Under the pieces are notes generated by a model. It was given only the letters and a program-made list of their open reading frames with translations. It did not search any database and had not been told where the DNA came from. Of a DNA stretch of 38,325 nt, positions 1 to 38,325 are shown one piece after another (the stretch's first letter is position 1; each line of letters opens with the position of its first letter). A program made the position numbers and the translations under genes. The stretch comes from a virus. The DNA lies in the IMG/VR virus record IMGVR_UViG_3300042507_008319, positions 1 through 38,325 of that record, one strand, 5' to 3'.

Positions 1-291
1 GGCGCGGGGATGCGCAGGTGACCCTGCTGTACGGCGCGGGCGGGGCTTCGATCTGGCCCTGGTTCTGCGAGGGGATGGGAGACGCGGCGTGCTGGTCGAC
101 CGGCGGGCGACTGACCGGCGGGCACGATGTCACGGCCCTCTGCGCGCCGCTCTCGGGCGGCTCCTGGGTCCTGTGGCGGATCGAGCGGGCCGGGGATCAG
201 GTGCGGGCCGCACGGGTCGATGAGTACGCGCGGCGGATCGAGGCCATGCGCGCGGGCGAGGGCGTGCTCGGGCGGGCCGGGGCTACGCCGC
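1..291. repeat. Left copy of the 291-bp terminal redundancy
   Basis: The first 291 bases recur at the right end of the window (offset 38034) with four differences, at 128, 131, 191 and 203. All four fall on third codon positions of the helicase frame and are silent (GAT/GAC, GTC/GTG, GCC/GCT, GTG/GTC). This shows that the window is a circular or circularly permuted genome cut inside the helicase gene. The mismatches suggest that the two ends come from slightly different population members rather than from one exact physical repeat. Confidence 0.95.
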
Positions 292-761
292 GCGCGGCGG
301 GTGACTGGGCGACTGAGCCGACCGGGGTTGCGACTGCGGCGGCGCTGCGGAAGCTCGGGGCCGATGTCCCGGCGGCGCAGGGCGTGGGGTCGATGCTGCT
401 GCGGGGGCTGATGGCCAGAGCGGCGCGGGCCGAGGCCATGAAGGCCAACAACAAGAGCCACGCGATCGCCGCGAAGAGCGCGGTCCATGCGAGCAGGCGG
501 GCAGAGCTGGCGGCCGTTTCGGCCCGGCTCGGCCTTGTGCCGGCGGCCTCGCTGACGGTGGCGGGCGTCGAGGGGCTGCTGCGGGAGCTGCGGGTGGCCT
601 GGGCGGGCTACCTGCGCGCTGGGACCGATACGGCGGCGACGGCGGAGTGGGGGCGTAGGCTGATGCAGCTCGGGGTGGCTCGGGCCGAGATTGACCGCGC
701 CATCGGGGGCGCGGGACAGGCGGTGAGAGACGCTGGGCAGATTTTGGGGGTGCAGGCATGA
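1..761 (+). CDS. SF2 DEAH-type helicase, C-terminal part (gene spans the window junction)
   Basis: The frame is open from the window edge and continues the gene that starts at 36630. Through the 291-bp redundancy the full product is about 721 aa. This part holds the last 250 or so residues, downstream of the helicase core, and is Ala/Arg-rich with no motif I recognise. An internal ATG or GTG near 18 could be mistaken for a start, but the sequence before it belongs to the same protein. The stop overlaps the primase start by 4 bp (ATGA at 758-761), so the two are translationally coupled. The core motifs lie in the right-end entry. Confidence 0.9.
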   Translation, partial: RGDAQVTLLYGAGGASIWPWFCEGMGDAACWSTGGRLTGGHDVTALCAPLSGGSWVLWRIERAGDQVRAARVDEYARRIEAMRAGEGVLGRAGATPRAAGDWATEPTGVATAAALRKLGADVPAAQGVGSMLLRGLMARAARAEAMKANNKSHAIAAKSAVHASRRAELAAVSARLGLVPAASLTVAGVEGLLRELRVAWAGYLRAGTDTAATAEWGRRLMQLGVARAEIDRAIGGAGQAVRDAGQILGVQA

Positions 762-3472
762 GTAATTACCTCGAGGCCGCGCTCGGCCTGGCCCGGCGCG
801 GGTGGGCTGTGCTGCCCCTGTGGCCGATGGTGGCTGGGTCGTGCGGCTGCCCGGCTGGGGCAGCGTGTGACGGGAAGAGCAGGGGCAAGCACCCCGTTGT
901 CGACGGGTGGAGGGAGGCGGCCACGTCGCAGGAGGTGGGCGTGCGGTCGCTGTGGCGGGTGCGGCCGGGCGCCTGGGTGGGCGTGGCGACGGGGCGGCCG
1001 TCGGGGGTGTGGGTGCTTGACGTTGACCTTGCTGCTCCTGGGCCAGAGCGGCCAGGGGGTAGCGAGGGCATCACAGGCCCGGCGGCGCTGGCCCGGCTGC
1101 AGGAGCTGCACGGCGTGCTGCCCACCACGCTGCGGGCGCGGACGGGGAGCGGCGGGCTCCACCTGTGGTTCAAGATGCCGGCCGACGGGCTCGACATCAC
1201 AAACCGGGGGCGGCTGCGCTGGGATGGGCAGCGGACGGGCCTCGATGTGCGCGGGACTGGCGGCTACGTCGTCGCCCCGCCTTCGGGGCACTACTCGGGC
1301 GGGACCTACGCCTGGGAGGGCTCGGCGGAGGTCGCAGAGGCGCCGGCGTGGCTGATCGAGCTGGTCAGGCCCAAGGCGGCGCCGGTGTCGGCCGGGCCGT
1401 GGCAGGGCGTGGGCGAGGCGGGCGGCTCCGGGCGAGCTCGGGATCACGAGGTAGCCTGGGCCAGAGCTGCCCTTGGTCGCGGGTGTCAGGAGATCGTCCG
1501 CTCACCGGCCGGGGCGCGGCACGGGGCGATCCTGAAGGCCGCGGAGACGATCGGGGGACTCCTGTGGGCCCTCGATGCGGCGCACGGGAGGGCGGCCCTG
1601 GTCGAGGCGGGCCTTCACGCATACGGCGGAGATCAGGGCAAGCGCGCCGAGATCGAGCGGGCCATCGACGGGGCGCTCGCGCACGGGGCCCTGTCGCCGC
1701 TGACCGTGCCGGACCGGCCTGCACCCCTCGACCTGGCGCGCGAAGAGCAGGCCCGGCGCTACGGGGGCGGGGACGGGTCGATCCTGGCGCCGGTGCCCGA
1801 CCTGTCGACTGTGCCGAGCCTGCCCTACGCGGAGCCTGAGGAGGCCCAGGAGGCGCCGCCCGTGCGTGACGTGGGCCAGGAGGAGGATCGGCCTGCACCT
1901 GGGCTGCGCTGGGAGGAGCCGGCCGCGCTCCCGGTGATTCAGGTGAACAGAGTGCAGGATCGGGAGCTGATTCGGGCCGCCTGGGCTGCCCTGGCTGCTG
2001 CTGGGGCTGGCGTGTACCGGCGGGATGGCGGGCTGGTGCGCATCGTCGACGGTGACGACGGGGCCGCGCGGATCGAGGCGCTTAGCAACGAGGCGCTAAC
2101 GGGGATTCTCGGCAAGGTGGCCGACTGGGTGACGGTCAGGCAGCCCAAGGGCAACGAGATCTCGAAGGGTGGCAATTTCTATGAGGCCGTCGCCGTTCCC
2201 GTGCGCCTTGCCGGGCTGATGCGGGCCGAGCCGATCGCCGGGCTGCCCGTGCTCACCCGCATCGTCGGGGCGCCGCGCTACGTCCGCGGGGCGGACGGGC
2301 GGCCGACGCTGCTGGACCGGCCGGGCTACCACGCGGCGGGGCAGCTTTGGCTTCAGGGGCCTGTGTCGCGCCGGGAGTCGATGAGTGTGGCCGAGGCGGT
2401 CGGCTTCCTGCGGTCCGACTGGCTTGGAGAGGTGTCGTGGAAGCACGGGCCGCCGCACGGGGCCGAAGATGGCGAGGGCGGGCAGGATGAGGCCGCTGTC
2501 TTCGGGTGGCTTCTCGCCGGCTTCACGGCGCGGCTGGTGAACGCGCCGCTGCCCGGGCTGTTTATCGGGGCGGCGCGACAGGGTGAGGGAAAGACCTACC
2601 TCGCTCAAGCCCTACTGACCGCGCTGTGTGGCGGTCCAGTCGCGCCGATGGCCTGGGAGGGCTCGCCTGACGAGCTAAAGAAGGAACTGATCGCGGCGAT
2701 CAACGGCGGGCAGCCCGTCTTCGTCGATAACGTGCAGGTGCGCATCGACCATCAGACCTTGGCGCTGCTGATGACCAGCGGCAAGATCAGCTACCGGACC
2801 ATGCACACGCACCAAAAGGCGACGGCGTCCACGGATGACCTGCTGATCGTGCTGACCGGCAACGGCGCGGACATGGGGCGCGATCCGTCGCGGCGCATGG
2901 CGGTCTGCCTGCTGGACAGCGGGATGGAGCGGCCCGACCTTCGCCGGTTTGATCGCGACCTGCTCGAATGGACGCGGGCGAACATCGGGCGGATTCAGTC
3001 GGCCTGCTTTCGGATCATCGAGGCCGGGCTCGCTGCGGGCGACGGGGACGCGCGCGAAGACGAGCTGCACAATGCGACGTATGCGCAGATCGGGCGCATC
3101 GTCCGGCCGGCGCTGCGGCTCATGAGCCTGTCGCGCGGGTGGCTGCGGCCGGTCGACGAGGTGAGTCCCCAAGAGGTCGGCTGGCGCTCGCTGGTCCTCC
3201 AGTGGGCTGAGGAGGGCGGCGAGCGCAGGACGCCAGAGGCGATCCTGTCGGTCGTGAAGGAGCAGACGCTCGACGTGGGGCTCGGAGACGGCGCCGGGCC
3301 TCATGCGATGGCGGCGGCGTTGAGAAAGAGGGCGGGGCAGACCTGGTCAACGCCGAACGGGCCGGTCAAGCTCGCGGCCGGCTCGCGCGGGGGCTGGGTG
3401 TTGACCACGCGCGACGGGCTTCCGGTCGGGCGCGGGACCGTGCTCGACTTCGGGCGCGGGGGTGGGCGGTGA
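758..3472 (+). CDS. Prim-Pol primase fused to AAA+/SF3-like helicase
   Basis: A 904-aa replication protein. Residues 1 to about 205 form a bifunctional primase/polymerase (Prim-Pol, AEP fold) domain: a Cys-rich segment ending GKHP (29-45), the metal-binding DVD at 88-90, SGGLHLWF at 131-138 with the conserved His135, and LDVRGTGGYVVAPPSG around 162-177. After a low-complexity linker (about 320-370) and a middle region, a P-loop ATPase follows: Walker A GEGKT at 609-613, Walker B VFVDN at 654-658, then a sensor-like LTGN and an Arg-finger-like SRRM near 700-717. It is inferred to unwind the phage origin and prime synthesis. The ATG overlaps the helicase stop, and the next genes follow closely, consistent with an early replication operon. 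I see no separate phage DNA polymerase, so the host enzyme probably extends the primers. Confidence 0.9.
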   Translation: MSNYLEAALGLARRGWAVLPLWPMVAGSCGCPAGAACDGKSRGKHPVVDGWREAATSQEVGVRSLWRVRPGAWVGVATGRPSGVWVLDVDLAAPGPERPGGSEGITGPAALARLQELHGVLPTTLRARTGSGGLHLWFKMPADGLDITNRGRLRWDGQRTGLDVRGTGGYVVAPPSGHYSGGTYAWEGSAEVAEAPAWLIELVRPKAAPVSAGPWQGVGEAGGSGRARDHEVAWARAALGRGCQEIVRSPAGARHGAILKAAETIGGLLWALDAAHGRAALVEAGLHAYGGDQGKRAEIERAIDGALAHGALSPLTVPDRPAPLDLAREEQARRYGGGDGSILAPVPDLSTVPSLPYAEPEEAQEAPPVRDVGQEEDRPAPGLRWEEPAALPVIQVNRVQDRELIRAAWAALAAAGAGVYRRDGGLVRIVDGDDGAARIEALSNEALTGILGKVADWVTVRQPKGNEISKGGNFYEAVAVPVRLAGLMRAEPIAGLPVLTRIVGAPRYVRGADGRPTLLDRPGYHAAGQLWLQGPVSRRESMSVAEAVGFLRSDWLGEVSWKHGPPHGAEDGEGGQDEAAVFGWLLAGFTARLVNAPLPGLFIGAARQGEGKTYLAQALLTALCGGPVAPMAWEGSPDELKKELIAAINGGQPVFVDNVQVRIDHQTLALLMTSGKISYRTMHTHQKATASTDDLLIVLTGNGADMGRDPSRRMAVCLLDSGMERPDLRRFDRDLLEWTRANIGRIQSACFRIIEAGLAAGDGDAREDELHNATYAQIGRIVRPALRLMSLSRGWLRPVDEVSPQEVGWRSLVLQWAEEGGERRTPEAILSVVKEQTLDVGLGDGAGPHAMAAALRKRAGQTWSTPNGPVKLAAGSRGGWVLTTRDGLPVGRGTVLDFGRGGGR

Positions 3473-3519
3473 TCGAAAACAACGGATGGGCCGCTGTGGC
3501 GGCCTGGGAGGTGACATGA
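3469..3519 (+). CDS. Possible 16-codon coupling ORF between primase and next gene
   Basis: A GTG at 3469 overlaps the primase stop as GTGA. The frame runs 16 codons (MIENNGWAAVAAWEVT) to a TGA that overlaps the ATG at 3516. It exactly bridges two genes by stop/start overlaps, as expected of a coupling leader. It is too short to judge by composition and may be chance. Confidence 0.2.
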   Translation: MIENNGWAAVAAWEVT

Positions 3520-4091
3520 CGACAAAGAGGGCGGCCACGCTGATCGCGTGGTGGGCGCATGGGTGGCCAGAGGGCGAGGGGATCGCGGTCTGCCTTGTCG
3601 GGCCGGCGGCGGACGGCTCGGTGTGCGGGATGCGCGCCGAGACGGACCGGCCCGGGGTTAAGCCGGTGCTGGTGACGGGGTCGATGTGCCCGCTGCCGAT
3701 CTGCGGGGCGTGCCTCGCTGAGGGGGCGCGGGCGATTGAGGAGCGGGCGGTGCTGTTGGAGCGGGAGCGGGCGACCGTGGCCCGGCTGCAGGAGGTCCTG
3801 GCTGAGGCCGAGAGCCTGAAGGGGGCTGCGGCTGAGGAGCGGGTGCGGGCGGGGCAACTCGCGGCGGCGCTGGGTGCGGCTCGCGTTGAGCGTGACCAGG
3901 CGATCGGCGATGCGGCTCGGGCGCAGGATGGCCTTCCCGTTCTGCTCGACAAGGTGGCCGAGCTGCAGAGGGCGCTGGCCCAGGAGAGGGAGCAAGCGCA
4001 GCCGGTGCGGGCCCGGCTCATGTCTGAGCAGCGGCGGGTGATCGAGCTGCGGGCGCAGCTCGCCTCGCTGGGGGTGAGCCGTGGCAGCTAA
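3516..4091 (+). CDS. Coiled-coil protein with Cys-rich N-terminal domain
   Basis: A 191-aa protein that I do not recognise. I start it at the ATG preceded by GGGAGGTG (3507-3513), not at the GTG at 3462. Residues 1 to about 70 carry several cysteines, including a CPLPICGAC cluster that could hold a metal but is not a known zinc-finger pattern. From about residue 75 to the end it is Ala/Glu/Arg/Leu-rich with heptad character, a long likely coiled coil. It sits between the primase and the methyltransferase in the early operon and its end overlaps the methyltransferase start by 11 bp. A role as a replication or DNA-binding accessory factor is possible from context only. Confidence 0.75.
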   Translation: MTTKRAATLIAWWAHGWPEGEGIAVCLVGPAADGSVCGMRAETDRPGVKPVLVTGSMCPLPICGACLAEGARAIEERAVLLERERATVARLQEVLAEAESLKGAAAEERVRAGQLAAALGAARVERDQAIGDAARAQDGLPVLLDKVAELQRALAQEREQAQPVRARLMSEQRRVIELRAQLASLGVSRGS

Positions 4092-4728
4092 GAGCACGGT
4101 TCCGGCCGGGTCGGGCCGGAGGAGCGAGCGTGACCCCCTCGACCGCTACTACACGCCTTGGCTGGTCGCTCTGGGTGTGTGCCAGGAGTGGCGCCACGCC
4201 ATCAGGGGCCGCGACGTGCTCGATCCTTTCGCCGGCGGCGGGGTGTGGCTCCGGGCTGCGCTTCAGGTCGGCGCCGCCTCTGCCTGCGGGGTCGACCTCG
4301 ATCCGGGTGCGCCCGCTGTGCTGGCGGGTGATGCCGTGCTGGGCGACGGGATCGCGGCCATCCGAGAGGCGCGCGGGGTGGTGGTGACAAACCCGCCCTT
4401 TGCGCTGATGAACGAGGCGATCCTGGCCATGACCGATGCGTGGCTTGAGGGCCGGGTGTCTGCCGTTGTCCTGCTGTGTCGGATCACGACGATGGAAGGG
4501 GTGAAGCGCGTGCCGATCTGGCGGCGGGCGGTGCCAGAGCGCACCCTGACCACGGCGCGGCGCATGGAATGGGAGGGGCCGGGCGGCGACATGCTCGGCG
4601 GCACCGACAACTTCGGGGCCGCGGGCATCCTTTGGGCGCAGCGGACCGCGCACGGGGATACTCGGACGATCCTGGGCTGGGAGCCTGAGCCGCTTTCGCA
4701 GGTCGGGCTCTTCGCGGGTGGCCGATGA
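4081..4728 (+). CDS. SAM-dependent DNA adenine-N6-type methyltransferase
   Basis: A 215-aa protein. Motif I (DPFAGGG, near residues 48-54) binds S-adenosylmethionine, an acidic VDLDPG follows, and motif IV TNPPF at 103-107 is the NPP[FYW] catalytic signature of amino-methyltransferases. It is short and has no obvious target-recognition domain. No restriction nuclease is adjacent, so it is an orphan enzyme. The likely role is marking phage DNA against host restriction or modulating replication. The GTG start lies inside the end of the preceding gene. The C-terminus ends SQVGLFAGGR, where QVGLF resembles a sliding-clamp-binding pentapeptide. The next gene overlaps by 4 bp (ATGA). Confidence 0.85.
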   Translation: MAAKSTVPAGSGRRSERDPLDRYYTPWLVALGVCQEWRHAIRGRDVLDPFAGGGVWLRAALQVGAASACGVDLDPGAPAVLAGDAVLGDGIAAIREARGVVVTNPPFALMNEAILAMTDAWLEGRVSAVVLLCRITTMEGVKRVPIWRRAVPERTLTTARRMEWEGPGGDMLGGTDNFGAAGILWAQRTAHGDTRTILGWEPEPLSQVGLFAGGR

Positions 4729-5114
4729 GTGGCCAGGGGTCGCTCTTCGGGGCGCGGTCGACGGTGGCGCCGCAGAGGGCGGCGGCGGCCGCTCCTCCAC
4801 CGATGGCGGCGGCTCCTCCACCTGCGGCTCCACCGAGGGCGGCTGCGGTTGCTGAGGAGGTCGGGGAGGTAGTGCAGGCGCGGCCTCCAGCGTGCCCGGG
4901 CGTCGTCGAGAGGGGCGAAGCTCGGCCAGAGCTGCCCCCTGGCTGGCGACGGGTCGGGGCGTGCCTGTACCTGCCTGGGTCGATCACGGTGGCGCGGCGG
5001 ACGGCCTATGATGGCCGGTGGCAGGCGCTGCGATGGGATACGGGGAGGGCAGAGCTGGTGTGCGAGGGCGGTAGCGAGGAGGCGGTCTTGGCTCGGCTGG
5101 GGGCGACGTGGTGA
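4725..5114 (+). CDS. Small Ala/Pro-rich protein with possible clamp-binding N-terminus
   Basis: A 129-aa protein with no recognised domain. It opens MSGQGSLF, and QGSLF is close to the QL[SD]LF beta-clamp-binding consensus. An Ala/Pro-rich linker covers about 15-45. The C-terminal 60 residues look folded and contain GWRRVGACLYLPGS. It is coupled at both ends: ATGA overlap with the methyltransferase and GTGA overlap with the next gene. A clamp-tethered accessory factor is a speculative reading of the N-terminal motif. Confidence 0.7.
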   Translation: MSGQGSLFGARSTVAPQRAAAAAPPPMAAAPPPAAPPRAAAVAEEVGEVVQARPPACPGVVERGEARPELPPGWRRVGACLYLPGSITVARRTAYDGRWQALRWDTGRAELVCEGGSEEAVLARLGATW

Positions 5115-5629
5115 CCGTGCCGAGCGTCCGCGGGATCGGGCTGCGCCAGTGCGGGCTGACGGCGGCCTGCGCGATGGTCGCCCGCTGGCATCGGCACCTG
5201 CCCAGGTGCATCGGCGGCCTCGTAGCGGCGGAGCTGGTCCGCGTTGACTCGGGCTGGCCGGTCGGCGTGGCGATCATCGGGCGGCCGGTGTCGCGGGAGC
5301 TACAAGCGCAGGGGTGGTGCGAGGTCACCCGGGTTGCGTTGGCGCCGCGCGGGGCCGGGCCGCTCGACTGCCCGTGGGGCGCGGCCTCGCTGGCTTACCG
5401 CTGGGCCGAGGCCTGGGCGTGGTGGGGCGGGATGCCGGTCACGAGCTACACGCTTGACTGCGAGGATGGGGGCAGCTTGCGCGCGGCAGGTTGGAAGCCT
5501 GTAGCGACCACACGGGGGGGGCAATGGGGCACACCGGCGAGGGCGAGGGCCACGCGGTCAGGGGTCGCAACTCGGCGCAAGGTGCGATGGGTGCCGGCTG
5601 CGCTTGACCTGGCCGCGCTCGCCCGGTAG
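5111..5629 (+). CDS. XF1762-family protein (GNAT-like fold)
   Basis: A 172-aa protein matching, from memory, the phage/prophage XF1762 family: a histidine-containing RWHRHLPR segment near 26-34, PVGVAIIGRPVSREL, EVTRVAL, then YTLDCEDGGSLRAAGWKPV and a terminal basic region. These are the family landmarks in the usual order, and the layout resembles GNAT acyltransferases. Substrate and role are unknown. The GTG at 5111 overlaps the previous stop as GTGA; the GTG at 5108 is an alternative one codon upstream. It is the last gene of the early rightward operon, followed by two strong hairpins. Confidence 0.8.
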   Translation: MTVPSVRGIGLRQCGLTAACAMVARWHRHLPRCIGGLVAAELVRVDSGWPVGVAIIGRPVSRELQAQGWCEVTRVALAPRGAGPLDCPWGAASLAYRWAEAWAWWGGMPVTSYTLDCEDGGSLRAAGWKPVATTRGGQWGTPARARATRSGVATRRKVRWVPAALDLAALAR

Positions 5630-5752
5630 ACCTCCGCCAGCATCGGCGCCGCTCTACTCCGCTGAGGCAGCGCGGCGCGCTGTAGCCGCCCCGTGGTGGT
5701 GACCGGGTCGGGGCAGGCAGGAGGCGGCCCCGCGCTGTGAGGAGCCGATGTA

Positions 5753-5779
5753 GAGCCCCCGATGGCTGATCGGGGGCTC
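5753..5779. terminator. Hairpin terminator 1 between convergent operons
   Basis: A perfect 11-bp stem (GAGCCCCCGAT at 5753-5763 with its complement at 5769-5779) and a 5-nt loop. GCTCTTTGG follows on the plus strand. It lies about 120 bp after the rightward early operon and before the end of the leftward block. The T-tract is short, so strength is uncertain. The 120 bp before it (5630-5752) show no gene I can support. Confidence 0.7.
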
Positions 5780-5812
5780 GCTCTTTGGTTGGGGTGCGTT
5801 GGCCCAAATGCT

Positions 5813-5839
5813 GAGCCCCGGTCGTGATGGCCGGGGCTC
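5813..5839. terminator. Hairpin terminator 2 between convergent operons
   Basis: A perfect 9-bp stem (GAGCCCCGG at 5813-5821 with 5831-5839) and a 9-nt loop, followed by TTTGCGTT. It repeats the GAGCCCC...GGGGCTC stem base and CTTTG flank of the first hairpin 60 bp upstream, giving a tandem, probably bidirectional terminator. Confidence 0.7.
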
Positions 5840-5855
5840 TTTGCGTTGGGGAGTG

Positions 5856-5880
5856 AACCTGTAAGCAGGGCTTACAGGTT
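5856..5880. other. Perfect palindrome over a stop codon
   Basis: AACCTGTAAGC (5856-5866) pairs perfectly with 5870-5880 across a 3-nt loop. It covers the TAA stop of the leftward gene at 5872. It is AT-richer than its surroundings and has no T-tract on either side. It may be an extra 3' stem for the leftward mRNA or a protein-binding dyad. Confidence 0.6.
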
Positions 5881-6312
5881 GGGCAGCGGGGCGTCGCTGT
5901 AGACTGGCGGCGGATCTGGCTGGTACACGAGCGGCAGGGTGTGCAGGGCCTGCTCTGTGGCGCCGATCATGTGCAGGCCTTGCAGCAGCAGGAGGGCCTG
6001 CTCGCTGAGCCGCCTGCCCTGCTTTTTGGTGATGCTGTCCGCGCCCCATTCGGTGAGCGCGTCGGTGGGGGTGGTCACGAGAGCGAGGTGGGCGGGCTCG
6101 GCGTGGTGCAGCACGAGCAAGCGCAGCAGCACGGGATCGGGCGTCTGGCCGATGGCCCAGAGAGCGCGGTGGTGACGCGCCGAGGAGGGGGCGCAGACCT
6201 CGGGGCCGTTGAGGCGCGCGTAGAGCCTCAGGGCGGTGTCGGAGAGGTGTTCCCCGGCCCGCTCTCGAAGCTCGGGCCAGTACGCAAGGAGGTGGGCGAG
6301 CGGGGCGCTCAT
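5872..6312 (-). CDS. Unknown 146-aa accessory protein
   Basis: Starts at an ATG that overlaps the upstream gene's TGA (ATGA, 6309-6312), preceded by GGAGG inside that gene. The much longer open frame upstream is Arg/Pro-rich shadow sequence. The product (MSAPLAHLLAYWPELRERAG...) looks alpha-helical and Leu/Ala/His-rich, with no domain I recognise. It is the last gene of its transcription unit, and its stop lies within a perfect palindrome. Confidence 0.7.
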   Translation of the reverse strand: MSAPLAHLLAYWPELRERAGEHLSDTALRLYARLNGPEVCAPSSARHHRALWAIGQTPDPVLLRLLVLHHAEPAHLALVTTPTDALTEWGADSITKKQGRRLSEQALLLLQGLHMIGATEQALHTLPLVYQPDPPPVYSDAPLPNL

Positions 6313-6512
6313 TCTGAGGCCTCCACTTGGCGGGCCGCCTCTTCGCACTCTGCGGCCCAGGCCATCGCCTGGGAGGGGTTGGCGGACCGCCAACCGGCGG
6401 CCATGGCGGCGGTTTCGCCGATGGTGTTGACGATGTTGTTCTCGTAGTAGCCCCGATCGTCGGCGGGGCGGGCGAACCATGCGGTCGCAAGATCGGCGGT
6501 GGCTTTCGTCAT
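6309..6512 (-). CDS. Unknown 67-aa protein
   Basis: A short, mixed-composition protein (MTKATADLATAWFARPADDR...), probably soluble and mostly helical, with Ala-rich segments, one Cys and two Trp. GGAG stands 8 nt before the ATG, and just before that a perfect 8-bp leader hairpin occurs at 6533-6556. It is coupled to the downstream gene by a 4-bp ATGA overlap. Family unknown. Confidence 0.7.
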   Translation of the reverse strand: MTKATADLATAWFARPADDRGYYENNIVNTIGETAAMAAGWRSANPSQAMAWAAECEEAARQVEASE

Positions 6513-6532
6513 GGTGTAGCTCCAGAGAGGGG

Positions 6533-6556
6533 CCCGCCGAGGTCCCGGTCGGCGGG
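6533..6556 (-). promoter_or_regulatory. Leader hairpin upstream of an SD
   Basis: CCCGCCGA pairs perfectly with TCGGCGGG across an 8-nt loop, roughly 10 nt upstream of the GGAG that serves the gene at 6512. It belongs to a set of five such hairpins placed just before the SD of small minus-strand genes. It could end transcription from the preceding gene, stabilise a processed mRNA or gate translation. Confidence 0.5.
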
Positions 6557-6589
6557 GGAGAGGGGCGCCGGGGCGCGCGGGGAGGGTGC

Positions 6590-6796
6590 CTACTTGAAGT
6601 CGACCTCACCCCAGGCTTTGACGAGGCCGGCGCGGACGCTAGCCCAGGGCAGGCGATCGAAGGCGCCGCCGCCCTTGCCGTGAGAGTGGCCCTCGATCTC
6701 CAGGAGGCTGGTGAGGTTGGGGGTCAGGTCGGCGTCGAGGTCGGCTTCGATGTAGGCGAGGACGGTGGCGCGGAAGTCGCAGCGGGCGGCGGTCAT
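6590..6796 (-). CDS. Small 68-aa protein, first gene behind dyad promoter copy A
   Basis: Begins MTAARCDFRATVLAY and ends W-A-S-V-R-A-G-L-V-K-A-W plus a short tail. It aligns by eye with the 70-aa product at 29654-29866: shared CD, AY, L--LL--E at the same offset from the CD, and W--VR--L--AW. Both genes lie behind the same dyad-promoter/hairpin module, so they look like diverged paralogues. No known domain. SD GGAG sits 9 nt before the ATG. Confidence 0.7.
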   Translation of the reverse strand: MTAARCDFRATVLAYIEADLDADLTPNLTSLLEIEGHSHGKGGGAFDRLPWASVRAGLVKAWGEVDFK

Positions 6797-6808
6797 CGGG
6801 GGCTCCTA

Positions 6809-6835
6809 CCGGGCGGGGTTCGTCGTCCGCCCTGG
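6809..6835 (-). promoter_or_regulatory. Leader hairpin, module copy A
   Basis: On the minus strand, CC(A)GGGCG at the 5' side pairs with CGCCCGG, with one bulged A. The SD GGAG follows within a few nt. It occupies the same place as hairpins 29879-29902 and 32424-32454, between the dyad promoter and the start codon. Confidence 0.5.
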
Positions 6836-6842
6836 TGTCTTT

Positions 6843-6889
6843 CTATTAACGGCCGCCCTGTTGATCGTCAACATGGCGGCCGGAAATAG
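6843..6889 (-). promoter_or_regulatory. 47-bp dyad promoter element, copy A
   Basis: An imperfect palindrome bounded by CTATT and AATAG, with inner arms CGGCCGCC/GGCGGCCG and a centre of GTTGA-TCG-TCAAC. On the minus strand it contains TTGACG (6871-6866) and GTTAAT (6850-6845) separated by 15 bp, which reads as a sigma70-like promoter for the gene at 6796. Its edge touches the stop codon of the upstream gene at 6890. Copies B and C share layout and spacing but not arm sequence. Confidence 0.6.
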
Positions 6890-7210
6890 TTAGAGATCGG
6901 GCCCGATGCCCATTGCGGCGAGTCTCGCCGGGTCGCATCGCACCCGTAGGCGAGCGAGGGCGGGGTGCGTCATGGTGACCTTGCCGCCCGCCTCCTGGGT
7001 GGCGCGGATGGCGGCGAGGAGGATCTCTACCTGGGTGATGCTGGCGCCATGGTTGGCCTGTGGCGGGGCGTTGGTGGGGCGGATGGTGAAGCCCGGGCCG
7101 TAGCGGGGCACGTCGATCGTGATGTCGCGGCGGGTGGTGTCGGCCGGACGGTGGGCGAAGCGGAAGATCAGGCAGCCGGCCAGGAGCAGGAGCAGGAGGG
7201 GCAGGATCAT
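6890..7210 (-). CDS. Small membrane-anchored protein
   Basis: A 106-aa protein whose first 16 residues (MILPLLLLLLAGCLIF) form a hydrophobic segment, either an N-terminal anchor or a signal peptide. The Cys13 context AGC could even be a lipobox (L-A-G-C), which would make it a lipoprotein. The rest is soluble with no recognised domain. The ATG overlaps the upstream stop (ATGA) and uses the GGAGCCCACCCC SD block embedded in the upstream gene. Its TAA is immediately followed by dyad promoter A. Confidence 0.7.
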   Translation of the reverse strand: MILPLLLLLLAGCLIFRFAHRPADTTRRDITIDVPRYGPGFTIRPTNAPPQANHGASITQVEILLAAIRATQEAGGKVTMTHPALARLRVRCDPARLAAMGIGPDL

Positions 7211-7722
7211 GGGGTGGGCTCCGAGGTGAGTCTGGCCAGGACGCGGGCGGCGGAAGGGTTGGCGACGATGGTGTCGGGGCCGCCGCAGTCGAGGCCGAGG
7301 CGCAGCAGGGTGCGGTCGATTCCGCCGTCGTAGGGCCGCGGCTGCCCATCGGACAGTTCGGACAGGCGGGCGACGATGTCGGCCCGGTAGGGCGATGCGT
7401 CGATGAAGTCGACGGCTTCGTCCTCGGTCTGCCTGATCTGCTTGAGGGTCCGGGCCACGCGGGGGTCGGCGAGCGTGGCGCGGGCTTGCTCGACTTCGTC
7501 GGCCAGGGCGGCAAGGAGGGACGGGGCCTGAGCGATCAGGTTGGTGTCGGCGTCGGTGTTGGCTTCGCCGATGAAGGCCAGACCGTCTTTGGTGTGGGCG
7601 GCGATGAGGCGGTCGGTGTAGGCCGGATCGGGGCAGTCGTCCCAGGGCGCGCGGTGCCACGGGCCGGGGGTGGCGTTGGCGAGGAGGGCGCGGACGGCGG
7701 CGAGGTTGGTGGGCGGGATCAT
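7207..7722 (-). CDS. Ead/Ea22-like phage accessory protein
   Basis: A 171-aa protein. The N-terminal half has landmarks of Ead/Ea22-like phage proteins: an AVRALLANATPGPW segment (about 9-22), then a string like NTDADTNLIAQAPSLLAALADEVEQ in which 'date/space still to visit, apply to all positions' spacing is replaced by Asn/Ala helices typical of the family. The C-terminal part is unfamiliar. Function of the family is unknown; members are common in variable phage regions. The start overlaps the preceding stop (ATGA), and the gene ends in the tail SEPTP, which is encoded by the next gene's SD block. Confidence 0.65.
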   Translation of the reverse strand: MIPPTNLAAVRALLANATPGPWHRAPWDDCPDPAYTDRLIAAHTKDGLAFIGEANTDADTNLIAQAPSLLAALADEVEQARATLADPRVARTLKQIRQTEDEAVDFIDASPYRADIVARLSELSDGQPRPYDGGIDRTLLRLGLDCGGPDTIVANPSAARVLARLTSEPTP

Positions 7723-8195
7723 GGCTTGGGCTCCGAGGAGGTGAGGCTGGGTAGGCGGGTCAACGCAAGGGCGCGCCAGAGCTCCAGCGCGGTCTCGGGC
7801 GACATGGTGATCGGGGCGCCGCGCTGGGCGGCGTGCAGGAGGGCCTGCTCGGCGTCCAGGCTGTAGGCGTCCGCCAGGGCAGGCGTGGCAACCAGCCAGC
7901 GGGCCGGCTCTTCGTCGATGTGGGCGAGGCGCGTGACGTTGACCAGCTCGGCCCCGGCGGCGGTGGTGGCGGCCGGGGACATGGCCAGGTCGAGGTTGAG
8001 ATCGATGGCGGCGGCGGCCGAGAAGCACTCGGCGAAGGTGGCGCGCGGGTAGGTGGCGCCGTTGGGGAGGTGCAGCTCCCAGCGGTAGAGCGGGCCAGCG
8101 GCGGGGCGGTAGAGGATGCGGGCGGGGGCAAGGGGGGTGACGGTGCGGGCGGAGAGGGCCGCCAGTTGGGCGGCGTTGACGTGGGATGCGTTCAT
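7719..8195 (-). CDS. Unknown 158-aa accessory protein
   Basis: Starts MNASHVNAAQLAAL at an ATG overlapping the ASCH gene's stop, with AAGGAG upstream. The middle (LYRWELHLPNGATYPRATFAECFSAA, split across about 38-63) looks like a small alpha/beta fold, and the rest is Ala/Leu-rich helix. I recognise no family. It ends SEPKP, again reflecting the embedded SD of the next gene. Coupled on both sides within the leftward operon. Confidence 0.7.
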   Translation of the reverse strand: MNASHVNAAQLAALSARTVTPLAPARILYRPAAGPLYRWELHLPNGATYPRATFAECFSAAAAIDLNLDLAMSPAATTAAGAELVNVTRLAHIDEEPARWLVATPALADAYSLDAEQALLHAAQRGAPITMSPETALELWRALALTRLPSLTSSEPKP

Positions 8196-8671
8196 GTGGG
8201 CTCCTTCGGGGGCAGGTGGGGCAGGATCTGCGCGACGATGGCCTCGGGGACGGGCCAGAGGTCGCGCTCGCCGCGGCAGGGGATGGGAGTGGCGAGGGTG
8301 ATCATCCGGTCCCAACGCCAGTGGTAGGCGCCGGGGACGGCCCAGCCGCCGGGGTTGGCGCCGTCCGCGCCGCTGTAGCGGACGAGGGCGACGATGGCGG
8401 AAAGGGTCGGCTTGGTGGCCAGCTCGGGCAGGAGCTCGAAGCCCGTCGCAAAGCAGTAGGTCTCGGCGACCTTTTGCAGCGCGGCCTCGGTGGCTTTGCG
8501 GCTCGGGTTGCCGCCGCCCAGGACGGCGCCGGCGTGGATGGCGAGCCAGTCGCCGGGGGCCAGGATGTTGCGGTTGGGTCGCCAGTCGCGGTTCTCAACG
8601 TCCTTGCCGAGCTGTGTGATGGCCCAGGCCCACTCGGGCCAGAGGGTCAGGGCGCGAAGGGGGCGGGTCAT
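8192..8671 (-). CDS. ASCH-domain protein
   Basis: A 159-aa protein with the typical ASCH opening: LTLWPEWAWAI (about 8-18), GKDVENRDWRP (22-32), then GDWLAIHAG (40-48), and a later AIVALVRYSG strand. ASCH domains have a PUA-like beta-barrel thought to bind RNA or modified nucleotides, and phages often encode them. The precise ligand is unknown. The start overlaps the preceding gene's stop (ATGA) and the tail is KEPT. Confidence 0.8.
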   Translation of the reverse strand: MTRPLRALTLWPEWAWAITQLGKDVENRDWRPNRNILAPGDWLAIHAGAVLGGGNPSRKATEAALQKVAETYCFATGFELLPELATKPTLSAIVALVRYSGADGANPGGWAVPGAYHWRWDRMITLATPIPCRGERDLWPVPEAIVAQILPHLPPKEPT

Positions 8672-9342
8672 GGGGTGGGCTCCTGCACCTGTTGGCGGTT
8701 CTGGGGATGCTCGAAGCGGTCGATGGCCTGCTCGAAGAGGCTGCGGAGCTCGGCCCAGGTGGCGGGCTTGTGGGCGGCGATCAGGAGCTGCACGCACTTC
8801 TCGGCGGTCTTGGCGGCGTGGGCGTGGTGCAGGTAGCCCATGGCCTGCACATACTCGGCGGTTGCGGCGGCTACGATGGGGGGAGAGCTGGGGGGCCAGC
8901 CGTGCCACTCTTCGCGGTAGGCGTAGAGGCCGGCGTGCACGGCGGCCAAGACTGCCTCTGGGGTGCGCTCATCCGTCGGGAGGGCGGCGAGGTGCACCGC
9001 GATGAAGGTGGCGAGGTCGGGGCGGTCGCCGCCGACGTGCTCCACGGCGATCCCGCAGCCTGAGAGGCGGCTGCGGTCCATCAAGAAGAACGGGCCGTTT
9101 GCCCAGGGGATGCCCTTGGAGTGGGTGAAGTACCGCCCGATCGCCAAGTATTGGGCGTTGGTGAGGGGGCGACCTCCACGCAAGGCGAGGGAGAGCTGGG
9201 TGGGCTGTACCCCGGCAGCCCTGGCGACCTGCGCCTTGAGCCCGGGCAGCCCTGTGGTGTCGGATGAGACCGCAACGTCAAGAGCTGTGCGGCCTGCTGT
9301 GTTGGTCGGTTTGGTCGGTGGCCACTGCGTTTGCGGTGGAAT
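8668..9342 (-). CDS. Putative HTH regulator, first gene of the leftward accessory operon
   Basis: Residues about 32-66 (LKAQVARAAGVQPTQLSLA then LRGGRPLTNAQYLAIGRYF) fit a Cro/CI-like helix-turn-helix: AxxAGVxxxxLSxxLxGxRxLT. The C-terminal 150 residues are unknown. No ATG, GTG or TTG lies suitably before the HTH. A perfect AAGGAGG (9354-9348) stands 5 nt before an in-frame ATT at 9342, giving 224 aa. The upstream in-frame ATG at 9435 has no good SD and would add an unlikely Leu/Arg-rich leader over promoter-like sequence. Probably controls its own operon and perhaps the neighbouring early or late promoters. HTH assignment is by eye. Confidence 0.65.
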   Translation of the reverse strand: MPPQTQWPPTKPTNTAGRTALDVAVSSDTTGLPGLKAQVARAAGVQPTQLSLALRGGRPLTNAQYLAIGRYFTHSKGIPWANGPFFLMDRSRLSGCGIAVEHVGGDRPDLATFIAVHLAALPTDERTPEAVLAAVHAGLYAYREEWHGWPPSSPPIVAAATAEYVQAMGYLHHAHAAKTAEKCVQLLIAAHKPATWAELRSLFEQAIDRFEHPQNRQQVQEPTP

Positions 9343-9354
9343 GGGGGCCTCCTT
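9340..9354 (-). promoter_or_regulatory. Strong SD with ATT start codon
   Basis: On the minus strand, AAGGAGG is followed by CCCCC and then ATT in frame with the putative regulator. ATT is a rare but established bacterial start (E. coli infC uses AUU), where it makes initiation sensitive to IF3. Confidence 0.5.
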
Positions 9355-9398
9355 GTGCGGTCTTGACCGTGGAATCGGTCGGGCCGATAGGGTGAGAA

Positions 9399-9427
9399 GG
9401 TATAGCAGGATTCGAACATAGATACAA
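9399..9427 (-). promoter_or_regulatory. Putative promoter of the leftward accessory operon
   Basis: TTGTAT (9427-9422) and TATACC (9404-9399) on the minus strand are separated by 17 bp, about 60 bp before the ATT start. Match to sigma70 consensus is partial (TTG--- and TATA--). An alternative TATAAT lies at 9460-9455 without a good -35. Confidence 0.4.
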
Positions 9428-9609
9428 GTTTTCATCCTATCCCATGCGAGAGAAATTATAAGAGTAGTAAGGCGAGTCGACACAACAGTTGAGGGGGTAC
9501 GCCGAGAGTTGGCCATGGCTGCCCCGCTTCGTTTAGGAGTCTGGCATTCATGGGCGGATAGGTGTTGGGGTGTGGCGCGGATAGGCGGGGATGGTAAAGG
9601 TCCGACTGT

Positions 9610-9650
9610 AAAAAAACGCCCAGCGTTGCGCGTGGCAAGCTGGGCGTTTG
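9610..9650 (-). terminator. Intrinsic terminator of the lipoprotein gene
   Basis: On the minus strand the arms AAACGCCCAGC and GCTGGGCGTTT, extended by TTGC/GCAA, form a long GC-rich hairpin followed at once by seven T residues (9616-9610). It is the only textbook rho-independent terminator I see in the window. It lies 21 bp after the lipoprotein stop. Confidence 0.9.
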
Positions 9651-9670
9651 TGCGGGGCTTGGTGGGGTGG

Positions 9671-9934
9671 CTATTCGATGCACCACACCTGCGCGCTGTA
9701 GGGGTCTGGAGGGGTGACGGTGAGGAGACCTGTCGTGCTCACTGAGTAGTCGAGCGAGGGGCTGCACTGGCCGGCGTTGCAGAGCAGCACGGTGCAGGGG
9801 AGATGCACGGGGGCTTCGATGGTGTCGGGATAGATGGCGATGAGAGGGTAGGTGTCGTGTGTGTTGGTGGTGTCGGCGCTGTCTGTGGATGCAGCGCAAG
9901 ATGCAAGTGCGAGGATGGTGGGCAGGATGCGCAT
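9671..9934 (-). CDS. Small secreted lipoprotein
   Basis: An 87-aa protein starting MRILPTILALASC, a short signal peptide with lipobox L10-A11-S12-C13, so the mature protein should be lipid-anchored at Cys13. Position +2 is Ala, which in Gram-negative hosts would favour the outer membrane. The mature start is Ser/Thr/Asp-rich, followed by a small beta-rich domain with four Cys. It stands alone on the minus strand between the accessory and late operons, with AAAAGG before the ATG and its own terminator, the layout of a moron gene. A role in superinfection exclusion or altering the host surface is plausible by analogy with other phage lipoproteins. Confidence 0.75.
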   Translation of the reverse strand: MRILPTILALASCAASTDSADTTNTHDTYPLIAIYPDTIEAPVHLPCTVLLCNAGQCSPSLDYSVSTTGLLTVTPPDPYSAQVWCIE

Positions 9935-9952
9935 GGGGTCGGCCTTTTGATG

Positions 9953-9979
9953 CCCCCCCCGGGGGTGGGGTGGGGTGGG
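9953..9979 (+). other. C-tract and G-quadruplex motif before the late operon
   Basis: Eight C residues (9953-9960) are followed directly by four G-runs of 5, 4, 4 and 3 with single-T loops (9961-9979). This meets the strictest G-quadruplex pattern on the plus strand, with C-rich complement. It lies between the divergent lipoprotein and TerS genes, where the late promoter and possibly the packaging site should be. A small dyad CACCC/GGGTG follows near 10004-10019. Confidence 0.6.
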
Positions 9980-10063
9980 TAGGTGTGTTGTTGTCGCCCT
10001 GCGCACCCCCCAAAGGGTGGGAAAGGCAATTTCGGGCTATCCTGCCCGCCGAGGACACCGCCC

Positions 10064-10630
10064 ATGCCCAGGCCGCCGAAGAAGCCGCTACCGCCGCCAG
10101 ATCCCGACGCGGTCGCCCGGAAGGCCGCCAGAGCCCTCCGCCGATGCGCCATGCCCCCCGCCGAGCGGCTGGCCATCGACATCGCAGTCTGCGAGGAGCA
10201 GCTCGCCGACGCCCAATCCGTGGGCGACCTGGCGAGCGCGCACAAGTTTGTTTCGACCATCCTCCGCCTGCAGGCGGACCTGGCTCGCGTCCAGGCCCTG
10301 GCCGCGATCCCGCCCGGCGCCAGCCGGATCGACCGCCTCCGCATCACGATCGCCCTGGCCCGCGCCGATGCGAGCTGGACCGCCGTGCGCGACATGGAAC
10401 ACGACCTAAAGCTGGCCGAGCTCGAAGCCGAGGCCGCCCGCAACGCGATGGCCAGCGCCAGCCCCGAAGACATGAGCGCCGAGGAGTGGCGCCAGCGCGT
10501 GATCGCCGACGCCAAGGCTGCCCGTCTCCCCGACCTCGACCTCTACGTCGAGGAGTGGCTCGGCCGAACCGGCTACCGCCTTGGCCGCGACGACGCCGGC
10601 CGCCTCATCGTCGAGCAGGCCAAGCGGTGA
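10064..10630 (+). CDS. Probable terminase small subunit
   Basis: A 188-aa protein directly upstream of TerL with a GTGA overlap. I start it at the ATG preceded by GAGGACACC (10050-10058). The N-terminus is Pro/Lys-rich (MPRPPKKPLPPPDPD), and the centre is a long Ala/Leu/Arg/Glu helix region that could oligomerise. The C-terminal region includes LPDLDLYVEEWLGRTGYRLGRD, which may contact TerL. No clear HTH is visible, so the call rests mainly on position. It would recognise the phage packaging site. Confidence 0.55.
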   Translation: MPRPPKKPLPPPDPDAVARKAARALRRCAMPPAERLAIDIAVCEEQLADAQSVGDLASAHKFVSTILRLQADLARVQALAAIPPGASRIDRLRITIALARADASWTAVRDMEHDLKLAELEAEAARNAMASASPEDMSAEEWRQRVIADAKAARLPDLDLYVEEWLGRTGYRLGRDDAGRLIVEQAKR

Positions 10631-12096
10631 TCCCCGACGCCCTGCCCGCCGACCACGACGACGGCGAGGACGAGGCTCCCCTGCGCGCCCTCCTCGAAGA
10701 CCAGCGCCTCAGCCGCTTCTCGATCCGCGGCGACCCCCCTGAGCACCTGACCGACTGGCAGCGCTCGGTCATCGCCAGCCCCCACAAGCATACGGTCGCT
10801 TGGGGGGCGAATGGCATAGGCAAAAGCCTTGTTATTGCCGAGATCACGCGCCGAGCCATCGCCGGCCAACTGCATTGGCAGCGCGGCGCCGGGCCCCGGA
10901 CGGTGATGCTCGTAGGCAACACCTGGCAGCAGCTCGGCTCCACGCTGGCCTACCTCTGGCGCTTCGTCGACAAGCGCTGGCTCCGCCCTGGCCTGCGCTT
11001 TGAGGGCGGCCGCGTGATGGGGCAGCGCCTCGCCGTCTTCGACATCGTCGCCGGCCCAGGCCGCGGCGGCGAGCTCCGCTGCGGCACCTTCCGCGCCGAG
11101 AACCTCGCCGGCCCACGCGCCGAAGTCGTAATCACGGACGAGCCGCTACCAGAAGATGTCTACAACGAGCTTTGGCCGCGCCTCTTGGGCCGCGCTGGCC
11201 GCCTATACCAGACCTTCACGCCCACGCTCGGCACAGAGGCAGACCTGGGCTACCTCTGGAAGCTCGTAGACGACCCAACCGTGCCATTCTGTGGCCAGAT
11301 CCAGGGCGAGCTGACCCTCGACAACGTCACGCCCCGCCGCCCGCCCGGCTCGCTCCTGCCCGATCTGCCGTGGATCACCACCACCGAGATCGAGGAGCAG
11401 GTGGCCGGCCTCAGCGCGATGGAGGCCGACATGCGCCTCGGCCGGTCGCGCCACCCCCGCCTCGATTGCGCCTACTTCTCGGCCTGGGGCCCGCACCTCG
11501 TAGCGCCGACCAAAGGCAGCCCTGGCGCACGTCTCGCGGTCGGCATTGACCACGGTTCGGCCCCGGGTCGCCAACGCGCGACCCTCTCCGCCGTCTCCGG
11601 CCACGGCCTGCACGCCCGCGTCTACGCGCTCGGGCACTACCAGGGCGACGGTCGCACCGAGAGCCAGGACGACGCGCGCGGCATCTTGGAGCTACTCCGC
11701 GCGGCCGGCCTCTCCCTCGGAGACGTAGACCTCTGGGTGGGCGACCGCGCCCACGGCGGCGACCGTCGCGGCGGCTACAAAAGCAACCAGCGCCTGCAAG
11801 CCGCCATCGCCGAGGCCCTCGGCTACGACACCCGCACGCCCGGGTGGATGAGCAAGCTGCCCAAGGCGCTCCAGTACATTGAAACCCCCCGAAAGTACGC
11901 CCGCTCGCACCTCGAAGGCGCCGAGGTGCTGCACCGCCTCATGGTCTCCAAGCGGATCACCGTCGATCCGTCCTGCGCGCCCCTCATCCATGACATCGAA
12001 CGCTGGCAAGGCGACCGCCTCGCCCCCGAAAAGGACGGCATCGACTCCCTCCGCTACGGCGTCGTCGGCCTGTTGGAGCAATCCTTGCGCCGTTGA
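10627..12096 (+). CDS. terL: Terminase large subunit (TerL)
   Basis: A 489-aa packaging motor. The ATPase domain has Walker A GANGIGKS at 60-67 and Walker B VVITDE with D171-E172. The C-terminal RNase H-like nuclease shows its acidic residues at D308 (AVGIDHG), around VDLWVGDR, and at D470/D473 (DGIDSLRYG). The upstream frame is open to 9859 but overlaps TerS, and the GTG at 10627 overlapping the TerS stop is the natural start. It cuts concatemers and pumps DNA into the prohead through the portal encoded next. Length is normal for the family. Confidence 0.9.
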   Translation: MIPDALPADHDDGEDEAPLRALLEDQRLSRFSIRGDPPEHLTDWQRSVIASPHKHTVAWGANGIGKSLVIAEITRRAIAGQLHWQRGAGPRTVMLVGNTWQQLGSTLAYLWRFVDKRWLRPGLRFEGGRVMGQRLAVFDIVAGPGRGGELRCGTFRAENLAGPRAEVVITDEPLPEDVYNELWPRLLGRAGRLYQTFTPTLGTEADLGYLWKLVDDPTVPFCGQIQGELTLDNVTPRRPPGSLLPDLPWITTTEIEEQVAGLSAMEADMRLGRSRHPRLDCAYFSAWGPHLVAPTKGSPGARLAVGIDHGSAPGRQRATLSAVSGHGLHARVYALGHYQGDGRTESQDDARGILELLRAAGLSLGDVDLWVGDRAHGGDRRGGYKSNQRLQAAIAEALGYDTRTPGWMSKLPKALQYIETPRKYARSHLEGAEVLHRLMVSKRITVDPSCAPLIHDIERWQGDRLAPEKDGIDSLRYGVVGLLEQSLRR

Positions 12097-12126
12097 CGCC
12101 GTCCGCCGCGCGTGGTAGCCGGAAAC

Positions 12127-13437
12127 ATGCTCAATCCGTTCTCGCACAAGGGCTGGCAGCCGCGCACCGAGCGCGAACAGGTCGCCTTGGCCGTGCGGAT
12201 CTATGAGAACAGGCACCACAGCGACCTCGAACAGCGCGCCCAGACCATGCTGGGCGAGCGGCGGGGCATCGTCGGCCCCGTCGACGTGACCCGCAACGCC
12301 CTGCGCGCCCAGGTCGACCGCGTGAACCGCGCCTACCTGCGCCCGCCCGCCTGCTCTGGGATCTCCGAGGCCCTCCTCGCCGCCTGTGACGACGCCAGCG
12401 CCACCACCCTGATCCGCCGCTACAGCCAGATCGGCGCCCTACCCCTGCCGTCCACGCTCCAGACCGCCGCCCGCGACGCCCTCGGCTACCGTCTCGCCGC
12501 TGGCTACTCCGCCGTCATGGTCGGCTGGGCCAGCCGCCGCCGTCGCGTCACCTTCACGCCGATCTCCCCCGCCGACATCGCCTGCGAATACGCCGGCGAC
12601 GATCCCACCGTCCCGACAGTGATCGTGCACCATCGCCAGCGGTGGGGCGGCGAGCGCTTCTTCCAGACTCGGGAGATTTACGACCTCACAGACGAGGACA
12701 GGCCAGTCTACCGGGTAGAGCGCATCGACGACGGCAAAGACGTGACCCCCGCCGACGCGGGCGGGTGGCCTAAGGAGTGGCTTGACGCCAGCGGTCGCCC
12801 CCACCACCGGATCGTGGTCCTGGGCCAGCCAGGCCAGCCCTACGCAACGGCGGCCCTGGTTGAGGCTGCCTTGCGCTTTCCGATCATGTGGTCGCACTGG
12901 GGCGCCGCAATCATCGACGCCGGCCACCCCTTCCGCTACGCGATCGGCGCCACCCCCCGCGGCGCCGGCTCCGATGAGCGCTCCGGCCAGGTCGGCGCCC
13001 CCGGCGGCCCAGAAGCGATCCATATCTTCGACAACGCCGACCCTGAGCGCCCCGGCCTAGTCGGCCAACTCGGCCCCGGCTACGACCCCAAAATCACCGG
13101 CGAGGCCATCGCCGCCGCCGAGCTTGCCGCTTCCCTCTCCCTCGGCCTGCCCCTCCCCATGTCCAGCGTGGGCGGCGAGCCCACCGTCGCCGAGGAGGAG
13201 GCCGCCGAGCGCGCCGCCGCGCTGCACTACCCCGCCCTGCGCAGGTGGAACGCGGCCGTCCTCTCCGTAGCCGAGAGCTACGCCGCCGTCGCCGAGCAGC
13301 GCCGCCCTATTGCGCTCTCCATCGGCGTGTTGTATGGGGATGAGGTCGAGGCCGCCCTCAAGGCCTTCGACCTCGCCCAGGCCGCCAAAGCCGCCGCCGC
13401 GCCGCCCGCTGACTCAGAGGACACCCCCGATGCCTGA
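12127..13437 (+). CDS. Portal protein
   Basis: A 436-aa protein placed between TerL and the capsid genes. Portal-like features include an N-terminal region with NALRAQVDRVNRAYLRP (about 59-75), a stem/wing region with GYRLAAGYSAVMVGW, and a late segment LGLPLPMSSVGG followed by an Ala/Glu-rich helix. The ring would sit at one capsid vertex, dock TerL and later the connector. The ATG at 12127 is chosen; a GTG at 12112 is an in-frame alternative. The end overlaps the next gene by 8 bp. Confidence 0.8.
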   Translation: MLNPFSHKGWQPRTEREQVALAVRIYENRHHSDLEQRAQTMLGERRGIVGPVDVTRNALRAQVDRVNRAYLRPPACSGISEALLAACDDASATTLIRRYSQIGALPLPSTLQTAARDALGYRLAAGYSAVMVGWASRRRRVTFTPISPADIACEYAGDDPTVPTVIVHHRQRWGGERFFQTREIYDLTDEDRPVYRVERIDDGKDVTPADAGGWPKEWLDASGRPHHRIVVLGQPGQPYATAALVEAALRFPIMWSHWGAAIIDAGHPFRYAIGATPRGAGSDERSGQVGAPGGPEAIHIFDNADPERPGLVGQLGPGYDPKITGEAIAAAELAASLSLGLPLPMSSVGGEPTVAEEEAAERAAALHYPALRRWNAAVLSVAESYAAVAEQRRPIALSIGVLYGDEVEAALKAFDLAQAAKAAAAPPADSEDTPDA

Positions 13438-14023
13438 CGCCCCCGGCACCGCCCAGACGCCCACCCAGCCCACCCAGCCCACCGCCCAGGCTCAGAGCGC
13501 GCCCGCGCCGGCCTCGGTCGACCTCGCCAGCATCCGCTCCCAGCTCACCGCCGAGCTTCGCCCGCAGATCCTTACCGAGGTCGACAACACCCACAAGGCC
13601 ACGCTCGCGAAGGCCCTCGGCGAGGTCCAGGCGACCCACGCGCGCGATCTGGCCCTCTCCGACGCCGGTGTCCGCGACCCCCTCGGCCGCGCGGCGGTCC
13701 TGGCCGCCTTTGATGCGACCCCCAAGGCTGATCGTGGTGAGGGCGGCGCCGCTGAGTGGTGGGGCCGTCAGGTGGTCGCGCATAAGGCGCACGCCGCCGA
13801 CCCGGAAAAGGCCCCCAAGCCGAACATCCACCCCACCGTGCAGGCCTACCTCCCCGCGGTCACCCCCGCGACCCCCGCCGCCCCGGCCTCCCCCTTCGGC
13901 GGCCAGCGCGGCCCCGCTTCGGTGGACCGCGGCGCCGCCCCTCGGGGCGCGGCTTCGGCCCTCCCGACGCCGAAGCCCGGCACTACCATCAACGATTTCC
14001 TTGCCTCCCTCGCCCCCCGATAG
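13430..14023 (+). CDS. Probable scaffold / capsid assembly protein
   Basis: A 197-aa protein between portal and major capsid protein, the standard place for a scaffold. It has a Pro/Thr/Gln/Ala-rich N-terminus (1 to about 30), a charged helical centre (about 33-75) and a low-complexity Ala/Pro C-terminus ending TTINDFLASLAPR. I see no protease Ser-His motif. It would guide prohead assembly and leave before DNA fills the head. The ATG is preceded by GAGGACACC; open sequence upstream of it is portal shadow. Confidence 0.65.
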   Translation: MPDAPGTAQTPTQPTQPTAQAQSAPAPASVDLASIRSQLTAELRPQILTEVDNTHKATLAKALGEVQATHARDLALSDAGVRDPLGRAAVLAAFDATPKADRGEGGAAEWWGRQVVAHKAHAADPEKAPKPNIHPTVQAYLPAVTPATPAAPASPFGGQRGPASVDRGAAPRGAASALPTPKPGTTINDFLASLAPR

Positions 14024-14032
14024 GAGCCCGCC

Positions 14033-15004
14033 ATGTCCGCAGGCCAGATCGTCCGCACCGCCGGCCTTGGCGATGCCCTTGTTGCAACCGCGACCAGCTC
14101 GATTCAAGTCGCCCTCGACCCCACCAACCTCAACGCCCAGATCACGGCACATCCGGTTGTGACTGCCATCCTGGCCCGGGATGAGGCGATGGGGAACATC
14201 CTGGGCGCACTCGGCGTCCAGATGAGCTTCGTTAACCTCGGCCAGTCGAAGATGGCCGCGACCTCCGAGGGCTCCGCGCCGTCCCTCACGACCATGCTGG
14301 TGAGCAACATCAGCCTCACCCCGGCGCGCTACGCGATGGCCCGCAACGCCACGGACTGGGCCCGCACGCACCTCGAGCCGCTCCTGAACGGCAGCATCGC
14401 CCCGAACGTCTACGCCCTGATGGTCTTTGACGCCCTGCGCGCCTGGATCAACACGATCGTCAACATGATCTGCGCGCTGGCGACCTCCGCCACCGGCTCG
14501 GCCGGCACCTCTGGCGGCCGCCTGACCTTTGCCGCGCTGACCGACATGGTCACCGACATGCAGGCCGGCGGCGGCGTCGGCGGCAGCGGCTTGATCCTCA
14601 TGCTGCTGGACGCGAAGGGGGTGAAGGATCTCCAGTCGGACATCCTCAACCTCGGCGGCGCCGCGGCTCTCGCGCCGCAGATGCAGCAGTTCCTGAACCG
14701 CGCCCCGAACAGCGGCTACATCGGTCGGATCCTCGACTGTGTCGACATCTACCTTTGTCCTGAGCTGGACACCGACAGCGGCGACACCCTCGGGATCGCC
14801 TTCACTGAGGAGGGCGTGCAGACGAAACACCAGCTTGTCTCGCTGCCCGCCGAGTCGATCCCTGTCGTCTCCGCCGGCTTCGTGACCGTCGAGGCGAACC
14901 GCGGCGCCGGCACCGGCGCCACCACCTTCACGACCACGACCCACGTCTCTGCCGGCATCCGGCAGCAGCAGGGTATCCGCAAGGTCATCTATTCCACCAC
15001 CTGA
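14033..15004 (+). CDS. Major capsid protein
   Basis: A 323-aa protein with strong SD (AGGAGCCCGCC before ATG), right after the scaffold gene. It has the size and composition of an HK97-fold capsid subunit: N-arm, central alpha/beta P-domain (SFVNLGQSKMAATSEG, around 64-79, then long helices near 115-140), and a C-terminal beta-rich domain. Sequence identity to a known family is not evident to me, so position and size carry the call. Confidence 0.75.
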   Translation: MSAGQIVRTAGLGDALVATATSSIQVALDPTNLNAQITAHPVVTAILARDEAMGNILGALGVQMSFVNLGQSKMAATSEGSAPSLTTMLVSNISLTPARYAMARNATDWARTHLEPLLNGSIAPNVYALMVFDALRAWINTIVNMICALATSATGSAGTSGGRLTFAALTDMVTDMQAGGGVGGSGLILMLLDAKGVKDLQSDILNLGGAAALAPQMQQFLNRAPNSGYIGRILDCVDIYLCPELDTDSGDTLGIAFTEEGVQTKHQLVSLPAESIPVVSAGFVTVEANRGAGTGATTFTTTTHVSAGIRQQQGIRKVIYSTT

Positions 15005-15030
15005 GCAGACCACAGAAGACAGAGGACACC

Positions 15031-15753
15031 ATGGCAATCCCAGGAAGCAAGGTCGAAGAGCCGGAAGAGCAGTTCGGGGCGGTCGGCTCTCCAGTCTTCA
15101 GCATGGACGGGGACGGCCTGATCGTCTCAACCCCAACCGTGCCGTGGACCTACATGGCCAATCCCGCCGTTTGGCAGCTTTGGCCCACGGGCGGCGTCTT
15201 CGTTCCGACGCTGTTGAAGGCGACCTGGGCGGCCGGTGTCAACGGGAACGGCGCCCGGATGGCGCACGGCGAGGGCTACATCGCCTCGATGCAGATCGAC
15301 GGGTGGGTGGTGGTTCCACACCAGATCCCTGGCATGGTTGCGTTCGGCGAGCTCCGCCGCCCGACCCGTGACCAGCCATCCACCGTGCTGAACCGCTGGA
15401 CGGTGCGCCGCCAGCGTGGCGGCGTCGAAGAGCAGCACTACACCAGCGCGTGGCGCCGCCCGATTCAGTACGGCCCAGTCACACACTGGGAGCACGACGC
15501 CGAGGGCGACAAGGCAAGCCGCCTCGCCATCGCCAAGACCGTCCTGCGCATGGACCCCAACAAGCTCCCCGACCCCATCGCCAACGCCGCCGCCCGCCCC
15601 GTGGAGTCGGCCATCACCGCCCTCCTGGCTCAGCAGACCTCCCCCGTCCGCGACGCCGAGCTGCGCCGCCTGTCTCGGCAACTCCCCGAATCCATCCTCG
15701 ACCGCCACCCCTACCGGCGCACCCTCGCCGCCATGCTCAAGGACGACGAATGA
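15031..15753 (+). CDS. Unknown virion protein after the capsid gene
   Basis: A 240-aa protein preceded by AGAGGACACC. The N-terminal 130 residues look beta-rich with Trp and Gly turns (PAVWQLWPTGGVFVP, around 46-60; IDGWVVVPHQIPG), and the C-terminal 90 are helical and charged. It could be a head decoration or head-completion protein. No family recognised. It is coupled to the next gene by an ATGA overlap. Confidence 0.65.
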   Translation: MAIPGSKVEEPEEQFGAVGSPVFSMDGDGLIVSTPTVPWTYMANPAVWQLWPTGGVFVPTLLKATWAAGVNGNGARMAHGEGYIASMQIDGWVVVPHQIPGMVAFGELRRPTRDQPSTVLNRWTVRRQRGGVEEQHYTSAWRRPIQYGPVTHWEHDAEGDKASRLAIAKTVLRMDPNKLPDPIANAAARPVESAITALLAQQTSPVRDAELRRLSRQLPESILDRHPYRRTLAAMLKDDE

Positions 15754-16019
15754 TCGCCTCCCTCGCCGGCGTCACCATCCTGCTTCGCCCCTCCGCGACC
15801 GCCCACGCCGAGGACGGCCTCCTGATCGTCGCCGCCGCCGGGGAGCCCAACCCCGGAACCGACACCAAGACCCCCACCGGGCAAGCGTTCGGCGCCGCCC
15901 AGCCCGTGCTGCGGATCAACACCTCCGCCGCCGCGGAGGGAGACATCCTGGCCTACTGGACCCCCGACGGCGGCGAGACCTGGTTCGAGGGCCCCGCGCT
16001 CGGCTCCGAGGTCACCTGA
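15750..16019 (+). CDS. Small 89-aa virion-region protein
   Basis: Begins MIASLAGVTILLRP at an ATG overlapping the previous stop. It is beta-rich by appearance and contains YWTPDGGETW, which fits an Asp-box turn (SxDxGxTW), an element of beta-propellers but also of isolated hairpins. The first stretch could be hydrophobic enough for a beta strand but not a membrane anchor. Probably a small structural or decoration protein. It shares TGATG with the next gene. Confidence 0.6.
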   Translation: MIASLAGVTILLRPSATAHAEDGLLIVAAAGEPNPGTDTKTPTGQAFGAAQPVLRINTSAAAEGDILAYWTPDGGETWFEGPALGSEVT

Positions 16020-16750
16020 TGGCCGCCCCCGCCACGCTGGCCCCCGCCTCTCGTCTGCCGCACCTGCTGGTGCGCGGCGAGGCCGCCAGCGTGGCGCTTC
16101 CCCTCCGCCACGGCAGCGCGGCAGCCCTGGTCGCCCCCTCTGGCGGCACCTGGGCCTTCGTTAAGCGGGACGACACCGAGCTGTCCTCTGGCTCCGTCAC
16201 GATCGCCAGCTCCATCGCCACCGCGACGATCACCCCCGCCTCCTCGCTGGACCTGGGCAGCGGGTACGAGCTGCGCTGGGTCCTGACCATCGACGGCGCC
16301 CCCTGGCACCACCGCGCCCCGGCCTATGTCGTCCAGTGGGTGCCGCGGTGCTCCTGCACCGTCTCGGACCTGTACGACAGGCTCCCAGAGCTCGCCTACC
16401 GGATCCCCCAAGCCCAGGCCGCGGCCGGCACCGGATGGCAGCCGCAGATCGACGCCGCCTATGCCGAGCTGCTCCAGACCCTGATCGACTCCGGCCAAAA
16501 GCCATGGGAGATCGTCGGCTGCGAGGGCTATTCGGCCTGGCTGACTGCCCGCGCCCTTCAACTCGCGATCGAGGCCATCCCCCGCGGGATCGACACGAGC
16601 TGGGCGGAGCACGCCAAAGCCGCCGCCTACAAGGTCCGCGACGCCGCAGGCAGCATGAAAATCCTCCGAGACACCAGCGGCCCCACCGCCGCCAGCCGCA
16701 CCGGCCTCGGCGTGGTCCGCTTCTCCCCCGCTTACCGGGCCTCCTACTGA
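16019..16750 (+). CDS. Head-tail connector / adaptor candidate
   Basis: A 243-aa protein. The first 115 residues are beta-rich and Ala/Ser/Thr-rich; the last 120 (from CSCTVSDLYDRLPELAYRIP) are helical and resemble the gp6-like adaptor layout, in which helices bind below the portal. It lies between capsid and tail genes, where connector proteins are expected. Coupled to both neighbours by TGATG overlaps. No family match I can name. Confidence 0.55.
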   Translation: MAAPATLAPASRLPHLLVRGEAASVALPLRHGSAAALVAPSGGTWAFVKRDDTELSSGSVTIASSIATATITPASSLDLGSGYELRWVLTIDGAPWHHRAPAYVVQWVPRCSCTVSDLYDRLPELAYRIPQAQAAAGTGWQPQIDAAYAELLQTLIDSGQKPWEIVGCEGYSAWLTARALQLAIEAIPRGIDTSWAEHAKAAAYKVRDAAGSMKILRDTSGPTAASRTGLGVVRFSPAYRASY

Positions 16751-17205
16751 TGGCCGCCCCGCTCACCCGCGCCGCCTTAGAGGCGGTCCTGGCCTCCCTC
16801 CTCGCCGCCGTGACGAGCCTGGACGCCACCGACTACACCGACACCCCCGGCGCCGGCTGGACCGCGTCACGAGGCCACGGCGCCGGCTCAGACCTCGCCG
16901 ACCGGCCGCTACAGATCTCGCTGTCCCTCGGCGACGGCGCGACCGGCCCGCGCCAAGGCGTGCGCATCTTCGAGCACGCCCTGACGCTCTCCTGGCCCAT
17001 GCGCCTGCGGCAGGGCGACGATCTCGGCTCCCAGGCCCAGACCCTCGCCGCCATCCTCGCCGCCGCTGGGGCCGTCCACGCCTGGGGCGACGCCGCCAGC
17101 GGCGCGCGTGCCCTTCCGGGCGGTTACAAGCTCTTCACGATCCCCGACGCCGCCGGCTGGCTGCGCGTCGAGCTCTCTGTCTCCCTGCTGCTCCCCTGGA
17201 GGTAG
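16750..17205 (+). CDS. Tail completion / tail terminator candidate
   Basis: A 151-aa alpha/beta protein immediately before the tail tube gene, the usual place of tail terminator proteins such as lambda gpU. It has an N-terminal helix, then alternating strands (LQISLSLGDG, ALTLSWPMRLRQG) and a closing strand LRVELSVSLLLPWR. The pattern of a helix followed by a four-stranded sheet fits the gpU-like fold, but this is visual inference. Confidence 0.5.
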   Translation: MAAPLTRAALEAVLASLLAAVTSLDATDYTDTPGAGWTASRGHGAGSDLADRPLQISLSLGDGATGPRQGVRIFEHALTLSWPMRLRQGDDLGSQAQTLAAILAAAGAVHAWGDAASGARALPGGYKLFTIPDAAGWLRVELSVSLLLPWR

Positions 17206-17208
17206 CCC

Positions 17209-17703
17209 GTGGCCCTCTCCGACATCCTCGGCATCTTCCGTGACGGCTCGCTGACCGGCACCGATGACAAATCGGGCACCCCAAACTCCGCGACGGTCAC
17301 CTACTACAACGGCGACCTCGCCATCGACGGCCTCGTGCCCGGTGGCCGTGAGACCCTGCCCTTCCAGGGCCCAGAAGGCCTCCGAGCCATCCGCAAGGGC
17401 AACCGGGTGTTCCCCACGCTGTCATTCTCCGGCGACGTTGCGGCCCTCTCCAACGCCTTCGTCGAGCTGGCTTTCGGCCAGACCAGCGGCTTCGTTTCGG
17501 TGATCGCCGACATCGGCGACGACACCGGGATCAACCTGTCGTGGAGCGCCGACTACAGCACGGACACCCGCACCGCCACCTTCGATGACTGTGTTTTGAC
17601 GAGCTACAAGATCGAGCAAGGCGAGCCCAACCGCGCCTCCTTCACCTTCACCGTTTACGGTCCCGTCGTGATCGGCGGTGAGACGATCATCGCCAGCCGC
17701 TGA
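17209..17703 (+). CDS. Major tail tube protein
   Basis: A 164-aa beta-rich protein with GTG start behind GGAGG. It lies directly upstream of the G/GT chaperone and tape-measure genes, the fixed position of the tail tube. The sequence ends with FTFTVYGPVVIGG, a typical strand pair. It should stack as hexamer rings along the tape measure. It is short for a siphovirus tube subunit, with no added Ig-like domain. Confidence 0.7.
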   Translation: MALSDILGIFRDGSLTGTDDKSGTPNSATVTYYNGDLAIDGLVPGGRETLPFQGPEGLRAIRKGNRVFPTLSFSGDVAALSNAFVELAFGQTSGFVSVIADIGDDTGINLSWSADYSTDTRTATFDDCVLTSYKIEQGEPNRASFTFTVYGPVVIGGETIIASR

Positions 17704-17729
17704 GCCGGCCCCACACAGCAGAGGACGCC

Positions 17730-18128
17730 ATGACCACCGACGCCGTCGTCATACTCCGAGGCCAGCCCTACACGCTGGTCAAGCCGCGCCCCGTCCACGT
17801 CCAGATCCTCGGCGTGGACCTCACCGGCGCCCCCGTCGGTCAGTGGCTCGGCACCGTCGCCGCCGCGCTGCGCATGTGCTGGCCCCCTGGCGTGGCGTGG
17901 CCTGCTCGCATCCCGCCGCCAGACTACAAGCTCTCCCACCGCGTCGAAGACTGGGGCGCCGGCATCTATGACGGCCTCGTTGCCGCCGGGCTCTCCGAGG
18001 AGGAGATCATCGGCGCCGCCGCCGCGGCCCGGGCCTTCGCCATCGGCCTACAGGTCACCCAGGCCGAGGTCAACGCCGCCAAGGGTTTCTCCGAGCCCCC
18101 GGCGGAAACGCCACCCGCTGGGGGCTGA
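17730..18128 (+). CDS. Tail assembly chaperone, short form (G-like)
   Basis: A 132-aa protein preceded by GAGGACGCC. It sits between the tail tube gene and the tape measure, and a -1 frameshift site lies 40 nt before its stop, the hallmark of lambda G. The product is partly helical with a Pro/Ala-rich end. It would bind the tape measure protein before tail assembly and is not found in mature virions. Confidence 0.8.
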   Translation: MTTDAVVILRGQPYTLVKPRPVHVQILGVDLTGAPVGQWLGTVAAALRMCWPPGVAWPARIPPPDYKLSHRVEDWGAGIYDGLVAAGLSEEEIIGAAAAARAFAIGLQVTQAEVNAAKGFSEPPAETPPAGG

Positions 18129-18244
18129 GGCTGTCGAGGGAGTACGGCCAGCCCCCCGCTTGGTGGGCAGCCCTGGACACCGCTGAGCAGGCTATGCTCA
18201 TCGCCGATGCGCAGATGAGGGCAGAGGAGGAGGCGAAGCGATGA
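17730..18244 (+). CDS. Tail assembly chaperone, frameshifted long form (GT-like)
   Basis: Made by -1 frameshifting at 18083-18089. After the slip the frame reads on from about 18089 to TGA at 18242-18244, adding 51 residues with well-conserved character: WGLRLSREYGQPPAWW, then DTAEQAMLIADAQM and EEEAKR. The T frame has no start codon of its own in a useful place, and its stop overlaps the next ATG (ATGA at 18241), as a translated ORF would. Total about 171 aa. Equivalent to lambda gpGT, which recruits tail tube subunits to the tape measure. Confidence 0.8.
18083..18089 (+). promoter_or_regulatory. Slippery heptamer GGGTTTC for -1 frameshift
   Basis: In the G frame it reads G-GGT-TTC, an exact X-XXY-YYZ heptamer, so both tRNAs can re-pair one base back (GGG, TTT). 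The -1 frame is open for over 50 codons beyond it. No strong downstream pseudoknot was obvious to me. Confidence 0.75.
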
Positions 18245-18762
18245 TCACCGCAAAGATCGACCTCTCCGCCATTCGCGCCGCAGTCGGCGCCGCCACCGAT
18301 GGCGCCTCCGAGGCCTTCTTTCGGGTGGCCGGCGCCAAGGCCCGCCAGATCGTCGCCGACGCGCGCCCTATGTGGCCGGTCCGCTCTGGCCGCTCTCGTG
18401 ACGCCCTCGCGGTCTCGGAGCGCGTTGAGGAGACCCGCCTCTCTGTCGTGATCGAGAACGACGCCACGCCTGCCCGCGGGGGCAAGCCCTACGGCTACCT
18501 CGTGAAGTGGTCTCGCCTCACCGAGGCCCAGGTCGAGGCCAAGGTGCAGAGCTACGGCGACAAGGCCAAATCCCCTGAGCTACGCGCCGCCGCGATCGAG
18601 TACGGCCGGCGCATCGTTTACCGCCGCCACGGAAGGGGGGCGCCCCCTGGCTTCACCTCGCTCCGCCCCTGGGACGTGCTGATCGCGAAGCCGGTCAAAG
18701 CGCACGCCCCCGCCGTAGCCGCTGAGGTGCAGACCGCCCTCGCCCGCCTTAGGGTCGACTAA
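18241..18762 (+). CDS. Minor tail protein / HK97 gp10-like candidate
   Basis: A 173-aa protein between the GT chaperone and the tape measure. The segment VRSGRSRDALAVSERVEE (about 44-61), then a hydrophobic strand VVIENDATPARGGKPYGYLVKW, recalls HK97 gp10-like tail completion proteins. Those normally lie before the tail tube gene, so the position is unusual. Its ATG overlaps the stop of the frameshifted T frame, and its stop overlaps the tape-measure ATG (TAATG). Confidence 0.55.
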   Translation: MITAKIDLSAIRAAVGAATDGASEAFFRVAGAKARQIVADARPMWPVRSGRSRDALAVSERVEETRLSVVIENDATPARGGKPYGYLVKWSRLTEAQVEAKVQSYGDKAKSPELRAAAIEYGRRIVYRRHGRGAPPGFTSLRPWDVLIAKPVKAHAPAVAAEVQTALARLRVD

Positions 18763-20972
18763 TGGCAGCCTCCGCCGTCTCGATCAGCTTCATCGCCGAC
18801 ACCGCCCCGATCCGCGCGGCGCTCGCCGGCATGGAGGGCGCATCCGCGAAGGCCGCCAACGCGCTGATCTCCGACCTGCGCCGCTCCTACGCTGAGCAGG
18901 TCCGCGGAGCCGCGGCCGCAGCTAAGGCCGCCACCGTGGCCCGGCAGCAGGAGGCCGCTGCCACGTCTGCCGCGTTGGCCCGCGTTGCCGAAGAGGCCGA
19001 GCGCGTTCGGCTCGGCCCAGACGCATTCAACGCCACCAAGGCGCTCCGAGAGCTTGACGCGCTCGAAGCCCGCCTCAAGGCCCTGGACGCCGCCGACGCC
19101 GCCGCGATGGCGAACATCGCCGCCCGGCGCGGGCAGCTGCAGGGCGACCTCGCTCGGGCCGGCTCCACGTCCGGGGAGATGCAGGGACCGGCGCAGGCCC
19201 CCGCCGCGCCATCCAAGGCGATGCAGGCGTACAACGCCGCCCTCGCCGACCTTGACCGGCACAGCCAGGCCGCCGCCGCCTCTCAGCGCGGCTTGCAGGG
19301 CGGGCTGCAGGCCGTCGCGATGCAGATGCCCGACGTTGTCGCGCAACTCTCCGCGGGCGCCCCGCCGCTTCAGGTGCTCGTCCAGCAGGGGAGCCAGGTC
19401 GGGCAGCAGATGCTCGCGGCGTCCGGCTCTGTGGGTGGGCTCGCGGCAGCCCTGGCCCCGCTCGCGCCCCTGATCGCCGCTCTCGCTGTGGCGGTGGCCG
19501 GCGTCACCGCTGCCTATGCCGTGTGGGCCAACGCCACCGACGCCGCCGCCGACGCCAGCGGCCGGATCGAGGAGCGGATCACCAAGGCCGACGGCGCCAT
19601 CGTCCGGGCCCGCCAGTCGGTGGCCGGCCTCGCCCGTGAGTGGGCCGCCTACTCCCAGGCGACCCGCGAAGCCGCCGAGGACGTGCAGGTCCAGATCGGC
19701 GGCCTCTCCGGCGTCCGCCTCGAAGCCGAGCGCGCCGAGGCCGCCGCGCGAAAGCAGGCCGACGCCGCCGTTAGAGCCCAGGCCGATCTTGTCGCCAGCA
19801 TCGGCCAGCGCCTCGCCGCCGAGGAGCAGCTCCGCCTCTCCGGTCGCTTGACGATGTCGGCAGACATCGAATCGAGCCGCGTGCTCGGCGAGATGCGCGA
19901 CGCCCACAAGGCCGCCACCGCGCGGCTCGGCGAGATGCGCGGCGCGCAAGATCAGGCCGGCCTCGCCGCCTACTCCCTCGCCGAGGCCCAGGCGGCCGAA
20001 GGCGAGGCCGCGAAGCGCGCCGCCGACGCCCAGCGCGGGCACACCAGCGCCCTGGACGCCACCCGCGAAGCCCTGCGCCGCCTCGCCGAAGCTGACTCCG
20101 ACTACAAGGGCCGCGTAGACGAGCGCGCCGCCGCTGTCGCCGGCCTTCGCGGAATCATCGAGGGCGCCGGCCGCTTCGAAGAGAGCAGCATCGGCCGGAT
20201 CATTCAAGCTCGCGATGAGCAGCTCGCCCAGATCGACGCCATGGCCGCCGCCTCTGGCCGCCTGGACCTCGCCGCCCAGGCCTCGGCCGACGTGCGCCTC
20301 GAAGCCGAGCGCAAGCTCGCCGTAGAGCTCGCCGTTATAGAGGCCGAGCGCGAATCTCGCGCCGCCGCCGCTGCTGAGCGAGAGAAGCAGCGGGTAGAGC
20401 AGGTGCGCGCCCTCACTGTGCAGGGCGCTTCGCAGATGTTCGGGGGGCTGGCCTCCTCTGCCCAGATGGCCGCCGATCTCGCCGCCTCCTCCTCCGAGGC
20501 GGCCGCCCGCCGCGCCTTCGTGGCCTACAAGGCTCTCGCCATCGCCCAGGCCACGATCGACGCCCTCGCCGCCGCGGCCCGCGCCGGCCGTGACTACCCC
20601 TTCCCCCTCTCCGTAGGCGTCGCCGCCTCCGCCTACGCCACCGGCGCCGCCCGCGTCGCGACGATCGCCGCCACCGAGCCCTCCTTCCACGTCGGCGGCA
20701 TGGTCTCGGACCCTCCGACCGCCCCCGACGAGGTCCGCGCCACGCTGACCCGCGGCGAGGGCGTGCTCACCGCTCGCGGCGTGGCCAACGTCGGCGGCCC
20801 CGACGGCTTGGCGAAGCTCAACCGCGGCGCTCCTGCAGCCAGCCCTGCCCCGGTGGCGGTCCTGGTCCCCCCTGACGCCCCGTCTCGACTGTTTCGCGAT
20901 GCCGTAGCCACCCGCGAAGGGCGCGGCCTCGCCCGCCGGGCTACGCGCGACTCCTCTAAGGTGGCATGGTGA
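18762..20972 (+). CDS. Tail length tape measure protein
   Basis: A 736-aa, strongly Ala/Arg/Glu-rich, mostly helical protein with long coiled-coil stretches (about 30-130 and 255-560). A central motif near 180-220 (AVAMQMPDVVAQLSAG...PPLQVLVQQGSQVGQQML) matches the TMP_2-type conserved block of lambda-like tape measures, followed by a hydrophobic segment at about 225-256 that may insert in the membrane during DNA ejection. At about 1.5 angstroms per residue the tail would be near 110 nm long. It sits correctly after GT and before the tail tip genes. Confidence 0.9.
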   Translation: MAASAVSISFIADTAPIRAALAGMEGASAKAANALISDLRRSYAEQVRGAAAAAKAATVARQQEAAATSAALARVAEEAERVRLGPDAFNATKALRELDALEARLKALDAADAAAMANIAARRGQLQGDLARAGSTSGEMQGPAQAPAAPSKAMQAYNAALADLDRHSQAAAASQRGLQGGLQAVAMQMPDVVAQLSAGAPPLQVLVQQGSQVGQQMLAASGSVGGLAAALAPLAPLIAALAVAVAGVTAAYAVWANATDAAADASGRIEERITKADGAIVRARQSVAGLAREWAAYSQATREAAEDVQVQIGGLSGVRLEAERAEAAARKQADAAVRAQADLVASIGQRLAAEEQLRLSGRLTMSADIESSRVLGEMRDAHKAATARLGEMRGAQDQAGLAAYSLAEAQAAEGEAAKRAADAQRGHTSALDATREALRRLAEADSDYKGRVDERAAAVAGLRGIIEGAGRFEESSIGRIIQARDEQLAQIDAMAAASGRLDLAAQASADVRLEAERKLAVELAVIEAERESRAAAAAEREKQRVEQVRALTVQGASQMFGGLASSAQMAADLAASSSEAAARRAFVAYKALAIAQATIDALAAAARAGRDYPFPLSVGVAASAYATGAARVATIAATEPSFHVGGMVSDPPTAPDEVRATLTRGEGVLTARGVANVGGPDGLAKLNRGAPAASPAPVAVLVPPDAPSRLFRDAVATREGRGLARRATRDSSKVAW

Positions 20973-23900
20973 GCAGCTACACTCTCCCCCGCGCGCCCGT
21001 GCTGATCGTCGGCGACCCCCGCCTGCGCGACCCGTCGACCGCGCTGTGGTCTGCGCAGTCGAGCTACACCCAGGCCGGCCCGGTCCCCGCTGTCGCCGAA
21101 ACGTCGAGCGCCCTGCTCACCGTCGAGGCTGGCGGCACCGTCGAGGAGCCCGGCCAGGACGTGGAGGTCCAAGTCCTGCGCGGCGGCCAGCCCGGCCGCA
21201 GCACCAAGGCCGCGACCTTCGCCCACCGCGTCGCCGGCGGCACCTGGCGCGGCCAGGATCTGCCCTCCGCCCTGGCTGGCGTGCAGCGGATCGAGGAGAC
21301 CACCGGCGGCGCCGCCACCTTCACCACGCCGTCGATCGCCTCCCTCCCCTCTGGCGTGGCCCTCCTCGCCTACGCAGTCGCCGGCACCGGCGACGACGGG
21401 ATCGCCGTCCGCCGCCTCGCCCCGGGTGACACCGAGTGGGGCGACCGCGTGCTGGTGCACGACGACGCCGCCGACGTAGCGAGCCAGTACCCGGTCCTCA
21501 CCGTGGCCGGCGCCGCCGTGCTGCTCATCGCCTGGGTGGCCTCTGTCGACGCCTCATCCTGGCATCTGCGCACCTGGGTAAGCCACGACGAGGGGCAGAC
21601 CTGGGTCACCCTCGGCGCCTACGCGACCGCCGAGACAGACATCGCCACCCTCGGCGCCCTCCGCCCTCGCCGCATCGCCGCCGCCTACCACGCCGGCCAG
21701 CTCCTCGTGCTGGCGCACCTCTACCGCCCTGGCGCGACCTACAAAGACACCATTCGCCAGTACGCCTCTGGCGACCTCGGCGCCTCTTTCGCCGCCGTCT
21801 ACACCCAGGCCGGCGCCACCTACGACGACTCTGGCGGCTACCCAGTCGCCGTCACCGTCTCCGGCGCCCTGCTCACCGTCTGGGCCCGCTCGGCAAACGC
21901 CGGCGCCGCTGGCTCCTGGGTCCGCGCCCGCCTCGGCTCTGCCTTCCAGTCGATCGCCGCCGCCGACACCTACGGCGGCGAGGCCTGGGACGGGCAAGCC
22001 GTCGACGTGACCGCCTCCGCCATCGTTGACGCCGACCTCGCCGCCTGCGTAGACGACGCGGGCCTGCTGTGGCTGCACTGGCGCTACGCCGATCCCGCCT
22101 CTGGCTCTGCCCAGCGGTGCGGCGTGGTGGTCTCCGGCGACGGCGGCCGCACCACCGAGCCCGTCGGCGTCGACCCCACCGACCCGACCGATCCCGCCCA
22201 GTCGACGACGTGGTGGTCATCCGCGCCGCCCGGCACCTCCTCGGCCGCCTACCCCACCCGCCTCGCCACCTGCTACCACCGCGGCCGCGTGCTCCTCGCC
22301 GCCACGCACACCGCCGCCGCCTCTGCCCTGGACCTCTCGATCGACGTGTGGGCCCTCGGCGGATGGGGCTCCACCACGCTCCCCCCGACCCGCCGCGGCT
22401 CCCTCCTCGGCGACCGGGCCTCGTGGTGGCACACCTGGGCCCCGATCGAGCGCCCCGACGATCTGGCCAGCACCTACACCACCACCACGTCGGGCACGTC
22501 TACCGCTGCCCTCTCCGGCGGCGCCCTCCAGATCACCACGTCGGCCGCCGGCGGCGCGCGCTACTACACCGAGCCCCCCTTCCTCGCCGGCGACCCAACC
22601 CACCTGATCGCCGAGGCCGCCGTCACCGCCACCGCCGGCGGCTCCCTCCTCAGCGCCGCCATCGCCCTGCGCCTGCGCGTCTCCGACGGCGCCACCTACG
22701 GCGCCGAGATCGAGCTGCGCTTCACCGCGACCGCGATCCGCGTCTACGACCTCGTAGCCGGCGCGGCCCTCGCCACCGTCTCGGGCCTCTCCGCCGCCCC
22801 CCGCGCCGTTCGGATCGGCCTCTCCGCCACCGGCCTCCGCGTCTACCACCGCGACCACGCGCCCCTCGATGAGGCCCGCGATTGGACCCTCACCGCCAGC
22901 GCCATCCCCGACGACGACGGCGGCGCGGGCGGCGCGTCCGCCGTGACTTGGGGCGCCCTCGCCAGCGCCGCCAATGTCGCCGCCTCCTGGCACCACGTCG
23001 CGTGGTCGCCCGGCGACACCGGCGGAGACCACGCCGCCGGTGTGGGGCCGTCCCGCTGGGACGCATGGGACGCCAGCGCCGCCCCCGCGGGCCTTCAGGG
23101 GGCGCCCCTCTCCACCGCCCCCTGCTACGTCGCCGCCGGCCTCACGCTCCGAGGCCGCACCGGCCCCGCCGCTGTCGGCGACACCGCGACCCTCTCCACG
23201 GCCTACCAGTGGCCGATCGAGCGCCTCTTCGCCGCCCGGTCCCGCTCTCCCCGGGCCCCGTGGCGCTCCGCCGATGAGCAGGAGCAGCAGATCGCGCTGC
23301 GCCTCACCGCGACCCCCACCACCCTCGCCGCCGGCGCCTCGCTCTCCCCGCTCCTCGGCCTGGTCATCCGCGGCTGCAACTGGCGCACCGGACGGCTCCA
23401 ACGCTGGACCGGCTCCGCGTGGTCTGATGTCGTGTCCATCGACCTCGCCGGCCCGCTCGGCTCCCTCGCCTACTCGCGCACCGGTGACACCGCGCGCCCC
23501 TCCTCCTCGGCCACGTCCGCCGGCTACCTCCTCGAGGGCGAGCTCGTCGGCGCCACCTGGGCCGCCGGATCGACCCGCCGCCGCATCCTCGCCCAGGCAG
23601 AGGGCGCGTGGGAGGGCTCGGCCTCCTGGGATGGCCCGCGGGCGGTCCTGGCCCTGTCTGGCGCCGCCCCGACTGACCCCTCCAGCGGCACCGCCGCCGT
23701 CTGGCGCACCGACGCCGCGATCCTCTTCGCCGCCCCCGCCGCGGCTGGCGGCTGGCGCCTCATCGTCGACGCCCAGGCCACCGCGGACGGCTACCTCCAG
23801 ATCGGCTCCGTGCTCCTCGGCCCCGCGTGGCCCGCCGCCGCCCTGCCCGACTGGGCCACCCAGGATGAGCTGAGCCCCGGCCGCCGGCGCCGCGTCCGCG

Positions 23901-24271
23901 ACGACGGCAGCGCCATCGTGTACGGCTCGGCCCCGCCCGCTCGTGAGGTCTCGCTCGCCTGGACCGACGGCGTAGACGAGTCCGGCGCCCTGGACGGCGA
24001 CGCCCCCGCGTGGCTCCTCTGGGGCTCTGACCCTGTGAGCGCCCGCGCCGCGTGGCTCCGGCGCCTGCGCTCCCTGACCCGTGAGCACGACGGCCAGCCC
24101 GTGGCGCTGATCGCCGCCGTGACCGACACGACCCCGCAGACCGTCGCCAGCCGCGCCGACCTCGTAGTGGGCACCCTGACCAGCCCGCACCGGCTGGAGG
24201 GCGTCGTCGGCGACTACGCCCGCTCCCAGGTGCAGCGCCTCGCCGCCCTCACCGTCTCCGAGGACACATGA
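20966..24271 (+). CDS. Large tail-tip protein with sialidase-like Asp boxes
   Basis: An 1101-aa, beta-rich virion protein directly after the tape measure, with a 7-bp overlap. Three Asp-box-like turns occur at about residues 206 (SHDEGQTW), 268 (SGDLGASF) and 390 (SGDGGRTT), suggesting an N-terminal beta-propeller of the sialidase/BNR kind. Around 530-650 the pattern (LRLRVSDG, ATAIRVYDLVAG, GLRVYHRDHAPL) resembles a concanavalin/LamG-like sandwich. Such domains often bind surface glycans. No full catalytic set for a sialidase is evident. It may combine the distal-tail and receptor-binding roles. Confidence 0.7.
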   Translation: MVSSYTLPRAPVLIVGDPRLRDPSTALWSAQSSYTQAGPVPAVAETSSALLTVEAGGTVEEPGQDVEVQVLRGGQPGRSTKAATFAHRVAGGTWRGQDLPSALAGVQRIEETTGGAATFTTPSIASLPSGVALLAYAVAGTGDDGIAVRRLAPGDTEWGDRVLVHDDAADVASQYPVLTVAGAAVLLIAWVASVDASSWHLRTWVSHDEGQTWVTLGAYATAETDIATLGALRPRRIAAAYHAGQLLVLAHLYRPGATYKDTIRQYASGDLGASFAAVYTQAGATYDDSGGYPVAVTVSGALLTVWARSANAGAAGSWVRARLGSAFQSIAAADTYGGEAWDGQAVDVTASAIVDADLAACVDDAGLLWLHWRYADPASGSAQRCGVVVSGDGGRTTEPVGVDPTDPTDPAQSTTWWSSAPPGTSSAAYPTRLATCYHRGRVLLAATHTAAASALDLSIDVWALGGWGSTTLPPTRRGSLLGDRASWWHTWAPIERPDDLASTYTTTTSGTSTAALSGGALQITTSAAGGARYYTEPPFLAGDPTHLIAEAAVTATAGGSLLSAAIALRLRVSDGATYGAEIELRFTATAIRVYDLVAGAALATVSGLSAAPRAVRIGLSATGLRVYHRDHAPLDEARDWTLTASAIPDDDGGAGGASAVTWGALASAANVAASWHHVAWSPGDTGGDHAAGVGPSRWDAWDASAAPAGLQGAPLSTAPCYVAAGLTLRGRTGPAAVGDTATLSTAYQWPIERLFAARSRSPRAPWRSADEQEQQIALRLTATPTTLAAGASLSPLLGLVIRGCNWRTGRLQRWTGSAWSDVVSIDLAGPLGSLAYSRTGDTARPSSSATSAGYLLEGELVGATWAAGSTRRRILAQAEGAWEGSASWDGPRAVLALSGAAPTDPSSGTAAVWRTDAAILFAAPAAAGGWRLIVDAQATADGYLQIGSVLLGPAWPAAALPDWATQDELSPGRRRRVRDDGSAIVYGSAPPAREVSLAWTDGVDESGALDGDAPAWLLWGSDPVSARAAWLRRLRSLTREHDGQPVALIAAVTDTTPQTVASRADLVVGTLTSPHRLEGVVGDYARSQVQRLAALTVSEDT

Positions 24272-25812
24272 CGAGCTCCGCCGAGTGGCTGATCCGCGTC
24301 GACTGGGCCGGCCGTCAGTGGTGGGCATCGACGATCCCGATGGATGTCGCCGTCGACGCCGTCGACGTGTCCGCCGATGGCGGCGCAGACGTGCGCTACT
24401 CCGAGCGCCTCGCCCGCCTCTCGCTGGACGGCCCCGACCTCGGCGCGTCCTTCGAGGCCGACTTCTCCGACGTGGATTGGGCCGCTCTCCGCGCCGCCGG
24501 CCATCGCTGGCGCACCGCGACCGCCGCGCTCTACCTCGTGATCGTGGACGAAGGCATCCCGGGCGACCCGATCGAGCTCGTCGCCGGCCGCCTGGAGTCT
24601 GTGGAGTACGGCGACCCCGACGCCCCGCCCGGCGCCCTCCGAGCCCAGATCCGCGCCGGCCGCCTCATCGACACCGCCCGCCTCCTCCCCGCCGGCTCCG
24701 AGCTCTCCGCCGACGCCTGGCCGCTCCTCGCTACCCCCTCCTCGGCGCCGACGCTCTCCGCCGTCGCAGGCAAAGCCCCCGCCCTCATCGCCGGCCGCCC
24801 CGGGCTCATCGCCGGCGCCCCCGTCGCCGCGGCCCCCGCCTACCCCGTGGAGTGGGCCCTCGGCCCGGTCGCCAGCCGCCTCGTCTTGGCGTGTGAGCGG
24901 CTGACCGAGGGGCAGGCGTGGATCACCGATGGGAGCGGCGAGTGGCGCCTGGAGGCTGTGGAGCACGTCGCCGACGCCGAGGGCCGCACCTGGCCCACCA
25001 TCGACGCCACCGGCATCGCCACCGGCTCACAGCCCCACCTGGCCCGCGCGATCGGCACCCAATGGTGGTGGGCGTCCTCCTCGGCCACCGGCCCGGGCTC
25101 GCTGGCGGTGTCCTCTGCCCGGCCGGGCCTGGGATCGGTGGCCCTTGCCCTCCTGGGCCGATCCTCGCTCCCCATCGACCGCCAGCGCATGGCCGCTGCC
25201 ATCGCCGCCCTCGATGAGATCGAGGTGGGGCTGGTCATTCAGGACCCCGAAGCCAGCCCCCTCGAAGTCGTGCAGGACCTCCTTGCCCTCTACCCCTGCA
25301 CGCTGGCCAGATCCGCCGTCGGGCTCTACGTCGTCCCCCACGCCCAGCCCATCCCCGCCGCCTGCCCCTGGGTCCTGGTCGACGGGATCGACGTGCAGCG
25401 CGTCGGCCCCGTCGACGTGGAGACCATCCGCGCCCCCGCCTCCGTAGAGGTCCGCTGGGGCCCCTCTCACGCCGCCGACACCCGCACCCGCGCCGTGCGC
25501 ATCGACGCCGACACCCCCGCGCTCGGCCTGGACATCGACCCCGACGGCGAGGCCATCACCATCGACGCCCCCGCCATCTGGGACGAGGCCAGCGCATGGC
25601 AGGTCGCCCTCCTCGCCGTCCAGGCCCATCCCCTGGAGCGAGAGGTGGTGACCCTCGAAGCCGCGCCCGCCTACCACCGCGTAGCTCTTGGCGACTGGGT
25701 AGCCCTGACCTCCGAGAGCCTGGGCCGCGACGTGGTGGGGCAGGTGGTGGGTCGCGCCTGGGTTGACGGCGCGTGGCGTCTTACCCTGGCCTTCGACGAC
25801 GCCCCGGGATAG
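24268..25812 (+). CDS. Tail hub / baseplate protein candidate
   Basis: A 514-aa beta-rich protein coupled to the large tail-tip gene by ATGA. Its order after the tape measure and a large tip protein suggests the hub that caps the tail tube (lambda gpL/gpJ or gp27-like). The C-terminal part has alternating strands (EVVTLEAAPAYHRVALGDWVAL) as in hub beta-barrels, which in other phages read 'dGD.V.l' in just this way. The family is not certain. Confidence 0.55.
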   Translation: MTSSAEWLIRVDWAGRQWWASTIPMDVAVDAVDVSADGGADVRYSERLARLSLDGPDLGASFEADFSDVDWAALRAAGHRWRTATAALYLVIVDEGIPGDPIELVAGRLESVEYGDPDAPPGALRAQIRAGRLIDTARLLPAGSELSADAWPLLATPSSAPTLSAVAGKAPALIAGRPGLIAGAPVAAAPAYPVEWALGPVASRLVLACERLTEGQAWITDGSGEWRLEAVEHVADAEGRTWPTIDATGIATGSQPHLARAIGTQWWWASSSATGPGSLAVSSARPGLGSVALALLGRSSLPIDRQRMAAAIAALDEIEVGLVIQDPEASPLEVVQDLLALYPCTLARSAVGLYVVPHAQPIPAACPWVLVDGIDVQRVGPVDVETIRAPASVEVRWGPSHAADTRTRAVRIDADTPALGLDIDPDGEAITIDAPAIWDEASAWQVALLAVQAHPLEREVVTLEAAPAYHRVALGDWVALTSESLGRDVVGQVVGRAWVDGAWRLTLAFDDAPG

Positions 25813-25835
25813 CACCCCTCCGAGGAGCCCGCCCA

Positions 25836-26264
25836 ATGGCTATGTCCGCCTCCGTCACGGTCACCCGCCTACCCCCCTCCTCCCCGCCGCACTGGCGGAT
25901 CGTGGTGGCCGCGACCGGCGTAGGCCCCTCCGACGTGATCGAGCTGGTCGACGACGACACCGGCGCCCGACCCGACCCCGCCGGCCGCCTCGTGCTGACG
26001 GCTCTGAAGGTGAGCGCCGGCGCAGGCGGCGCCACCGAGGCCTCCCCCGTGCTGGCCACCGTCGACGCCTCCCCGGGTCTGGCCACCACCGTCGCCACCT
26101 TCGACCCGATCGCCGACGGATCCCAGACCTCCGAGGCCCACGCCACGCCCATCCCCTACGCCATCCACCCCGACGGCCCGCTCTACCTGCATCCTGGCGT
26201 CGACGCCGGCACCGCCCGGATCGACGCCGTGCTGCTCATCGTTGGCGGCTGGGTTGCCCGGTGA
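25836..26264 (+). CDS. Small beta-rich tail protein
   Basis: A 142-aa protein with SD GAGGAGCCC before the ATG. It opens MAMSASVTVTRLPPSSPPHWRI and has alternating strands and Asp/Gly turns, as in a small fibronectin- or carbohydrate-binding-like beta sandwich. It lies between hub and fibre genes, so a tip or fibre-adaptor role is likely. Overlaps the next gene by GTGA. Confidence 0.6.
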   Translation: MAMSASVTVTRLPPSSPPHWRIVVAATGVGPSDVIELVDDDTGARPDPAGRLVLTALKVSAGAGGATEASPVLATVDASPGLATTVATFDPIADGSQTSEAHATPIPYAIHPDGPLYLHPGVDAGTARIDAVLLIVGGWVAR

Positions 26265-26581
26265 GCGTCTCCAGCCCGACCACTACCCGCCGCAGGCCGA
26301 TCACGGTCGCAGCCGACCGTACCGCGCCGACGGAATGGCTGGACGGTGAGATCGTGCTGCTTGAGGCCGGCGTAGCGCTGGCGCTGCCTGAGTCGCACGG
26401 CCGGATCACCGTGAAGGCGCTCGGCGCAGGCTGCTCTGTGTCCAGCGCGGCCGGCGTCGAAGACTTCGCCAACCCTGGCGCCTCCTCGATCACCGTCTCC
26501 TCTTCCGTCTCCCTCCTCGCTGTCGGCGAGGCCGTGACCCTCACCTCCGCCGGGGCTGGCGAGCCCTGGTACACCGTCTGA
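26261..26581 (+). CDS. Small fibre-region protein
   Basis: A 106-aa protein starting with GTG at the previous stop (GTGA). It contains a repeat-poor beta pattern: HGRITVKALGAGCSVSSA, then SSITVSSSVSLLAVGEAVTL and a final GEPWYTV. The aliphatic/Ser/Thr strands separated by Gly resemble the fibre-tip beta-helix or the 'ITVKALG...SWYTV' ends of phage tail spikes. It also resembles the second half of the next gene's product in style, so both may be trimeric fibre segments. Confidence 0.55.
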   Translation: MSVSSPTTTRRRPITVAADRTAPTEWLDGEIVLLEAGVALALPESHGRITVKALGAGCSVSSAAGVEDFANPGASSITVSSSVSLLAVGEAVTLTSAGAGEPWYTV

Positions 26582-26628
26582 GCGCTCCCCGGCCCGCTCT
26601 CCCCTCCTGGCCGGTCTGAGGTTGTTCC

Positions 26629-27081
26629 ATGTCCATCCCCGCAGGGACGGGGGCCTACAAGCTCCCTCGCCGCAACTCCGCCGGCGAGATCGACGCCGGC
26701 TCGCAGAAGATCAAGAACCTGACCGCGGGCGCCGCGACCGGCGACGCCGTCGAGTACGATCAGCTCCAGTCGGCGATCTCCGGCGTCTCGGTGCCGAGCG
26801 TCGAGACGATCAACGCGATCACCACCTCGGCCACCGCGACCGCCGGGATCTTCACCACCAACACCGTGAGCACCTCGGGCGGCGCCGTCACCGTGACGCT
26901 CCCCGCCGCCGCGACGGGCAAGGTGGTGAAGATCGTCGTCATCGACGACACCAACGCCGTCACGATCGCGGCCGGCTCGGGCGACGCGCTCGGCACCAAC
27001 GTGCCGACCTCGCTCCTGGTCGAGGACGAGACCCTGAAGCTCATCGCCCTGGACGCCACCACCTGGCGCGTCGGAGCCTGA
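26629..27081 (+). CDS. Short tail fibre protein
   Basis: A 150-aa protein. The segment GEIDAGSQKIKNLTAGAATGDAVEYDQL (split here: IDAGSQKIKNLTAG then TGDAVEYDQL, about 22-47) is the widespread tail-fibre motif in which a parameter-like 'I.nL..p...tDAv.k.ql' strand precedes the fibre shaft. A Thr/Val-rich beta region and a tip ending LIALDATTWRVGA follow. It is probably a trimeric adaptor or short fibre bound to the baseplate. Confidence 0.7.
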   Translation: MSIPAGTGAYKLPRRNSAGEIDAGSQKIKNLTAGAATGDAVEYDQLQSAISGVSVPSVETINAITTSATATAGIFTTNTVSTSGGAVTVTLPAAATGKVVKIVVIDDTNAVTIAAGSGDALGTNVPTSLLVEDETLKLIALDATTWRVGA

Positions 27082-27084
27082 TCG

Positions 27085-28179
27085 ATGTCTGCCCCCCTTG
27101 GTGTCCGTCATGGGCTGTCCAGGCTCGATCTCACCTGGGGGACTGGCCTCATGGGCAACGTCGACTTTGACGGCGCCCAGGACCCGGACGGATGGACCCG
27201 CGTTGGCTCGGGTTCGTCCGCCGTCTACACCTACTCCGGGACCGCTCGGGTCCTGGAGTACGCGGTCGTCACCGTCTCGGCCGGTGTCACGGTGCAGCCC
27301 GCGGGCTGCCCGCTCTTCATCGCCGATCGGCTGATCCTGGGCGCCGATGCCCAGGTGAACGCCAGCGGCGCCCACGCATCAGGCAGCACCGGCGGGGCAG
27401 CGGCCCCGCTCGTGTCGGGCGCCTTCCTGGGCGGCGGATCGGCCGGCCGAAACGGCGTCAACGGCGGCAACGCGGGGCTGGCCAGCACCGCCGTCTCTGC
27501 GGTCGGGCTCGGCGCCCGCGGCGGCGCAGGTGGCACCGGCTACCGCGCTACCACCAACCTCGCCGGCGGCGCCGCTGGCACCGTCTCGGCCTACACCGTG
27601 GCAAGCGGACCCCCGCACCAAGGGCTGGTCTACCTCCCCTTCCAGCTTGCGGCGAGCGGCACCGCCCGCGGCGGCTCCGGCGGCGGCTCCGGCGGCACCG
27701 TGGGGACCAGCGGCACCTCTGGCGGCGGCGGTGGGGGCGGCGGCGTGCTTGTCGTGATTGCCCGCCGCGTGCATCAGGCGGCCGGCTCCTCGCGCGCCTC
27801 CCTGGCTGCCCGCGGCGGCAACGGCGGCCTGGGCACCGGCATCGAAGGCAGCGGCTCTGCGGTACACTGTGGCGGCTCTGGCGGCGGGGGCGGCGGCTCT
27901 GTGGTCATGATCGCCCACACCCTGGTAGGCGAGGTCTCCATTGACGTGTCCGGCGGCGACGGCTCGGCCTCGGTCTACTCCGCCACCGCCGCGACCGGCG
28001 CTGACGGCGGTAATGGTGGTAGTTTTGGCTCAATTTGGGGCTTCTACGCTGAGGCCGCCGCCGAGCCTTCCTTCCCCACTCTCGGTGGCGCCGGTGGCGC
28101 TGCCTTTGTCGGCACTCTCGGCGGCACCGTCGGCGCCGATGGGACCGGTACTGACTTCATCACTCTTGCGAGGATCTGA
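27085..28179 (+). CDS. Glycine-rich tail adhesin (receptor-binding candidate)
   Basis: A 364-aa protein. The N-terminal 90 residues are beta-rich (ARVLEYAVVTVSAGVTVQPAG, a pectate-lyase-like or beta-solenoid start). From about 100 to 330 it is dominated by Gly-rich loops: GGAAAPL, GGGSAGRNGVNGG, GARGGAGG, runs near 197-222 with eight consecutive Gly, and GGSGGGGGGS. This resembles the polyglycine-II sandwich of T2/S16 gp38-type adhesins, in which short Gly-rich helices display variable host-binding loops. Likely the host-range determinant. A bacterial Gly-rich surface protein origin is an alternative. Confidence 0.65.
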   Translation: MSAPLGVRHGLSRLDLTWGTGLMGNVDFDGAQDPDGWTRVGSGSSAVYTYSGTARVLEYAVVTVSAGVTVQPAGCPLFIADRLILGADAQVNASGAHASGSTGGAAAPLVSGAFLGGGSAGRNGVNGGNAGLASTAVSAVGLGARGGAGGTGYRATTNLAGGAAGTVSAYTVASGPPHQGLVYLPFQLAASGTARGGSGGGSGGTVGTSGTSGGGGGGGGVLVVIARRVHQAAGSSRASLAARGGNGGLGTGIEGSGSAVHCGGSGGGGGGSVVMIAHTLVGEVSIDVSGGDGSASVYSATAATGADGGNGGSFGSIWGFYAEAAAEPSFPTLGGAGGAAFVGTLGGTVGADGTGTDFITLARI

Positions 28180-28418
28180 TGCCCGACCCCAACGACTCCG
28201 CCGCCTGCGCGGCCTCTCTCGCCTCCGTCCAGGCCGGCCCCTGGCTCTGGCGCTCCGATGATGCGGTCTACTCCACGACGGTCAACCGCTCGCGGATCTC
28301 CCCCGACGGCGAGTTGCAAGTCTACCTCACCGGCGAGGGGTGGATGTCTTACGCCGACTTCGCCGCCAACCGCGCGCTCTTGACCGACGTTCTCGCCGGC
28401 GCCGAGATCCCGGGCTGA
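28179..28418 (+). CDS. Unknown 79-aa protein after the adhesin
   Basis: Starts MPDPNDSAACAASLASVQ at an ATG sharing the A of the adhesin stop (TGATG). It has WLWRSDDAVYSTTVNRSRISPDGELQVYL, split over two predicted strands, and is soluble. It could be an adhesin chaperone or a small tip component, by its coupling to the adhesin gene, but nothing identifies it. Confidence 0.6.
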   Translation: MPDPNDSAACAASLASVQAGPWLWRSDDAVYSTTVNRSRISPDGELQVYLTGEGWMSYADFAANRALLTDVLAGAEIPG

Positions 28419-28534
28419 TGAGCCCCGTCCGCCCGCCTGGCCTGATCGGCGAGGGAGCCCTGGGCCTCCTCGCCGCGGCGCTCATAGGGGCGGCCGTGCT
28501 GCTGCCCGACCTGATCGGCTGGCTCGTCTCGTGA
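28418..28534 (+). CDS. 38-aa single-span membrane protein, lysis candidate
   Basis: Starts MSPVRPPGLIGEG at TGATG with the previous gene. Residues about 13-37 form one hydrophobic segment (GALGLLAAALIGAAVLL then PDLIGWLV). It overlaps the next coiled-coil/membrane gene by GTGA. Its place at the end of the late operon suggests a holin or antiholin, or a toxin-like membrane peptide. It was small enough to be missed by size filters. Confidence 0.5.
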   Translation: MSPVRPPGLIGEGALGLLAAALIGAAVLLPDLIGWLVS

Positions 28535-28875
28535 GCGAGCTGCACGAGGAGCTGCTCCTGCGCCAGCTCCTGACGAGCGTTGACGGCGTCCGCGCCGACG
28601 TGCGCGCGGGGCAGGCGGAGGGCCAGGAGCGGGGCGCGCGGACCGATGCGCGGCTCTCCGAGGTGCAGGCGGCTGGGGTGCAGATCTGCGCTCGCTTGGA
28701 TGCCTTGACGGCGGCCCTGGCCACCGTGGAGAGCGAGCACAAGGCCCTCACGGCTCGGGTGAGCGCTCTGGAGTCCGACCGGCGGCTGCTGCGCTCCCTG
28801 GTTGCGCTCGCCACCGGGCTCGCGGGCTGGCTTGGGCTCGATCGCCTAGCCGGATGGGTCCGGGGCCACCCGTGA
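28531..28875 (+). CDS. Coiled-coil protein with C-terminal membrane span (XhlA-like)
   Basis: A 114-aa protein. Residues 1 to about 88 are charged and heptad-like (LLLRQLLTSVDGVRADV, LDALTAALATVESEH, LTARVSALESD); residues about 91-110 (LVALATGLAGWLGLDRLAGW) are hydrophobic. This topology, coiled coil then one membrane span, is that of XhlA/hemolysin-like phage lysis accessory proteins. With the 38-aa membrane peptide before it, it forms a probable lysis pair. GTG start, overlap GTGA on both sides. Confidence 0.55.
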   Translation: MSELHEELLLRQLLTSVDGVRADVRAGQAEGQERGARTDARLSEVQAAGVQICARLDALTAALATVESEHKALTARVSALESDRRLLRSLVALATGLAGWLGLDRLAGWVRGHP

Positions 28876-29222
28876 TCGGGCTCGGCGAGGACGCGCCGTT
28901 CGGGCTCGATCTGGTCGGGCTCGGTGAGCAGGTCGATGCGCTGGCCAGATCTGCCCGCTTGCTCACCCGGCCGAGCTGTGGCGAGCTCCTCCTCGCCGTG
29001 CCCTGGGCTGAGGCGTCCGACCGGCTCCGAGACCTGGCCGCGCATGACGTGTGCGGGCCGGTCCGGGTGCGCGCTGTGACCGTCGACGGGGCCTTGCACG
29101 TCACGGTGGCGGCCTACAGCGAAAGAGAACGGGGGACAGCGCTGGCTACCTCCTCGGCCTGGGAAGACGCCGACCCCGGCTCCCGGGGCCTGGGCGGCTG
29201 GGACTACTACCCGGGCGACTAG
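28872..29222 (+). CDS. Unknown 116-aa protein ending the late operon
   Basis: Starts at the GTG overlapping the previous stop (GTGA); an in-frame ATG lies at 28854. The product (MIGLGEDAPFGLDLVGLGEQ...) has helices followed by a VRVRAVTVDGALHVTVAAYS strand pair, and a C-terminal Gly/Trp-rich tail with WDYYPGD. No peptidoglycan hydrolase motif is visible, although its place would suit an endolysin or its partner. It ends convergently with the next gene, overlapping by 4 bp, and no terminator stands between them. Confidence 0.6.
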   Translation: MIGLGEDAPFGLDLVGLGEQVDALARSARLLTRPSCGELLLAVPWAEASDRLRDLAAHDVCGPVRVRAVTVDGALHVTVAAYSERERGTALATSSAWEDADPGSRGLGGWDYYPGD

Positions 29223-29575
29223 AGGCCCAGGTGCCACCGCAGCGACACCTCCAGCCCCTCGCCGTGGCCCTGCTCACCCAAGGCCGCCAGCAAGGCGCGG
29301 AGAGACAGCGGCGGGGCGTAGTCCGGCACCTCGCCGCACCGGACGATGGTAGCCGCGACCGCGTCGGCCCGGGTTCCGCGCATCGGCATCGGCGGCCGGG
29401 TGCCGGCGACCTCGGCGAGCATGGTCTGGGCCGAGGTTCGCCCGACCTCGAGGCCGGCCTCGATGAGGAGGGCGCTCGCGGTCCCTCCCGAAAAGCCGCC
29501 CCAATCGGCGGCAAGGGTGAGCCGCCGCAGGGCTTCGGCGGCGTTCTCGTAGGGCTTGCGCCCGGGCTTTGACAT
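29219..29575 (-). CDS. Unknown 118-aa protein, possible DNA-binding
   Basis: Opens MSKPGRKPYENAAEALRRLT with AAGGAG upstream. The basic N-terminus with GRKP (an AT-hook-like tripeptide GRP is not complete) and a helical body containing GTASALLIEAGLEVGRTSAQ could be a winged- or plain HTH. That is only an impression. The gene is last in the leftward block and ends face to face with the late operon. Confidence 0.6.
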   Translation of the reverse strand: MSKPGRKPYENAAEALRRLTLAADWGGFSGGTASALLIEAGLEVGRTSAQTMLAEVAGTRPPMPMRGTRADAVAATIVRCGEVPDYAPPLSLRALLAALGEQGHGEGLEVSLRWHLGL

Positions 29576-29600
29576 GGTGGGTAGAGCTCCTTGGTGAAGA

Positions 29601-29635
29601 CCCGCCCCTCGCCGGTGTGTGGGGCGAGAGGCGGG
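29601..29635 (-). promoter_or_regulatory. Leader hairpin upstream of an SD
   Basis: CCCGCC pairs with GGCGGG and CTCGCC with GGCGAG, with one C/A mismatch between, a 12-bp stem and a 9-nt loop. It lies between two minus-strand genes and about 13 nt before the AAGGAG of the gene at 29575. Same position type as the hairpins at 6533, 6809, 29879 and 32424. Confidence 0.55.
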
Positions 29636-29653
29636 CGGCGCTGGTGAGCAAAT

Positions 29654-29866
29654 TTACGCGCGGGGCCGGACGAGCCACGCCGATCGCAAGGCGTCGCGGA
29701 CATCGTCCCAGTGGTGACCATCCGCGCGCCAGACTCGCCAGTTGGCGGCCTCGGTGGCGAGGAGGCCGTCGAGGCTGGAGTCACCGTGCGGGCCGCAGGC
29801 GTCGAGGTAGGCGTCAACGGCGTTGGCGCAGAGGTCGCAGAGGTGGATGGCTGGGGTGTCGCTCAT
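29654..29866 (-). CDS. Small 70-aa protein behind dyad promoter copy B
   Basis: Opens MSDTPAIHLCDLCANAVDAY and ends W-D-D-V-R-D-A-L-R-S-A-W plus a short tail. It has a CDLC pair and two later His (GHH) that could bind metal. It aligns by eye with the 68-aa product at 6590-6796 over CD, AY, L--LL--E and W--VR--L--AW. The long frame upstream of this ATG is shadow. SD AAGGAGCCCGCC precedes the ATG, right after a leader hairpin and dyad promoter B. Confidence 0.7.
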   Translation of the reverse strand: MSDTPAIHLCDLCANAVDAYLDACGPHGDSSLDGLLATEAANWRVWRADGHHWDDVRDALRSAWLVRPRA

Positions 29867-29878
29867 GGCGGGCTCCTT

Positions 29879-29902
29879 CCGGGGCTGTGTGCAGCGCCCC
29901 GG
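29879..29902 (-). promoter_or_regulatory. Leader hairpin, module copy B
   Basis: CCGGGGC/GCCCCGG, a perfect 7-bp stem with 10-nt loop, followed at once by AAGGAG on the minus strand. The expected transcription start of the dyad promoter (about 29905) is just before its 5' base. Confidence 0.55.
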
Positions 29903-29909
29903 TGCTTCT

Positions 29910-29957
29910 CTATTATCGGCCGGTGCGTTGAGCGTCAACACACCGGCCGGAAAATAG
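29910..29957 (-). promoter_or_regulatory. 48-bp dyad promoter element, copy B
   Basis: Bounded by CTATT and ATAG, with arms CGGCCGGTG/CACCGGCCG and centre GTTGA-GCG-TCAAC. On the minus strand TTGACG (29938-29933) and GATAAT (29917-29912) are 15 bp apart. The element touches the TGA of the upstream ATPase gene (29958) and reads toward the small gene at 29866. Confidence 0.65.
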
Positions 29958-31856
29958 TCACAGGCGCTGCCAGTGCGTGGCGATGGCGGCCGGGCCCGCC
30001 TCTTCGCTCGGCTCGGTGAGCAGCCAGAGCAGCGGGCCCTGGCTCGGGTAGTTGCCGCCGCTCCAGCTCTGGGCGTCGTCAATGCAGATCGGCAGGTCGG
30101 CGAACCCCCCGATCCCGCCGCGCTGCGGGTGCCGCCGCGCCGCAAGGGTGCGCAGGGCGTAGGCCAGGAGGGATGATGCGTGCACGCGCCGGCCGGTGCT
30201 GGCCAGATACGAGGGGAGCCCGTCGATCATCAGATCGAGGCCGTCGACCTCGCCGGCGGGGCGGATGCGGATCTCGACGCCCTGGCTGGCGAGCATCTTC
30301 GCCGCGGGCCTCCAGTCGACGAGCTGCTGCTCGAGGACTCGGGCCGGTGCCCCCTTGTGCGCCGCTTCCACGGCGCGGGCTCGGGCCAGCTCTGCCTCTC
30401 TGGCCTTGAGGGCATCGGCGGCGCGGTCGATGTCTTCGCTCAGCGTGGTGGTGCGCGCCTCGTAGGCGCGGAGGTCGGCGGCAGCCTGGGATGCGCGGCT
30501 GAGCAGGGCGCGGGCCTGGGTGACCTCCTCGGCGGTGGGCTCGCCAGCGGCAGGTGTGGCCGGCGCTCCTGTCGGCTCGGGGTCCACCGTGGGCTCGGGG
30601 CCGAGGGCAGCAACGGCGGCGTTGCGCAGCTTCCGGGCCTCGGCTTCGGCGCGGTAGCCGTCCAGCTCGGCCTGGGCGCGTTCGGCCCGCTCCTGAGCCA
30701 CCTTGAGCTGCTCCTGGGCCTTGGCGAGCTGCTCCTGGGCCCGGCGCCGGGCCGCGTCCACGAGGTCGTGCGCGGTCTTCTTCTCGGCCTCGATTTGCAC
30801 CCGCGCGGTAGCGGCCACCTGGGCGATCCGCGGCGGCGGCACGACCTGGCCGCACAGGTCGCAGCTCGCGGTGGGGAGGGCTGCCCAGCGGGTAGCCGCG
30901 GCGAGGCGCCTCTCGTGCACGCCCGGCGCGGTGTCGGCCGGGCCGCGCGGGAGCCGGTCAAGCTCGGCTTGGGCCTGGGCCACGGCAGCTTCTTCGGTTC
31001 GCGTGCTCGGCACCTTCGGCGGCGGGGCGCCGTCGAAGGCTTGGGCCGGCGGGATCTCGGCCATCCGGCGGCGCCAGTCGGCGAGGGCGACCTGCTGCTG
31101 AGCCCGGCGCTCGCCAGCTCCGCCCGCGCGCCGGAAGGCGGCCCAGGCCTCTCCGGCCTCCACAACGGCGCGGGCGGCAGCCGTGGCCGACTGATCGGGC
31201 ACCGTAGGCGCCCCCTGCTCTTCGTGGCGCTGCTGGGCAGCTTGCGCGCCGTCCAGGGCACCCAGCGCCCGATCCCGCGCGGCGGTGGCCCGCGTGGTCG
31301 CCTGCACCGCCCCGCGGGTGTCTACGGCGTCCCCGGGCAGCGCAGGGGCAAAGGTGCCGAGGAGCTCCGCAAGGGCCTTGTCGAGGCTGCGCTCGGGCAG
31401 CGCCGCGGTGAGGGTGGCCCGCAGGAGCCGCCCCTGCCCGTCCTCCGCCTGCCTGAGCAGCGCCAGCGGGCAGACGATGCCCGCGACAAGGGAGGCGACC
31501 GAATCGAGGCCCAGCGGGCCCAGGATGCGCCACCGGTCTTTCGCGGCGGTGATCGTCTCCTCACCTCGCCGCCAGACCTTGCGCCCGCTGCTGCTGACCC
31601 GCAGATCGTACACGGTGCCGTCGTCCGCGCTGACCCGCACCGAGCCGGCGCTTGAGCTGAGCGCCATCGGGTCGATGGTCGACCCGTCCGGCGCGGCGCC
31701 GGTGAGCAGGTAGCAGAGCGCCGCGGCTACCGTGCTCTTGCCCGACTGGCTCGGCCCGGCGATGACCAGGGCGCCGTGGCCCTCGGCGTTGTGCGGCAGG
31801 GGGAGATGGGTGGTGGCGGCGTGGGGGCCGACGCCGGACAGCTCAATCGCTTTCAC
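29958..31856 (-). CDS. Rad50/SbcC-like SMC-type ATPase
   Basis: A 632-aa protein. An N-terminal ABC-type P-loop GPSQSGKST lies at 34-42; two coiled-coil arms (about 170-320 and 345-530) flank C332-D-L-C335, a CxxC hook like the Rad50 zinc hook. A degenerate signature SxGRRxHASSLLAYALRTL (around 565-583) and Walker B PICIDDA (D593-D594, not the usual DE) follow. It is about 60% of SbcC length, similar to T4 gp46. SbcC normally works with the nuclease SbcD, which I do not see here. It begins with GTG overlapping the stop of a small membrane-protein gene. Likely recombination or DNA-end processing. Confidence 0.8.
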   Translation of the reverse strand: MKAIELSGVGPHAATTHLPLPHNAEGHGALVIAGPSQSGKSTVAAALCYLLTGAAPDGSTIDPMALSSSAGSVRVSADDGTVYDLRVSSSGRKVWRRGEETITAAKDRWRILGPLGLDSVASLVAGIVCPLALLRQAEDGQGRLLRATLTAALPERSLDKALAELLGTFAPALPGDAVDTRGAVQATTRATAARDRALGALDGAQAAQQRHEEQGAPTVPDQSATAAARAVVEAGEAWAAFRRAGGAGERRAQQQVALADWRRRMAEIPPAQAFDGAPPPKVPSTRTEEAAVAQAQAELDRLPRGPADTAPGVHERRLAAATRWAALPTASCDLCGQVVPPPRIAQVAATARVQIEAEKKTAHDLVDAARRRAQEQLAKAQEQLKVAQERAERAQAELDGYRAEAEARKLRNAAVAALGPEPTVDPEPTGAPATPAAGEPTAEEVTQARALLSRASQAAADLRAYEARTTTLSEDIDRAADALKAREAELARARAVEAAHKGAPARVLEQQLVDWRPAAKMLASQGVEIRIRPAGEVDGLDLMIDGLPSYLASTGRRVHASSLLAYALRTLAARRHPQRGGIGGFADLPICIDDAQSWSGGNYPSQGPLLWLLTEPSEEAGPAAIATHWQRL

Positions 31857-32095
31857 GGCTCACCCCCGCACAGATCGGCGCGCATAGCCTGCGCGTCGGT
31901 CATCAGCGCGTTGGCGCGGGCGTCGATCTCCTGCGCCTTGAGGAGCTGCTGATCGGCCAGAGCAAGGCTCGTCTCGGCGTAGGACATGATGAACAGCGCG
32001 ACAAGCGCGCCGCAGAGGATGGCCATACCGAAGGCGTGAGTAAGCCGAACGACGGCGGGCTCGGGCTGGCTGGGGTCGGGCGGGATCAGGGACAT
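31853..32095 (-). CDS. 80-aa single-span membrane protein coupled to the ATPase
   Basis: MSLIPPDPSQPEPAVV is a short Pro-rich N-tail; residues about 21-39 (AFGMAILCGALVALFIMSY) form one membrane span; the rest is an Ala/Asp/Gln-rich helix (LALADQQLLKAQEIDARANAL) likely to be a coiled coil. SD CAGGAGCCCCG precedes the ATG. It overlaps the SMC-like ATPase gene by GTGA, so the two products are probably made in fixed ratio. An anchor for the ATPase is a possible reading. Confidence 0.7.
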   Translation of the reverse strand: MSLIPPDPSQPEPAVVRLTHAFGMAILCGALVALFIMSYAETSLALADQQLLKAQEIDARANALMTDAQAMRADLCGGEP

Positions 32096-32114
32096 CGGGG
32101 CTCCTGGTGGTGGG

Positions 32115-32197
32115 AGACACAGCCCCCGCGGATCGGCGCACAGAGCCGAGGCGTCGGGCGGCGAGGGCGGTGTCTGTCACCCCCTGGGAGGGGGGTG
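32115..32197 (-). other. Two hairpins between minus-strand genes
   Basis: AGACAC (32115-32120) plus GCCC pairs with GGGC plus GTGTCT (32065-type stem ends at 32175), a long 10-bp stem with one mismatch. Next to it CACCCCC (32178-32184) pairs perfectly with GGGGGTG (32191-32197) over a 6-nt loop. They separate the gene ending at 32205 from the gene starting at 32095. No T-tract follows, so a factor-dependent terminator or RNA processing site is more likely than an intrinsic terminator. Confidence 0.5.
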
Positions 32198-32204
32198 GGC
32201 GCGA

Positions 32205-32411
32205 TTAGGCGCGGGCAAAGAAAGCGGCAGCGGTCTTCCGGGCCTCGTTCGCGCTGCTGTAGGCGGTCCCGTTCAGCGGGTGCCGCTCAACGGTGGGCAG
32301 GTGGCGGCAGGAGGCCTGCGCGCTGATGGCGGCGCCGTTGCGAGTGGTGACGATCTCAAGGCCGGCGTTGTCAAGGGCGGCTTCGGTGGCGGCGATCTTG
32401 GCGGGCGACAT
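32205..32411 (-). CDS. Small 68-aa protein behind dyad promoter copy C
   Basis: Opens MSPAKIAATEAALDNAGLE and has mixed alpha/beta composition (IVTTRNGAAISAQASCRHLP, then GTAYSSANEARKTAAAFFARA). Length equals the other two genes behind dyad elements, but the sequence is not clearly related to them. A stand-alone alpha/beta unit such as a DNA-mimic or small regulator is possible; nothing identifies it. SD GGAGCCCCGCC precedes the ATG. Confidence 0.65.
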   Translation of the reverse strand: MSPAKIAATEAALDNAGLEIVTTRNGAAISAQASCRHLPTVERHPLNGTAYSSANEARKTAAAFFARA

Positions 32412-32423
32412 GGCGGGGCTCCT

Positions 32424-32454
32424 CCAGGGCGGCGGGGTTGGTGTGCCGCCCTGG
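32424..32454 (-). promoter_or_regulatory. Leader hairpin, module copy C
   Basis: CCAGGGCGGC pairs perfectly with GCCGCCCTGG across an 11-nt loop, directly followed on the minus strand by AGGAG. The strongest of the three module leader hairpins. Confidence 0.6.
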
Positions 32455-32461
32455 TGATTAG

Positions 32462-32509
32462 CTATTATCGGCCGGCCCGCTGAACGTCAACGGGCCGGCC
32501 GAAAAATAG
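32462..32509 (-). promoter_or_regulatory. 48-bp dyad promoter element, copy C
   Basis: Bounded by CTATT and AATAG, with arms CGGCCGGCCCG/CGGGCCGGCCG and centre CTGA-ACG-TCAA. On the minus strand TTGACG (32490-32485) and GATAAT (32469-32464) are 15 bp apart, as in copies A and B. It begins 4 bp after the TGA of the gene at 32514. Confidence 0.65.
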
Positions 32510-32513
32510 TGCA

Positions 32514-32972
32514 TCAGGGGTTCTCGGGGATCTCATCAAAGTTGATGCTCGGCGGACCGTCCGAGGACGGACGCACAGAGGGGCCCCGCTGGCGGAAGGG
32601 CCGATCGGTGGGCTTCTCCTCGCTGATGGCGCCGTAGGGGTCCTGGCGCGGCGGGGGGTCGCCGAGCGGCTTGGGCGGCGGAACGAGGGCCTCCGCGGGC
32701 GTCTTGGGGTCGGTGGCGGGCTTCTCCTGGGAGGCGCGCGGACGACGACGGGGCGGCTCCTCGGTGCCCCCCGTGGCAGCGTTGGCCGGCGCGGGCGGGG
32801 GCTCCTCGGTCTTGGGGGGCTCGGGCTGGGGCTGCTGCTGCTGCGCCACGGTGGGCTCGGGGAGCTTCACCGGCTCGGGGGGCTGCGGGGTCGGCCCTGG
32901 CTGGCGCAGGCCCAGGCCGGCGGCGAGCACGGCGGGCAGGTCGTTGGGGTCGCAAAAGATGACGGCGATCAT
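32514..32972 (-). CDS. Proline-rich low-complexity protein
   Basis: A 152-aa protein starting MIAVIFCDPNDLPAVL; only the first 30 residues look folded. The rest is Pro/Gln/Glu/Arg-rich (QQQQPQPEPP, PPRRRPR), intrinsically disordered, ending PSINFDEIPENP. Such tails often bind partners or tether. The SD is weak, and a start further upstream in the open frame cannot be excluded. It lies between the exonuclease cluster and dyad element C. Confidence 0.55.
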   Translation of the reverse strand: MIAVIFCDPNDLPAVLAAGLGLRQPGPTPQPPEPVKLPEPTVAQQQQPQPEPPKTEEPPPAPANAATGGTEEPPRRRPRASQEKPATDPKTPAEALVPPPKPLGDPPPRQDPYGAISEEKPTDRPFRQRGPSVRPSSDGPPSINFDEIPENP

Positions 32973-33022
32973 GTGGTGGCATCCATGGTGAGGGGAGAGC
33001 GGCCCGGGAGAGGTCGGGGAGG

Positions 33023-33053
33023 CCGCGGGCATGTGGGCCAGGTCTGCCCGCGG
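33023..33053 (-). other. Hairpin in the 153-bp gap between minus-strand genes
   Basis: CCGCGGGCA (33023-33031) pairs perfectly with TGCCCGCGG (33045-33053) over a 13-nt loop. It lies after the gene ending at 33126. No T-tract follows. The rest of the gap shows only purine/GC-rich sequence. Confidence 0.45.
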
Positions 33054-33125
33054 TGGGGGAGGGTCAGGCGCCGCGGAGGGCCCGCGCGGCGTGAGAGAGG
33101 GAGAGCCCGGGCCGGGCAGGTGGGG

Positions 33126-33791
33126 TCAGTCGCCGTGCTGCTGAGCATCGGCGCCGGGGTTGGCTGCGGCGAGGGCGGCGCGGCCCTTCTCGCTCCGGGC
33201 CCAGGCCGCGGCCTTCACGCGGCCGGCGTGGTCGGTCGGGCAGGGGCGGCTGCTGGCGGCTGTGATGGCGGCCTCGGTTGCTGCGATGTCTTCGCCGCGC
33301 TCGGCGGCGACGGCCAGGAGCGGATCGTGGCCGGCCGCTGTGGGGTCGGGCATGGCGGAGATCGTGTAGGTCGCGGCGCGGCTACGGTTGAGCTTGACCT
33401 TGACCTGCACGTCGGCGGGGATGACGGCGCCGGTGATTCTGATGCCGCCCGGCTTGCCGCCGCCCGGGTTGGGGATCTGCGGGTCGCAGATCAGGAAGAC
33501 CAGCTTGCCGGCGAGCGCGTCGAGATCGTCGCCGAACACAGACGCAAGGCACTCGCCTTGATTCTTCGATGCAATCCAAGGCGAATGGGTCGAAGTGACC
33601 GGCGAGCCGTCAAGGTGGCGGATCAGTAGCTCGATCTTGGCGCGATCCTTCTCCTTCTCCTCGCTGGCCTTGCTGGTCTTGAGCGGTACATACTCTTTCG
33701 CCGACTCGATTCTGTACCACCGTCCATCCTTCGGGATGATGTGTGGGGCGATCGAGTCGGACGCGAAAACGGCGCGGATGCTACGGCTCAT
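33126..33791 (-). CDS. Phage protein associated with the exonuclease
   Basis: A 221-aa protein, ATG overlapping the exonuclease end by 11 bp. Residues about 65-115 (SPWIASKNQGECLASVFGDD, then LAGKLVFLICDPQIPN and GGIRITG) follow the pattern 'N..na..la..fGdd.d.w.Gk.v.l......ggIrv' of a conserved phage protein often found near RecB-like exonucleases. The C-terminal 90 residues are Ala-rich helices. A single-strand DNA-binding or annealing-cofactor role is possible from context but not shown by sequence. Confidence 0.6.
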   Translation of the reverse strand: MSRSIRAVFASDSIAPHIIPKDGRWYRIESAKEYVPLKTSKASEEKEKDRAKIELLIRHLDGSPVTSTHSPWIASKNQGECLASVFGDDLDALAGKLVFLICDPQIPNPGGGKPGGIRITGAVIPADVQVKVKLNRSRAATYTISAMPDPTAAGHDPLLAVAAERGEDIAATEAAITAASSRPCPTDHAGRVKAAAWARSEKGRAALAAANPGADAQQHGD

Positions 33792-34632
33792 CGGGCTGCT
33801 CCTCGGTGTCGACATCCTCTTCCGCCCATGCGGGCAGGATGATGTCGTAGGGGTCTGGGATGCGGCCGGGGTAGACGCCCGACCGGGTCGCCTCTGCCCA
33901 GGTCGCCATGGTGCGGCGCCAGAGGGCGCGGCCGATGTCCAGGCCGCCGCCCATGACGAGTTGAAACACGCCGACATCGTGGGGCGCGCGGTCCTCCACG
34001 ACGATGACGGCGGCCTCGGTTGGGTAGACGCCGGTGAGGGCCTTCACGGCCTCGGCGTAGTGGGCGAGTTGTAGGTGCACGAGCTGCTTTGCGATCTCGC
34101 GGGAGACTGACAGCGGGTCAGTTGAGCCCCACGTCTTGAGGTCGGCGATGATGACGCCGACCTCGGCATCAACCCAAAGGTCAATGCGGGCTTTGCAGGG
34201 TAGGCCGGTGACTTCGTCGGTCCAGACGACGGTCACCTCGGGGCGGGCGTCGGCGTGGGTCAGGAGCGGCCCGGCTACCGGGTGGGCAAGGAGAGCGGCG
34301 GCCCTGGCCTGCACTCGCGCCCGCTCGGCGCTGGTGAGCACGGTGCGGCCCGCGCCGACCTGCTGCTGCGAGAAGTCGAGCCACGCCTGCCCTTGGCGCT
34401 TTCCCTCCCAGACCGCATAGCCCCGCCGGAAAGCGGCCTCGCCTTCCAGGGCCAGGGTGTGAGTGGCGCGGAGCTCCATCCGGCTGTGCGTGTCCGGCCC
34501 ACCCCCTTCTCGCAGGTAGTGCAGGCCGTGAAGCGGCGAGCCATTCGCCACGCGCTTGAGCAGCGAGGCGTTCACGCCGGGGATCGCGCTGTACTGCTCA
34601 AAGGCGAGCCCCTGATAGGCCTTGGCGGTCAC
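33781..34632 (-). CDS. PDDEXK exonuclease (RecE/Exo8-like)
   Basis: A 283-aa protein with a GTG start overlapping the upstream stop (GTGA). The nuclease core shows CKARIDLWV with D151 and IADLKTWG with D164-L-K166, the D...(D/E)xK signature of phage RecE/YqaJ-type exonucleases, and an N-terminal H-x-L-x-x-E style segment THTLALEGEAAF. A conserved Gln-x-x-x-Tyr-like QLVHLQLAHYAEAV follows, as in RecB-family motif III. It would resect linear DNA ends for recombination with a single-strand annealing protein, which I could not identify with certainty nearby. Confidence 0.8.
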   Translation of the reverse strand: MTAKAYQGLAFEQYSAIPGVNASLLKRVANGSPLHGLHYLREGGGPDTHSRMELRATHTLALEGEAAFRRGYAVWEGKRQGQAWLDFSQQQVGAGRTVLTSAERARVQARAAALLAHPVAGPLLTHADARPEVTVVWTDEVTGLPCKARIDLWVDAEVGVIIADLKTWGSTDPLSVSREIAKQLVHLQLAHYAEAVKALTGVYPTEAAVIVVEDRAPHDVGVFQLVMGGGLDIGRALWRRTMATWAEATRSGVYPGRIPDPYDIILPAWAEEDVDTEEQPDEP

Positions 34633-35024
34633 TCGGTCACCGGCTGCCCGATGGCGGCCCTGGCGACGATGGCGCGGAGCTGAGCCGTTGCGGGGTCGGA
34701 CTCGCCCCACACGTCTGCCAGGGCGGCCGCCACGGGGACTACGTCGCTGAGGTGCAGGGCGGCCACGCGGACCAGCGCGACGGCGCACCTGCTGCGGTGC
34801 GTGGCGCGAGCGGCTGGCTTCGCTGGCGGGTGCCCGTCGACGTAGCCGTCGATCGAGCTGGCGAAGAGCGTCTGCGCGGCATGAGCGGCGCGCAGGTGCA
34901 GCAATGCCAGCACCCACTCGGGGCGCGCGTGATTGTCGATCGGGATGGCCAGATCGCAGAGCGCGATCGGGCCGAGGAGTGCGGTAATGGCCCGTTCTCG
35001 GGCGTGCTGATCGGCGTCGGGCAT
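34629..35024 (-). CDS. Unknown 131-aa protein, first gene of the leftward block
   Basis: Opens MPDADQHARERAITALLGP with a consensus AGGAGG upstream. Mostly helical and Ala/Leu-rich, with PEWVLALLHLRAAHAAQTLFASSIDGYVDG (two helices, split here at about residues 47-76) and a basic stretch ARATHRSRCA. No recognised domain. It faces the divergent early operon across the GGTAG repeat region, so it may be the first gene to be expressed leftward and could be regulatory. Coupled to the exonuclease by GTGA. Confidence 0.65.
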   Translation of the reverse strand: MPDADQHARERAITALLGPIALCDLAIPIDNHARPEWVLALLHLRAAHAAQTLFASSIDGYVDGHPPAKPAARATHRSRCAVALVRVAALHLSDVVPVAAALADVWGESDPATAQLRAIVARAAIGQPVTE

Positions 35025-35048
35025 GATGCCTCCTGAACCCAGGCTAAC

Positions 35049-35120
35049 GGGTAGGGAGGGAAAGGCAAGGGAAAAAATAGGGTAGAAAAGGGGTAGCGCG
35101 GAGGTAGCGCCGCGGGGTAG
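35049..35120. promoter_or_regulatory. Divergent control region with phased GGTAG repeats
   Basis: GGTAG occurs at 35050, 35081, 35092, 35103 and 35116; the last four are 11, 11 and 13 bp apart, close to one helical turn, and two extend to GGTAGCGC. The region is purine-rich on the plus strand with an A6 tract (35072-35077) and five G-runs. It separates the leftward recombination block from the rightward replication operon. Iterons of an origin or operator sites are both possible. No clear -35/-10 pair is visible on either strand. Confidence 0.5.
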
Positions 35121-35141
35121 CCTTCGGGCAGGAGGTGCCAG

Positions 35142-35822
35142 ATGGCCGGACCGGACCGGAGCCCCGCGCGGACGGGGCGCAAGAAGAGCGAGGAGGGCGG
35201 GGAGTTGCCGCCCGCTGAGGTGACGGTGATCCCCAACCTGTCGGAGCTGCCCCTGATGGCGAAGCTGTCGCGGCTCGACACGCGGGGCCGCCTCGATGAG
35301 CTGGCGCGGTATGGGGAGCATGATCTGCCCGTGCTGCTGTCGGCCGTGGAAGGCTGCCCGCGCGGCGAGGTGCGCAGCGCGCTTGAGGAGCGGATCGCAG
35401 TCATTCGGCGCGACCTGGCCGCCCGCGCCAAGGTGGCGCGCGATGAAGAGCGAGACGAGGGGCTGATCCGGGTTGAGCAGCGCAGCTTGCGGCGACCCAT
35501 GGCGCCGGCAGACGCGGCGGCGAAGGCGGCGGAGTACCTCGCTCGCCAGCTTCAGGTGTCGCTTGATCGGGCCGAGATGCAGCGCCGCCACAAGGCCGAG
35601 AAGGACGATCTGGCCGAGTCTGAGGCCATCTTGGCGGCGGAGTTGCGCGATGCGGCGGAAGGCATGGAGCAGCGGCTCTGCGAGGTCGAGGTGCGCGTGC
35701 TCGGCGGTGACACCGTGACCTTTCTTCGGTCGACCGGCGAAGAGGTCGATCGGCGGCGAGCGACCGAAGACGAGATCGACAAGGCCCGGCAGCGGAAGCT
35801 CTTTCCGGGCGGGGGCTGGTGA
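35142..35822 (+). CDS. Unknown 226-aa early protein
   Basis: The first gene of the rightward early operon, with SD AGGAGGTGCC before the ATG. The N-terminal 30 residues are basic and disordered (MAGPDRSPARTGRKKSEEGG); the middle (about 60-185) is highly charged helix with coiled-coil character; the end EDEIDKARQRKLFPGGGW is short and basic. No family recognised. Being at the head of the operon with a phased repeat region upstream, it could be an origin-binding or replication-organising protein. It overlaps the resolvase by TGATG. Confidence 0.7.
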   Translation: MAGPDRSPARTGRKKSEEGGELPPAEVTVIPNLSELPLMAKLSRLDTRGRLDELARYGEHDLPVLLSAVEGCPRGEVRSALEERIAVIRRDLAARAKVARDEERDEGLIRVEQRSLRRPMAPADAAAKAAEYLARQLQVSLDRAEMQRRHKAEKDDLAESEAILAAELRDAAEGMEQRLCEVEVRVLGGDTVTFLRSTGEEVDRRRATEDEIDKARQRKLFPGGGW

Positions 35823-36628
35823 TGCGGCCCGCCCTCCTTGAGCGCCCGCTGGGGCTCTACGTCGCTGTAGACCCTGGCGCAGACGGGGCCGCCGCCGTTG
35901 TGGAGCGGTACAGGGCCGACAGCGGCGCCATTGGGCTGCGGCTGCTTCAGGTCCGGCTCGCGCGGGACTGGCGCAACGAGGAGGGGCCCGCCTCGGTCGC
36001 CTCGAAGATGGTCAAGCGGACCGTCAACGCAGACGCGTGGCTGGTGAAGGGTGCAACGGTTGAGTGGCCGGGCACGCGGTCGCAGCAGTCTGGCGGGGAT
36101 CGGCTCGCGGTGTCCGCCGGGGCTGCGATGGGGGCGCTCCTGACCCTGTGCCCAGAGGCCACACTGAGCACGCCGCGGCCGCAGGAATGGCTGGCCGATC
36201 TGTCGTGCATCGCAGACGGCGATGACGACAAAAAGGCGCTGCACGTCGCCCGGCTGCTCGACAGCGTGCCAGGAGCCGAGCCCCACCTGATCCCGCCGCG
36301 GGGGCGGGTGGCGCACGATGGGGCCGCGGACGCGGCGCTCTTGGCGCTGTGGGCGGCGGGGTTGCGCGGGCCCGGGGCGTCGTCGCGGCGGTGGTGGCTC
36401 GACATCTTCGGCGAGGAGGCGCGGGTTGTAGGCCCTGGCGGCGAGGTGCAGCCCTTCGTGCAGAGAGTGCGCACCGAGCGGCCTACCAAGGCGATGCTCG
36501 CGACCGTGGCGGCGCGCGGGCGGTGGGCGGGAGAGCGCGGGTGGGCGACCGCAACGCCGCTGGCCTTCTCCTGGCTGGCCTCGCTCGGGCCGGCTGGTGA
36601 CGAGGCCTTCAAGGCCTGGGGAGGCTGA
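35822..36628 (+). CDS. RuvC-like Holliday junction resolvase
   Basis: A 268-aa protein with RNase H-fold catalytic residues of the RuvC kind: VAVDPGADGAAAVVE with D17, EWPG with E81, and the C-terminal HDGAADAALLALWA with H165, D166 and D170. Phages use such enzymes to resolve recombination branches before packaging. About 70 residues beyond the core (after 195) are extra and basic/aromatic. The ATG overlaps the preceding stop (TGATG); a GTG one codon earlier is an alternative. Helicase follows 1 bp downstream of the stop. Confidence 0.85.
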   Translation: MRPALLERPLGLYVAVDPGADGAAAVVERYRADSGAIGLRLLQVRLARDWRNEEGPASVASKMVKRTVNADAWLVKGATVEWPGTRSQQSGGDRLAVSAGAAMGALLTLCPEATLSTPRPQEWLADLSCIADGDDDKKALHVARLLDSVPGAEPHLIPPRGRVAHDGAADAALLALWAAGLRGPGASSRRWWLDIFGEEARVVGPGGEVQPFVQRVRTERPTKAMLATVAARGRWAGERGWATATPLAFSWLASLGPAGDEAFKAWGG

Positions 36629-36629
36629 G

Positions 36630-38325
36630 TTGGGAACCGTGACCCTGCCCCGCGACCTGCCAGATCTGCCCCTGCGGCCGGGCTTCGTGCCCCGCAAATG
36701 GCAGCTTGAGGCGCTCTTCGCTGTGCGGCCGGCCTGGGTGGCTGGTCAGTCGCCGGTGATCAACGTCTGCACCGGCGCAGGCAAAGGCGACTTTATCGCC
36801 GCCTTGCTTGTGCGGGCCGCGGTCTTGGAGCACTGGCGGGCGCGGCAGAAGGGGCTCCAGGCGCGGCCGGCGGTGGTCATCGTGCATCGGCAGGAGCTGG
36901 TGCGCGACCTTCACGCCCGCGCCGAGGTTGTCGGCGTGACGCACGGCGTAGAGGTGGGGATCATCATGGGCACGCGCTGTGACGCCACGGCGCCGGCCCT
37001 GGTGTGCTCGGTGGCGTCGATGTCGGCTGAGCGGCTGGCGCACCTTGCGGCGGGGGCCTGCATCCTGCTCATTGACGAGGCGCACCACGCGACGGCGGAC
37101 AGCTACGGGGCGGTCCTGGCTGACCTGAAGAGCAAGGCAAAGCTCGGCGGGCGGTCGATGCCGATCTTGGGGCTCACCGCTACGGCGTTTCGGCATGACG
37201 ACGCGGGGCTCGGGCGAGTGTTTGATTGTGTCGCCTATGAATACACAATGCAGTCGGCGATCGCCGACGGTGTGCTTGCGCAGCCCGTCTTTGTGACGCC
37301 GAAGCTAACCGGCGTGGGCGGGCTTTCTGAGGCCGAGAACAAAGACCAGCGCAGCCCGGCCCGCATTTCAGCGGCGGTGCAGGAGTGGCTCGCGCGGGCC
37401 GTGGGCCGGCAGACAATCGCATTCTGCACAAACATTAGTCACGCTGGGTTGTTGGCGGCCGCCTTTCGCGCCGCTGGTGTTGAGGCGGAAGCGGTCGCAG
37501 GGTCGAACCCCAAGCCAGAGATCGCCCGCAAGCTGGCGGAATATCGGGCGGGCAAGATCCGGGTGCTGTGTAGTGTGGCGCTTGTACTCGAAGGGTTCGA
37601 CGCGCCGGCTACGTCCTGCCTTCTTGTGTGTCGCGCCATGAAGTCGCCGATCGACAAGCGGCAGGCGCTGGGGCGCGGGCTGCGGTCTGCGCCCGACAAG
37701 GTCGACTGTGTCTGTATTGACATGACCGGCGGGGCTATGGGCGATTGGGGGCTCGACAAAGAGGCCGAGTTGGCAGAGAGCGAGGGCACCGCGGGCGACT
37801 CAAAGACAGCTAAGCCGCTGGTGCTCGAAGTCGGCGCGCGGGTGCGGCTGCGGGCAGAGCCTGAGTGGGCCGCTGGTGTCGTCGATGGCGACCCTGAGCG
37901 CGGGCGGTGGCCGATCCGCTGGCCGCGGGGTGACGGGGCTGGGCCTCGGGCCGGGATGCGCACGTCGCACAAGGCGACTGAGCTGTCGCTGGTGTCGGCG
38001 GAAGACGACGGGCTCGCGGCGGTGAGGATTGAGCGGCGCGGGGATGCGCAGGTGACCCTGCTGTACGGCGCGGGCGGGGCTTCGATCTGGCCCTGGTTCT
38101 GCGAGGGGATGGGAGACGCGGCGTGCTGGTCGACCGGCGGGCGACTGACCGGCGGGCACGACGTGACGGCCCTCTGCGCGCCGCTCTCGGGCGGCTCCTG
38201 GGTCCTGTGGCGGATCGAGCGGGCTGGGGATCAGGTCCGGGCCGCACGGGTCGATGAGTACGCGCGGCGGATCGAGGCCATGCGCGCGGGCGAGGGCGTG
38301 CTCGGGCGGGCCGGGGCTACGCCGC
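36630..38325 (+). CDS. SF2 DEAH-type helicase, N-terminal part (continues at window start)
   Basis: The core motifs of superfamily 2 are present: motif I TGAGKGD at 48-54, DEAHH at 149-153, motif III-like LTATA at 182-186, and motif VI QALGRGLR at 345-352. Motif I is unusual: the residue after Lys52 is Gly, not Ser/Thr. The C-terminal half contains VGARVRLRAEPEW and IRWPRG, like a small SH3/KOW barrel. I choose TTG at 36630, 5 nt after GGGGAGG; GTG at 36639 is possible. No stop occurs before the window end; joining to 1-761 gives about 721 aa. Likely acts in replication restart or branch migration next to RuvC and the primase. Confidence 0.9.
   Translation, partial: MGTVTLPRDLPDLPLRPGFVPRKWQLEALFAVRPAWVAGQSPVINVCTGAGKGDFIAALLVRAAVLEHWRARQKGLQARPAVVIVHRQELVRDLHARAEVVGVTHGVEVGIIMGTRCDATAPALVCSVASMSAERLAHLAAGACILLIDEAHHATADSYGAVLADLKSKAKLGGRSMPILGLTATAFRHDDAGLGRVFDCVAYEYTMQSAIADGVLAQPVFVTPKLTGVGGLSEAENKDQRSPARISAAVQEWLARAVGRQTIAFCTNISHAGLLAAAFRAAGVEAEAVAGSNPKPEIARKLAEYRAGKIRVLCSVALVLEGFDAPATSCLLVCRAMKSPIDKRQALGRGLRSAPDKVDCVCIDMTGGAMGDWGLDKEAELAESEGTAGDSKTAKPLVLEVGARVRLRAEPEWAAGVVDGDPERGRWPIRWPRGDGAGPRAGMRTSHKATELSLVSAEDDGLAAVRIERRGDAQVTLLYGAGGASIWPWFCEGMGDAACWSTGGRLTGGHDVTALCAPLSGGSWVLWRIERAGDQVRAARVDEYARRIEAMRAGEGVLGRAGATP
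38035..38325. repeat. Right copy of the 291-bp terminal redundancy
   Basis: Same sequence as 1-291 with four silent differences (at 38162, 38165, 38225 and 38237). It lies inside the helicase frame, so it does not mark a packaging site by itself and is most likely where the circular map was opened. Confidence 0.95.

Follow-up and report, generated by a model that had tools for sequence, protein, structure and literature searches.

A zinc-hook Rad50-like ATPase without an SbcD partner lies in a probable phage recombination block with a RecE-type exonuclease

Gene organisation of the locus

The window analysed here is the whole 38,325-nucleotide stretch of the viral record IMGVR_UViG_3300042507_008319. 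Its minus strand carries, in the direction of transcription, genes for a RecE/exonuclease VIII-type PD-(D/E)XK exonuclease of 283 aa (positions 33,781–34,632), a 221-aa protein of the phrog_11517 family (33,126–33,791), a proline-rich low-complexity protein of about 152 aa (32,514–32,972), a 68-aa protein (32,205–32,411), an 80-aa single-span membrane protein (31,853–32,095) and a 632-aa Rad50/SbcC-like zinc-hook ATPase with a GTG start (29,958–31,856). The start of the phrog_11517 gene overlaps the end of the exonuclease gene. The membrane protein gene shares 4 bases (GTGA) with the start of the ATPase gene, confirming what the first-pass annotation of this DNA had described.

A 77-nt palindromic promoter-like element (TTGACG...GATAAT; 32,434–32,510, minus strand) lies upstream of the unit that comprises the 68-aa protein as its first gene, the membrane protein and the ATPase. 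The proline-rich protein is the last gene of the exonuclease unit. A second copy of the element (29,882–29,958, minus strand) is found directly after the ATPase stop. Because the first copy lies between them, the exonuclease and the ATPase probably belong to two transcription units. The single leftward block that was originally proposed is therefore probably divided by the element into two predicted units.

The ends of the contig overlap by 291 bp at 98.6% identity, within one reading frame that belongs to the helicase gene. This terminal overlap indicates an essentially complete genome of about 38.03 kb, which makes the absence of SbcD meaningful. No match to Metallophos (PF00149) was found in the window record, while 14 of 14 control genomes were positive; the initial claim that no SbcD-like phosphoesterase is encoded is thus borne out in an essentially complete genome. 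Very diverged versions aside, Metallophos is absent from all six core records, which include the window.

Whole-genome DNA similarity of the window to known phages was not detected. A collinear sister phage of 35.8 kb (IMGVR_UViG_3300008259_004935, referred to as G004) was found via terminase relatives. It contains the 77-nt element at the same place, and its version of the 68-aa protein is 96% identical. Identities between the two phages amount to 72% for the ATPase, 73–75% for the membrane protein and 70% for the exonuclease, below the 90–97% seen for most structural and replication genes. The hook region of the ATPase (codons about 251–400) shares 28–48% amino acid identity with G004, compared with 70–90% in its flanks. 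The edges of this divergent region are fairly abrupt, and both cysteines are kept.

The hook ATPase

All of the features first attributed to the 632-aa ATPase, namely a P-loop, coiled coils with a CxxC hook between them and a Walker B with DD, are present. The match of residues 4–87 to Pfam AAA_23 (PF13476) scores 29.9 bits, which exceeds the gathering score of 27, and the N-terminal P-loop is of the AAA_23/SMC type found in Rad50/SbcC. The Walker A motif GPSQSGKS occupies residues 34–41. The hook, CDLC at residues 332–335, is flanked by predicted coiled coils, and a signature variant, ASTGR, is located at 552–556. In the Walker B region, IDDAQSW (592–598), D593 is followed by Asp and not by Glu.

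Seven ATPases, encoded by the window, G004 and the loci L044, L048, L074, L077 and L078, form one family; only the window and G004 are complete or near-complete genomes. Common to the family are the Walker A motif GPS[QE]SGK, CxxC, ASTGR[QR] and Dx[AV]Q, with ASRGRQ in L077 and ASTGRM in L078 as exceptions at the signature. C332 and C335 are invariant (7/7). The canonical ABC signature LSGGE/Q is not found in any member: six contain ASTGR and L077 contains ASRGR. The catalytic Glu is missing as well, the residue after the Walker B Asp being Asp in the window and G004 and Arg or Asn in the others.

The best PDB match of a profile built from the seven members is E. coli SbcC (E 1.7e-4), and the ASTGR segment aligns onto the Rad50 signature, although this alignment is weak. 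An AlphaFold model of the ATPase, obtained from 4 sequences, is poor (mean pLDDT 53.5); at this low confidence, long predicted helices flank residues 327–340 on both sides.

The exonuclease and the phrog_11517 protein

The exonuclease matches the exonuclease VIII family phrog_412 at 8e-49; a second match, to the nuclease end of RecE (NF007259, residues 610–875), is at 3.9e-16. The PD-(D/E)XK core of the C-terminal nuclease of RecE is present, with D164-L-K166 invariant. The PDDEXK exonuclease reported upstream of the ATPase can therefore be specified as RecE-type, at a distance of 1.9 kb. ATPase genes are missing at 34 of 42 exonuclease loci. Most phages with the exonuclease thus lack the ATPase, indicating that the exonuclease does not depend on it.

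The phrog_11517 protein was detected at 31 of these 42 loci, and in no case (0/42) together with RecT. In 24 of the 31, the examined flanks lack the ATPase. The AlphaFold model of the family is confident (pLDDT 90.3) and predicts an OB-like barrel: the first 135 residues resemble mainly OB-type barrels (RPA, Rim1 and the RuvBL OB insert), in weak matches with Z up to 4.8, while Foldseek returned no significant match for the model. By BLAST, the 221-aa protein corresponds neither to the protein of Roseobacter phage CRP-406 that is annotated as ssDNA-binding nor to the KBS-S-2A neighbour. RecT, ERF and Sak4 were not found in the six core records, very diverged versions aside. The predicted fold and the gene position suggest that the phrog_11517 protein may fill the place of an annealing or ssDNA-binding protein, that is, of RecT.

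Relatives of the ATPase and their gene neighbourhoods

Close homologues of the ATPase were absent among annotated phages and plasmids, and single-sequence scans of viral contigs recovered no relatives. As these direct scans were unsuccessful, relatives were traced by way of the terminase and the exonuclease. A profile of the latter yielded 35 viral loci, to which ATPase profiles then added L074, L077 and L078. A first scan of genome contigs for ATPase relatives gave no match; a second one identified L077 and L078, both metagenome-assembled. L078 appears phage-like and carries a phrog_11517 gene.

In the window and G004, the gene order is exonuclease, phrog_11517, small genes and ATPase. L044 and L048 have exonuclease, phrog_11517, a 99-aa gene, a 120-aa soluble gene and ATPase, and L078 has phrog_11517, a 133-aa gene and ATPase. 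In L074 the order is YqaJ exonuclease, RecT, ATPase and RNase_T exonuclease. A second type of hook ATPase (719–760 aa) was found in loci G008 and L039, beside a RecE-type exonuclease and phrog_11517, in the orders exonuclease–ATPase–phrog_11517 or exonuclease–phrog_11517–ATPase. These proteins contain LIDGLE, in which the Walker B Asp is not followed by Glu.

Hookless relatives are found in phrog_1499, a family of 225 phage records, cultured phages included, that is listed with unknown function in PHROGs. The P-loop of the L074 ATPase matches phrog_1499 ATPases at 4e-8 to 5e-10. Full-length membership was not found for the window (E 0.026) or for G004 (9e-4), where the matches cover a short or weak stretch. 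Like the window ATPase, the phrog_1499 proteins have a degenerate Walker B, in their case IADG, without a Glu next to the Asp; unlike it, they are about 400 aa long and have no CxxC hook.

The neighbours of the phrog_1499 ATPases are also similar. In Arthrobacter and Glutamicibacter phages (Gorpy gp69 and phage BIM BV-113, respectively) the order is exonuclease, phrog_11517 or RecT, phrog_1499 ATPase and SSB. By raw count, 6 of the 8 phrog_1499 records examined have an exonuclease, RecT, Sak4 or SSB gene next to the ATPase. Among the neighbours are a RecE-like exonuclease and RecT in Lymara, a recombination exonuclease in K248 and Sak4 in Javan173 and BCJA1c; they are less clear in phi12:1 and MaeS. 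It had been suggested that the window genes form a recombination or anti-defence set. The recombination part is supported, as relatives of the ATPase adjoin exonuclease and phrog_11517, YqaJ and RecT, or annealases, while no evidence for anti-defence was obtained.

Discussion

The ATPase resembles SbcC/Rad50 (SbcCD, Mre11-Rad50; gp46/47 of phage T4 and D13/D12 of T5) in its Walker A motif, in the antiparallel coiled coil with a CxxC zinc hook and in the C-terminal signature and Walker B region. It differs in that the window genome lacks SbcD/Mre11, in having ASTGR for LSGGE and in the missing catalytic Glu. Its family is also shorter, with 560–640 aa compared to 1048 aa for the E. coli SbcC chain. 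The Archaea-specific SMC-related proteins (ASRP: ClsN, Sph1/2; PMC9389158) are likewise about 600 aa long, with a zinc hook and an SMC-type head, but are archaeal chromosome proteins and not phage recombination genes. The ASRP profile NF045487 matches the window ATPase at 9.4e-9; an assignment to this group was rejected, the 34 bits being far below the cut-off of 300 for full-length membership. RecE/lambda Red-type modules also contain a RecE-type exonuclease with an overlapping partner gene. In the window, however, the partner is the OB-like phrog_11517 protein instead of RecT/Beta, and a hook ATPase is added.

We consider it rather probable that the ATPase assists a Red/RecET-like recombination module as an accessory protein, bridging or clamping DNA ends. 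What the sequences show directly is gene content, motifs, conservation and synteny; from the gene neighbourhood we infer that the ATPase, the exonuclease and the phrog_11517 protein cooperate. In such a module, the RecE-type exonuclease would resect DNA ends, and the OB-like phrog_11517 protein may bind the resulting single strand, coating or annealing it. The ATPase would dimerise through the zinc hook and the ATP-bound heads, and the dimer may hold or bridge the DNA ends for resection and annealing without the involvement of Mre11/SbcD. Since the catalytic Walker B Glu is missing, the protein probably hydrolyses ATP slowly and serves as an ATP-switched clamp or tether, not as a motor. RecF also has an Asp at the position of the catalytic Glu. 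Counting against an accessory role are the 1.9 kb and the promoter-like element that separate exonuclease and ATPase in the window, the majority of exonuclease–phrog_11517 loci that lack the ATPase, the small share of family members (two of seven) from complete or near-complete genomes, the poor model of the ATPase and an OB match with Z below 5.

It is possible, and we propose this tentatively, that the genes represent a phage system of its own for the processing of DNA ends. Its zinc-hook ATPase, Rad50-like but lacking the catalytic Glu, would have parted from Mre11 and would serve RecE/YqaJ-type exonucleases, together with an uncharacterised OB-like RecT substitute, as a clamp or loader switched by ATP.

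A physical replacement of SbcD by the exonuclease, which would dock on the ATPase heads or the coiled-coil base and be ATP-gated as Mre11 is by Rad50, seems unlikely. The neighbourhood of a PD-(D/E)XK exonuclease and a hook ATPase does recur without Metallophos, and in G008 the two genes are directly adjacent, the exonuclease ending at 966 and the ATPase starting at 968. However, the exonuclease family varies (RecE-type, YqaJ) while the ATPase family is constant, most such exonucleases occur without the ATPase, and the two genes are in separate predicted transcription units in the window phage. Moreover, enzymes of the RecE and lambda Exo type are ring oligomers that work alone.

Quite improbable, in our view, is a function in superinfection exclusion or anti-defence, in which the ATPase would resemble LmuB, the SMC-like protein of Lamassu, and have no link to recombination. 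LmuB profiles match weakly (5e-10 over residues 27–96), but these matches represent the generic P-loop region and coiled coil, far below full-length membership. No Lamassu effector was seen nearby, and related ATPases adjoin exonucleases and annealases.

The 80-aa protein contains one hydrophobic span (KD19 = 2.15). Its gene is genuine, as the gene of the G004 homologue (81 aa) has the same 4-base overlap with the ATPase start and the membrane protein gene is under purifying selection (dN/dS about 0.38). Out of 18 ATPase loci scanned, only the window and G004 have a small membrane protein gene directly upstream of the ATPase; it is absent from the other 16, which include the five remaining loci of the window ATPase family (L044, L048, L074, L077, L078), the hook ATPases L031/L039 and the phrog_1499 phages. 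In L044, L048 and L078, an unrelated two-span protein of other size and topology is encoded 0.5–1 kb downstream of the ATPase. The proposed end-sensing complex, in which the ATPase would be tethered to the inner membrane by the 80-aa protein, for instance at the site of DNA entry, is consistent with the 4-base overlap and the selection in two phages, yet is very unlikely, as the pair is confined to the window and one close relative and the two-span proteins differ from it. The conservation of the pair, suggested as a check when the tether was proposed, thus does not extend beyond G004, which is the outcome named at that time as refuting the idea. Only in the window/G004 lineage is the membrane peptide coupled in translation to the ATPase, and it probably has no part in the conserved mechanism.

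Rad50 is nearly always discussed together with Mre11. In jumbo phages the presence of SbcC with SbcD is nearly universal (PMC7824862). A literature search found no description of the gene set of exonuclease, phrog_11517 and hook ATPase. Our results indicate that phage exonuclease/annealase modules repeatedly contain hook ATPases with no Mre11 partner, a theme that appears widespread in phages, and they raise the question of the role of Rad50-type ATPases at DNA ends when the nuclease belongs to another family. The phrog_11517 protein is a candidate partner in the place of RecT, and the hookless phrog_1499 cousins include cultured phages that are open to testing. Recombineering systems may gain in the ATPase a component that has so far gone unrecognised.

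Divergence from a sister phage and genome ends

Codons about 251-400 of the Rad50/SbcC-like ATPase (window 30657-31106) share 28-48% amino acid identity with those of G004, a collinear sister phage, compared to 70-90% in the flanks. The CxxC motif is kept in this diverged hook half, which has been replaced or evolves fast relative to G004. The phrog_11517 protein (window 33126-33791) is mosaic relative to G004: its last ~65 residues are about 85% identical to G004, with strong divergence across the N-terminal two thirds.

Two neighbouring genes in the capsid region (window 14033-15004 and 15031-15753) have 39% and 33% identity to G004, within a stretch that is 80-97% identical elsewhere, and capsid genes were likely exchanged here. 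At about 26600-28200, glycine-rich genes lack a G004 counterpart while both flanks match. These genes are probably fibre-like, and the segment is a candidate host-range region.

A 291-bp repeat is present at the window ends (1-291 and 38035-38325), with 4 mismatches and in the same helicase frame; the record is classed as linear despite this repeat. The window is probably a complete, circularly permuted genome, assembled from mixed strains.

A repeated promoter-like element

Three copies of a 77-nt element are found in the window, all on the minus strand. Those at 29882-29958 and 32434-32510 contain TTGACG...GATAAT, and that at 6815-6891 the variant TTGACG...TTAAT. In each copy this motif sits within a GC-rich inverted repeat, whose arms vary in sequence from copy to copy while remaining complementary. 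Similar elements are located at the corresponding places in G004. The element looks like a promoter combined with an operator palindrome, which would control early operons.

Related modules

In a subgroup of three loci with ATPases of the same family, a small membrane protein with two spans is encoded downstream of the ATPase, at a distance of 0.5-1 kb (L044:10702-10851, L048 about 11021-11170 and L078:3698-3883). Neither its size nor its topology relates it to the window TM protein.

Arthrobacter phage Lymara gp43 (L083:4821-6233) and similar hookless ATPases of phrog_1499 carry the deposited name 'MRE11 double-strand break endo/exonuclease', yet the part that matches is the Rad50-like ATPase. 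This label is likely a naming error.

Acidic C-terminal tips ending in PF are carried in related modules by small proteins or by the ATPase itself: DDEAPF (L044:7826-8125), DGFGSIPF (L078:503-904), DDDVCPF (L031:968-3250) and DSDACPF (L039:11594-12172). The tips resemble the C-terminus of bacterial SSB and could recruit SSB-binding host proteins.
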